Of a stretch of DNA of 64,000 bases, positions 1-64,000 are shown piece by piece (the stretch's first letter is position 1; every line of letters begins with the position of its first letter). Made by a program: the position numbers and the translations under genes. The notes below the pieces were generated by a model that worked only from the letters and a program-made list of their open reading frames with translations, did no database searches and had not been told where the DNA came from. The stretch is taken from assembly GCA_023078555.1 (NCBI GenBank), contig CM041203.1:4486538-4550537 (forward strand), written 5' to 3'. Source of the stretch: Ulva prolifera (lineage: Eukaryota > Chlorophyta > Ulvophyceae > Ulvales > Ulvaceae).

Positions 1-255
1 ATCTGTGCTTCTAGTAGCATCTGTGGAGGAGTTCTCAGGACACCATATATTGATAGAACCTTGGAGTATATGCATAAACACTTGGTAGTCAACCCGCTCG
101 GTTTCGCAACACGCCATACCTGCATCCACACCTGATCAGCAGCACTGGAGCATGCCACGTCGATCAGTGTGTCGCTGTACTTGGCCGATCGGCCAGATTC
201 GACTCTGCATATGTATCCGCGCCCAATGCATGACCTGCATGCGTGTGGGGTGCAG

Positions 256-510
256 TTCGGCTACCGCATGAGCAAGTGCGCGGCGCACATGGCGGCGCGC
301 TGCCTGGCGGAGGACCTCAGGCCCCGCGGCATCGCCGTGGCTGTGGTGCACCCGGGCGTCGTGCAGACGGACATGGTCAAGATCTCGGGCTCCAAGGCTG
401 ACGTGACCCCCCAGGAAAGCGCGGCCGGCATCGCCCGCGTCATCGAGGGCCTCGGCTTTGCAGACACGGGCTCCTTCTACAACTACCTCGGCCAGCCGAT
501 GGCTTGGTAG
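256..510 (+). CDS. Last exon of a C-factor-like short-chain dehydrogenase (copy A, partial)
   Basis: This is the terminal exon of an NAD(P)-dependent short-chain dehydrogenase/reductase. It follows a TGCAG acceptor at 251-255 and ends with TAG at 508-510. It begins FGYRMSK, which carries the catalytic YxxxK pair, then AEDLRPRGIAVAVVHPGVV and a C-terminal SFYNYLGQPMAW, the usual ending of the C-factor (CsgA-like) SDR group. The reading frame is intact and closely matches the last exon of the complete gene at 5822-8185. Bases 1-255 would be intron, so the NAD-binding exons should lie to the left of the window. Whether this copy is functional cannot be judged from one exon. Confidence 0.75.
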   Translation, partial: FGYRMSKCAAHMAARCLAEDLRPRGIAVAVVHPGVVQTDMVKISGSKADVTPQESAAGIARVIEGLGFADTGSFYNYLGQPMAW

Positions 511-2285
511 GGGCGCAAGGCTCGGCAGCTTCTCCTAACGGCCATTTGTTACCAGTATACTTACAGCGTACCGGACTGAATTTGAATTAATCGAAAGGGT
601 GACATAGTCCTATTGGCAGCGAGTGCAAGTGTCGAGGTGCCTGCGCGTGTAAGGTGCTGTGGGTGGCTGCGAGAGGACTGGCAGCGAGCCTGGCCTGGCA
701 GTTAGTCAACCGGAACAACCGAATCGGGGAGCGTGCATTCGCCAGTCACGCACCACGGCAGTAGGTGTGTTGGTCCTCTGCACGGAGTGTTCCTCAGCGG
801 AAGTGTAGCCATGGGACCTGGCCTAGGCAGCCGATGTGGCACTACAGATATGGAGTGAGGTGAGTGATCTGTGTATGCATGTATGTACTGACAAAGGACA
901 GAGGCCGGGCACTGATGCCGGTTCCCGGAATCCACTCTCAGACCCGTTCATGGCACGTGTGCGCATGCATGCGTGATGACATAGCATGTGTAATCGGAAC
1001 GGCACTGGTGCCCGGGAGGTGTCGCGCGAAGCGCCGGCGCAGCTGAGGGTCTGCAGGGGTTTGTATGGTGCATCGGCGGTCAGCTCTGTGCACTCACCCC
1101 CACTCAGCCACCACCAGGCCAGTGAGGGTGGTGGTGGTGGTGGTTGCTGAGTGGGTGTGAGTGCACGCATGTCTCATGAGACAGCAGAACCAGAGTGAAG
1201 GCGCCCGCGTCGGCACGGCTGTGCTCGTCGCGTTTACGCCGGTCGGAGCTGCCCCTGGAGATTGCACAAGTGGTGTTTGGTAATGTGGGCCATGTTGCCC
1301 ACTGCGGGGCCGGCTGCATCACGGTGCCCTCCGGTTGGCCAAAGCGTTGCACGGCAGCCCTGCCCATGCACCCACCAACCCCTGCCGGGCTGTCACTCAT
1401 GCTTGTTCACGTGGCTATGCTTGGAAAACGTGGTGTGCCCAGGCCGGTCTGCATTGCAGTGGCCCGAGACTGGGGCTCTCTCAGGCTGCGCTCTGCAATG
1501 GCACCCGTCGCGCGGGCAGCGACAGCGGATGCACACGCATGCAGCCGCGCACATATGTCTGACCACCCCAGTGGCCATGTCACCGCCCCTCCCACGGGGG
1601 CACCAGGTGCACCTGCGCTGCCTCCCCCTCCCCCCCAATGCCCAGCGCGCAGCAGCCCATGGCCAGTACCGGTAGCCCTACGAACAGCCCTTTGTCGTCG
1701 CGCTCATGGCCAGTTCCTCAACCGTGCTGGTGTGGCCGCATGCCGCCTGGGCGCCCTCCCCCGCATGCATTCATGCATGCATGCAGATCTGCACGCATGC
1801 GCAATGTCGCGGCCAGCAGTGTCCCGCTGGGCAGGCCTGGCCCCTGCCGCAAGCTACCGCCAGCGGCCGCCACGGTGCGACCAGCCTTCCCGCAACGCAT
1901 CCTACTGCTTCTGAGACTGCTGCGGCCGCCGCGCCCATGCTGCGCTGCATGCATATGCCAGGACTGCTGCATGCATATGCCAGGACAGCTGTGCCTGGGT
2001 CACTACGGTCACTAGGGTTGAGCTAAAAGTACTAGTGTTGAGCAATTGACCATCCGGGTTTGCGGTGTTGCAAAAGACGGGGATGGGATGCAGATGTAGT
2101 GCTACTTGAGTGGCAGGGCCGACGCGTAACAAGTAGCAGGACTAAATTTGATTCAATTAACGCTCCTTAGGCAGCGGCTTGATCACTATATTTAGTCTTC
2201 AGTGAAATATGGTGATCAATCCGCAGATCCGCTACACCATGCAGCATCCCGGTTTGTTCCGTTTGCCGGATAGTCGTGTGGCTTC
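511..2285. other. Spacer with no supported gene
   Basis: Several open frames overlap on both strands here, but none shows a recognisable motif, a splice pattern or a frame clearly better than its alternatives. The stretch holds GGTGGTGGTGG-type simple sequence near 1127-1145 and many GCATGC/TGCATGCA words, for example around 1763-1803 and 1945-1983. Confidence 0.5.
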
Positions 2286-2513
2286 ATGGGCAAAGCTGCC
2301 GTGATCATGAGGTTCATCGGCCAGTTGGGGGATTTGGCTGCCGCTAGTGGGCGCATCTCCAAAGGCGCGTTTGTCCAGTGGGCGCTGCGGGTGCTGTCGG
2401 TGTCGTTGCAGCGGGGCAATGCGGACATGTATCGGCAGTCTGGGCTTGTCATCTCTCGTGAGCAGGGGTTGCAGTATGAGGCAGGCCTGGAGGACGCGAT
2501 CCTGCCGGACTGA
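2286..2513 (+). CDS. Small ORF, 75 aa, unidentified (possible transposon-derived protein)
   Basis: An uninterrupted ATG-to-TGA frame of 75 codons encodes a compact helical-looking protein with the segment GRISKGAFVQWALRVLSVSL followed by QRGNADMYRQSG. Unlike the neighbouring ORFs its composition is protein-like, with no Cys/His/Pro noise. The pattern vaguely recalls small ORFs I associate with transposable elements in protists, but I cannot name a family. It lies between two SDR copies, upstream of a 19-bp tandem repeat. It may also be the tail of a degraded element. Function unknown. Confidence 0.35.
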   Translation: MGKAAVIMRFIGQLGDLAAASGRISKGAFVQWALRVLSVSLQRGNADMYRQSGLVISREQGLQYEAGLEDAILPD

Positions 2514-3041
2514 GGTGTGGGCGCGGTTGTAGTGTGATTGTGTGTGTACTATAGTATGTGTTGCTGTTGATTCGGATGAGATCCGGTTTTGGTGTCAGTC
2601 TTCTCCCGTTCACTCTTTTGTAACACGTATCTGAGATATAAGAGACACACATCTGATCGTGCCACGCTTCGCGGCTGGCCGAGCGCTTCGCAGGTCGCAA
2701 ACATGGATTATAATATATACTTGGGTACATATACACATGTAGATCTGCGCAATGCATGTTGTGCTGCCTGCGGCCATGCGTTGCGCAACGTTGGCAGCTG
2801 TCGGCCCCGCGGGGCCGCGGCACACCGCTTCACAGTCTGACGCATTCCCGCCCTCTCGTCTGTATGTGCCTGCGGTCTGTGCCAGCACCGCCGAATTGCT
2901 GTGGCGCTGCGGGCCGATGCCGCTGCCAGGGACGCGCCTGATCGCTGTTGATCATGAGCTTCTGGGTCACCAGCTGCCAAGCTCAAGGTGACGTACATAC
3001 CCCTCCTTGCCAGCGCCTTCACAAACCAGAGATGGCCCTGT

Positions 3042-3115
3042 CTGGCAGGATCGCTCGCTACTGGCAGGATCGCTCGCTACTGGCAGGATCGCTCGCTACT
3101 GGCAGGATCGCTCGC
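3042..3115. repeat. 19-bp tandem repeat, about 4 copies
   Basis: The unit CTGGCAGGATCGCTCGCTA repeats head to tail with starts at 3042, 3061, 3080 and 3099; the last copy is cut short at about 3115. The copies are identical. It lies in the spacer before the degenerate SDR copy B. Confidence 0.95.
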
Positions 3116-3635
3116 AAATGAGTTGTATCCGGACGATCATGTACAGAGCCATGTAGTCTCGCCATGCATGCCACCCATCAGACAGCCTTGCTCGAGAGGA
3201 TCCGCATGTGTTTCAACCAATTGGATCAAGTCCCACCAGCACGATCCGGTTCCCGCCATTATCTGCAAAGATGGCCAATCTCCGAGGGCGAGCGAAGCGA
3301 ACATCGGTACTCCCGCCGACGCGAGGGCCCCACCTCCAACACACCGGCTCCATAGGATGTTCCCGCCTGAAATTAGAGAATTCGGCGAAATCTCGACGGC
3401 GATTAGTTCTCGCGCCAAAACGAAAAACCAACTGTAGAGCCCTAAGCTGATCATGCACAACATGCGGCTATGACAGAGTCATGCTTCTGCACCCTGTCAG
3501 CTGGGCTTGGCCGATGTGAAGCCTGCACCCCCCGCAAGACTCTTGCGGTCGGACCCGTACAGCTCCCGACCCCTCTGGCCCCGCATGCATCTTGCACCCA
3601 TGCGCATACCCTCCACCGACCCCTCTCGTCTACAG

Positions 3636-4602
3636 GCGTGGATGTGGAGTCGACAGAGGGCTGTGAGACGATGGCAGCCCTGCCCGTCGACTCCATCGAC
3701 GTCGCCGTCTGCAACGCCGGCGTCGTCATGCGCCACGACTCGGAGTTCAGCAGTCTCAGCTTGGCGGACTGAGCGTGGCAGTTCAACACCAACGCGCTCG
3801 GGCCGCTGCGGGCGGTGCAGGCGCTGCTGCCGAAGCTCAAGCGCGGCTCGAAGGTGATGATGAGGGGCTCATCATCATCCGCTCAAGGCTCGGCAGCTTC
3901 CGGGAGGCTGCGGCCGGCTCGAAGCGGATGCTCCTTGGGCGCCGCCCGCAACATTTGCCTGTTCACAAGCCTGATGGCAGAGCCAGGTCAGCCGTGAAGA
4001 GGCGAGCACAGGCTGCGGCCCGCCCACATGCATGCAGCGCTGCACGGCGCCGTGGTCACGTGATCGAACGAGCACTTCAAAGCCGTTTTGAGTGAGTGTG
4101 GCGCAGCCGCGCGCACAGCAGTCGGTGTTGCAGCGATCGTACTTCTGTACAGGACTTGCCTTTCTGTACGGCCGCAGCGCTGGGGCTGCGGTGACGGGGC
4201 AATTGGCCTGAAGGTGTGAGCCACATGCGGCGTTGTGCCAGTCCAGTGGTAGAGCGGTCTTATCACTGGACTTTCACAAAAGTTGAGTCCTCTGAAGTGC
4301 AGGCAGGTCAATATACCTATTGGGTATGTCACAGGCGTGCCAGTGCAGGTGGGTACCGCGTGAGCAAGTGCGCGGCGCACATCGCGGCGCGCTGCCTGGC
4401 GGAGGACCTCAGGCCCCGCGGCATCGCCGTGGCTGTGGTGCACCCGGGCGCCGTGCAGACGGACATGGTCAAGGTCTCGGGGTTCCAGGCTGAGGTGAGC
4501 CCCCAGGATAGCGTGGCCGGCATCGCCCGCGTCGTGGCGGGCTTCGGCAGTGCGGATACGGACTCGTTCTACAACTACCTCGGGGAAGAGATGGCCTGGT
4601 AG
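3636..4602 (+). pseudogene. Degenerate C-factor-like SDR (copy B)
   Basis: Two exons match exons 2 and 3 of the intact gene at 5822-8185. Exon 2 starts at 3636 after CTACAG with GVDVES and contains CNAGV and the NTNALGPLRAVQALLPKL block. It is broken by an in-frame TGA at 3770-3772, in the place of the DDATWQ motif. It is broken again by a frame change around 3855-3870, just before the segment equal to SKMGSF, where a few extra bases sit. Exon 3 (about 4349-4602) keeps YRVSK and the DSFYNYLGEEMAW ending, but one base is missing at its 5' edge relative to the other two copies, so it no longer joins in phase at the same acceptor. No first exon was found upstream. Three independent lesions make a pseudogene the likeliest reading. 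The 3' exon alone is still open, so an alternative short transcript is possible. Confidence 0.8.
4240..4272 (+). repeat. Short palindrome with a tRNA A-box-like core
   Basis: AGTCCAGTG at 4240-4248 pairs with CACTGGACT at 4264-4272. The centre reads GGTAGAGCGGTC, which resembles the D-arm/A-box of a tRNA (AGTGGTAGAGCGG). About 16 bases downstream AGTTGAGTCC resembles a weak B-box. No full cloverleaf can be folded. A related copy lies on the other strand at about 51081-51133. It sits inside the intron of SDR copy B. Confidence 0.5.
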
Positions 4603-5821
4603 CGTGCCCTGGGGCCCTGGCATGGGGGGAGCTGCTGCAATGTCTTTTTCTCTGGCGCGCAGCTTACCTCTGGGAGTTGGCATGGGGGCTGGTGGGTTAA
4701 GATGTATGTGTGGTCAGGGCGGTACTGGTGCCCTCGAGGTCTTGCAAGGCATGCCTGAAATTGCAGTGCGCTCGAGGAGCTGGTAGTGGTGATGTTGAAA
4801 AGATTTGTTGTGTGACCTGATGTTTTGTGGCCTGCTGCTTGGTGACCTGTTGTTTGGTGACCTTGGTCAGTGTGCTGCTGGGCATGCTGATTGCCTGAGT
4901 GCCACAGTGTGAGCGAGTGCCGATGTTGGTGTTCATGTTTTAGTCGGCGAACGTTGGCCAATGCTGGCATGGCTACACCGGAAGATCTGCTTTGACTCAC
5001 TGTGTGGGGCCAGCACCGTGTTGCTGAGAGGCTGGCCTCTGCAGTTGACGCCTGCAGGAGGACTGTGGAGAGATTGACATCGCCGTTGGCCCTGCAGCTC
5101 CCGCCTTAATGCGGCTACAGATGCTGAGGTAGCCGTTTGGCATGTTCATCGTTGGGGGTTTATAGCCACAAGGTCCTGCAGTGTTGATGCTGCGGTATCC
5201 CTGCAATCGCTGGCCAGTGATGCCTTTTCGACAGATCATTACCGGTCGTAAGCAGCAGAGCAAGCGATGTCTCAGGGCTACGTCCGGCTACTGCAGACAA
5301 CGACTTCGCCACAACGCTACGCTAAAAAAAACAGCGCTATCACGACTGAATCGTCGGCGCTTCTGTGACCAGGCTTGCAGCACTGCCACAACTGCGCTGT
5401 CGCGATCGAGCAGTGCATGCAGCAACATCGGCCGCATCGGGAGACTCCGCAGCCCCAGGTAGACGCAGCTATGCAATGCGCTATCTGGGCCACACGTCAA
5501 GCTGCGTACGTACGTCAGGGAAGTGAGCCACCTGGCCCCGCCACTGCAGCCACGTCGGCGAATGGGATTTGTGTCTCCCAGAGCCTGTGGCGAGCCTGCG
5601 TTGTTATGCCCGCCTCGAGCGTGCAAGCAGGCATACGCATAATACAACATACAAAGAACAAAAGTCACGTCAGTCTTCCATACAACTGCCTGTGTACCGA
5701 TCCGCCTTGCGCTCGATTCAATTCGCCCTTGCACGTCGTCCGCTCACTCGTGATTCATTTCTGTTCGTGGGATACGACTAAGCCCGACGTCATCCAGGCC
5801 GGCATAAAACATATTTGAGAT
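4603..5821. other. Spacer with no supported gene
   Basis: No convincing coding exon. A degenerate repeat of TGGTGACCTGTTGTTTG-like units runs from about 4812 to 4870, and GGCATGGGGG occurs twice (4619 and 4679). The last part should hold the promoter of the SDR gene that starts at 5822. Confidence 0.45.
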
Positions 5822-8185
5822 ATGGTGGCATCTGTTGCAGTTGTTGTGGGCGCTAGCCGTGGCGTTGGACTGGCTCTTTCGAAGGAACTGCACAGCAAAG
5901 GTTATGAAGTGTTCGCAACCTGTAGGAAGCATGTCGACGTGCTATCTGATATGGACGCGAAGCATTCCACATTTCATATGATCAAAGGTATGTGCGCACG
6001 CAGGTGGTGCTCATGTGATGCCTGTCCTGTCTTTGTAGTTGGACGGATGTGCACAGCCACATAGCCACTTCTGGTCCACCCAGTCGACTCAATCCACAGT
6101 CAACGAGGCACAACAGCAACCCGCGCACACCAGCACCAGAATATTAGAAATTTGAACAGCACTGGAACGTCTCGGCGCCGTAACAGCCTCGAATTTTACA
6201 GCCCACGCTGCAGCCAGAACGAGTGAACTGCTTCAGGCATCTCCAACAGTAACAGCCGCCTCCTGTAGGTCCGTTGCACATAGCCCCGAAACTGACTGTT
6301 TTGCATCAGATTTTTATGCACCCACCATTGCTCTCCTAGATCAGTCGAAAGTGATTTGAGCGATGCTCATCTCCACGGCACATACGCCCTTGTGGCTTGC
6401 AGCTATGCATGCTTTGACCATCTCCCTTGAGGCGCCACAAAATCAGATTGGCTCGAGTGTGCTGGAGAGATCTCCTACAGTTTGCTGCAAGTGATTCCTG
6501 CTCTGCTTCCTGCCTTATCGTCGTCGTCATTGTAACTCATCTCGAACTCAACACAAGACCAGCCAGATTGGACTGCCAGTGAACACACAGTGCCTTCCCA
6601 TGCATGCATGCCCCATGGAAGGGCCACACTCTGTGGCACTCTGGACGTACATCCCTGCGCAACAACGCCTCAGCCCAGGCATGCATGTTCTGGCTTTCAG
6701 AGTTGTCAACATGCAGATGTATATGCCGACGTAATCATGCACACAATCATGCAAACATGCACAATATTATCATATAATATGATATAATTATGTCCGCATG
6801 TCAATACGCGCATGCGTTACAAGGACACAGTCAGGGAGTCGCGTGTGTCTGCAGGCGTGGACGTGTCCTCTGCGGAGGGCTGCGAGCCCCTCGCGGCGCT
6901 GCCGCCGCAGCGCGTCGACCTGCTGCTGCACAGCGCCGGCGTACAGGCGCGCGACGAGGCCGCGACGATGGACGTGGACGATGCGACGTGGCAGTACAAC
7001 GTCAACGCGCTCGGGCCGGTGCGGGTCGTGCAGGCGCTGCTGCCGAAGCTCGGCGAGGGCTCGCGAGTCGTGGTCGTGGGATCGAAGATGGGCAGCTTCG
7101 GGGAGCTCGGGCCCGGGCCCCTGGTGCGCCCCCCCTGGCCTCCACCTCTGGCCACTTATCACCCCAACCACAGGTGTATTGGTGCACCTCGAAGGGCATC
7201 ATGTATGCGCACACGCTTGCGCAGCCATTGTTGTGCATGCATGGACGCCAGGGTCGGAGGCGCCGGGCACAATCAAACAAGTGGCGGCCGCACCAGCCCA
7301 TGCAGCAAGCATGTATGCATGTGCGCTCCGGATGTGGCCGGGGTGACTGGCATTGCGCTTGCCTGTAGCCCTGGAGGAATGGGGGCGCTTGACCGCTTGA
7401 ACACGTCCTTGGGAGTGTGCGCTCCTGCGCGCACTGCAAAGGGAAGAACTTATGATACTGCTGAGCCGTGTCCTTGTTGTGCAACGTGGTTGCATGGCAT
7501 GAATTACAAAAGAGTGGACGGAAGAAGTGGTTGCATGGCATAGCTCAGACGAACTTGCAACACGCAATAGACCTGCGAACTGGTCGTCCGGAAACAGCGC
7601 TCATCAGAACAGGCACAGCAGCCCCTAGGCCACGGCCCTTCACCGCATAGAAGCAGAGCCGCATACAGGCCCGGCAGCGGATGTTCTCAAGGTACATGAA
7701 TGACCTCGACGGTCCCATGCATGGTGAACGACGTCGACCACATGTGCACCACCCAACAACGCCGAGCCGCATGACCGCCAGGCCGGAGAGCCTCCCAGTG
7801 CGAAGAGAAGGACGTCTTCCTGCATGTATGGTGAAGCAAGCACGCTTCAAACATTTCTAGCTCGGTTCACTGGCTATGCGAACGCGGTGCACCGGTGCCG
7901 CAAGACACGAAAACTGTGCGCGGCGTGCAGGTGGGCTACCGCATGAGCAAGTGCGCGGCGCACATGGCGGTGCGCTGCCTGGCGGAGGACCTCAGGCCCC
8001 GCGGCATCGCCGTGGCTGTGGTGCACCCGGGCGTCGTGGATACGGACATGCTGCAGATCTCGCGGTCGACGCCGCAGGTGCAGCCGGCGGAGAGCGCAGA
8101 GGGCATCGCCGCCGTCGCGGAGGGCCTCGATCTCGACAGCACCGGCCGCTTCTGCAACTTCCGGGGGGAGGCGATGGCGTGGTGA
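5822..8185 (+). CDS. C-factor-like short-chain dehydrogenase/reductase, complete 3-exon gene
   Basis: Exons 5822-5987, 6855-7123 and 7931-8185 join in phase to a 229-residue protein, a normal length for a single-domain SDR. Donors are GTATGTG and GTGCGCC; acceptors are CTGCAG and CGTGCAG. Exon 1 carries the dinucleotide-binding turn GASRGVG (residues 10-16). Exon 2 has HSAGV (81-85) where most SDRs have NNAG, then NVNALG (104-109) and GSKMGS (131-136), which supplies the catalytic serine. Exon 3 has YRMSK, so Y148 and K152 are the catalytic pair, and it ends RFCNFRGEAMAW. The fold predicts NAD(P)(H)-dependent oxidoreduction of a carbonyl or alcohol, probably soluble; the substrate is unknown. 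ATG at 5822 is chosen because the Rossmann strand begins directly after it. Copies A and B lie upstream on the same strand, so the locus grew by tandem duplication. Confidence 0.88.
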
Positions 8186-10067
8186 GGCGCCGCTGGCGGC
8201 CACGGAGAGGGCGGGAGCTCATGCGCTCGAGGTGCCCGGGGGCGGGAAGTCAATGCCAACGCAGACGCTGCAACGATCCGCTGCAGTGTGCACGTGGCCG
8301 CAGGAGCCTTGGAGACGTCCTTTCGTGGGTGCTGAATTCGGCATGGGGTGGGAGGAGCGTACCGCACGGCCACCGCCAGCTCTGCCGCTGAGGTGTGCTT
8401 GGTTGTCTACAAGAGGGTGGCGGAGTAGGTGTGGGCAAGTGCGCGCAAGGGCTAGGGTTGCAGCCTTGGCCCGCGCATGCATCATGCATGTGTGTGCATG
8501 CGTTTATCGCTGCCGGAGATGTTGTTGCGGTGTGGTGGCGGCTGCGGTGTGGCATGATGACGCGTTGTTGCTTTGCGGATGGGGCGTAGCTACTTGCATC
8601 TCTGGCTTTGGCCTTGTTGACACTTGGGGGGGGTGGTTTTCAGAGCGAGGAGGGGACTGTGGATGCAGGTGATCTGATACAACGAGATTCCACCGAGTGT
8701 GTGGCCACCGCGTGGCACCTCTGCGGCATGATGCCTGGTTTGGTATGCTCCCGAGGTGGTGCATGCATGTGTGCCGCACTGCTGCGGACCTGTGGGTTCC
8801 TAAATGCACTCCTGAGATCCGAAAGCAGCAGATGTGATGTTGGGGCTAGATGTGATGGTATTCATTTACGGACTGGAGGGAGCTGGTGTGAGTGAAACGG
8901 ACATGTGTACCTGTCCTGCATGGCTGGCCTGCTGAACGCCAGAGCAATTCTGTGTGTAAGTATCTCCTGAATTAGAGAGATACGTCATGCACAGATCAGC
9001 GATGATGCAGTTGCCTTGCAGTTTGGCATCCCCTGGCCCTGCAATTGCCTTTCATGAGGCACTGCCTGCCAGCCCACAGTAGGTGTCGCTGCAGCATTGT
9101 CTAGACTGTACATTTCATCAGCTAGACGATGATATATGTTACGACGTGTGTTCACTTCAATACTGCCAGCAAACAGGTAGCACAGTACATAACTCAAGGC
9201 CCGTGGACTGTGCACTACGATACTGCCTTGGTCCATACAGATCACCATGCTACATCTCAGACACATTTCTGAGGCACTATGCACAGGCTGTCAGGGCAGT
9301 GCCAGCAACAACACAGATCAGGTTACGTTATGAGTGGGCTGTGAGAGTAACGAGAGCACCACAGAAGTACATAGATGAGCACACGGCTGGCTGGTTTCTC
9401 TCCATGAAAGCTGACTGTGCGTATGTGTGGACACGGTCACTAGCCGGTACCGCATTTGATCTGACTCATGTTTCGCAACAAATACAGAACAGGGAAGCTA
9501 TGCATTTTTCGGCGTCTTTGCTTGAGTGTGCAGGATTATATGGTCCCGGCTGGTCGGAGGTGCGTTCGCGAGAGCGGTGCCAACTGCCAGATCGTATCGA
9601 GACGAGATAATGAACTCGTGAGCGACATTGCTCGCGCATGCGCAGCAGCTTGCACCTCGACTGTAGAATAACTTATCATCGCATTCTGGCAGTCATATGG
9701 TGGTACGAGTCAACTCGCAATGGGGTTTCTTTTGATTCCAGATACAGCTGCTTCCCGGAGACGTCGGACATGCGTGCGCACACATGCTCGAGGCCTGCAC
9801 AATTCAATCCATGATTGTGAGACGAAACAGTGAGAAATTTCCTTTCGCTACTTGTATCACATCTCGCAGATACAGCTTCTAAGTGCGTGACGAGCATGTG
9901 ATGTGATCCATCGTTCAAGAAAAGGCTACGCACACAGCAGATGCACGGCAGAAGCGACCGACAACAAGCACTGAATAGCAGGATCATCTCCGCTTGAGAA
10001 GGCCGTTTGCTGGATAGATCCACTGAAGGCAGAGGCCGTGTCTGGGTCAGAGCGCGCGAGTTCCGCA
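8186..10067. other. Spacer, no confident gene; fragment of a dispersed sequence at about 9676-9800 (minus)
   Basis: No exon could be supported on the plus strand; the 9083-9610 frame has no recognised motif. On the minus strand the stretch around 9676-9800 can be read as GKQLYLES followed by TPLRVD. A similar minus-strand segment at about 16760-16870 reads GKLLYLEL and TPSKRSD, so both are probably remnants of one dispersed sequence. TGCATGCA words recur near 8465-8500 and 8758-8770. Confidence 0.4.
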
Positions 10068-12880
10068 ATGAAGGGTACCAGCGTCGCAGTGGTTGGCGGT
10101 GGCCCGGCAGGAATGTTATGCGCTGCTCAGTTTGCCAAGCATGGTGCACTGGTGACAGTGTTCGAGAGGGCCAGCGAAGTAGAGAGCGAGGAGAAGTCAG
10201 GCTGGAACATCACTCTGGGTCAAACTGCGAAGCGTGCCATCGAGGCAGCAGGCCTTAGCACAGACTTCGGACCGGAATGCAGGTACGCGTTGCCCCAGCT
10301 GGGCCCAGTAGCAGGTCAGCGTTTGCTCACGATGCTACGTCCGCGCAGTTGTGCCATTCCGGTGCCATTCAGCCTCCCACCCGCTGCTCCCTGAGATGCA
10401 CGCACAACTGATTGCACTGGTCAATCTGCAAGCTCATCCTTTACTGACTGCCTCATCTCTGCGTTTGTGTGTCGCCGAGTCATACCTCAGATCAAACTCC
10501 ACCACCACCACCTGTGCACCATCACATGCATGCAGGTCGGAAGGCATCGGCATCCATGCGTGCGGCAAGCCGGAGCGCTGGGTCCTCGGCTGGGGCAAGC
10601 CCACGCCCTCGCTGCGGCTGTGCACGGCGCCACGGCACGAAATCGCACGGCACATCAGCACCGAGGCGGAGCGTGTCTACGGGGGGCGCATCAAGGTTGA
10701 GCGCGGCTGGCGCCTCGTCGGCGGCGCGGTCTGCCGCGGGGACCTGATCCTGGAGGGCCCGGCCGGCAGCACGGCGGAGCTGCAGTTTGACGTCGTCGTC
10801 GGCGCGGACGGCGTGCACTCTACGGCCCGGGCGCTGATGGTGGCTGAGGTGTGCCGGGAGCCCGGCACTGTGCAAAGAGGCCCACACAGCGATGTGTTTG
10901 TGGCGTGGGTGGTCCTGCTCCTCTGCATTTATGGATGTCCCATAAGTGTCGCCGTAGCAGGCCTTCGGCTAGGCATACGACGTGACGTAGAACAATTCCG
11001 CACGTGTTCTTCCTCTATGGTCTGAACTTGGCCTGCCCGCCTCGACTCGACGCCCCTGACACCCTGACTGCCTGCACCGCGTCCGAGCGGCATTTGTGAT
11101 ACCGGCGAAGGGCCAAGTACTGGGTCGCAGCATGTATCTGCAGTATTTAAAACATGCAGGACTCTGACCTGTCGGTACGAGAGGCCTCCAGCTCCCTGGC
11201 TGTACTGCCAGTGCACCTCTCCCCACGCGGCGACGCGGCCGCGCTCCCCGCCCTATCGACCCCCTCCGGCCAGCCCTTCCGCGCCTGCCCCCCCGACCAC
11301 ACCGCGCCGCTCACCGGCGGCAGCTCCGCCTTCGTAACTCCGAAGCCCGGGGCCGCCCCCGGCCTGGCGAGCTGCGTCGTGTCGCTCATGCATGGCCGCA
11401 CCGGCGGGGCGCACCCGACGGCGTCGCTGACGGCCAGCGCGGCGTGGTTTGCCGAGGCGCGCGCCGGTGCCGCGGCCGCCGCGGAGGAGCTCGTGGCGGC
11501 GCTGCCACACTTCCCGGTGGTGTGGCTAGAGGAGCTCGCGGCTGCGCTCGTCGCCGAGGATCGGCAGCTGCGGTGCGGCCCCCTGCCGCCCAGCACACTG
11601 TTGCGACTGCTCCTGGAGTGGGGCAGGTCTATGGCACGCATGCATGGTGTACATGCATGTGTTGCACAGCTGTGCTGTGCCACGAAGCTGCGGCCATCTG
11701 TTGCCACCACAGATTGTGTGCCGAACGGCAGTGTGTGGATTCGCCTGCACACAGCTGCCTGCACAGGCAATCTGCATGCATCAGGGATCTGGCGAACGCA
11801 ACACGATCGAGTGCTCCTCCCACATGCATGCAGGGGCCTGCGGTTTGTCACCTGCAGCAAGCTCGCGTCCGGCCGTGCCCTGCTCATCGGCGATGCAGCG
11901 CACGCCATGTCCCCCAACCTCGGCATGGGATGCAACCTCGGCCTTCAAGACACCCTCGTTCTCTCAGACGCAATCGACGCGCACCCCGGCAACCCGGAGG
12001 GCATCGCGGCTGCGTACGACTCAGCGCGCCGCCGCAACGCGCACGCGGCGACACGCTTATCGGAGCTCCTGGACGCGACCGTGACGTACAAGTACCACCG
12101 CTGCGTGCTGCGTGCTGTGGCTGGGTGGCCGGTCACGCTGACAGCGGGCGTGAACTATGTGCCGGCGAGCGTGCCCCTGCCAGGTGCGGCGGCGTACGCA
12201 CCTGTACGATTGCGCGTGCATGCTTCGAGGCTACAGGGACCACCAGGCGATGCCGTTTGCGCGGATGCCAGACCTGTCAAGTTTGACTGCATGGCTGAGG
12301 TTTTTTAGGTGCTGGTGACCATGCATCGGTACAGATGACTTTTATTGCGGGGCTGGTCAAGATATCGCCAGGCTTGATGTTGCCAGACACACGTACCAGC
12401 GGCATGTGTGCTACGGTCGATGCGTTGACTGGGCCATGGCCCGACAGTCCCGACTTGAGCCTTGCACCACTGACGCTCCCAAGAAACCGTGTGAGCTGGA
12501 ATCTCTTATGCACAGTCGTAAACCCACTACCTTTAAAAAAACAATATAATAATATAATATAAAGGCGTGCTGTGGCGATCATGTCCTGCAGCACGGCCCA
12601 CCCTCACACACGCGCACGCACACATCCGCATGCGCAGTTCACTGGCAGTGCACACAACATCAACACCGAAACAAGAGCACATAGTCAGCTGGGCCGTGCT
12701 GCAGGGTGGCTGAGGCCCGGAGTGCACATCACGGCGGCGCTGCACGACCACGCCGCCGACTTCCGCCACCTCGAGCGCGGCGCCAACGCCTACTTCGCCC
12801 GGGTCGCCGCCATCGTCGCATGCGCCTGCGCGCTGGCCGCCACCGTTGCCGTGGCCGTGCTGCGTGCGCTGTTCTCTTGA
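10068..12880 (+). CDS. FAD-dependent monooxygenase (KMO-like), C-terminally membrane-anchored, paralogue 1
   Basis: Five exons, 10068-10282, 10536-10848, 11160-11626, 11834-12183 and 12705-12880, join in phase to 506 residues. Exon 1 gives the FAD-binding GGGPAG (10-15) and VFERA. Exon 2 ends with the GADGV motif (161-165) of class A flavin monooxygenases. Exon 4 has GDAAHA (351-356), then SPNLGMGCNLGLQD, the second FAD site. Exon 5 ends in a hydrophobic helix (about 482-501), a tail anchor. The FAD motifs are those of the UbiH/kynurenine 3-monooxygenase/aromatic hydroxylase superfamily. KMO also has a C-terminal membrane segment, so a KMO-like enzyme on an organelle membrane is plausible, but the substrate is not established. 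Donors are GTACGC, GTGTGC, GTCTAT and GTGCGG; acceptors are mostly GCATGCAG. ATG at 10068 directly precedes the Rossmann strand. Confidence 0.87.
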
Positions 12881-14983
12881 AGCTTCTTCTTCAGGCACTA
12901 GACCGTCGCCTACGGCGCGGCGCTGCGTTCCATGCTTCGGACGGGCGGGGGCAACGTGATCGGTGTGGCGGTGCCAGCGCCCGCAGCTGAGTACGCGGTG
13001 TTGTAGCGTTGCACGACCGCCGCCTCGCACCCTCATGGGAGCCGTGCCTGGAGAGCACCTGCGGCGCGTTGTGCCCTGAGAGCACGCACTTGGCTGTGTG
13101 GAGCCCTTGAAACCGTCTTCTCAAGGTGGAGCACTCTCCAGGGCAGTGGAGCGGCAGGTGGCTGTGGCAGAGATGGTGTTTGAGGAGTAGACTGTGATGC
13201 AGGAAGCATGCCACATTCAGTCCTGTCAATGGCCATATAATCTGAGGACAAGCCGCACGACTTGGTGACGTAACGTAGCGTAGATGAATGTTCGTGCACG
13301 TGTGAGGGTAGGCCGAGCTGTATCCCACAGGTTGGCGTGCTGAAGGGCCTACGAGGCACCATCGCTTGCACTGCCGCAGGTGCACACATCTAGACGGGGA
13401 GAGGCTGGAGCCGCCGCCAGGAGCCGTTCGCCGCAGCATGCATGCCCTTCGGCACCCCACGGTGTAGGGCGCTTGCAGAGTGTTGACAGCCACACCCCGC
13501 ACTGGGGCCGAAGGGGTTTTGCAAATGGTTTGTGGCCATGCACTTGTCGTAGATGCCGATGCCGCACACAAGGTGACGCACGTGTGTGTGGCTGTGTGGT
13601 TGTGGCCATAGCGGGTGCTGACGTTGTGTGGGTGTGTGTTACAAAGGAAAAAGCCAGAGGGGCCGGTAGCACCGCCAGGACCAAAAGGGAGAGCACGAAC
13701 AACGCAATGCGCACGCAGCAGGAGAGCAACAGCCAACGCCAAGGCAGAACAAGCACCCACACACCCCCACGCTCCCACACGAACCACACACTGACTAGCG
13801 GGTGCTGACGTTGTGTGGGTGTGTGATGCGTGTGGCCTGTTGCGTGGTTCCCCTGGTGGCTGCCCGCGGTGCTACCTGCCTTGCTCGCTTTGTCCTTGTA
13901 ACACACACACAAGGTGACGTGCACGTATTCACTTGTGATCGCTAGAATGTGTTACATTGTACATGACGTGACTGGCTCCAGTTGCCATTGGAGATGTGTG
14001 CACCACGTGCGGGTGGCACTGCGCAGTGCTCAAGAGCCATGGCCTCATGTGGTCCTCTAGAGCGAACGGTGCACGCTGCCTGGGACCTGTCCTCGGAACA
14101 CCCACCGCATGCATACTACACAATAATATACAAGGACAAAAGAATAGGGCAGGATCTCTGTGCGCACCGCGCGCAGCGCCCCTCCGCACGGCGTGCTGCA
14201 ACACACAGCACCCCACATCTGTGACCTGCCATGCAGCACCACCGCCACATTCATGCATACATACATTCTGTACAGTTGCGCAAGCACCAGGACGGCACAA
14301 AGGCCCCTCAGGCCACACGTCCGGGCACCACCCGCGTGCTGACCATACCCTCATAGCCAAAGCCCTCCCCATGTACCCCAGTCCGACACACCACACACAT
14401 CGCGCCACCCGCATGCTGACCGTGACATACTCACACACATGCCGTCAGCCTCCCAGAGCGACCCATGGCCACAGGTGCACAGGCAGCCCCGTCATCCACA
14501 GGGGCGGCGCAAGGAACCAGCGGAACTAAGGCCGAGCGTCGCCCCCCCACGCACCGCGCAGGATCCCCAGTCCCATCATCCACTTGCAGCCCGGTGCACA
14601 TGTGGTTGCCGTGCATTGCAAGCCGTCTAAGGGCGCCAACGCAACCAAAAAAATATTACTACCACTACACTAGCTGGCGCCACGGGACGCAGCATGCTGC
14701 AGCCAGCAGGGTCGACCGTGTGGGAACGTTGCAGAGGGCCGGGTGCATATCAACGCTTAGAACCATAAAATTTTGTACGCCGAGGAGCGAGGGAGGATGT
14801 GGAATGTCCCCATCATTGGGTTGGTACACCTGGCCGCATGTAGGTCGGTTCAATTGGCGCCACCCGCAACCTGGCCCTGCGAACAACTTGCCTTGAAATT
14901 CAATTGAACATCTTTCCAATGAATGCGTCATCGGAAAGGATGGACACGGCGGCTGCTTCGTTCTCTAGCAGAGCCTGCATCAT
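12881..14983. other. Repeat-rich spacer
   Basis: No supported gene. A direct repeat of about 28 bases beginning GCGGGTGCTGACGTTGTGTG occurs at 13611-13638 and 13798-13825. Minus-strand sequence near 13640-13740 and plus-strand sequence near 13840-13910 share a TTTGTCCTTGTAACAC end with plus-strand sequence near 38510-38630, which marks a dispersed repeat family. CACACA-rich simple sequence continues to about 14440. Confidence 0.5.
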
Positions 14984-15843
14984 TCAGTGCTGGTAAGGTG
15001 CTAAAAGTGAACTGCGCCGGTTCACACTGGGACCTGGTGCGAGGTGCATGCAAAGGTCACGCACCTCTTTGAAAAACCGCTTTCTCTCATCAGCTGGGAG
15101 TGAGAGCACCATATCCTTGAGGAAGGTAAAGTCCCCTCCTGGAATGAAGAAGTCAGAGGCTGCACGGACAACGAGCGCCTGGTGAGCTTCGCTGAGGTCC
15201 GTGAAGTAATCAGGGGGTGTAGCGGTGGTGCCCCTGTACCCAGCGACAAGCTCTCGAAATCCTTCTTTGGTGGAAGTGATGGTGAGCCTGCCGCGTCGGC
15301 AGGGCTTGTGAGAGTTACGCTTGGCCTCAAGACTTCGTTTCCTGTTCTCCTCACGCTTCCTTAACGCCTTCTCCTCCTTTGCTCGGGCCACAGCGATGTC
15401 CAATTCGATCTGTTTCTTTTCCAGGCGGACCTGCTCCTGGAGTTGAGGTGTCGGTAACTGAGGGAGTCCATTTGCCTGCCTCTCATCTGCTGCAAGCTGC
15501 ACCTCGTGCCGGGTCACAACCGGAGTCCGGATCTCTGCAACACATGGCCTATCAAGCAATGTTGTGAACTTATATCGGCTACGTTTATCACAGGTGATGC
15601 GAGCACGTCAGACACAACGAGCAACAATGCCGCTGCATGGACATTGTTATTAGGCCGCGACTACACAGAGCGCAGCTGAGGCACAATCCAAGTTACCTTG
15701 AGACACAATGTCATGTTACACTGCTATCGGCACGCTCGCGCAGACGTACCAGGTGGGGGCGTAGGTGGGCGTGCTGCTTTCGCTTTCGTTGCTTGCACAG
15801 CAAGGACTCTGATAGCCTTAAGATGCTTCTTCCGAGACGTCAT
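14984..15843 (-). CDS. Two-exon gene for a basic coiled-coil protein, 214 aa, unidentified
   Basis: Exon 1 is 15750-15843 and starts ATG MTSRKKHLKAIRV; its donor is GTACGTC. Exon 2 is 14984-15534, after the acceptor TTGCAG. Together they give 645 bases, exactly 215 codons with the stop. The N-terminus is lysine-rich with AARPPTPPP. A charged segment with LEKKQIELDIAVARAKEEKA then RKREENRKRSLEAKR predicts a long helix or coiled coil. A C-terminal part, TSTKEGFRELV to ERKRFFKEVRDLC, looks like a small helical domain. The basic composition suggests a nuclear or nucleic-acid-associated protein, but no family is recognised. It lies alone on the minus strand between the two monooxygenases, so it could be a gene carried in by an element. 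Confidence 0.55.
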
Positions 15844-18001
15844 CGCAACAGAGGCCTGATGTCAAATGTTCGAAAGCATCTGGGAGTATTAGATCGCTTT
15901 CAGTGGCCCTGCGGGTGCGTGAGGCGCGCGTACACCGGCACTTGGTGCTGCACGTGACGTGCAATCTGCGACGATGGTAGCCTGCAACACACGTGATGCA
16001 CTGCGTTACATATGCTCATTTGGCATGTGTGACTTGGATGCCGCACAGCTTCGTTCCCTGAGGCGGATCTCGGGAGCACTTTCGTGACAAATCCACCGCG
16101 GTGCACGCGTGCGAAATTGAATCTTCCGCCTACATTTCGCGAAAGCGTACACGATGGCGGAGAAGCCGGTTCATAGTGGGACTAGCCGATGACATGGGGG
16201 TCCGGTTCCACCAAAGAAAGCATTGCAATATTCACAGTGTGCATTAGCAAGGAAAGCGGAAGCGACGTACTGAGGCAGGCCTAGGGGCGTATGATGTGCT
16301 CGACTGGGGTCTGCCTAGGCCTGGCATGTACACACAGCAAAAGTGTTTATGAAAGTGACACAGAAGAGTGCACGTTTCTGCACCAACAGTAAACATGAAC
16401 ATCTTTTTTGGACAGCTTAAGCTGTTGCCGGGTGAACAATGTTCACAATTCTCTGCAGGGCAAGTGCTGCTATTGGATGTGACGCAGAAGTGCTACAGCG
16501 CGGTCAACGCTGCGGAAAATGCTTGGATTTCTTGAGACGTATGGACCTGTGACGGCGGTCAGCAGTACCAATACCGGGGCCACGAGGGATCGCGAGATCC
16601 TTTCGTCTGTTCACAAGGACAGCTTTGCGAAGAGACGCATGTAGCACCGCAGACATCGCAAACATCTAGACGACGATACAACTGTGGGGCAGACCAAGGA
16701 ATAAAGGCAGGAGCCCGGGCTACCACGCAGGCTTCACACAGCGTTTGAGGTGATTTGCCCGTCCTCCAGAGCTTGCGTGTGAGCGCATCAGACCTCTTTG
16801 ACGGTGTAGCACGCAGCTCCAGATACAAAAGCTTCCCGACACCTATCTTTGAGACGACTGTCGGCATCGTGGTGCGCTTCGTGCAATTTAAGCCGCTGCG
16901 CTGCCCTACTCGCTGCACATTGTCGGATCTGATCTCGGTCAACTCCAGACCATCGCACTGAGCAGTGGAAGCGCTAATCACCTGGCGAGCAGCTGACATC
17001 CTGACTGTTGATCTGGTCGTATCTTGGTCGTGCTGTGGCTGCATCCTACGAGGCCTCACCAGGCGACAAGCTTCCGGAAGGCCTTTCAATACAACCGCGG
17101 TGCACGCATGCTCGCCCAGGTGCAGCTGCGTGACAAAGCACCCGGGATGCGAAACTCTTCATGTAGCATGAGATCACATCAGCGTGAACTGCTGGTAAGT
17201 GATGGGTGTGTGGGTGCTACGCACAGCTAACGCCGTCGGTCAGGTCGGCACGCCTTCGAGGACATGCAGTGCTAGTCGATGCAGCAGCTTGATTGCTGAT
17301 TGGGCATCCGTTTCATTGCTGCATATCTATTCTCCATCGACTAGACCGTTCACTCTCCCATAACCATGAGTCCACGCGGCAGCTTGATTGCTTGAGGCAA
17401 TCACTTTCACGGTGTGGAAAGCATGTGTCTGTGAAGAAATCTCTTCAAACGGTTGTGAGCACCTTGAGCAAGCAGTTCCGATGCTGACTCTGAGCTGGCC
17501 TGTTGCCAGATCTTTGGCATCTGCGGTAATTTGCACCAGTGTCATGTGGACCACCTCGGCATCGGACGCCGAGTCGGGACACCATCAAGCCGCCTCCGCC
17601 ACTGCCTGGGCATGTGCACCAAGCGCGGCAGGCATGCTGCTTCGCTCTGTGCTACAACTGTGTCCACCACCGTGGGGCCAGCTGCGGCAGGCCAGGGCAT
17701 GCGTGTGTAGGGATCTGTAATTACTACGAGCACGTCGCCGCGCATGAAATCCCGCCGATGCTACACACGTGCTACATATCAGCAAATGCATGTTCCTGCA
17801 GAATTGGACAGGCAAATGCACGCTACGCAGTCATGCATACATACGTACGCACGACGCTGCCCGCTGCGCCTGGTGAGGCAGGGCCTCCAGCCCATGAGTA
17901 TTCGTGTCTCCAGCACGACCGCATGGTCCCGCCACACGATCTCGATCACAGATCGATGCAGTGTCCACGTTGACCTCTTCCGTGCGTCAGGAACCCGAGC
18001 A
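15844..18001. other. Spacer; possible minus-strand remnant at about 16559-17089
   Basis: A 176-codon open frame on the minus strand (16559-17089) holds CEAC and CDVCGATC pairs and the GKLLYLEL segment shared with about 9676-9800. It has no known domain and I treat it as a remnant, not a gene. The right end should hold the promoter of the second monooxygenase. TGCATGC words occur at 17785-17840. Confidence 0.35.
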
Positions 18002-20841
18002 ATGCCTGACGACGCGCACACCACCACCACCGCCCCCGGCGCCGCGCCGCTGGCCGGCAAGACGGCGGGGGTCATCGGCGGCGGCCCGGCGGGCATGCTG
18101 TGCGCTGCGCACCTCGCGCGCCTCGGCGCGACCGTGGACGTGTTTGAGCGCGCGGAGGCCTCCGCGGCGGGGGCGGTGTGGAGCATCTCCCTCGGCCGCT
18201 GCGCCAAGGAGGCGATCGAAGCCGCGGGGCTGTCCTCGGACTTTGGCCCTGAGCTCAGGTGCGTATGCATGCATGCATGTCGGCGAGAGACACCAGGTGG
18301 AAACGCAACTAGCGCAGCAAGTGCAGCATTCGCATGCTACTGGCTGCATGCGCGTGTGCATTGTTGAGGTCCCTGCTGGCGCGCTTGCGCTGTCTGACTT
18401 TCGCCGCCTTTTGCCGTTTCCCGGCGAGCATCATGCATGAGGCCAGAGCTGTGAGGCCGCGACCGCTGCGGACAGGGGTGAGCATCGCGCGGCGTGAAAC
18501 GCCAGCAATGTCCGCATCCCGTCGCGGCCGTGCAAGGCTTTGCAACGTTGTTCCGCCCTGCAGATTCCGTGACCATGCGTGAAAACAGCATTGTTTGTAG
18601 GTCCGAGGGGCTTGTGCAGCACCCGCCGGACGCCCCAGAGAGGTTCGTGATGTGGGGCCTGCCGCCGACCGCCGGCCGCATCGCGATGGCGACGCAGCGC
18701 GACATCGTGGCGCGGCTCGCGGCGGAGTGCGAGCGCGTGCACGGCGCGGCGGTGTCGGTCGCGCGGGGCTGGCAGGCCGTCGGGGGGGATGTGTGCGCCG
18801 GGGAGGTGGTGCTGGAGCGCCGCGGCGGGGATGAGGGCGCGCCGGAACGGCAGACGCGGCGATTCGACATCGTGGTGGGTGCCGACGGGGTCAACTCGAA
18901 GGTTCGGGAGCTGATGCAGGCCCAGGTGCGTCGCCGCCACATGCCCACCCTACACTGCTCTAAGGAGCCCCACACAAGGCAGCGCGCGAGTTGACAGATT
19001 CGCTGGCATGCTCCGCAGGTCTGTCTCACACGGATGGCTGGGTGCAGCTGTGTGCATTGCCGGAATGCATGCAGGATCCGAAGATGGCGGTACGCATCGG
19101 CACCAGTGGCTGCGGCATGGTGTGTGCGTCCCTGTCACCACAGGGGGGCCCCGAGGCCATCGCTAAGCTGGCCACACCCTCCGGCCGCCCCTTCCAGACC
19201 AAACCGCCGGACTACAGCGCCTCGGTGCGGGGCTCGGTCATCTCCTTCTTGGTCCGGAGCCCAGCCAGCTGCCCGTCCATCCTCGCCTGCGTGCTCAACA
19301 CGCGGCGTGCAGGCGCGGAAGCCAACATCGTGATTGCGGGGGACACGGCGTGGCTGCAGGGGGCGCGGCCGGAGGCCGAGACGGCGGCCGCGCTCGAGGC
19401 GACGTTCCCGCAGGTGCCGAAGGTGTGGCTACAGGAGGCCACATACATGCTGCAACGGCAAGCGGAGGAAGATGGCGCCGCCATCCGGTGCTCCCCCCGC
19501 TACCTCTTGCCGTATCTGCACGGCTGGCCCTGCTGTCATGTTCACCATAATACACAAGCAGCTTCTTGATGCGAGTCCCTGGGCATAGACGCAACATCTG
19601 TGTCCTTCCCAATCCAGTGTCATTGCTTGCTTTGTGGTGACAGGGACATACAGGCGGCTCGCTTCTCGGCATGCTGTCGGGCGGCTGCTGCGCCGGGCGG
19701 GACACGCACGTGTCAGTTCCCGGAAACTAGATGGACGGGCCGTAGGCCAACTGCCGATTCCGTGAGTGCATCTGCATGTGCCAGTAGTCGCCATGAGCGA
19801 GTCAAGTGCCTTCATTGACATGACTGCTCACAATGAGCCGATCCAGTAGCATGCTTCAGATCGCCGCTCGAACCTGTTTGTTTGGGGACTTGACTCCGGA
19901 CCAACAGCCGTTTGTTGGAACGTTGCCGTATGAAAGCTGATAGGGTTAGGTTGTGCTGCATTGTGTAGCATGTCGTCGAGGCAGCATGTGGTCATTGCTT
20001 GCATGGCCGATCTGTTGTTCTGGAGGCCCACAGGATGGCCCACAGCTCACTCAATCTGCCGCATCCGGCTGGAGATCGATTTGGACATGATCCGACAAAT
20101 ATTTTTTCGTGTACCACGGTAGTGCGGACCTGAGCGAGTGCATGCATGCGGCTGCAGGGTCGCACGGTTCGTGCACTGCAGCAAGATCGGCACCGGCCGG
20201 GCCGTACTCATCGGCGACGCCGCGCACGCCATCTCCCCCAACCTCGGCATGGGTTGCAACCTCGCCCTCCAAGACACCCTTGTCCTGTCGAACGCGCTGG
20301 AGGCCGCCGCCGGCGACATCGCGGCGGCAGTTCGCGATTACGACGCGTCGCGCGCGCCCAGCGCGCGGGTCATGGCGCGTACCTCGGAACGTGTTGACGC
20401 CGTTGACACATTCCGGAACCACCGCAACCCTGTGCGAGCGCTGGGGGCGTTGCCAACGTGGCTGACGCTAGCCGCCGCCCGGCTGCCCCCCACCTCAAAG
20501 ATTCCCAGTGCGGCCTCCGAACCTCCCGCTGTTGTGCCGAGGACCTCGGCCCAAGATGTCAGCAGCCACTGTGGCCACTTGTGATCTCGCTGACATGCAA
20601 TTGCACGATCTTTTCACTGAAGCCCGCAGTGCGCTGGATTCACGCTGCGTGCTGTGCAGAGTTCCTGCGGCCCGGCTTCTCTGTCACGGAGCGAATGCAT
20701 GACGGCGGAGACTTTCGGAAGATCGAGACGGCGGCCGCACTGTATGTGGCCAAGCTCGCGGCTGTGGCAGGCATGGCAGCGGGGTGTGCCGGCCTCGCGG
20801 TGTTGGCGGCCGCAAAGGCCATGTCAGCAAGGCGCACCTAA
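18002..20841 (+). CDS. FAD-dependent monooxygenase (KMO-like), C-terminally membrane-anchored, paralogue 2
   Basis: Exons 18002-18258, 18601-18925, 19075-19526, 20158-20507 and 20660-20841 join in phase to 521 residues. The four intron phases equal those of paralogue 1 at 10068. Motifs are GGGPAG (26-31), GADGV (179-183) and GDAAHA (364-369) with SPNLGMGCNLALQD, and a hydrophobic helix near the C-terminus ending KAMSARRT. The N-terminus has a 19-residue Thr/Ala-rich extension absent from paralogue 1. Donors 1, 2 and 4 are GTGCGT, GTGCGT and GTGCGG. The third junction has no GT in phase; homology to paralogue 1 places it at 19526/19527, which would make a GC-AG intron. The two genes are clearly an old tandem duplication; residues around the active site differ enough that substrates may differ. 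Confidence 0.85.
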
Positions 20842-22114
20842 GCTGCGGCATGGTCTTGATACTAAATACACAGGCGCATGTGCGTGCGTGGCTTCCACGT
20901 GAAGTGGGCTGAATATACGGATGGAGAATTTTCAACTCGAATGCATGAAGCAGGACCCATAAGTAATCGTTTTCGAGGATCGGAGCGGCGAGGGGTTATC
21001 CTCGCCGGCTATCGATAGCGGGTTCGGGGGGAATGCAGTTGTGCTAGTGCAAGCGTGGCTGTGCAGAAGTTCGGATGCACAGGTGCCAGCCATCGTGGCT
21101 TGGGGCACTGGGGCCGTGCCCCTCGTACTGCCGGGGAGTGAAGTGGCCACAGGGGGTCACGCAGCCACGGCAAGGCGCGGCCCACCTGCTCAGGAGCAGA
21201 GCGCAGGTGTCCGCCAGTGCCTGCGGTGCGCCGCGCTCTGGGGGCTTGTTGTGATGCAACTGTGCGCTCGTCACTGCCGGCGCTGAGTCATGGGACCCCG
21301 GCCAATTCGATGGCGTGACTCAGTACGAGCACGTTGTGATGACGTCAAGGGTAGGGCCGCTTTGTGCGGTGATTGCATGTGCATTGAGCACACACCTTTC
21401 GTGCGTATGACGGAGATACTGTACGCGTGCGGATGTGAATTGACGTGCAGGGAGTGAGGAAGAGAGAGAGCTCTCCTCCCTCAGCACACAGCCAGAGGGT
21501 GCTGACAGTGGCCACGGGCGAAGACTGCTGAGCTACCGTAGGGCTCAGTTGCATAATGGCAAGGCTGTGGAGTGACCGCCCCTCTCGCAGGGTGGCGATC
21601 GCTGGTGCATGTGGCGCGGAAGCAGCCATGTAAATTACAACATGCCGCTGTACATGCGGTCTGAAGAAGATGTGCAGTCGTTCTTCAGAAAGCCCAGTCC
21701 CTTCTTTCATTTTGCACACAGTCCGATAGCTGCTATAGCTCGAGCGCTGTTACAGTTTCCGTTACTCTACAGTGCCATAGCATTGCAAATCACTGCAGCA
21801 CTACATCCCGTAATGTCGGGCTGTTGGCATGATGCTGCAGCCTCACAAGTGTGTGAATTCACACTCGGAACCAGTGTGCCTCATGTGTAAGGCAGGCACT
21901 TGGGGCGCCAGCAGCCGCACGGCGTCTCTGGCCGCGCAATAAAGGCAAGATCACGCTTCTGCAACAAACGTGAAACACATGCGCCATATCAAACAGGAGC
22001 ATCTTTTACAGTAAAAGTGATGCATGGGCCACAGCATTGAGAAAACTGCATCATTTCATTCAGTAAATGACAGGCCTCGGCTGCGTCGCAGCCGATGTTC
22101 ACTGTACTGGTGCC
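20842..22114. other. Spacer with no supported gene
   Basis: This separates the 3' end of the second monooxygenase from the 3' end of the large minus-strand gene, so both genes converge here. The open frames seen (for example 21345-21719 minus and 21609-21890 plus) carry no recognisable motif. No clear polyadenylation signal was identified. Confidence 0.45.
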
Positions 22115-25100
22115 TCAGCGCGCGCTGCGGGGCACCGCGGCGGGGCGCGGCTTGCGGTGCACCACGCGGTACATGTGATCGATTTCAGGCCAGCAGTGGA
22201 GCTGTGGAACAGTGGCGCAGATCAGGCCCCCCCGTTTTCTCCATGCATTTCCTTTCTTTTCCCCCCGTTTTAGCGGAAGAGGCCTCGGGCCCTCTCCGCG
22301 TTGCACATGTGCGTTTGCAGGGGGGCAGCCCGGGGGTCATGCGGGGGCATGACCGCGGCCGAGCGCGGCCTATCTGCGCTTCAAGCCACGCACCGCCGTC
22401 GGCGCGTCGACCTGCGAAATGCATGCGCCATGCGCGTCGGAGATGACGAGCAGCGAAAAGCGCTGCGCGGCGGCCGCGGCGCCGGTGGAGCGCGCGTACT
22501 CCAGCCGCCCGAGGGTGTCCGTGTAGCCGTCCCGCCAGAACTTCACCTGAATGCATGCAGCTCATGCATGATGGGCACGCGGGGTGCATGCCATGGCGTC
22601 CGCCGGGCGCAAGGGGGAGGTCCGCGGCACGAGTCCAATACGTGACTCACAAACGAGCTTTGCGCCGCACAGCTGACAAGGTTGGGCCAAGCGGGATTAT
22701 ATGCATGAAGTCACATATGCATGGATGCATCTGCGCCGGCTGCGGGCACCAAACAAGTGCTTGCAGAGCACCCCACAGGCCATGCATGCGGGGGTAGCGC
22801 ACCATGCCGTTGACCCTGGCAAACACCTTGACGTACGCTCCCTCCACCGGGACCTTCCGCCCCGCCGCGCCGCCTGCTGCTCGCTGCGCTGCATGCTGCG
22901 GCGCCAGCACGGCGACGATGCCGCGCTCCGCCTGCAGCTGCAGGGAGACGGTGGTGGCGACCACCAGGGTCTCCTCCCGCAGGCCACGGTAGCGCACCTC
23001 AGCCACGCCGCACAATGCATGCTGATCTGCACGCCCACAACGCACGCTGTCATGCACAGGTGGCCGTCTCCTGACTGTGCCTTGAGACTCTACCCGCCGG
23101 CTTGGCAGATGCACAACAGCAGCACGAGCTGCTGAGAGGGCCGGGGCAGGTTACGACACTGCCCCTTTGCGCCATGATATAGATTGGAGGAGTCTATAAT
23201 CTGGAGTGAGAATCACAAGACCGAGCCGAAAGATTGGCAACGCGGCATGATCAGGCCTCGAGGCTCCATGTACAACCTGGCTGGGCACCGACAGACCGAT
23301 GCGTCGTGCTCAGTGGAGACGGTGGAGCAGTCGCATGCCGTGCATGCCATGCGTTCTGTTGATGTCGTGGGAATGGTGTATGCTCAGGAAATGGTGGATG
23401 AGCCAGCCGCTGGGGAGTCGCACCAGGAGCGAGGGCGGACAGGTCCAGCTGAGTGGTGCCGGAGGCGTGCGCTGCCACCCGCACACTCCACCTCGGCTCC
23501 ACCAGCTCCACTCCCCCGCCCTCATGTAGCTCCTCAAACGGCCGCATGCTGAAGGCAACCTCGATGTCCACCTCACGGAATGCCACCTCCAGCCACTCCT
23601 GCTCCCCTCCATCGGCCCCACCGGCACCCGAGGCCCCATCGTAGCCCGGCGTAGACACGACAACGCGGCCCTTCGGCCCCTCCGTGGCATCCAGCGAAAG
23701 GAACGCGTCCCGCGCCGTCGGCGCCGCCGACGCATGATCCTCATGCAACGCTTCGTCGGCCCCGCCCTCGGCGCCGTGCTGCGCCTGTGCAGCTTGCTGG
23801 GCCTGCAGCTCGGAGACGTACGACGCCATGTCCGCCCACAGCGTGGCCCACCGCCCGGCGCTCACTTGTGCGGCGTGCTTGTGGACCACAGCGGCGACGG
23901 CGGCCAGCATGGAGTCCGTGCTGTGCTGTGGTGACTGTTCGTCTGCCGCGGCGTGGCGTGGGGGGTGCAGTGGGACGCCGGAGAGGGTGAGGAAGGCCCA
24001 GAGGTAGTCCCGCTGCATCGCCGTGGTGGAGGGGGCGTTGGTGCCGGGGCCGGAGGGGGAGGGGTCTGCAGCGGGTGAGGCCGCCGCCGCCGCCGCCGCC
24101 GCCGCCTCTGCGTCAGCGCGGCTCAGCAGCTCCCCGGCCTCTGGCAGCCGGTCCATCGCAGCCATGAAGCATGCCGCCTGCATCGCTGCTGCAGTCTGTC
24201 AGGCAACCGCATGCACACCATGCATGCGCGGCGCAGCTGCATCTTGTCCTCCAGCACCCCACTGCTGCTCGAGCTCCGGCGGATCTCGACGCAGCAGTCA
24301 GCACGCCTGTGCTCCACGATACACCGGTGCAGGCTGCTGAAATGCCCCGTCTGCTGTGAATCACGTAGTTCGTGCATAGCAAAGCACGTCCGACAAGTAG
24401 CAGGCGCTTGGCGGGGGTCCACAGTACCTGCTGCCTCACAACATGGCCAGCAGAAATTACAGGCACAGCACACACAGCACGCACAGCACGCACGGCACAC
24501 CTCGAGGAGGTCCGCCACGGAGAGGCGCGGCGCGCGGCACGCGCAGCAGAGGAAGTCCCGCCACGCGGCGTGCAGCTGCGGGCACGCAAAGGCGGGGGTT
24601 CCGGCAGACACGCCGAAGCGGTGGGCGCGGGGGTTGATGAGCGGCCAGAACTCTCGCAGCCGCACGCCCGCCGCGCCTCTGTCGATCTGCACGTCACGCA
24701 CACGGGGGTGGACAGCATGCGGAGTGAGCCTCACAACTGAAGCGACTAGGTTCTCACCACGTGACAACTTGCAATTTTGAACCACTGGCAGATTATGCAC
24801 TCAGACTCGGAAGACAAAAAAGGAAGCATTCTCCACAGAATCTGTCTTGTGAAGGCAGCACGAGTCTCTCATAGCAGAGTCAGCACGTGCATTCGGTCTT
24901 CTAAAATCTTCGACCCAAAACCAATCGATCAACAGTCTAAAGGGCGACCAGACAAGTGCGCTTTCACATGCCGTATCGCGGGACAGGGGGGGCGCACGTG
25001 GGCCTTGCCGCAATGAAACGGCGCCCCAACAAACTGTGTGAGCCCGGAGTGGGACCCCGCAAGCCACTCCAGGATGCCGTCATGGTCGCCATGCCGCAGC

Positions 25101-28100
25101 GCCAGGCTCCAGATGTAATCGTCATACTGCCCCGCAGCACGCAGCGCGGCCAGCAGCCGCCGGTGGAAGTCCTCGCTGCGTCGGGCACGCCACGCGATCT
25201 CGGCCAGGGGCAGCGCGTGGGTCGCGCCGGAGACCGCGGCGAGCACGTCGGCGTCAGTGGCGTAGGTGCTCAGCAGCCACGCGCGGCTGCCGGGGACCAG
25301 GCCTTGCTCCGCTGCGCCGTCTGGCGGGGTGGGCATGTGAGTCACCGCCTGCATGCGTGCGGGTGTCAGGCTGGGCGTAAGGGCTGTCGTGAGTGCTGCT
25401 TCCGCTGTGGCAATTCAATTGTGTCTCCGCGATTGATGCCCTCACTCTTCAGTGGCATCAAGTATGCACGGAGCTACGTTTCAGCCATACTTGCTCAACA
25501 CTGGCGGTGGCACGAGGATCTAACGCGGCAAGCGTCTCAGCTCCATGAGTTGCACGGGTACAGGCTGTGGGATGATAGTGCCCCGAAGCAGGTCAGGTCC
25601 AGTCAAGCTCTGCATCTACATGCTACGCCACACTATGGGCCCGGCTACGGGATGTCCACTGTCACAGCTGTAAGCACAATATCTTGCACAGCAGGGTCCG
25701 GAGTCCGTGCAGCAACGGGCAGCAGCACTGACCCTGATGAGCACATGCATGTGCAGTCTCCCGTGTAACGAGACTTCTAATCTGGGGGATCTATTTCTAC
25801 ACTTTTGACGCTATGTATTACCACAGGGGAAGAGCGGGGGGCACCCGACTGCGCGGAAGAGGGTCGGACCTGGAGGGGGGCGCCGCCGTTGAGCTCCACC
25901 GTCTGCGCAAGGCGCTCCCGCCGCAGGATCGACGCCACCGGGGCCTCAAACTCACCGGCCTCGGGGAAGTAGAACTGGACCTCATGCTGCACACACGCAA
26001 ACGGGGCGACCCTGTAGCCACGCATGTCGACAAAGCTGGCGCCGCCCACAGCCACGGCACCACCGGGGCATGGCACCAGCACCTCCGCGTGCCGCTCGTC
26101 GGCGGTAGGGTTGCTGATGATCACGCGGAGCGTGTACACGCGGTGCACGAGGAGCGGCCCGGTAGCCATTTTGGTTCCGCGCTCGCCGGTGCTCGCGTCA
26201 GTGTACACCGCGTCCTTCGGATCCACGATGCACATGTACCCTAACAGTTCCGACATGCCTGCGGCAGGGCGCGCAGAGGAGGTGGAAGTCGAGGCTGCGC
26301 CTCGGTCTTTTGGGTGTTCCCCGGGAGCAGTGTCAGGGTGCACCCTGTCTTCGATGGCGACCTCGTGGGTGAATGCAAACAGAGGCGAGGCTGCCGTGAG
26401 CTGTAGCGAGCAGCCGTCAAAGGCGTGGCCATGCTGCGCACGCTGCTGCGGCGGGTCGTCCATCGCCGGCGGCTCGACACAGTTGCCGGCCGGAAATCCC
26501 TGAAAGGTTCGCGACAGAATTCCGGCGGCGGTGGCCGCAGTTACGAAGTCCACTGGCGCGGTGTGGATGTTGCGGGACAGGAAGAGCCCGGCACTGGCGG
26601 GGGAATCGGTGGCGGCGGATGAGAAGGTGTCGAGAAGGTACTCAGCAAAGTCGGCCCAGAACGCACTCAGCTGGTCACCACTGCGGCTGGAAGGGCCCTG
26701 CACAGCCACGGCGCGTCCGCTGCGATGTGCGCGGCATGCATGAGGAGTGCACCACCGGGCCACAGTTGCCGGAACCAAGTGACGTAACACTGAACAGCGC
26801 CGCACGCGCACGTGGCCAGCACGCCGCACCCTCAAGGATGCCTACTGAGAGCGCGCTCCCCGCACTGTTTGTGAGAGCTACTTCAGGGCTGGTCCGTGCG
26901 ACCAGAATCTCATACATGCGCAGCTTGCGCTGCCTTGATCTGGAGGCAAGCGTGGAAGTGAGCAGCCAAGCGAGTAGAGGGGGCTGCAGGGTGCTGCTGT
27001 ATCGGCCGGTGGAAAGAGGCCACTGCTTCCGGTTGTGATGGGTTCCGACGCACCAGCCAGTACCCCGCCTCACGCCACGCCAGCGTGTCCTCAAACGCAA
27101 ACTCCTCCTTCGCCGCCGCGGCGGCCTCCCCCCGCATCTTCGCAAGCTCGCGCTGCCCCGCCTCGTCAGCGTGCGTCTGAGGCATGTACATCGATGTCTG
27201 GGGGAAGGGCTCTACTGAGTCAGCACTTGCGGCTCCAAACAGCGAGGCGCTGGGGGCGGGCGGGGGCGGCGCGGCTCCAAAGGATGCAGCGCTGCCAGAC
27301 ATGGCGCCCCGTGCGGCACCCGGGCCACCTGGCGGCTGAGGCTGGCCAAAGAGGCCGCCCCGAGGGGCCGGCGCGGCTGCTGCAGGTGGGGCATGATGCG
27401 CTGCGGGCCGGGGTGGCTCAGGGGGCTTCGGAGCGGCTGCAGAGGTGGACAGCGACCCATGCTCCAGCGCGATATCGAACCGCTTCTGCTCCCTGCAAGC
27501 TGTGGCACGCGTATGCATGTACGCCATGCATCAGGATCATGTGTGCCAAGCACCAAAATGTGGTCAAGTGCTGTGGCTGCGGGGCCACCGCCATGGCCTG
27601 CAGCTGGGGGGCGCGTTGTCCAGCAGATGCTATCACCCAAAACTACACAGCACTTCCGCTGAAAGCAGCTGTTTGGGATTCTAGGCCGCGGAACATCTTG
27701 CCGCACTGCAGGTGCCACTGGGCATGCCGCGTCGCATGCATGTGCTCGCAACTTGAAGGAAGTCGGCGATGCGCCAGGGCGATTACGACAGAACTTCCGC
27801 ACTCAGACCAACTTGACCTGTCTCATACTTCTACATATAAATGGAGCGTGCCCCAGGTCATGCATGCACAGCAGGCAGCCCGCACCACTGCCGCAGGCGG
27901 CGGTCCGCCTCCGTTGACCGCCACCGACTCGCCGCAGCGCGCAGCATGGCAGCATCGCGCAGCACGGCCGCAGCGAGCACGACCTCCAGGGCGGTCATGC
28001 GGCTCACCGCACGCATGTCCCCCATGCGTACACGGAGATCCGCGGTGTCGCCGGTGAGTATCAGTGTTATCACGTCGCGTTCGCTCGGCGCGCGCTGCGC

Positions 28101-28585
28101 AAGCAGGGGCTGAACGTGCGCATTGAAAAAGGGCTCATCGCCGAATCGGAGGAACAGGAACAGCTCGTAGCAGGCTTTGTCCTCCACAGCTTTGAGCTTC
28201 TCCTCTTCCGACAAGCCTCCCCAGCTGCCCACAAGCGCAAACTTCTTCCACGCATCTTGGGGACCACCCCCCGGAATGCGGCCGGCGAGGGCGGGGCGCT
28301 CCAGCCCCAGCAGCGCCGTGAACATCGCATGCACGTCATGCATGTTGTCGACAATCGTGACCTTGGCGACGTGCACGTTGCCCACCGTCAGGGTCTCGCC
28401 AACGGCGCACGCATGGGCCTGCTTGCGGCGCGTGTGGGGGGCGCCGGGGGGGAGCCTCCGCCCCGCACGGGGGTCCACGCAAGGCCGCGCAGAGGCGGCC
28501 GGGGGCGGGTCGCAGGCCACCTGCGTCTGCGCCGCCGCACAGCTGCCGTCCGCACAGAAGACCTCCAGCCGTGCAACAGAGAACC
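22115..28585 (-). other. C-terminal helical and FYFP block of the macroglobulin-like gene
   Basis: Exon 27886-28585 (VTIVDNMHDVHAMFTAL, EDKACYELFLFLRFGDEPFF) is a helical segment. Exon 27054-27492 has a long Pro/Ala/Gly insertion with LFG and SFG repeats, then AWREAGYWL. Exon 25870-26697 has FWADFAEYL, FLSRN, LLVHRVYTLRVIISNPT and VQFYFPEAGEF. Exon about 25050-25348 has LPLAEIAWRARR and YDDYIWSLALRHGD. Exon 24501-24686 has REFWPLINPRAHRFG. Exon 23424-24188 has a poly-alanine run, DYLWAFLTL and LWADMASYV. The last exons read VPVEGAYVKVFARVNGM, VKFWRDGYTDTLGRLEYA and FSLLVISDAHG, then end VPRSAR. These are the most diagnostic family motifs. Confidence 0.7.
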
Positions 28586-31500
28586 CTGCACCCGGCGGAT
28601 GCATGGTCTGCATGCATAATACACATGGGACACATCCGACTGCCACGCATGCCCACGCCGGCAGCTGCGCTGGTTCTGGGGCAACAGGCGATCGCTTGCT
28701 CTTCGGCCGGGTAGCGCCCCACCTGCTTTGTGAAGGGCAACAGTGGCGCTCGGAGTGGAGGGCGTAGCCTGCCGGACGACAGCATGGATGTGGCTATGGA
28801 TATGAACATACGCTCCATCATTGCATGGATGATGCATACACAGAAAAGCAGTGCCACCGACGCAGCGCCAGAGGAGTCGCGCCTGTGGACCAGTCGCCGG
28901 GCAGCTCCTCCAGTGGCACTCGCAGAGCGCCGCTCGCCGCCACCGCCACGTTCGCAAGCACGAGCGCCGGCCCGCAGAACTGCAGGCCCGGCATCGGCGC
29001 AGCAACCGGCGCCGCTCCAGTCCCAGACGCATGCATTGCCGCGCACGCGTAAGATCCTCCGACAGCATGATGAGTCATCCCGCCATGGTGGGCGGGGGCT
29101 TTCCCGGCCATGCGCTTGCAGCTGCGGTCGACTCCGTGGGCGGGGGGGCGCACTGCGAGGTCGACATTTGCCGCGGCGCCGTCTTGGACAGGGAGGGTGA
29201 GGAGGGAGGGCTTGTCCAGGGGGAGCGTCCGGAGGGTGCGCTTGTGGCCACAGGCGCGGCGATCGTGCACGTAGCGCACCTGCATGCAACACAGGCATGC
29301 GCGGAGCACGGCAGATATCGATCACAGATCTAGTTGTCAGGGTGGCTGGCGGCATCTCCCAGACCCCACCCTGGAGCCCCCCTGGTGGCATAGCATTCAC
29401 AGCAGCGCACCTCGTCGCCCATCTGCATGTCAGCCTGGACGCGGAGGTCTGCAGGGTCCAGCACCTTCGGCTCGATGCCGTCGCGGCGCGCCGGCCGGCA
29501 GCCGCCGCCCCAGGCTGACTCAGACGGCACAAAGCGCGACAGCATGATGGTTGCCATCCGCTGGCCGGAGCCGCCGCCAATGTCCGCCTGCATGCGTGCA
29601 CGCGCACACCGGTTAGGCATGACGCACACATATACATGCATGCACCACATGCATTGTGTTGACGTGCAAGCTCAGGCCCCCTGGCAACACCGACAAGGCC
29701 TTGTCGGTCAACCCCTCGCACGTGAAGTCGCAGGACACACAGATGCAGCGCGTGCGGTCAGTCGCACACATGTCACTCATGCATGTGCTCACAGCCCGCA
29801 CCTCGATTCCGTGCCTGGAGGAACATTCAAAGCGCCGGACGTGCAGCGGCTCGGAGAAGGTGAGCGGCCACAGCAAGATGCCGCACTTGCGCACGGCGGT
29901 GGACCCTACAGCCACATCTGGCGGCGACGGCGCGCCGCTTGCCAGGGGGGCCGGGGGCCGCGGCGGAGGCACGACGAGAACCTGCAGGGAGCGGCCCTCC
30001 GCGTGGAGGTCCAGCCGGTAGTGGCCAGGCTGCAGCGCGGCTGCTTTCACGCAGGCCCCTTCGATGGTGACAGGGTGGCGGCGGAGCGGGAGGCCCTCTG
30101 TCATGGACAGCAGCACCACATCCTCTGCATCCCCTGCACAGATGTCGCCATCACATCCCGCTCGAATCACCTCGTGAGAGGGGAGTGCGTGATCCAACAA
30201 ATGGAGGTCCTGCGAGGGAAGAGTGTTGCCTGGATTCAAAAAGCATGCGGGCCCAATCCACCCGACAGCACAGCGGAGGGAGCAATGGGACCCGCCCCAA
30301 CGTGGCCGAGGTATGCACCGAAAGTCGTGGAAGCGTTGACCAAATTGCCAGCCCTCCACATGACGGATCCACAATCATCTGGAGCCACGGTGCGACCGTT
30401 CCTGGCAAGACGATCGCACACGGAGACCGGGCAGAGTGAACGAGTGCAGCAGGGTGTGCGACAGAAGAGTGAAGCAGTCTGTACAAACAAAGCAACGGCA
30501 TCTCAATAAATCCACAAAGAGGGGGGGGGGGGGGGGGGGTCCGCACGGGCAACCGTCTGCTCGTCGTCCAACCGGCTGCCACTCTCCAGCAGCGCGGCGC
30601 CGCCGTGGCCTGCAAGGGGGATGGCCACCCAGTTCTCGGCGCCAGACTCCACGACGAGCGTCTCGTAAGGCGGCAGCGGCGCGGGCTGCGGCGCGGGGAG
30701 GTGCCAGGTGCGGCTGTACCTGTCCGGTAGCGCAGAGCAGCCGTCGTTGCTCCTGAAGCACATTCATAGCCGTTACTTCTCCTCCTTGTGTTATTTGGAG
30801 GGGGAAGTTTCAGTGTTTGTGTCCGTACTGTATGTAATGTCAAGAGACGTTGTGGGTTCCGCCGGGACTGGATGCGGCATTTTCATTTATTTGAGTGCCG
30901 TCGGCAATGTGGCTAGAGGGACAGACATGTTCTTTCGGTTTTCCGAGGTTCGTCGGCCACATGCTGTACAGGTCGGGACACACACAGTCTATTCTTTGGA
31001 CACTCGTCACATTGATGCTGCACTGCCTGTCAAATCTAGTTGGAGCAGCTCACGCGAGTATTGTGCTATGGGTGAATCGAGTTCCATCGAGGTGACAGCG
31101 GACAACGAGCCAGCTTGCATAGTGCACAGCAGTGAGTTGCCCCTTTTGTGATAGGACACTTCTGGCACCTGCGCCGCACTAGCACTGGTCAAGACGGGAC
31201 AACAATGTATATGATCATAGTTGCAAGTCACCGCAACGGCGACGGGCAGCCCGCGACATGACTAAACAATTTATATCACACTCGCCGCCACTGCTCTGTA
31301 CAGGACAAGACAACGCGTTGATCTCAAAGTTGGGACAGTGTTTCTCGATTTTGGGACAGAGTTTGACAACTGCTTAGATCACATACGGCATGCGATGTCA
31401 ACATGTACATCCGCTTTCAGCAATGACGTGCTACGCATGTGCCACACGGTGCGGCCACCGGCGACACAGCGTACGCGAGCCAATGCATGTGGGTGGCCCA

Positions 31501-34500
31501 GCAGTTCCAACGGCTTCGGCGGTGCGTCACCAGCACAGCGTGCAGGGACGGGTTGAATGCATGAAGGCGAAGATCCAAAGGGGGGGGGGGGGGGGGGGGG
31601 GAGGGGGCGCACAGGGACAGCCAGCGCAAGCCACGCAGCGACTCGACGGAGATGCAGCCGCGGTCGTCTGTGCGCACCTGCAGCGGCGCGGCGGGTTTGT
31701 TCCAGGCGCGGTGCTGCAGCTGCACGGCCACCGGCGCAGCCGGGATGGCTTCTCCGCACCTACCCAGCACCTGCATGGCACACGCTGTTCGCTTGCGTTG
31801 AGAGGTGGCCGGCAGGGCTGCAGCGCTCGATGGCCGATGCAGCTTCTGATTGTGGGGGGGATCCGGTGACACGGTTGATGACAAAAGCACCATGCATGTG
31901 TGTGTCTTGAGGTGCTGCATCAGCAGCACTCCAGGAACGATCGCCAGGACCCTGCGCAGCACACAGGCCACCTGTCGGTCCAGGTCGCCCCCTGACCTCG
32001 TGCAGGGCCATCTCATTGTGAGTGCCAGCCATCTCCAGTATGAGGCTTGCATATCTCAACGGCATAGTTCGTGGGACAGAAATACGTGGCATGTGCTTTA
32101 TGCATCATGCCATGGTGGCCAGTGTTATGCGCACCCGGACAGCCCGGAATGTGACCACGCACAGCACATTAGGGTAGCAGCAGATGCGTGCAGCACATGC
32201 ATGGATGCGCCGCACCTGGATGACGGCGCCGCCGCTGGGAGTCAGGGTGAGGTGTGCGGCCGCAATCGCGGCAGAGCTGTCGGCGACCGCGACGCCACAC
32301 GACGCGCACTGTTGGAGCGGCACAACCCGGGGCACGCCGTTGGGGCCGGGAGCCATGCATGTCGCCTTGGCCGAAAGTGTGATGGCGACGCGGCGGCAGC
32401 CCTCGGGTACCTTCAGGGTGTGCTCCGCGGCGCACGGCGGCTCCCGCAGCACGAAGCCCTGCGCCGCGGACGACGCTTCGGTGCCATGCGTGTCGGTGGT
32501 GACGACGGTGAGGTGGACGTCGTCGAGGAGTGAGAGTGGCGCAGGGGCGTCGTTGAGCGAGAGGGAGGCCCTGCGCACGCATGGGGATGGTGAATCTGTT
32601 CACAGGGATCTGGAGGCATTCGGGGACGGTGTGACCACGGGGCAGGGTGATGAGGGGATGAGTCCGGCAAGTGCCTGTAGACACATATTTGTGCAAAGGG
32701 CACTATGGCGCCGCCGCACGGTTGATCGAGACCTGGCAGTGCTTTAACGCTGACCGTGCATCATCGGCTATGGTTTGTGGCTGCTGCATGAGTTGACTGT
32801 CGTGGCTCCCGTGGCGCGCTGGCCTGCGAAACACAAGCACCGCGGCCAGGCAGCACACCTGAGCGGTCGGCAGGGCGCAACATGCATGGATGTGTGGCTG
32901 GGGTGCACCTGATGGGGATCGTGACGGTGGCGCCGGGCACGAGGGCCAGGGGGTCGAGCGTCCCGTCAGCCAGGGTGAGCTCGAACTGTTCCCGCTCCAG
33001 GGTGACTTCAACGGCCGACACGGCAACGCCGGCGTCGCACAGGGTCGCGACGGCGGCGTGCGTGGCGGCCGGGAACGGCACAAAGATCTCCTGCGCGCTG
33101 ACCTGCAGCGTACAGCACGCAGCGTGGGTGCCGTGGGCTCCCATCTGGATGCAGAACGGCCACACTTGTGCTGCTGACGGCGGTGGCACCGCGTCTGCTC
33201 AACTTGCAATCGGCACGATGCGACGTTTGGCATGGAGCAAAATGCACAATGGCCTTGACGCCCTGTTGAATAGCATACACATAGCCTCCAGCCTCACTCC
33301 AGTCTTGTTTCGTAATTTGGTGCAGCGGCCGAAGTTTGTAACTGGTTTGACCAGTCTGACACTGCCCAGGCAACGACCCCCAGACCACAGTCTGCAGACA
33401 CTGGCTGTTCACCAGCAGGCGCATCAGCAGCGTTGGGTGGCTCGTGACTCAACGAGCAGAGCATGCATGGTCTATCATCGGCAACAGGGGGGAGGGGGGA
33501 GGGCGGCGCTGGCTTGCTCCGCCGCGGCATGTCCTCCAGAAAGACTCCTCCCACGCTACAGGCTACAGGCTACAGGCTACAGGCTACAGGCTGGGGCATG
33601 GCAGGCACGCCGCACCTGTGGCAGATCGGCAAGCCGCGCGGGGTCCGCCGCGGGTGCTTCGTTGGCGGCGGCTCGGGGGCGATAGTCGCGGCCGCTGATG
33701 CGCAGGCTCGGCGCCGCCGGGGAGCGGCCGTCCTCGTAGAAGAGCGAGAACGCATGGCCGGCGATTGTTGTGCGCTGCATGCATTGGAGGGAGCCGCGGC
33801 GGATGACGGCCCTGCATCATGCACGCGTGTGGCCAGGGACATGTTCAGTGCAGGGACATATGTTGTGGCAAGCACTCCGGGCGGGCCATGCAGATCGTGG
33901 CCGGCAACATGCAAAGGCTCCGGGCGCTGCATCCTGTGCACATGCCAGAATAGCACACGGATCGAAGTGTTGGACCAGCGAGAGCTGCGAGTGAGTCTCC
34001 TGAAACCATCACCTCTGCGGTGTGCCCAATCGCTGCGCTCCGCCGAGCACAGATCAGCTGAAAAGTGGTGCAGCTCAGTTCCCGAAGTCTACAGCGGACC
34101 CTGTACATGGAGCCCAGCAACCTCGACAGCTACCAGGACGTATGCATGAGCGCCATGTATCACACCTGCACATCTTGCCGCGCGCCGCGACGTCCACCAC
34201 GACCGTCCCCCGGCGGCCGGCGGTATGCGGCAGCTCCAGCTTCAGCCGCTCAGCCATGAGCTCCGAGCCGCTGGTGGCCACCGTGAGCACCTCGGACGGC
34301 ACGACCGCCGTCAGGTCAACATCGGCGCCGACCTCCAGGTCGCCCACGGCCCCCCCGGCCAGCCAGCCCTCCAGCGAGATGCGGTAGAGTGACACCGTCA
34401 CGGAGGGGCCGACATTCTTGGCATCGACCCACACTGTCAGGGGGGCTGCGAGGGGGGTGAGCAGGGGGGTGTAGGGGGAGATCCGCAGCTGAGAGGCGGC

Positions 34501-35949
34501 GCAGAGGCGCTCGTACGCGCAGCTGTCATGGTACCATGGCAGCGCGGAGATCGCGGCGGCGATGCTGCGGCGGGCCGCGGCGGCCCCAGGGTCCACAGCG
34601 GCGCCTGCACCGCGCCCCTGCTGTCGTGCGGGCTATGTGATCGTTGCAGCTGGATGTAAGGCTGGGCGTGCTGTGCGTGCTATGAGCGCTGGGTGAGGAC
34701 AGGTTCAATATAGCCGCCGTGCTTAGGCTGTTCGGCAGAGCGTGCCGGAAGGCAGCAGCTGTGGCTGTGGTGCGTCGCCCACGTGCGTGCAGAACACTTG
34801 GTGATCCCGACTCCTTCATGCCTGGATCCCATGCATGATTGCTCCTCTTTCGCAGTGTGCGGCTGTATGTTTGGCCTGCCTACCACAGTATGTGACACAG
34901 TACGTGACTCGTTGCGTGAGCACTCTAGCGGTTCTGGGGGGAACATGCGCATGCATGCGCAGTCCGATACACACTGACCTGGATTGTGCCGCTCCTTGGC
35001 CCACCCCTGTCGCCGAATTCAGATCGCATTGTTGATGAGCGGCATGCAGACGTCACTCGGGCTATACGACGTTGTAAAGAAGGCACATGACAGAACAGCG
35101 AAGCAGTGTGAAAGACGCTGACGCCGGATGCGGGTGGCAAGCACCCCGTGCCGATGCCGACGGCGCGGCGCCTGTGCACATGCATGAGCGAAAACAACGC
35201 ACCTGTGGGCGCCCCATTGGCCGTAGTCATGTCTGGGGCGGCGCGGAGGGACCCCCCGGCCGAGGTGCCGGCTGCCGTCCCTGACGCTGCGTTGGCTCCG
35301 AACGGCGCCGCCAGCTCAGTTTGCAGCGCGCGATGCGCTGCGGCAAGCTCCGCCGCCGCCCCCGCGGCCTCCGCCTCTACCGAGGCCGCGGCAGGGTCCT
35401 CCTGGACACCGCCGGCTGCCTCGGCACCCGGCGGACACACATGCATGCCGCGCCGCCCCTGCCGCAGCAGGGCAGTCTGCACAGCCAGGAACCGCCCGAG
35501 CACCCTCGCGAGGCCCGGCGTGTATGCCGCGCCCAGCACGACATGCATGCATGTGACGGCATCAGCGACGGCTGAGCCACTGACGGCCTCGTGGAGGGGG
35601 CCGGAGGGGTGAAAGAACGCGCCGCAGGGCGCCACGCCGGCCACGGCGGCCTCCCAGATGAGCTGGAGGGCCCTGCGCGTCCACGCCGCTTCCGCCGCGT
35701 CGCTGGAGGCCCCCTCCAAGTCCAGCGTGTCGGGGTCGATCGCAGCGGCGCAGAGCCACAGGAGGCTGCGGCTGGGGGCGGCCCGGAGGCTGCTGCATGC
35801 GGTGGCGGCGGCGCGGAGCAGCGGCGCGAGCGTGGCTGTGGCGTCGGTGCCGGTGGCGGTGGATGGTGTGGAAGGATTGACAAGGTCCTGGAACGTGCGG
35901 AGGAAGCGGAGGTGGGCGACGGCGGCAGAGATGGGCGCGGCGATGCATG
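22115..35949 (-). CDS. Large macroglobulin-like conserved protein of unknown function, about 2,200-2,300 aa
   Basis: About 19 exons on the minus strand, read from 35949 down to the stop at 22115-22117. Exons whose edges join in phase: 35203-35949, about 34166-34604, 33616-33774, 32909-33102, 32216-32570, 31613-31770, 30547-30752, 29802-30133, 29411-29587, 29279 to about 28880, about 28585-27886, 27492-27054, 26697-25870, 25348 to about 25050, 24686-24501, about 24188-23424, 23035-22803, 22546-22394 and 22201-22115. From memory the segment order matches a family of roughly 2,000-residue proteins in protists and some bacteria (planctomycetes, myxobacteria), with beta-sandwich macroglobulin-like domains, usually annotated as hypothetical. 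Few junctions are uncertain: 34166/33774, 28880/28585, and the 25348 and 24188 exons. The start codon was not found; exon 35949 needs an upstream exon ending in phase 1. No signal peptide or membrane segment was seen in the part read. Confidence 0.75.
24457..24500. repeat. GCACAGCACAC-type microsatellite directly after a splice donor
   Basis: Units of CACAGCACA and GCACAGCACGCAC repeat imperfectly here. On the minus strand the run follows the donor GTGTGCCGTG at 24500 of the macroglobulin-like gene, so it forms the first part of an intron. Confidence 0.7.
30521..30539. repeat. G19 homopolymer in an intron, next to a splice donor
   Basis: Nineteen consecutive G on the plus strand, C on the transcribed sense. 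It begins seven bases inside the intron that starts with GTGCGGA at 30546 on the minus strand. Confidence 0.95.
31580..31607. repeat. G22-A-G5 homopolymer in an intron, next to a splice donor
   Basis: Twenty-two G, one A and five G on the plus strand. On the minus strand it follows GTGCG at 31612-31608. It has the same arrangement as the tract at 30521-30539, one exon further upstream in the same gene. Confidence 0.95.
32216..34604 (-). other. N-terminal beta-domain block of the macroglobulin-like gene
   Basis: The exon at about 34166-34604 reads SPYTPLLTPLAAPLTVWVDAK then LYRISLEGW, DVDLTAVVPSE and ERLKLELPHTAGRRGTVVVD. This corresponds to the family's conserved linkage of a DVKNV-type strand, a 'DxDLxGLV' turn and a 'RRGxxVVEF' strand. 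Exon 33616-33774 (FSLFYEDGRSP, ISGRDYRP), exon 32909-33102 (QEIFVPFPA) and exon 32216-32570 (LSLLDDVHLTVVTTD) follow in the expected order. The junction between the first two exons could not be made in phase with GT-AG; TGCAG occurs at both edges, so a mini-exon or an unusual junction is possible. Confidence 0.65.
33555..33592. repeat. 7-bp tandem repeat (GCTACAG), about 5 copies
   Basis: GCTACAG repeats about five times. It lies within the first 60 bases of the intron whose donor GTGCGGC is at 33615 on the minus strand. Confidence 0.9.
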
Positions 35950-36516
35950 CTGCGGGCCCGGGGGGGGCGTAGGCCTGCAGTGGACAGCACTGCTTGCGCG
36001 CGATCGCCTGGTGTGTGGTCTAGTAATGTGTTTAAATCGGGTCAGAGGACAGGGTGCTGGGGGCGGCAGCAGGGAATCGGGGCATGTGTGTGGGTGTTTG
36101 TAACACTTGCACCGGTCAATGCCATTTTCGGGCCGGCCGACAACCTCCTGGTCTGTAGCTCGATAGATGAGGCAGCTGGGACTGGTCATAGCACCGGCAG
36201 ACTGCCCCAGACTGCAGGGGACACGGTGGACGAATACGGCCGGGATGCGAGGCACGGGCACACGTGGAGCGGGGCACTAGCGCCGTGCTAAGGCGGAGTG
36301 CTGAGGCCGAGCACACGTGGGAAGGCATGGTCTTGTGAAACAGCTCATGTTGCTTCTGCATGTTTGTGTTGGGTCGTCGGGCCCGCCGACCATATGTACC
36401 AGTTCCGAATATTCAGTTCTATTTTCTGGGTGGCAGCCCTGAAAATGTTGCAAAGTGACCCAACACTGCTGCATATCTGTAACTGGATTTGTGTCTGTTG
36501 CAACACGCGGCCTCAC

Positions 36517-39500
36517 CTCGAGCTTCGAGTAGTGGTCCTCCCAGTCCACAAGCTTCCACTGTGCCATCACTGCCTCACCCTGTACTCCGCCAGTCAGGCG
36601 TGCCAGGACAGCTGCGGTCCAGGCTTGAGAGTCACGGATGGCCTCGTGTGCTGCAATGGCTTCAAGCTGCTCCAGAGTGGCGGCATTGTACAGCGCTTCC
36701 AGGCGAGAGGCGCCTGGCACGCCCTGCGAAGCCGGTGCAGCGCTGCTCCCGAATCGTGGCAGAGACGGTGCCAGGCTGCTCCCGAATTGCGATGGAGGCT
36801 GCGCTTCTATTGTCCGCCTGGATGCAGGCTGCTGGTTTGCTGCTCATGGTCCGGGAGGGGCTGGTCAAGATAGCTCGCTCGTGCGGCTGGCCGTGCGGGC
36901 ATGGAGAGATGAAAGCGTACATGACGTCGTCCAGAAGGAGGCACAGGCTTGAAGGGGGAACTGCTGGTACACTGCGTGCTACCGATCCGCCTCCGGGTTC
37001 AGCCTTTGTCAACATGTCCAGGAGAGCCTCTGCTACAAAGCGTTGCAGGAGAGCATCCTTGCGGTCAACGGCTGAACGAAGTGTTTGGAAGAGTATGTCA
37101 ATCAGAGAGTGCTTGAAACACGGGTCCACCGCTTTCTGGAGGTCCGCGATGTCTTGTGCATTTCGAATACCTGTTTCAGCTGTGGGACGGAAGGACCACT
37201 CTGCCTGGACGGACACGGTGCACACTCGCTCGTCACCATCCTTGACACGTTCGACACCAAAAGATGCCTGCACTTTGGGCCGGTGGACCGGAAAGGTTGA
37301 GGGGATTGCAGCGCCAAGGACGTCCGGACGTCGCAAGAAGGTGAGGAGCTCAGTAGAATCACCGGCTGCTGCGATCTGCAAGAGTGATCGAATTTCGAGT
37401 TCAATCTCGGCTTCACTGAGAGCGGAGGATCGAACGGCTCGGCCCCCTTGACCGTGCCGCGAGATCCTGATCTCACGCAGCGATGACAAGGCTCGTGCCA
37501 GCGCGACGTTGTCCCCACTGCCCAGGGCACGGATTCCTGCATCGGCACAGCCCCTCAGAATTGCTATTAATATAGACTGTTTGATCGGGATATGCCTGGT
37601 CTGTCGCTCGTGCCACAGGCGTCTTGGTAGTCACGGAATGGAATGCCCTCAGCGCACCTGCAAGGAAGTTGGCGTCAGAGATAGGCAGGCCGAGGCTCGA
37701 GCCCAGAGCCGCATCCCGGTCCTCCGACAGCGCATACGACTCTAGGCTCTCGAGAGGCCCAGTTATCGGGTATGGAGGCATGAGGCGGGCCCAGCGGAGA
37801 GCAAGGCTCGCCAGACAGAGCGTGTACAGGTGCGATCGTGCGTGCACTTGTCTCGGTACATGAGGCCGATGAAGGCCCTCGATGTCATCAGGGACAATGT
37901 ATATGCGCCATGTACCTTGCAGCTCTTTGTAATGTATGCGTGCGAGCGTGCGCTTGTTGAGAATCTGATGCGTGTATGTCAGTGGCCACAAGTGCATACG
38001 ACATCGCGATAGCTGGCAGGGCCGCGCGGGATTCTTACGGACCCCCTCCCCCAGGGCGTCGAGCCTCGCGCAAGCAGGCACCGGCCTCAACACCCCGAGG
38101 GACAAGTGCATCAAGCACATGCCGTCGGCCAACGCACACACAGCGGGCATCGCCTGGCAGAGCTGCTTCAACTGATTACTATACGTTATAACGTATATAC
38201 GTTGGTAATATTAGTTACTAATACTATAACTATAGTAACTGATGTTTCAATGATATATTAGCGCGCTAGAGCGACGATCAACAGTGCCGTGCCGGGAGTG
38301 CTGCCATTGAACCACCATACACACCCGCTGCAACACGCGCTGCGGCGTCATGACGGATATCAACGCGCACAAGTTTGTTTTCTTTTTCAAAAGGGTGCGT
38401 GGGTGTGGTGTAGGGGTGTGTGGGTGCGTGTTCAGTGGGTTCCTGTCGGGCTGCGGCGAGGTGATGTGTGCGGGTGCTTGTCAAGTCACAATTGTGACTT
38501 GGCCATGAGTTTGGGCGGATTCGGGGTGGCTGCCGCTCTCCTGCCGCGCGTGCTTTGGGCAGTTCGTGTGTTTCCTGGTTGTTCTGGCGGTGCTCCCGGC
38601 CCCTCCGGCTTTGTCCTTGTAACACCCAAGTGCCGCAATGGCCTCTTTGAACAGACAGCGCCAAAGTTTACAGCGGACTCCGGCACTACAGATATATCTG
38701 TGTTACCTACACAGGGCCGCTGCAGGGTACCCTAATGAAGCATACATGCATGGTGTACACGTCAGGGCATGCCACATCGGCGCCACTGGCCGGCAGGTCA
38801 CGCTGGGCAGCCGGAGCAGCTCAAGGGGCGCCTCAGGCAGCGTGCACAGCGTGCACAGCGTGCAACAGATCCTCATGCAGGAGCTGCAGGCGCAGCCCGC
38901 GTCCGGCCGCCCTGGCGGCGTGCAAAGGTTGCCTCTCGACAGAGCTGCGCACAGCCCGCGCAGCAGAGCAGCCACAGCGACAGTTGGCCCGCTGCGCCCC
39001 CTGCACACGTGATCGTTGACCTCGACGAGATCTGCCGATCGGAGGGACATGCCGAGGGTTTTGCGGCGCCGTGCATCTGTTGCCACGAGCGCTCCGCTGC
39101 CTTGGACGCGCAAGTCAAGTAAAGTAAACCTGAATTTTCTGAGCCGTATCCTATTGGACATTGACAACTCCGAATCAGCGGGACCACATATGCCGACATT
39201 TGCCGACAAGTGCTTGATTGCACGTGAGGAGTGCTGCTCTACTCGGTGCCTGCCTGCCGGCCGTTGCGAGGCCCCCCCCCCTCCTTCAGGCACGTGTGTT
39301 GCTTCGCCAAGGTGGTGTAGCAACAAGCGGCTTGTGGTCGCGTTCAGTCAAAGGTATCAATATCTCTTTGAGATGTCAATGACCTCTTGACAACTGGTCA
39401 TGCCTCTTGTCAATGACCTCAAAGGTAAATCCGGATACACTTAGCCGTGTCCTTTGCTTTTGACAGCAACTGAAAGTAGGTACTGCACCAGCATAGGTCC

Positions 39501-39940
39501 TCAGCAACCCCGCGTGCCTGACACAGCTCTCCCACCACAACATGAATGGCGTGCATGATTTGTGTGCAGAAGAATGAGCAGGCGCTGGGGCCTCTGCCCA
39601 CACACCTGTACAGCTGTGCAAGCAAAAGCCGTTGGCGGCAGTGATGTTCAAGGTGTACAGTCTAGATGTACAATCCATACAGGATGATAGATAGCAGGCT
39701 GAATGCTTGTCAGGTGGGGTTGTGCCTGTTCTCGATGCCTGCAGCTGACGCTGACGCTTCTGCGGGGTGCTTGCTGAGCTTGCTGCCCCCCTCAGCTTGC
39801 AGAGCTTGTGTGCACATGATGTATTGTACCGTCGAGCATACCAGCCTGGCCACCAGGCCTTGTGGGCAAAAATCTGGTTGTGTTTGGAAACGCACGCTCT
39901 CGCAGGAGAAATTCTTCGTGATCATGACCATGCGGGTGGC
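36517..39940 (-). CDS. Exons of an unidentified multi-exon gene (or 5' part of the macroglobulin-like gene)
   Basis: Minus-strand exons with good splice edges: 39842-39940 after a CTTTCCCTTCACAG acceptor (33 codons, ATRMVMITKNFSCES... to LVARL, donor GTATGC); probably about 39430-39610 (IMHAIHVVVGELCQARGVAE); about 37860-37658 (LASLALRWARLMPPYPITGP, YALSEDRDAALG, donor GTGCGC); 37536 to about 36993 (GIRALGSGDNVALARALSSL, AEIELEIRSLLQIAAAGDST, EALLDMLTKAEPGGG); and 36517-36723 (RLEALYNAATLEQLEAIAAH, WKLVDWEDHYSKLE, donor GTGAGG). The 37658/37536 junction is in phase. The composition is that of a folded, largely helical protein. No domain is recognised; TAF2-like HEAT repeats were considered without support. 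The 5' end, some exons near 38.7-39.2 kb and the 3' end are unresolved. Exon 36517 ends in phase 0 while the next gene's first known exon needs phase 1, so a missing exon would be required to join them. Confidence 0.45.
38175..38270. other. AT-rich palindromic island
   Basis: A block of about 95 bases made mostly of A and T, with overlapping inverted words such as ACGTTATAACGT, TAGTTACTA and ATACTATAACTATAGT, stands out sharply from the GC-rich surroundings. It lies in an unresolved part of the unidentified minus-strand gene region. Confidence 0.7.
38390..38640 (+). repeat. Copy of a dispersed repeat family
   Basis: GTGGGTG-rich sequence followed by a stretch ending GGCTTTGTCCTTGTAACAC. The last 120 bases match, with divergence, sequence near 13640-13740 (opposite strand) and 13840-13905 (same strand). 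Shared ends and the lack of any open frame suggest a non-autonomous mobile element. No terminal repeats were established. Confidence 0.5.
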
Positions 39941-41876
39941 CTGTGAAGGGAAAGGGTCAAGAAAGGAGCAGTGGCAGTGCGGGAAGCATGCAGGGAGAAC
40001 TTCGCGGGCCTGGCCACCACACACCAGTGATTCGGCACTGAGCCTGCGTTATTCATCACAGCCATGGTGCAACATTTGTTGAGGTTTGCAAGTAGCTCAT
40101 CTTTCTACTTCCCAGCGGCTCGACGAAGCTGGGTGCCGCGCGGTTTGTGACTAGACTATATCGTACAGGGAAGCGCCGTTCTATGTGACAGCAACCGGTT
40201 GTCGACGTCATAATCATGCTTCTTGCGCGCTGCGGCCAGCAGAGAACTTGCGATCGTGGCCGCGGTCTAGATCAGAGACAACCGGCGTGCGACACGGCGG
40301 TTGCAAGTCTTCTCGACATGACAGGGAGGCCGCAAACACGGGTCCAGATGAGCCACAAATTTCTCTTCACAGCTTCGTGCACACTGTGTTAGATTGCCAC
40401 GGGACGCGTCGCTCCATCGAGCGGACACAGCAATCAAGCATTGCTCATCCGATGAAGCAGCGGTATAGATCCACCCAGCACAAACGGGTCCATGCAAATA
40501 CATGGGTACCAGTGAGTACTTTGACCACATGCCGCTTCCAGATTTGAACTGGGGCGGCTCGCCGGTCCCAATGTCCAATTGACGTGGCCTTGCGTGGCGA
40601 GAGGCGGACTCGTGGATCTTGGGGCCCCGCTTCCGGACAGATGCCAGGCTGCGTTGCCAGCGCCATGCGTGCTGCACGACATGAGTGCAGCAAGCATTTT
40701 CTCAAGAGCATACTGTTGACCTGGCATGACCAGGAAATTTCATATCTTCTTCTGTTCTCTGCGGCGCTTGTGACAGTCGACAGCGCTCCTCTAGACCTAG
40801 TGAACCACCTGACTACATCTGACACCCGGAAGATAAAGGACAGAAAAGGTGAGCCTACGCACATCAGTCGACACGTTGCCGAATGTTGTGTTGCGGCGCG
40901 ACTGCAAAGCTTGCGCCCGGCTGGCTGGTTGCTCACCCAGTGTGTATGTCCGCGCTCTAGATCTCAGCAGTTTATGAGCCAACAGCACGCATGAAGCCCT
41001 ATAAAATTTTCCTGCGAGAATGTTCCCCCCTTACATCTGCGCCTTGCATAGATGGTGGTGTGTTCGTCACAGTGTGAATGTGCGTTCCGTCCTCCACAAC
41101 ATATGGCGATCTATGTCTCGCGAGCTCAATGTAGCTGACTCCCATACGCAAGTTGACATGAACTAAGAATCTGTCGCTGCTTTCAGTTGTGGCCATCATC
41201 AATGTTCAAGCATGTGTGTTGACAGAAAATTTGGATACACGTGCATCCAGTCATGCGCTCACGCCTGCAAGTGTCTTTTAGAAAATTGTTTTCGAAAAAG
41301 TTATCATGATGTGTCAACGGGACCTTTCGCGTCGCCAGAGCCTGGACAGCAGCAGGTCGATTCCCTCAACAGCGCCTTCAGCATGCGCTATCGGCCACTT
41401 GCGGGCTAACGCCCTTCAGATTTGTTGTGTTGTGATCAATTCCAGTCTGGAGGGCCTGTGTTCTGTGGGAACCAGATATCTGAGCGTTTCGCGCTTCAGT
41501 GCCGGTGATAGTGAGCGATGGGCGTATGTTTCCTGCACACACCGTTCAAACAGCCTGGTATCAGTGATGCGCGTGTATGTTTTGCATGGATGTGTGCTGT
41601 CGCTCCTTATAATTTCGGATTGGTCGCATAGCATCAGCCTTGTCCAGGAAGGTGAACACTGGAAACACTACGATCTGCGAGATCAAGCTAACGTCGTTCA
41701 CATTTACTGACTTGTGCTTTCGTTTATAGGTACAATATCGCATCACGTACGGTTGGTGCACCAGCACCGGACGACGTTGAAAAAGATACTGCGGCAAGTG
41801 CCCGATCGAGCTACAGCAACAGTCGTCACATACGCTCCACAGACAGCCGCAATCGAATTGCTTTAGGTTCGGAGAG
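39941..41876. other. Region with no supported gene
   Basis: Open frames on both strands overlap here (for example 40185-40547 plus and 40445-40936 minus) without motif or splice support. This probably holds the 5' end of the minus-strand gene to the left and the promoter of the ORF at 41877. Confidence 0.4.
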
Positions 41877-42704
41877 ATGCCGCAGCAGTCAGTACTGAAG
41901 GTCACGTCGAGCAGTGCAATGACAGGTCGGCGACTGGAGCACGCGCAACCACCCCACGCGCCTTCGATCAAAGCCCGAGTCCAATGCGTCCAGAAGCCCG
42001 AGAATATGGCTCATGTAGACCCGCAACATGAGCATATTTCGACCTTGCAGACAAGCCGTGCCACAGACGGCGCATCTGATGCAACAGGCGCGAGTGGTTC
42101 GTTCGCACATGTCGCTGTAGAAGCTGTGCCAGGTCAGCGTCCTCCCTCGTTGTCGCGGCTTCAGCCTGTGAATGCCGTCCCAGACACCGCTGTGACGCCA
42201 ACCACCAAGAACAAAGCTGCTCCGCCCGCTCGAGCGAACAAGGAAGCGATCAAGACACTCATGCGCACACAGCCTGCCCACACCGACACGCCCAACCCAC
42301 AACATGCACCCGCCACACCACATGGATCAGCTGGCTCCCATGCCCACGAGGACGCCGCTGCCTGCACCACGAGCACAGGCGATGTCGCACCACTCGGCCG
42401 CGGCCGGCGGGCGCGGAAGCTCACAACGAAGCTCGTCGCGGCAGGGGCCGATGGGATCGCCGCGCTCAGCCGCGCGCCGCCACGGCACGCGGTGTCTCCC
42501 CGCGCCAGGGCGACAAAGCGATTGCGCGAGGACTCGCGGGAAGACAAGGCCAGCTCAGAAGCTGCGGCGGGCAGTAGCATGACGGTGGCGTTCGTGCGCG
42601 CACCGACCCCCACCCCTGCTGCCACTTGTGCCGATGCCGCATCTACAGCCACCACACGAGGCAAGCGGTCTCGCAAGGGCACCCCTGCCCGTGCGTCTGA
42701 ATAG
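41877..42704 (+). CDS. Basic low-complexity protein, 275 aa, intronless
   Basis: A single uninterrupted frame from ATG at 41877 to TAG at 42702-42704. The protein is rich in Ala, Thr, Pro, Arg and Lys with little hydrophobic core. Basic clusters are GRGRRARKLTTK and TRGKRSRKG near the C-terminus, similar to AT-hooks or nuclear localisation signals, with RATKRLRE between them. It would be a disordered nuclear or chromatin-associated protein. The antisense frame 42161-42826 is also open, because GC-rich codons leave few stops, so coding status rests on composition and length only. Confidence 0.5.
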   Translation: MPQQSVLKVTSSSAMTGRRLEHAQPPHAPSIKARVQCVQKPENMAHVDPQHEHISTLQTSRATDGASDATGASGSFAHVAVEAVPGQRPPSLSRLQPVNAVPDTAVTPTTKNKAAPPARANKEAIKTLMRTQPAHTDTPNPQHAPATPHGSAGSHAHEDAAACTTSTGDVAPLGRGRRARKLTTKLVAAGADGIAALSRAPPRHAVSPRARATKRLREDSREDKASSEAAAGSSMTVAFVRAPTPTPAATCADAASTATTRGKRSRKGTPARASE

Positions 42705-44581
42705 ATAGAGCCGTAAATCTGTGCTGCCTCTTCTTCTGCTCTGCTGAGAGCGACCATGATTGCACGCGGTGCAACGACGAATTTCAGGGCGCCGCCACCA
42801 GTCCCGGTGTGCCCGTATGACAGCACTGATCAGCTGGCCCAGTGCGAAGCGAAGCAGCAGCCGCGTCTAGACCATGCATGCAAGGTGAGCATGCATGCGA
42901 CCGGAGCTCCTGCAGTTCCAGAAGGGGCAGCACTGAGAGATGCAGTCACCTTTGAGTTGAGAGTCTTACGGCATGCGTCTGGTGGGAGGTGAGTTGCCTT
43001 AACGGAATGTAGGGTTGCTCTGGGGCTGATGAGGCCTGGGTTACACGATGTGTGCAGGTGGCAGACAGCAGGTGGCAGATACCGCCCCTCTAAGGCTGGT
43101 GTGCCCGGCTGTGCGGCCACGGCGAGTTCTCTATCGTGCTGCGTCCCGATGCCGCTGCAGAGGTAAACTGCGTGGGGCCTGCTCGGCACATATGACTTGG
43201 CACTTCTGATCAAGAGACTGTGAGAAATGGTTGATCATGGTCATGAATAATGGGTGTATGCATGTATGTAGTTAAAAAGGAGAGAGGTCGGGCATCGAGC
43301 CTTTTCTCGGTGTATGCATGTATGGTTGTGTAGCTGTATGCATTGAGACATGATGTTGTGTTCAAAAGCGTATGTATGCATTATCACATAGTGTGCTGGG
43401 TGCTGGATGTGTGGTTGTTAGATATGATATTGCCATAAGGAGGCATGCGTGGGTCCATGCATGTGTGCCAAGGTATATGGCAGGACTCGTAGCAGCAAGG
43501 GGTTTATGCACGTGGCTCTCTGTGCACATGTGCAGTGCGTTGTGATGCCGTCAATTCAGGCATCAGTACCAGCGGGAAACAATGATGCGTGTGAGCTCAC
43601 AGCTCGCCTGAGAGTGCATCTTTCTAGCTAGACTGTTAGCCCTTGAATATGCTCGCTAGTGGAGTGGGCAAGCCTTATGAACATGCAAGCTACTGAACTG
43701 AGCGGGCCTCGTAGCCATTCTGTAGGGCAAAGGTGGTTTGTCCACAGCTTGAGCGTCATGTGTCGCCAGCGTGGTAGATGTGCCCAAGTATGATCTTGTG
43801 AACGCACCAGCTCAGGTATCCTGTGAATGCGACTGAGGACTCTGTAACAATTGTGTTGCTGAAATAAGTGTCTAACCATCTTGGCAACTGTGAAACAATC
43901 AGAGACGTCTCTGGTGTGTTTGGCTCGCTGCATGATGCCTCATGGCAATATAATATTAATTGGCAAATATTTTTTATTTGCCAATTTTGGCAATTTGGCA
44001 ATATAATATTGATTGGCAAATATTTTTTATTTGCCAATTTTATAGAATTGGCAAATACCAATGTCATACCAGCTGTGTACCAGGCGGGAGTCACACCATA
44101 GTGCTGCATGCTGATGAAGATGAGATCCCCACACAATAGTGACGGTCTCCGTGCAGCATAGCTCAATTGCAGCGGCGGCATTTGATGACCCTGTGACAAT
44201 GCCACACAGCCAACATGTATGCCATAGCCAATATATGATATCTTTCTTTTACAGCACTGAGGATTGGGATCAGTTCATGCAAAACACCGGTCACACTGTC
44301 CACTACAGGTACTGATCGTGCACAACACAGTGCCATGCATCCCGATTACAGTTCAAGGAGTTGATTTAAACTGCGTCAGTGCGCAAAGAAAAGAAGGCCT
44401 CCTGGTGCCTGTCTACTGAACTGATGCGCCTGCTGCCATGCCGTAGTATGATCATGCAGGCTGTTCAGCACAACGCCGGTCCATCAGGACATGTGCATGC
44501 GTACTGCATAAATGTTCCACCCAGCAACTCTGTTTCTACATTTCCATGTTTCTATAAACCTTCCCTTGACATTGTCCTGGC
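42705..44581. other. Spacer upstream of nothing and downstream of the fibrocystin-L-like gene
   Basis: No supported gene. It contains the AT-rich tandem repeat at 43944-44042 and TGCATGTATG words near 43258-43325. The fibrocystin-L-like gene ends at its right edge. Confidence 0.5.
43944..44042. repeat. 53-bp AT-rich tandem duplication containing an inverted repeat
   Basis: Two near-identical units start at 43944 and 43997, each beginning GGCAATATAATATT. Within each unit ATTGGCAAATA and ATTTGCCAAT form a hairpin around TTTTTT. The second copy is incomplete at its right end. It differs strongly in base composition from flanking sequence. Confidence 0.9.
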
Positions 44582-44809
44582 CTAGACGGTATTCTGGTCA
44601 TGGACATCATTCATAGCCTCATTCAAGTACCGGACTTGCCTACGACGAGACCGTACAACCATGATCGCCACCGCTACAATTGCGCTGAGCAATAGGGCGC
44701 CGGCAAGTCCTAGACCAAGCGCCAAGCCCTGCACCATACTATCTCTTCGGAGCAGTGGACTGGGACGAATTGGCCTGGCCTCTGGGCAATTGTCGGAATA
44801 CAATTTATG
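44582..44809 (-). other. Last exon: transmembrane helix and cytoplasmic tail
   Basis: The exon codes MVQGLALGLGLAGALLLSAI then VAVAIMVV, a single hydrophobic helix, followed by the stop-transfer cluster RSRRRQVRYL and a tail of fewer than 20 further residues ending TV. This is type I topology, with the long N-terminal part outside the cell. The stop is TAG at 44582-44584. The acceptor TATCAG at 44810-44812 is the only one that keeps phase. Confidence 0.8.
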
Positions 44810-47800
44810 CTGATAGAATTGTTTGCATGCAGGCACCAGGCTCCGTCCAGCGCAGCTACCGTGGAAATCCAGTGGTATAGTTGGCATATTACTGTATTGC
44901 CGCAGCATTCCATGAGCACACATTTTTCAGCAGAACTGCGTGCATCATTGCCGGTGTTGGGGGCAAACATGTAACAAAGGCATCAAAGGCGGTAAGCACG
45001 TACATTGCCCTTGTCTGCATCTATTTCGCCACAGATTTCAACACCGCCAGGCCGCCAAGGCACAACAGTTGCAGTCGATGCTCCAGTGCTGTCGCCTGTG
45101 TCATTTGTCAGGGCGGCTCCCGCAGGCACAGTCACGGTCAGTGTCCAGGTGTCACAGCTGTCCCGCGATTCCAGTGGCCAGCCATCCAGATCTTGCCCAA
45201 TTGTCAGCCGATACCAGTCATTGGGCATTGCTTGCACGGTGACATTCATGGGCAAAACAGTGCCGTTGTCATGTTCTGATGTCGTGATCACATCGTCTGC
45301 GGTGAATCCAGTCACAGCCACGCGTGACCTGTCTACGGTGTCCCCATCAGGAGCATACAACACAAACACGGCCTCCAGTGTGACCGTGGGACCAGCCTGC
45401 GCTGCCAATGGTCCACTTGGGGCGACCAGTGTGGGCATGTCTGAGACCACAGGTGTCACGTCTACTGGTGTCCTGTCCACCATTCCTGAGGCGACCTGTG
45501 GTGGGTCGATGGGCAAAAATGCAGCGAGTACGGGGCTGTCACTGATGTCTTGCTCCAGATTTGTTGAGAGATCACTGACGGCATCTACTATTGCTGCCGC
45601 TTCGACTGATGCTGGCAATAAAATTGTGATGTCAGCTATTACAGAACCACTTCTGGTGGACACGTCGCAGAAGAGGGGGGTTGGGTCACCAGACTTGCCG
45701 CTGTCCAGCACTGTCCTGATGCGAGCCTTTGGAACATCGCACAGTGCAGCTTCAAACTCATCTGTGGTTTGGTTCAGGAACATGTCCGGGAATCTCACTT
45801 CAACTGTGATCGCAGGTCTGGAAACTGTTCCTGGAGGTGATGTTGGCGGAGGTGAAGTCCCGTTTGGCATGAGGGGTGACGGTGACGGACTGACTTCCGG
45901 ATCTTCTCCTGGAGTCGTGTCTGGGCCTGGGATCGTTGGAGATACGTCTTCGTAGCACCCGGACGGCTTTGTTGCCTCTGCCTCGGCGATGGCATCATAG
46001 TAGACAAAGGCAGCGTCACATGTGCACTGTCCATCAATACATGAAGGCTGGACGCCGTTGTCAGCTGTCTGCACACATCTGATGCATCAAGATGATTCCT
46101 GGAGCTGAATCAAATCAAGATTCTCATCTGTGTTGCCTGTCAGGCGCGTATGTACAATAGCACAGCAAGCTACACTCTGTGTGCCATGACTCGCAGTGCG
46201 GAAGCTCACAGCCTACATCCCTATGTACACTCTCATGCAGTAAGTTGATACAGTGTGCCACATTGCGTCTGCACATACATCACAGAGTAGGTCACACCTT
46301 GCAGGTGGGAGTGCACTGCGGGGGTACTGCCTCTTGCACTTCCGTTACAAGGCTTGACGTGGAAACGGGAACACCAGCGATAATGATCTCATCTACTGAT
46401 GCTGTGGCCCTTTTGATTGTGTCTGCCAGGGCAAGTAGGCTGACAGGGTCAAATGCTTCGCCCCCATTGCTTGGCCGGGCCACTGGCGACGTGTCCACGG
46501 GCTGAGATGTTCCTGGGGCATCAGTGGGGGGTGCAACGTAACCAGGCGGGTAAGGAGGAGAGGGCATCGGTGGAGGAGGCGGTGGCGAGTCTTCTTGCAA
46601 GTACTCTAATGGAATGATCGAGTACGTCAACTCCAGTACACTAACCTCATCTGCCAGGCGACGACGCGCACCAAGGCTCTTGTAGCCTGTGATGCGAATG
46701 GTGGAGGGATCCAGACCCAACGCAAAAGCAAGACCCGAAGTGAAGGTGGCTGGTGGAGTGTCCAGGAAGGTCTGAAGATCCATCTGAATTGCCATGGAGA
46801 TGCGGACCATTGGAAGCTGTTTGGCCATGATTGGATGTGGCCCCTTGACGACGACGGTGAGCTCGAAGGTATCCATCGCCCAATGATTGGCACCTGCAGG
46901 ATCAGCAAGTGTGACCGGTCGCGCTGATGGTAGCTGCATTGCCTCACCCTTGACCTGAATCTTGAATGTCTGTGCCACGCTGTACCTGCACACCCCACGG
47001 CCAAAATATAAGGTGATGGCATGATCCTGCCCAATATCTGCGGTGAGCTAACATGTGCATCTACTAGATCAGCAGTGTACAACACAGCAGCACAAGCCAG
47101 TCTTATACAATTTATGAAAAGCAAGCAATGGTGTGTGAGCACTACGTAAACCAGATAGCTATCGAGCAAAATAAACAAGGTCTTGTGCATTCAAGAGTCT
47201 TCACATTCTGCATACTTTATGCTGAGGTGCCAGCTCATTGCTCTTTCCAAGGGCACAGTCCATTGCAGGACAAGCGACACACGTCACCTGCCGGACACAC
47301 ACCGAGGCTGTGCGTGAGGCAGGTGGTGAAACGGGACAGCATAAGGATGCAGACAGATTATGAAATATTTGGTGTAGTGCGTACTTGAACCGAAGCAGCA
47401 CGCCCTCCTCAGCTGCAATCCCGCTCATGCTGATCTGATGCTGTTGCGGCGGCGTCCCGGCGTACATGATCGTGTATTCACCACTGAGCTCCACAGTCGT
47501 TGCGAATCGGCTGAGTCGCAGCAGCGACGTGTAGTCAAAGTCCCAGAGATGATCCTCAAAGCAATTGAGCCGCGCAATGCTAGAGCGGCCCCCAGCGGCA
47601 CCCAAGCCGCTCACAGAAACAGGCTGCACACGGCGGGACATGCGATCGGGGTCCAGCGACTCAAAGTAGAGCTCGCGGTAGTTTCCACCGGGAATGACCC
47701 ATGCGCCCATGCCTTTATCATGGTACCTCCGAGAGTCTCCCATCGTCAGATTGCTGTTGTTGCCGGTGACTGAGGCCGGTTCACCAACAAGGGAGCCATC

Positions 47801-50800
47801 TGTGTCGACAAGCACTGCATGGGTCAGCCCGGTGCATTCAAAGTCACCGCAGTTGTCAAATGTTGCCCGGCCTGGATCAGCGGGGGGCGGGTAGTACTTG
47901 GCGTTGGATGAAACATTACTCATACTCATGCGCCGAACAAAAGCAGTTGGTGTCAAGTCGTCAGAGGTTGGATTGGGTGTTATACTAAAATGGCGGCAGC
48001 CACAAGCGTCTACATCAGGCCAGTTCACAAGAGCAATGTCAGACATGTCAGTGTAGCCTCCAAGGGCTGCGTCGCCATCAACGCTGGACCACGGGCCCAT
48101 AAGAGGTGGTTTCCTTGGCCAGGGCTTGGCCCCATTGAACCACACTGAAGTGGTAATTCCAATGCGAGGGCCACATTCAGCATCACCGTCTTCACTGTAG
48201 TTGGGTAAGCCGTCTCTCTCTGTGCAGGTGTCTGGGCATGTGATGCTGCTGTCAAAGCCACATCCTGCACTTCTAGTTTATTTCAGCGATCGCATTGTGT
48301 CTGATACTCAAAGCAGCGATCAATGAGTCGGCAATGTGCAGCCACATCACCCACAAATCGGCAACAGCATGGGCCCACTGTGATCGTTAGTAGTTTTGGT
48401 GAACTGCAAGGCATCTATCAGCACACTCGAATGTGCATTGGGAGATTTCACTTGTGCTGACGATCATAGCAGCACAAGTGAAATCTCCCAATGCACATTC
48501 GAGTGTGCTGATAGATGCCTTGCAGTTCACCAAAACTCTGATCAGCAATAGAAGTGACACAAGACGAAACATCTGTCTGATTGTTGAACTCGTAAACTGT
48601 ACTGGATAAACTCTACTGCCGGGACCACGAAAAGAGAGCATTCAATATTGATCAGTTTTCTGAGCAAGCTTAGCAATACATAGGTTGCTCAGGCAGCATG
48701 CACACTCTGCGACATACCTCCGTTGTTGCTGTAGCCAATTGCAGCCATGTGTGACATCTTCACAGAGCCACTGTCGATTGAACGCGAGGCTTTTGGCATG
48801 ATTGCCAATCCGATCCGGTTGTCAGACAGGAGGAGGTGCTCGACCTCCATGCTGAGGCCACCGCGGTCATATACAACACCCACCTCTGTGGTGTGGTGTG
48901 CGATTGCATTGGACACTCGGCTGCAATCGTACGATGCTTCTGACAGATACACAAATCCAACACGGCAAGAATGTGCGGTGTTGGCGCCCATTGCACTGTC
49001 ATCAATGCCACACTTTTTGGCCCTGCATGTGTATTGCAGGCATGGAGGACGGTACATACAAACATAGCGTTATCTCTGTTGCAGCAGCATGGCTTCTCCA
49101 TTTCTAATGTGGTCCGAACATGTGGGGCTGAAGAACTCAATCTGTACGGTGCAGTTCTGGTCAAGTATTGCTCAGAAGCGTACATCCCAAAGATAAATCC
49201 ATAGTTCTCTGATCCCGCGGCAATATTGTCTTCAGAATGGATTGTGCAGCTTGAGGAATATGGGCATAGCACGAATCCAGAGACTGTATCCAAACGTGCG
49301 GTTACTCCTAGCTTTCGTGCAAAACCAGCAGTGTTGCGAAGGATGACCGCTTTGGGATGATCTGGGATCTTCTTGCCATTGCTTGCTGTTTCGTCATTCC
49401 ATACTGAGATGGCAGGTCCTTCAGTGTCGACAACAACACTATCTGTGATCTGCACAAGCTCGGCCATACGGACCTCAATGCCTGGACCAAACCCATGTGA
49501 GAAGGTGCTGTTCTGAATAGTGGTCCCGTTCGAGGTGGATTCGATCGTCAATGCAGCTCGCCCAGTTCCAACTTGGCCCATGCCCCGGAAAGCTACATTT
49601 GCGATGTTCAATTTTCCACGATATCTGCACGCATCAGAAAACTCATTTTTGGGTCCTGTATACAGCAACCAGAATAAGCCCTGGTGTCAATTCCTTTAGA
49701 AAGCAAGCGCTACAGTTGTCATGCCTTGGTGAGCCATCTGAGAACAAGCAGCGGGATATTGCCGAGTGATGCGCACATCGTTGTCAATGTCAGCCCACGC
49801 TCCTGCCGCTGTACCTCAAGTTCACTGACGAACATCTTGGCTCCATGGCCATCACGCTCCCCGCCGCCCTCAATGGTGATTGACCGCGTCAGCAGCAACA
49901 CCTGAGCTCGTGTCTCCATGCCTTCAAACTTCGTCTTGGCGCTGATGGCCGCATCACGGAACATGTCTGCAGCACCGAAATGCCCAAAGCGCAGCGGTTC
50001 CGCCAGTGTCACGGTGGTGCCATTGCAGGCGACAATAATGGCGTACTCTGCCTCCTCCCAGGAGTGGCCAGTGCTGGTGAGGAAAATCTCTTCCCCTGGC
50101 TGCCACTGGGCGGCATCAGTGACGGTGATGGCGGTGTCCCCTGGAGCCGCAGGGACGGCAAGATGGGTGGTCTGGGGGAGGCTGCTGGCACCATACAGAT
50201 TAATGTCGCCCAGCACCTCCAGCACATTGCTGCCACCCACATACAGCCGCCTTGCATTGGCTGGGACTTTTGCTTCTTTACCTGTGTTGGGACTCGAGAC
50301 ACGTATTGTAACCTGCAGAAAATGCGCCACCTTTTGACAGTGAAATGACAAAGAGACTGTGGCAAACACCTTGCAATTTACAGTAGTCACCACTGCAGCC
50401 TTGACAGTGAACAGCATTGAAAGTAATTCTATGGTGAACGTCTGAAAGCAGACCTTCGAATGTAGTGGAAAAGACCAACATGAGAGTCAGCTATCTGGGG
50501 TTTTCATTCAGAAAGGTCAGAGATGTCCAAGAGGACGATAGTACAGGCCCGAATTTATTGCATATCATCAGTACGGCTAAAAGCACTGCACACCTTGCCA
50601 TCATGGGGATGTGTCTCATTGCCAGCAACCATGGCGCCCGTAGACATCTTGATTGTCTCAGTCGTGAGTGTAATATCTGCGCCTTCAGCAAACGTGAGAA
50701 GACCATCGAGCTCAAGATGCTCGAGGGCAGCCGAATCTGTATCCAGCTCGACAACCCATTCTGGTGGGATCGAAACAGAAGCTCCAGCAGCTGGCTGCCC

Positions 50801-53800
50801 AGTGGCTGGATCGAGCATAGGCCGCATTTCTTCCGGTAAGCTCTGCCAAATCTTTGGATCACTCCAACTCCTACAAGCACTCAACATAACAATACAATGG
50901 TGCAACAGCGCAATCATGCAAGAAGCCTGATCAGCCTGATCAGCGATCTTGAGCTTGTTGTCCTCTGACACACGCAATTACACACTCATGCAATGTGTAC
51001 ATGCGTGTCCACCACTCCCCCATGCCTTTCTGGGGCAAGACTGCAATGTAAATATACATTGTACTACACAGTCAGCAAAGCATGCTGTGGCAATCTAGTG
51101 ATATGACCGCTATACCACTGGATTGCCACATGCTGGGACAATAAAGGCTAACAGATGTTGTGCAGTATGCTGATTGCTGGTATGGTCGGGCTGTCACGTG
51201 AGCTGATGCTAGATCATATGTAGATATACACACCTGACTGTGCTGTCACGCTCCACAGACACCTCAACAGGGGCTGGGCAGCCCTGAGGTGGGCATGACT
51301 GAGCTCGCACTGTCACCTGCTGATTCCACCACCAGCCAGTGCCTGGATTTTCGCGGCCTGACAGCAACATGCTCAGTGTATTGTTGTCGAAGCTTCTGTA
51401 TGAATCACCTGTACTGTTGAACTGAACATCGGGCAAGGAAAGATCATTCGGAATGCGGGTGTCGCCGGCTCCAGAGATGTCAATGTAGCCCCACACATCC
51501 AGGTACGGCATAGTGACAAATACAGCCTCTGGAAGCGGGGCATTGGCCCGGGAGGTGTTCAGCATGTCTGTGACCCCGAACCGGTATCGTTCTGGGATGA
51601 CATTTGGACTGTTCCACCAGAGATGGTAGTGCTCATCAGAAGCCACCACAACTGCCCAACCGTTTGGATTGTCTTTCTTCTTCCTGTCCCTGCAGTTGAG
51701 ATAGCAACCACCGTGTCAGAACCTTGACCACCAGAATACATGTGGCGCTGGATACATGTTAACATCACAGCATCAAATGCTTAGTGTATGTATGATGCTG
51801 CACATCTAAGGCACAGCCAAGGCGGAGCACATTCGCCTGTGGCCAACACCTAAACGATGGAGGTTTGTACACAGGCACACACTCTTTCCAGAGAGAAACA
51901 AGCTCGCACCCCCAAGGGATCATGGAACGTGACATGCCAGTGCCGGCCATATCCTGTGGCAGCAGCGTCGCGTTCTCTAGTTTTTCAGCATACTGCACCA
52001 CCATTTCTCGCTGCTGGTAGACCCAATACGGACTTGGAAGATCAACCATGAGCCGGATGAGACGTTTGGTCGTTGGGCAAACAGCAGATGTGCTCCACCC
52101 CAAGCGCTTCCCAACAGGGCATGAGGGCAGCAGGTGAGGCCAGCCGTTGTGACTGATATATGTGCCTGCAGGAGAAACTAGCATGAGATGCTCGCATGGA
52201 CACAGTTCATACCCAGCACAAGCTGACCCGAGTGGGGTTTTCATGGCAAGTGTGACGTAACTGGTCCAGATACGACAGCTCATACGCTTATTGTGAAAGA
52301 CAGAACCGTCATCTGAACGAAGCGCTGGAACAGCACATCTGATTCGTACCTGCATCATAACCTGAAAGACTGCCATCCATGTCATGAAGGATAGCGTTGA
52401 GACCAGCACCATAGAAAATGATGCTGTCTGTGTCTACGAAGGAGATGTTGGCAAAATGTGTCGTCTTGGCACCTTGGTTCTTCGAGTTGGGGAAGTTGCA
52501 GTGGTCACAGGTGGAGACAGCATACGCCTCGGGCCCAGTGAAGCCAACAAACGTAGTGTCCGTGACAACCTGTTCATTGGTGAATCCACTCACAATCCTG
52601 CACATCACAAGAGGATGCCTGCAAATCTAACGCCCGAGATTATGCTATTATTCGCCCTGTAAACACAGTGGCACCCACTTTGCCGTGGTGTTGGTGCCGC
52701 ATATCGTGGCTCGACATGTACACAAATACGTTTTCAAACCTTTGTTGTAACGTTATTGAACCGAGCCGCAACTGGACGTAAATATACGATTCCTGAGGCA
52801 AGCAATAGCAGTCCACTCGCACACAGCCATGTGGCCACCATGGTGAGGCTTGGTTTCAACCGACAACCTCCTGGTTGCGACTATGCACCGGTACATCTAG
52901 TGGAAGCCAATATGAATTTGAAGATCATCAAAGACGCAGATGTATTGATTGGGAACTGCGGATCGCACCAGCCATATGTGCGAGGTGAGTCGGGGTCGTC
53001 GCGCACACTGTGGGGAAATGGCTTCTTCGCCATAGCAGGGGAGTTGATGCCGATGATTGTGTCATAAGTCCCGGTGGTTCCGTAAGGGGCGTCCATGCGA
53101 TTCAGCTCTGCGCCAGCGCGCATGTTGTCTACTAGTGCACAGCCCACGCACCTCACATCGCCCGCACGTGACAACATCAATCCTGCAATGACATAGGTGC
53201 CCTGTGTTCAATGAAGCTGCGACGCCACAGCAATAGTGTGGTAAATCATCATTGTCGTCTTCCTTGTTACGTGACCGGATGCCCAGGGCACATGTTTGTT
53301 TCAGGACCGAACAAGGATTGTCAACATGAACGGCTGCTATGCGTCAATGTAAGGCGGTATGCAGTGTGGATCAGGCAAACATTGCTGCACGACGGTTTGA
53401 GACGCAAGCGCCAAAATCACACCAGTGCGGCCGTTCTTGTAGCCTGTGTACCGGAGAAGGGTTGCTGTGCGCGGATGCTGCTGTGCCCCAGACTGACTCC
53501 ACTGGCATGGGCTCAGACCAGAGTCTAGAGGTACCCACTGATTGAAAACGCGGAAGCCATAGCGAACATTGCTATGAGCAGTGTTGTCTGTAAATGCTCC
53601 CAGTGGCTCTCCAGGCGGGCAGATGCTCGTAGTATGCGAGGGGCCGGTTGGGTGAGCCTGCGCAATAAAAAATGCTTCAGCTTGGAAGTTCAACAATGTC
53701 CTAATGGGTGACAGCAATCACGATCGTAGCCCAGATCGTAGCCACAGTAAATCAGAACATGATGTGGGTGCCACATGGGTGTCTGCACGCAGCTTTGGCG

Positions 53801-56800
53801 CACCTGCAGGTCAAACCAGAAGCCATATCGCTCAGAGCCCGCGGCAGAGTTGTTGTAGAAGTAGTTTGTGGGGAAGGTGACCCAGAACGACGCGGGGGTG
53901 GTGTCAGTGTCAAGCAGTGACATTGACTTACGTGTCCAGAGCGCGAGGTTGTGTACGATTCTGTTCTGGGACTCGATGGCGTCCTCGATAAAGAACGTGT
54001 GGCCCATGTTGTCGTACGCCACGACGTCCTCAATGCGCAGGTAGTGCACGCCGTGTATGGTGACGGCGCGATTGAACGTGCGGTGCACAGCCGCACCGCG
54101 GATGTAGCTGTCGTGGACCTCGCCCATCATGTGGAAGTGCAGAGGATAGCGGCCGAGCATGAACGCCTGGCCGCAGCGGAAGCATTCGATCTGGGAGATG
54201 CGGCCGATGGTTGTGGCGAGGCGGCCTCGCGGTGGGGAGGCCAGCATGATGTGGGCGCCGTACTGGTCGACGTCTGACTCCTCGTCTCCCTGGATGACGA
54301 CGTTGCGGGACAGGCAGCCAACCTCAGCACGCATGTCAACAGTGCGATTGGCCATGTCCTGCAAAATTACTGCTGCTTACTTGGGGTCTGTGCATGCTGT
54401 GAACTGTGAATGGAGAGCTGCATAACTGGCATGTAAGCAAAATGAATCCACTAGGCAGCATGGCGGTAGGTTGCAGCCAAAAGCACACCACCAGATCTCC
54501 CCAATGCTCATGGGACAGAGGTTTGTCCAGTGTCAAGATTAGGCCATTTTTTGAGACCGACACAATGCGCCTTTGCTCTACTTCTGACGGATCCCATGCA
54601 CTTGACGCAATTGCGATCTCATCGCCAATCTGCCAGTTCACGGGCTCTGCCAGCTGCACTGTGGATGTACCAGCTTCGGCAGTGATACCAAGCCGTGTCC
54701 ATGTTGGTGTCTTGGGCCTGCCATGGAGGTCCAGCGTGCCATATCGTACTGCGATATTTTTGGCACCATAGCTTGGAATCTCACGTGCAGTGGAACGACG
54801 GCCATGTAGGGTGATCTTTGCACTGTGCATGAACGGTGCAGTCTCACGACCAACTGTGAATGCGCTGCCCGCGCCCCGTACCATGATCCACTCGGCATGG
54901 AGCTCTAGGTCATGATCGTCCAGAAATTCTAGCTTGCCTTCCACAAGCAGGAGGCGAAGCCGAGGAGACTGAGGGCCCGCAAGATCATATAGTATAGTTT
55001 GTCCTGCCGGGATGATGACACTTTCGCCATCCACTGGTGCCGGTTCCCCTGAAACAATATTTCTTCAGCAATCCTTGAATTCTGACCCACGATCACAACA
55101 TGCATCAGTGAGTGCCATTATTCTGTAACATGTCCATGTTATTCTGTAACATGCCCACCGATGTTGATGGACACTTGTAGCACGTGTGGTGGCATTGGGC
55201 ATGGTGCTTTTTCATGTAGCAATATTTTGGAAGGACAGGAGCATTGATGTTGGCAGAAGGGCGTACCTGCCCATGTAATGCGGCTGCTCCACAAGTCTTT
55301 ATAGGCAAAGGTGTTGCTTCCGAGCTCTGCCATCCCATACGACAGAGATGAGACTGAGAAGGATGTAGTGTCTGGAATGCTTAGACGTGCGCCTGTCACA
55401 CACGTCAATGCCGTTGAGGACGTGGTGTTGACAGTACACGGCACTCCATCGATTTTCACCAACGCATCCTTTGTAGACTCTGGAAGGTTCTTGCCCAAGA
55501 TCATCACCGATGTTCCACCAGCTGCCGTGCCGTAAGATGGAGACACGGACGACACCTCCGGGGTGACTGTGGAGTCGTATGAGTACATAGATGTTCTATT
55601 GATGGATGCAATTCCAGATTGCGAGAAGACGGTGATAGAGATGGCACAGTCATCTGGCTCCATCGTTGGCCTCGTGACACCAATGAACTGCAGCTCGGGA
55701 ACAATGCAGCTATTTCCCCTGTTAGTAATCTGTACACGCACATACCGATGCTTTTCTGTAGAGTCTATGTTCAGTTCTGTCCAGCCGGTAGCATAAGGAG
55801 CAGCTGACTCTCCATGCACCACCCGATCCCAGTTGAGGGCATCGTTGGAAACATCAACGACCAAGCCAGAAATTTGAGACTCTGGTTCCCACATCGAGCC
55901 ACGAGCGGCCACGTCGGCTGGGATGAGGATGCGAACAAGGCTGATCTGGGCCACATGCGGGGACCAGTCCACGGTGAATTCGCATGTTTCTCCATTACTG
56001 CTCCTGCACAGATGGTTGCCTGTGTATTCTCAGAGAGATTGTCAGAGATCGCCTGTGCATTGTCAGACTGATCGTTAGCACCATTCAGTCAAAGAGGTGC
56101 CGAAGCTCAGATTCCCCATGCCCGGGCAGGGGCCCCTGCTCTGCTGTTTGCGAAAGGATTTGTAAGCGTTGTGACAGGCACGCATAGGTAGAACAGACGA
56201 TCAATATGCACACAATGCACCATCTGCTCCGCCATCTGCTGACTGGCCATACCTCCACTCAGACTCAACTTGTCCATCAAACATTCTGCTGGCTGGGTTG
56301 TCTTTTTGCTCTCCAGCTGTCCCACTGCCAAGTACCTGATCAGGCCTTACTGGAAGATTGACATGGTCAGAAACTGGTGCAGAATCCTTCCAGTACCGAT
56401 GTGTTGTGCATTCGATCATGTTTGACGATGCGCCCGCAGCGATGTCACATGGTTGGTCACACAGTGATACCTCTGTCTCTCCCGGAATCTCACTGAAGCC
56501 AGTACCTGAGATGACGAGGCTTTGCCCTCCGGCAAGTGAACCTGGAGTTGCAGAAGAGATTGTGGAAAATGATTATGATAACACTCAGCCCTGATGTGGC
56601 TTAAAGCACCCAGGTCAGCTGTCTACCAGGCAGACCTCTGTGTGCATCATGCCTGTAAGCAACGTGAATGCAGCAATAGTATGACCACGCGGTTGCATGT
56701 ATCATCCTACCGTAATGCAGGACTCTTGGGAAACCTCACAGCATGTGTTTAGGCAAGCATGACATTGACAGCAGAGCGCACCCACGCTGGAGCTCATGGT

Positions 56801-59800
56801 TGAGATTGCAAGGGGGACATGTATGACAGGCTGTTTTCCAGCAGCAGCCATGCCATCAATGAGGATGACAATTTCATGGCCTGAAGGTGCACTTGCAGGG
56901 AGCTGCAATATCGTGTCTTGTGTTAGCGTCACAGTCGCGGCTGATGTGTCAACGACCGCCGGTAGGATGTCTCTGCCTAACATCACTTGTACGTTGCGTG
57001 AGCCCAATGAAGTAGTAGCATTGGCAGTTTCATTGCGGATGAATATTGTCACTGCTGCCCCGGAGGCCTCTTGGTCGAAATTGTCGATGTAAAGTTCTTG
57101 CTGAATGAACTGACTCCATTCCGCAGCTGCAGCATAAAGTTTGCACTTCTGTTGATCAAATTCACACTCCGGCATCTCGCCTTCAACCCCCATTACAGAC
57201 ACAGCGAGAGGTGGTCCATCAGCATAAAGCCAGCCTGGTGTGTAGGCCGTGATCATGGTATGGCTGGCCTCAAGGACAACCCAGCGCCCACCCTTGCCCT
57301 CAAGCCGTACACGCTGCAGATCTGATGGGAAGCCCGCGCCAGTGATTGTGATCATGCCGCCACTGTTTGTCAAGGAAGCTGGCTGGACCTGCTCAATGTG
57401 AGGCTGCACATTCACCAGAGGCAAGGCTGCAGAACCGTTGGTGTGCAGCATGAATTCTGCTGCACCAGTATCTTCTGACCACACCAGTGGAAGGTAGGTG
57501 CCTGGTTCAATGTCAGCTGGCACGCGCGCAACAACATCTGTTGAGGATTGAACATGAACCTGGAGCATCAGGTGGTCTACTCCATCTGGTGACCACAGGT
57601 CAGGCAACTTCACAGCCTCTGGGGGATCTGAGTCGACACGGTATGGGTTAGTCCAGCGCTGAACTCCACTCTCTTCCACACGGGCCAGATAGATATTAAT
57701 ATCGTTGCCGTTGAGCTTGGACCCTTGCATGTGCAACAAGCCGCTAGCGTTCACATTATGACTGACTGATGTTACCCTTGGCGTTGCATGTGATGTGTAG
57801 TAGAATGCGCAATTGTCTGCTCCAAATCCTTGGTCATTACCAATGAAGGGAATAGGTTCCAAGCTGGCAGGGTCGGGCACAGTAAACGGACAGCACCGTT
57901 GAGTAGTAACAGAAGCTTGTCCTCCGTATGCTCCACCGTAATTGCCTGGCCTGCCGTAAGATCCCAGGCTGACAGGAGCTTCTGCTATACCATACGCTCC
58001 CTGTCCACCATAGGTTGCACCATAACTTCCACCTGACCCTGGTCCGCCATAGCTGCCACCAGATCCACCATAAGCGCTACCAGGACCAAGCTGCGACAGT
58101 GAAGGATCACATCCTGGAGTGCATACAGGAGGCGCTTGGCATTGCGCATATATGCCACTTACGCTCACCTCGACAGGATTCAGCAGCCCCTCTGTTGCTC
58201 CCGCGTGCATGCGCCCCGCAGGCTCAGTCTGGCAGGTGATCATTGTGCGTGAAGAAGATAACACGCGGCATGGTGCGGCAGGGAATACACCAATTGACAC
58301 AAAGTTTGTGGTGATGGCAGCGCCATGATCAGCAAACCCATCTCCATGTATTTCCAAAATCGAGCCTCCAGCAGCAGAGCCATACAACTGACTGATGGAC
58401 GAAACGTAGAACACGCCAGTCACATTCGCTCTTCCTGAGGCATACTGGCCATTTGCGAGGACAGTGACAGGTAGTCTGCCAAAAGTTCCACCACCACGCG
58501 CACGACATTTAATGGTGGTGTCACTGGCACTGCGTACATAACATTCTTTGTCTCCAATCCAGACACGTACATTTTCAGCCACATTGCCAAATCCAGAGCC
58601 ATTCACCGTGACAATCTGCAGAACACGGTTGGCCTAGTGAGCAACGCAAAACAGCAGAAAAAGAGAGAGAGAGAGAGAGCATGTACATATAGAGATATCA
58701 TAGCTCACCTCAGGCACAACTGCACTGATAACCTCTGGAATCACATTGCTGACACGTGGCCCTTCATCTTCATTATAGACGACGTCTGCTTGAGCAACAA
58801 ACATGGCGTTTGCATAAAGCTCGGCCACCACTGGAGAGACTTCAGATGCAGGAGCAATGCCAATGTCCAGCAATCGGCGCATGGCCGTGTCAGTGGAATT
58901 GGAAGCAGCGTTTGCAGAAGCATTGCCATGATCACTTTGGTTGTTAGCATGCGTGTTCCATGGCTCATCAGAAGGACTCCCGTTCTCAAATCTGTTGACT
59001 TCATAGTGTAAAAGTGTGTCAAAGATCTCACGTGGTGGAGCTGGCACTGAGAACCTCGCTGGTGTCAAGGACCATGACAGCGTAGGTGCGCTGAAATAAA
59101 TGCAAGCATCCGGCAAATCTGAGATCCCATATTCTTCTGCAATGCGACTTGCATGCACCTGTGGCGGATCCTGTGCAGACCCAGGCTGAAGAGCATTGCC
59201 CTCTGAAACATGCATATCATTGTTCTCCGGGGAGTAGTCACTGTCATCGTCAATGATGTGGAGAGGACGCGGGGTCAGGCCAAAAAACTCAGGGACGGGT
59301 GCATCCTCCTCCAGCTCCACTCGTGTACAAACCAAAACTGACATAGACTCTTCATCACCATCGGCATCTGGTAGCAAATACACCTCCACTGCTGTTTGAC
59401 TATATTCTGGAACCGTGGTGAACCGCACATACAGCTTGCTTGGCTCGCTGCCAAGCTGCTGGGATGGGCTATTGAATACAACTGGCCATCCACCACCGTC
59501 ACCTCCCTTGGACCTTGTCGTAATATTTTGTTGTAAAGGTGTATAGATAGTATAGATAGTATCCAGCATTACTGACTGCGCTGCTGCAAAGCCTTTCGAT
59601 GGCACATGCACCTGCAAGCATCGCTCTCCTCTTGCTGAAGGTTCGGATTGTGAATCGGGCGGAACACCAGACAGAACAGTCCAGTATGCGGCACACGCAG
59701 ATGCCACCTCTGCAGCGCCACATCGCACATCCATGCTGTACCCAGTCACAGACTGCATAATCTGGTTTGTTGTCGGTAGATGCAGCCATGCATCACCTGA

Positions 59801-62800
59801 ATCCAGCCGACAGTCCAGTATCACTTGACTGTTGTTTCACAGGGCTCACCTTGACAGCACTGTAGCCAGGTAGTGGAGGCGATTGGAGCTCACAACGAAG
59901 CTCTGTGTCATTCCATGTCCCATTGCCTCCGAACATGCATTCAACGCTTCCTATCTCAACAGGAGGGAGAAACCCATCGAGAACTACTTCATTCCCAAAT
60001 CCAGAGCCAGCAATCATGACTGCCTTTCCAGTAACTTCCACATGTGTCAGAATGGGTGTATCATCGATAGAACGACGAACATGACAACCGTCCTCAGCAA
60101 GGCACATAGCTCGTACTCCATGAGAATGCAGCACAACTTGCGGCTGTTGCTCAGGAACAGAAAAGACAGATGCCTCGATTGGGTGGTACCATGCATCTGT
60201 AATTGCTTCTGTCCTCTCTGTGCGAACCTACAGCAAGAGGCCACATAATCAAATGAATCACATTCAGGATACTCGTTGCTGTGTAGGATACTGCTCCAGC
60301 TGCAAGTGCGCTACAATGAAATTTCACGCAGTATACAGGCTCCTTCGACCGATCACTCACACTTCTGTAGCAAATCGCAAATCACAAAAGCCACGGAACA
60401 GAAGCATTAAACACTACAGAAATTCTGTACCTGCTGGTACAAGAGCATGAACTATTCACACAAGATCACGACTGCTACATGGAACATAGAAGAGATGGTG
60501 GCACTGTGGATTCAGTCACCATGATGTGAGTCGTGGTACAGCAACATGCTTTCAGATCAGTGCCACCCCAGCAGCAAGACATACCGTGAATCCAGCACCT
60601 TGACTGAGAACAGTGACATTCAGGCCATTATCAACCAGAATCCGTTGCAGTCCAGCAGCTGATCCTGACGATGTTGCGTTAACATGATATGGGTGTGTGA
60701 CGGGCCCCATTGCTGCAGGCCATGTGAACACAACCTCCACTCCGTCAAATACATTTCCAGCTACATGTGCCCTCAGAGCTCCATTATCCTGCCGAGAATC
60801 CTGGTCGCGTGGAATAGGCACCCCTATGCCCTGCAGCACAATCAGCAGTTCACAAGCGCCGTTTGCATGGGTGCTACAACTTCATTCAAAAGACTCATTC
60901 ACAAGTTCTACAACCCTTACATTATCCTCATGGTGTCTGTAAGCCCCAGCAAAAATGACCCTGTTGGCTTGATGCACAAGGAGGGAACATGCGCATGGGA
61001 TGGTCATCAGCACAAAAAGCTGGCAGCAATAAGCTACTTGAAATCGCTCTGTTTACATTCAAAACTGTGCGCACACGGCCCTGGATGACTGGATGTGCAT
61101 GCAACATCGTGATAGGCCAGGAGGAACACGCCTGGAGCAAAGACAACAGCTCAGTCTCCACATTGGTCCTGTCACTGTCAATCAGATGAGCTGGGATCTG
61201 GGTTTGGCTTGCCCAACCTGTATATCTAGGCTGGGGTCAGGAATCAAATCGGCACGAGCCAAGAGGGATGAACCATCACACACGTGCGCAGGCGGAATGC
61301 CTTGGCACCCTACCATGCAGCGCTGCCGTCTACATAACACATGCAGCACTCTGATGGAATTTTCAAGGGAGCTGTGCTTACCGTTCCAGTCCAGGACCAC
61401 CTGCGCTCCCCAGTCATATGGACCTTCTTTTCGGATGACATCTGCAACATCGCCTGATCCGGCTGTGCAAGTAGTCGAGCAGGTCGCATTGAACCCGCGT
61501 AAGGTCAATTTGTAACCGAGGCCATCCACGGATGGTCGTCTGAATGTGAATGTCAGCACAACATCGCCATTCTCGGTCACTGCAAGCTGGGGCCATTGAC
61601 ATTAACAGGTAGGAACAGGTCGGAACAGGTGTTGCAGGATTGACGCCTTCATGAGCTTTGTGGACGACGAATTGGGCTCGTACCATTCTTATGTGTACTG
61701 ACCGAGACACCAGCATCTTTCATGACATCATCGATGCGCTGCTGCATCATGGTGCCTTGATGATTCGCTTCAAAGTCGATGCGATTGGTCCTTGATTCCT
61801 GCAATCCACATACGCTTCATATGAATTGTGAATGCGATCTACGCAAACAGGAGACAGGTGCGCATGGTGCACCTGAACACCAGTCGCAAACTGAGATTCA
61901 TGTCATACCAATTGACAAGAATCTCAGTTTGCGACTCTTGCTATCTGAAACTAGAATGTGGTTCTGTCCAACAGCAATAGAATTCAGCACAGTGGCACAG
62001 ACAAGGGCTAGGCAATAAGGCCCCGTGCGACATACCACGCGGTATCCTTCGTTGTTGATGTAGTCAATCTGTAGATAAAATGAGCCATTCATGACTTGTC
62101 CCAGATCTAGCTGCTGCTGTTGGCCCATGAAATTACTTCGAAGGAACAATGTCTGCTCCTCTCCTTTCTCAGATGACCAGGACGGTGGAGCATCTCGATG
62201 CACGAGTGCAACGTCAAGGTAACCCGGGCCCCCGTAGTTGGCATGGTCCAGGGTTAGAGAATACTGCTCGCCCTTAATCAGCCTTATGTTACGAGACTTC
62301 TGACCGTTGTAGGTTGACCATGAACGCCTGCACAGTGCAGCTGATGCTCAATCATGGTTGCTGCTCATAGGCATCGATAATACAAAGCCATCACCAGCTA
62401 GAACGTTGATCACATACACACCTCGTGTACGGCGAATTTAGTAGTAATTCCTCACTTGAAATTGCCTGTCCAGAAGAGCCCAGCTTGATCATACGCATTT
62501 GAACATAGTCATCGCAGTTTGCAACAAAATACCCCATGCCAGTGAAAGGTGCAGTGAAGACTGTGTCCATGTGAACACGGTACTTGTCATAAGTCAGAGG
62601 CAGGTTCATGGTTGGAGCTGTTACTACACTCTTGACAGCTGAATCACCGTAGCCTGCACATCACAGATAACAAAGGTACTCCCTAGTGTGTTTGCTAAGG
62701 GTGACTCACTTGCTGATGCACGTCTGACACACATTGCCAGTGCGGTGAGCGTAGCATGCACATGTGTAAACAGTTCCTCTCAGGGCCACAGCCCACACAT

Positions 62801-64000
62801 CTCAACACCATTTAATGGCACGGTACCCATTGCACAAATCTTTTCCCATTGTAAGGTGTTATGTGAAAATACTTCTGATGTTAAGAAAGAATGCGGCACA
62901 AGCAAGGGACGCTGGACTATGAAGCCTTAGTGGATTTTTGCAAGACTGCTAAGCATGAGGCACCTATGAAAGCGCCGCGGGGGGAACGAATGCATACCAT
63001 TCACATCTTCATAGTAAGTTATGCGCACACCAGCGCCTCCACGGTACGTGTCCTGCGTCGTCCTGTTGCCAGTGGCAAGCACACATGCGACTTCACTTTC
63101 TTGGGCTTCAACCACTTTGCACGGTACACCACCCACATCGATGGTGATCGAATCTTTCATTTTGCCAAATCCTCGCCCCTGGACGTGGATTACTTGACCT
63201 CCAGCCATGGATCCTCCTTCCATGTCCACAAAATCGATGGCCGGAAGCACCTGAAGACAACATTGATCAGAGCACAGTGATTGCAGAGCCCAAATCGATG
63301 GAGAGCTGTTTGAGACACACAAAGCCTCTGTGACCGATTGTTTTGTAATTGTGAATTGAGTAGAAGATGGTCAGAATCGGAAGAAGGGTGATAATGAATG
63401 CCAAGCAGGTCCTCCCAAGTAACTGACGAGATATGAGCAGAAGTGAGGTACAGCACAATGCATGCCCAGCAGATGCAACAGACAAAGATTCATTTCGTGC
63501 TTACCTGCATCATATTGATGTTCCCATTGTCATGCAAGACTGGCCAGAATGTAGGCACAGAGTCCATGGCATTTGATGATCCAGGGCTAGCCAGCTCAAA
63601 GTGAGGCTTGTAAGGAAGGGCTTTTCCAAAAGTGTCAGATATTGTAACAGATGCATTGTAGTATCCAGGAGTGGTTGTTGTCGGAACATGGCATGGGAGG
63701 CTGCTGTAGTAGCTACCCAACTCTGTGTCTTCTGGGTCATCACTCCATGGCAGTATGCATCTGCAAGGAGATCATTCAGTTACACGGTATCAGTTTCTGA
63801 ACCTGGACCTACATGAGTATGAATTCTGCAGTGGAGCACACCGCACAGGTCCTATTTCAACACTTCTGACAAGTAGTCGAGGATCATCGCTGCTGTGCTG
63901 CATGTAAAGACGTGACCATCGGTATGAACCGTGAACTTGCACAACATCACCAGGTGCAGCAGCAGACGGTACGATTCCATAGATGTACGGCGTGTGCTCC
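44582..64000 (-). CDS. PKHD1L1: Fibrocystin-L (PKHD1L1)-like giant membrane protein, 3' part (29 exons; 5' end outside window)
   Basis: Minus-strand exons: 64000-63809 (partial), 63760-63505, 63250-62998, 62653-62422, 62327-62036, 61798-61684, 61579-61382, 61309-61218, 60830-60585, 60227-59850, 59752-58709, 58615-56782, 56541-56253, 56003-55267, 55048-54489, 54358-53804, 53657-53423, 53182-52969, 52597-52350, 52165-51910, 51689-51234, 50870-50594, 50312-49777, 49624-49148, 49022-48718, 48264-47385, 46985-46298, 46068-45004, 44809-44582. They join in one frame for 4,378 codons plus stop, which supports the model. Domains in order: IPT/TIG repeats, PA14-like, more IPT, an F5/8-type C-like segment, first G8, parallel beta-helix repeats, second G8, beta-helix repeats, two SEA-like segments, one transmembrane helix and a short tail. 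Human PKHD1L1 has the IPT/PA14/G8/PbH1/TM plan at similar size. A cell-surface or ciliary coat protein is expected. Weakest edges: 61309-61218, 54489 (or 54492), 44809. Confidence 0.9.
45004..46985 (-). other. Membrane-proximal SEA-like segments and proline-rich linker
   Basis: Exon 46298-46985 has FTSGLAFALGLDPSTIRITG then GARRRLADEVSVLELTYSI, a pattern like the SEA-like modules of algal surface proteins. It is followed by a DSPPPPPPMPSPPYPPG linker and by LLALADTIKRATASVDEIII. Exon 45004-46068 repeats the theme: VEVRFPDMFLNQTTDEFE, then SGSVIADITILLP and VDAVSDLSTNLEQDISDSPV. The role of cleavage, if any, is not known. Confidence 0.6.
48392..48537. repeat. Perfect 68-bp inverted repeat with a 10-base loop
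   Basis: The arm 48392-48459 is the exact reverse complement of 48470-48537, with loop ACGATCATAG at 48460-48469. The arms begin AGTTTTGGTGAACTGCAAGG. No mismatch was found over 68 bases. It lies in the intron between exons 48718-49022 and 47385-48264 of the fibrocystin-L-like gene. A transcript in either direction would form a long duplex. Confidence 0.97.
50594..50870 (-). other. Second G8 domain
   Basis: The joint 51234/50870 gives STVRSWSDPKIWQ. Then GASVSIPPEWVVELD, LEHLELDGLLTFAEGADITL and HDGK follow, the core of a G8 domain. The next exon (49777-50312) goes on with VPANARRLYVGGSNVLEV and GDINLYG, then beta-helix-type repeats. Confidence 0.8.
51081..51133 (-). repeat. Imperfect palindrome with a tRNA A-box-like core, related to 4240-4272
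   Basis: GTGGCAATC at 51087-51095 pairs with GATTGCCAC at 51121-51129. On the minus strand the centre reads CCAGTGGTATAGCGGTCAT, differing at very few positions from the core at 4240-4272. It lies in the intron between exons 51234-51689 and 50594-50870. Confidence 0.6.
54489..55048 (-). other. First G8 domain
   Basis: The joint 55267/55048 gives RITWAGEPAPVDGESVIIPAG, the classic G8 start (TW.G..P..GD.V.IP.G). It is followed by LLLVEGKLEF, LELHAEWIMV and AKITLHG. Many conserved glycines are present, as expected for the family. After it the beta-helix (PbH1) repeats start in exon 53804-54358: AEVGCLSRNVVIQGDEES, RYPLHFHMMGE and VAYDNMGHTFFIED. Confidence 0.85.
55267..56541 (-). other. IPT plus F5/8-type C-like (discoidin) segment
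   Basis: Exon 56253-56541 starts with an IPT strand pair (GGQSLVISGTGF) and runs into NPASRMFDGQVESEW. Exon 55267-56003 continues NGETCEFTVDW, SLVRILIPADVAARG, GLVVDVSNDALNW and HRYVRVQITNRGNSCIVPEL. Together this is the pattern of a galactose-binding-like F5/8C domain. A further IPT follows (SSVSPSYGTAAGGTSVMILG). The human protein lacks an F5/8C domain at this point, to my knowledge. Confidence 0.7.
56782..58615 (-). other. Large IPT exon with a Gly/Tyr/Ser-rich tract
   Basis: This 1,834-base exon is the longest in the gene. It holds several IPT/TIG units (VNGSGFGNVAENVRVWIGD; GSAAGGSILEIHGDGF; VTSVSHNVNASGLLHMQGS; SGGMITITGAGFP). Between the second and third, at about 57905-58085, a low-complexity run of Gly, Tyr and Ser follows (YGGSGGSYGGPGSGGSYG and SLGSYGRPGNYGGAYGG). 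It joins in phase to both neighbours. Confidence 0.8.
58661..58679. repeat. (AG)n microsatellite in an intron
   Basis: About nine AG dinucleotides lie in the intron between exons 58709-59752 and 56782-58615; on the sense strand this is a CT tract upstream of the CTGCAG acceptor, so it can serve as the polypyrimidine tract. Confidence 0.85.
61882..61936. repeat. 18-bp perfect inverted repeat in an intron
   Basis: AGTCGCAAACTGAGATTC at 61882-61899 is exactly repeated in reverse complement at 61919-61936, with a 19-base spacer. It lies in the intron between exons 62036-62327 and 61684-61798. Confidence 0.95.
62036..63250 (-). other. IPT and PA14-like region of the fibrocystin-L-like protein
   Basis: Exon 62998-63250 is an IPT/TIG domain: GGSMAGGQVIHVQGRGFG, then VGGVPCKVVEAQ and VACVLATG. 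Exons 62422-62653 and 62036-62327 form a PA14-like beta-barrel: VFTAPFTGMGYFVANCDDYV, then IRLIKGEQYSLTLDHANYGG and GYLDVALVHRD. The joint across 62422/62327 is in phase (YTR-RSWSTYNGQ). PA14 domains bind carbohydrate in several families; no ligand is inferred. Confidence 0.75.

Follow-up and report, generated by a model that had tools for sequence, protein, structure and literature searches.

A hairpin of two perfectly complementary 68-bp arms lies within an intron in the 64,000-nt stretch of DNA analyzed here (the window), and we found no second locus for it in the genome. The explanation that we regard as best, and as probable, is a single-locus inverted duplication of 68 bp that arose in a recent replication template switch and is probably neutral. 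The hairpin most likely adds one more example to a mutation type that is already known.

Structure and rarity of the hairpin

The left arm occupies positions 48392-48459 and the right arm, its exact reverse complement, positions 48470-48537 (both on the plus strand), leaving a spacer of 10 nt at 48460-48469 as the loop. Self-comparison and a re-check by script agree with the first-pass annotation, which had described two exact 68-base arms around a 10-base loop: 68 out of 68 pairs (100%) are complementary. RNA folding of the plus strand between 48372 and 48557 gives −140.3 kcal/mol compared with a mean of −50.0 kcal/mol for shuffled sequences (z = −21.1), and none of 200 shuffles is as stable. 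The transcript (minus) strand of the hairpin folds at −145.0 kcal/mol. A weak, imperfect extension outside the 68-bp arms appears in the fold. Longer arms were rejected as a candidate, the flank-to-flank alignment being no better than that of other pairs taken from the intron (1627 out of 3117 as good), and so was a triplication, as no third copy of the arm is present within 47400-49500.

A chance origin of this pairing is ruled out, since 68 bp is far outside both the simulated and the sampled distributions of hairpin length. In 30 first-order Markov sequences of 64 kb, the longest perfect arm (loop ≤300) ranged from 11 to 16 bases. Sampling of 23 real stretches of the genome, which total 277,463 bases with the window included (0.3% of the genome), yielded one perfect hairpin of 22 bp, one of 23 bp, and then the hairpin of 68 bp, with no other above 23 bp. 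Eighteen of these stretches are at fixed positions on contigs C1-C10, and sampling was also done around loci of interest; L001-L006, loci that overlap with the window or with L007 (the paralogue locus described below), and the exon-centered L028-L034 and L036-L042 were left out of these counts. According to a survey of 118,019 genomes, the longest perfect arm detected in Homo sapiens is 140 bp, and introns have a higher density of inverted repeats than exons do across eukaryotic kingdoms (PMC13155455); a perfect intronic hairpin of 68 bp therefore falls within the known range.

The window has a second, shorter hairpin at 61882-61936, with arms of 24 nt that are 96% complementary and a loop of 7. 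It is of pre-miRNA-like size, has folding energies of −37.5 and −39.6 kcal/mol for its two strands, and occurs at a single locus in the genome. At 43943-44057 there is an AT-rich tandem repeat with a 53-bp unit, present in ∼2.1 copies, that contains many inverted TTGGCAAAT-like motifs.

The host intron and its paralogue

The hairpin sits in a predicted spliceosomal intron of a minus-strand gene. This intron (48265-48717, minus strand) is 453 nt long, is in phase 1, and reads GTATGT...GTGCAG, its terminal GT being at 48717 and its AG at 48265. Upstream of it, the coding sequence at 48718-49069 (minus strand), identified from its open frame and its alignment to a paralogue, ends in ...YSNNGG at the junction. 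The open frame at 47201-48264 (minus strand), directly downstream, resumes with ...CGFDSSITC and is 72% identical to the same paralogue. Read on into the intron, the frame of the upstream exon meets stops, and the exons joined over the intron form a continuous open frame with 72.5% identity to the paralogue over 400 amino acids across the junction. The first-pass annotation had placed the hairpin in an intron, and this placement is borne out by the splice sites, the in-frame junction, and an intron of the paralogue that interrupts the same codon. We rejected the idea that the hairpin contains a coding or copied exon: An 84-aa frame running through it (48387-48641, minus strand) matches no Pfam family at E 0.001, and its protein database search gave one candidate with shared words, which failed the E 1 threshold.

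The host gene had been called fibrocystin-L-like. An open frame at 50555-50977 (minus strand), which we take as part of the gene, has a G8 domain (PF10162, E = 1.9 × 10⁻¹⁰), and nearby minus-strand frames have a sub-threshold beta-helix match. These predicted domains are compatible with the name but do not prove it. The gene is probably algal. There are 38 LHC exon matches in the genome, and the strongest of these exons matches chlorophyll a-b binding proteins in the PDB, where its top hit is a two-stretch match to a chain named LHCI-2. The LHC exons and these PDB matches indicate a photosynthetic organism with a green-type antenna, and point to light harvesting of the chlorophyll a/b type; a secondary green plastid is a possible source of such an antenna.

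The paralogue of the host gene is located on the same contig, on the opposite strand and ∼35 kb away (C8:4570237-4571136, locus L007), with 72% protein identity. Its intron at the same codon is 291 nt long and has no comparable hairpin, and locus L007 has no perfect arm of at least 16 bases (L001-L006 were likewise left out of the perfect-arm counts that covered L007). From this, the hairpin does not look like an old feature that both introns inherited. Beyond their common position, the introns cannot be aligned (best match E = 0.37), and with this much divergence the paralogue does not reveal what the sequence was before the event. The paralogue exons give the impression of a higher G+C content than the copy in the window. 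Within the window itself, G+C per 2-kb step falls from ∼0.55-0.68 in 1-38000 to ∼0.49-0.56 in 40001-64000.

Copy number and mode of origin

A genome search with the arm had been suggested by the first-pass annotation as a way of telling a single locus from a foldback element, and it came out in favor of a single locus. The 68-nt arm, searched at E 0.001 in the 88,887,114-base genome, matches only its two positions in the hairpin, and the whole intron with its borders, searched genome-wide at E 1, matches only itself, the caveat being that a similarity search of this kind may overlook very common words. As a positive control, a search with 100 unrelated bases of the window gave 370 first-look candidates genome-wide, of which 40 places were scored and listed (77 matches; 88%-100% identity, query included), and these are copies of a dispersed foldback repeat of ∼46 nt. 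Since the arm has one locus while a like search detects this many-copy repeat, a family of foldback transposons is rejected, and with it the foldback option of the first-pass annotation. The genome's own 46-nt foldback family has no match to the 68-bp hairpin. Members of that family are found in the window at 51086-51130, 44861-44908, and 4234-4278 and outside of it at L007 5377-5422, L015 1375-1419, and L025 5869-5918. The repeat matches itself on both strands and folds as a hairpin (−29.7 and −27.6 kcal/mol), and a stretch of its minus strand gives the impression of a tRNA D-arm.

A young foldback or MITE-type transposon that exists in one copy would look similar in that it, too, is a hairpin-forming inverted repeat, and the motif TGATC is present both 6 nt to the left of the arms (48381-48385) and 1 nt to their right (48539-48543). 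However, no second copy of this hairpin turned up in 88.9 Mb, and when the flanks are read, no direct repeat abuts the arms as a target-site duplication would, the TGATC copies being displaced. The motif is also weak. GATC is found in the loop and close to the outer end of each arm, but it is frequent in the intron (six copies in 453 nt), and we therefore give its presence near the hairpin no weight. A single-copy transposon is thus a very improbable source.

Perfect arms at a single locus are also what would be expected of an assembly or library artefact, in which a fold-back chimera had entered the consensus. Against this, the inverted copy ends abruptly at 68 bp and the intron runs on to a proper in-frame splice site, and the contig spans 6.1 Mb. 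Fold-backs at the level of reads usually reach much further and are not common to many reads. A copy that stops so sharply within an otherwise intact intron speaks against a fold-back chimera, and we consider an artefact unlikely, at perhaps one chance in ten.

In the template switch that we favor, the growing strand would switch during replication to the nascent or opposite strand as its template, copy the neighboring 68 bases as their reverse complement, and then return to its original template, so that the whole event would be one mutation. The hairpin has the form that such an event would leave, namely, an adjacent reverse-complement copy with 68 of 68 bases paired and a spacer of 10. In comparisons within its own genome, no other source of the arm was found, and the arm and the remainder of the intron have the same G+C content (45.6%), which fits copying from nearby. 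Mutation patterns are reported to fit template switches that make perfect stems in one step, miRNA stems included (PMC8794818), and the hairpins ascribed to such switches resemble ours in their adjacent perfect reverse-complement copy, short spacer, and single locus (PMC8794818; PMC7954356). The four switch points of such an event are read from an ancestral sequence with one arm; here, the event is proposed from the present-day sequence. A follow-up paper reportedly deals with the de novo origin of miRNAs by template switching.

There is a tentative trace of what may have prompted the switch. The 13 nt of the left flank at 48378-48390 (plus strand) match the loop region 48457-48469 in inverted orientation at 11 of 13 positions. 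The pair may represent a weak inverted repeat that was there before the hairpin and set off the switch. Matches as good were seen in 33 of 20,000 shuffles of the flank, in 28 of the 31,590 16-mers of 44001-60000 (both orientations, hairpin excluded), and in none of 524 16-mers from the rest of the intron. As this match is the best of six comparisons, it is a weak hint only.

Two further systems offer partial parallels. Small inverted triplications likewise consist of a short inverted copy with a short spacer and are ascribed to replication errors, but are described as having three units of ∼150 bp, whereas here there are two units of 68 bp (PMC13334657). The palindromes of nematomorph mitochondria, for which template switching is named as one possible mechanism, are also long perfect inverted repeats, reaching 284 bp; they are reported to be numerous and to lie in mitochondrial coding sequence, in contrast to a single one in a nuclear intron (PMC6649704).

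The absence of any difference among 68 pairs limits the divergence of the arms to ≤4.3% (95% upper bound), which is young on an evolutionary scale, although the bound is loose. The first-pass annotation had held that the hairpin must be either very recent or kept. A recent origin is supported by the absence of mismatches and by the paralogue intron without a hairpin, but it is not proved. Template switching is reported to restore perfect pairing in existing near-palindromes as well (PMC7954356), so perfection does not separate a young hairpin from one that was repeatedly perfected. Instead of being young, the arms could owe their perfect pairing to selection or to recurrent template switches.

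Potential as a small-RNA precursor

The hairpin is probably neutral for the most part, as it would be removed along with its intron by splicing. Before that, the pre-mRNA would contain it as a double-stranded stem of 68 bp, which may be a substrate for a Dicer-like enzyme. The genome search identified Piwi-domain exons at two loci (six matches, five of them above the cut-off and one with an internal TGA), one exon match to RNase III (48.4 bits), and one to Dicer_dimer, 8.8 kb upstream of the RNase III exon on the same strand. A second RNase III domain was not found in this search. The RNase III and Dicer_dimer exons are likely to belong to one Dicer-like gene, and both Dicer and Argonaute are thus represented at the level of domain matches. 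With Piwi and Dicer-like domains in the genome, Dicer could plausibly cut the RNA stem formed by the intron.

These domains raise the alternative of a working small-RNA locus, in which the intronic stem is diced to RNAs of ∼21 nt for Argonaute and the pairing is kept for this use; such a locus may be compatible with an origin by template switching. Studies of Chlamydomonas lend it some support by analogy. Many Chlamydomonas miRNAs are reported to be intron-derived, and in the single intron construct that was put to the test, processing did not depend on splicing (PMC4817775). Many of the condition-prevalent miRNAs seem to be imprecisely processed from fairly long hairpins; they have been likened to newly evolved plant miRNAs, and young miRNAs are described as mostly thought to be neutral (PMC5511227). 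Like the intronic miRNA precursors of Chlamydomonas reinhardtii, the hairpin is an intronic stem-loop in a protein gene, in a genome with Dicer-like and Argonaute domains; it differs from those precursors in that the stem is flawless over 68 bp and is known from DNA sequence alone (PMC4817775). By this analogy, the stem could be diced in this organism.

On the other side, by our own reasoning a flawless 68-bp stem is expected to yield siRNA-like, imprecise products. Two 22-nt tiles, which cover 44 of the 68 arm positions, find no near-perfect second site: With up to three mismatches allowed, one tile has a single extra site (at three mismatches) and the other has none, where our arithmetic gives ∼0.4 expected sites per tile, and the reversed-pattern control is zero for both. 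The hairpin is also missing from the paralogue. We therefore regard a working small-RNA locus as an unlikely alternative, albeit the least unlikely of those considered. Two other candidates were rejected: a viral origin or viral target, as two 20-mers of the arm have no exact match in the viral contigs, and a known RNA family, as the window has no match to any of 4227 Rfam families at gathering scores.

An intermediate possibility, to which we give a small chance, is a small-RNA gene at birth, that is, a fresh hairpin left by a template switch that is already diced and bound by Argonaute before it has acquired its first mismatch. If the hairpin is neutral, it simply illustrates, in clean form, a mutation type that is already known. 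If it is real and polymorphic among strains, it would be a natural substrate for asking whether a perfect hairpin that results from a replication error undergoes dicing immediately, which is one proposed first step in the origin of new miRNAs, and could show whether such a hairpin alters splicing or the expression of its host gene.
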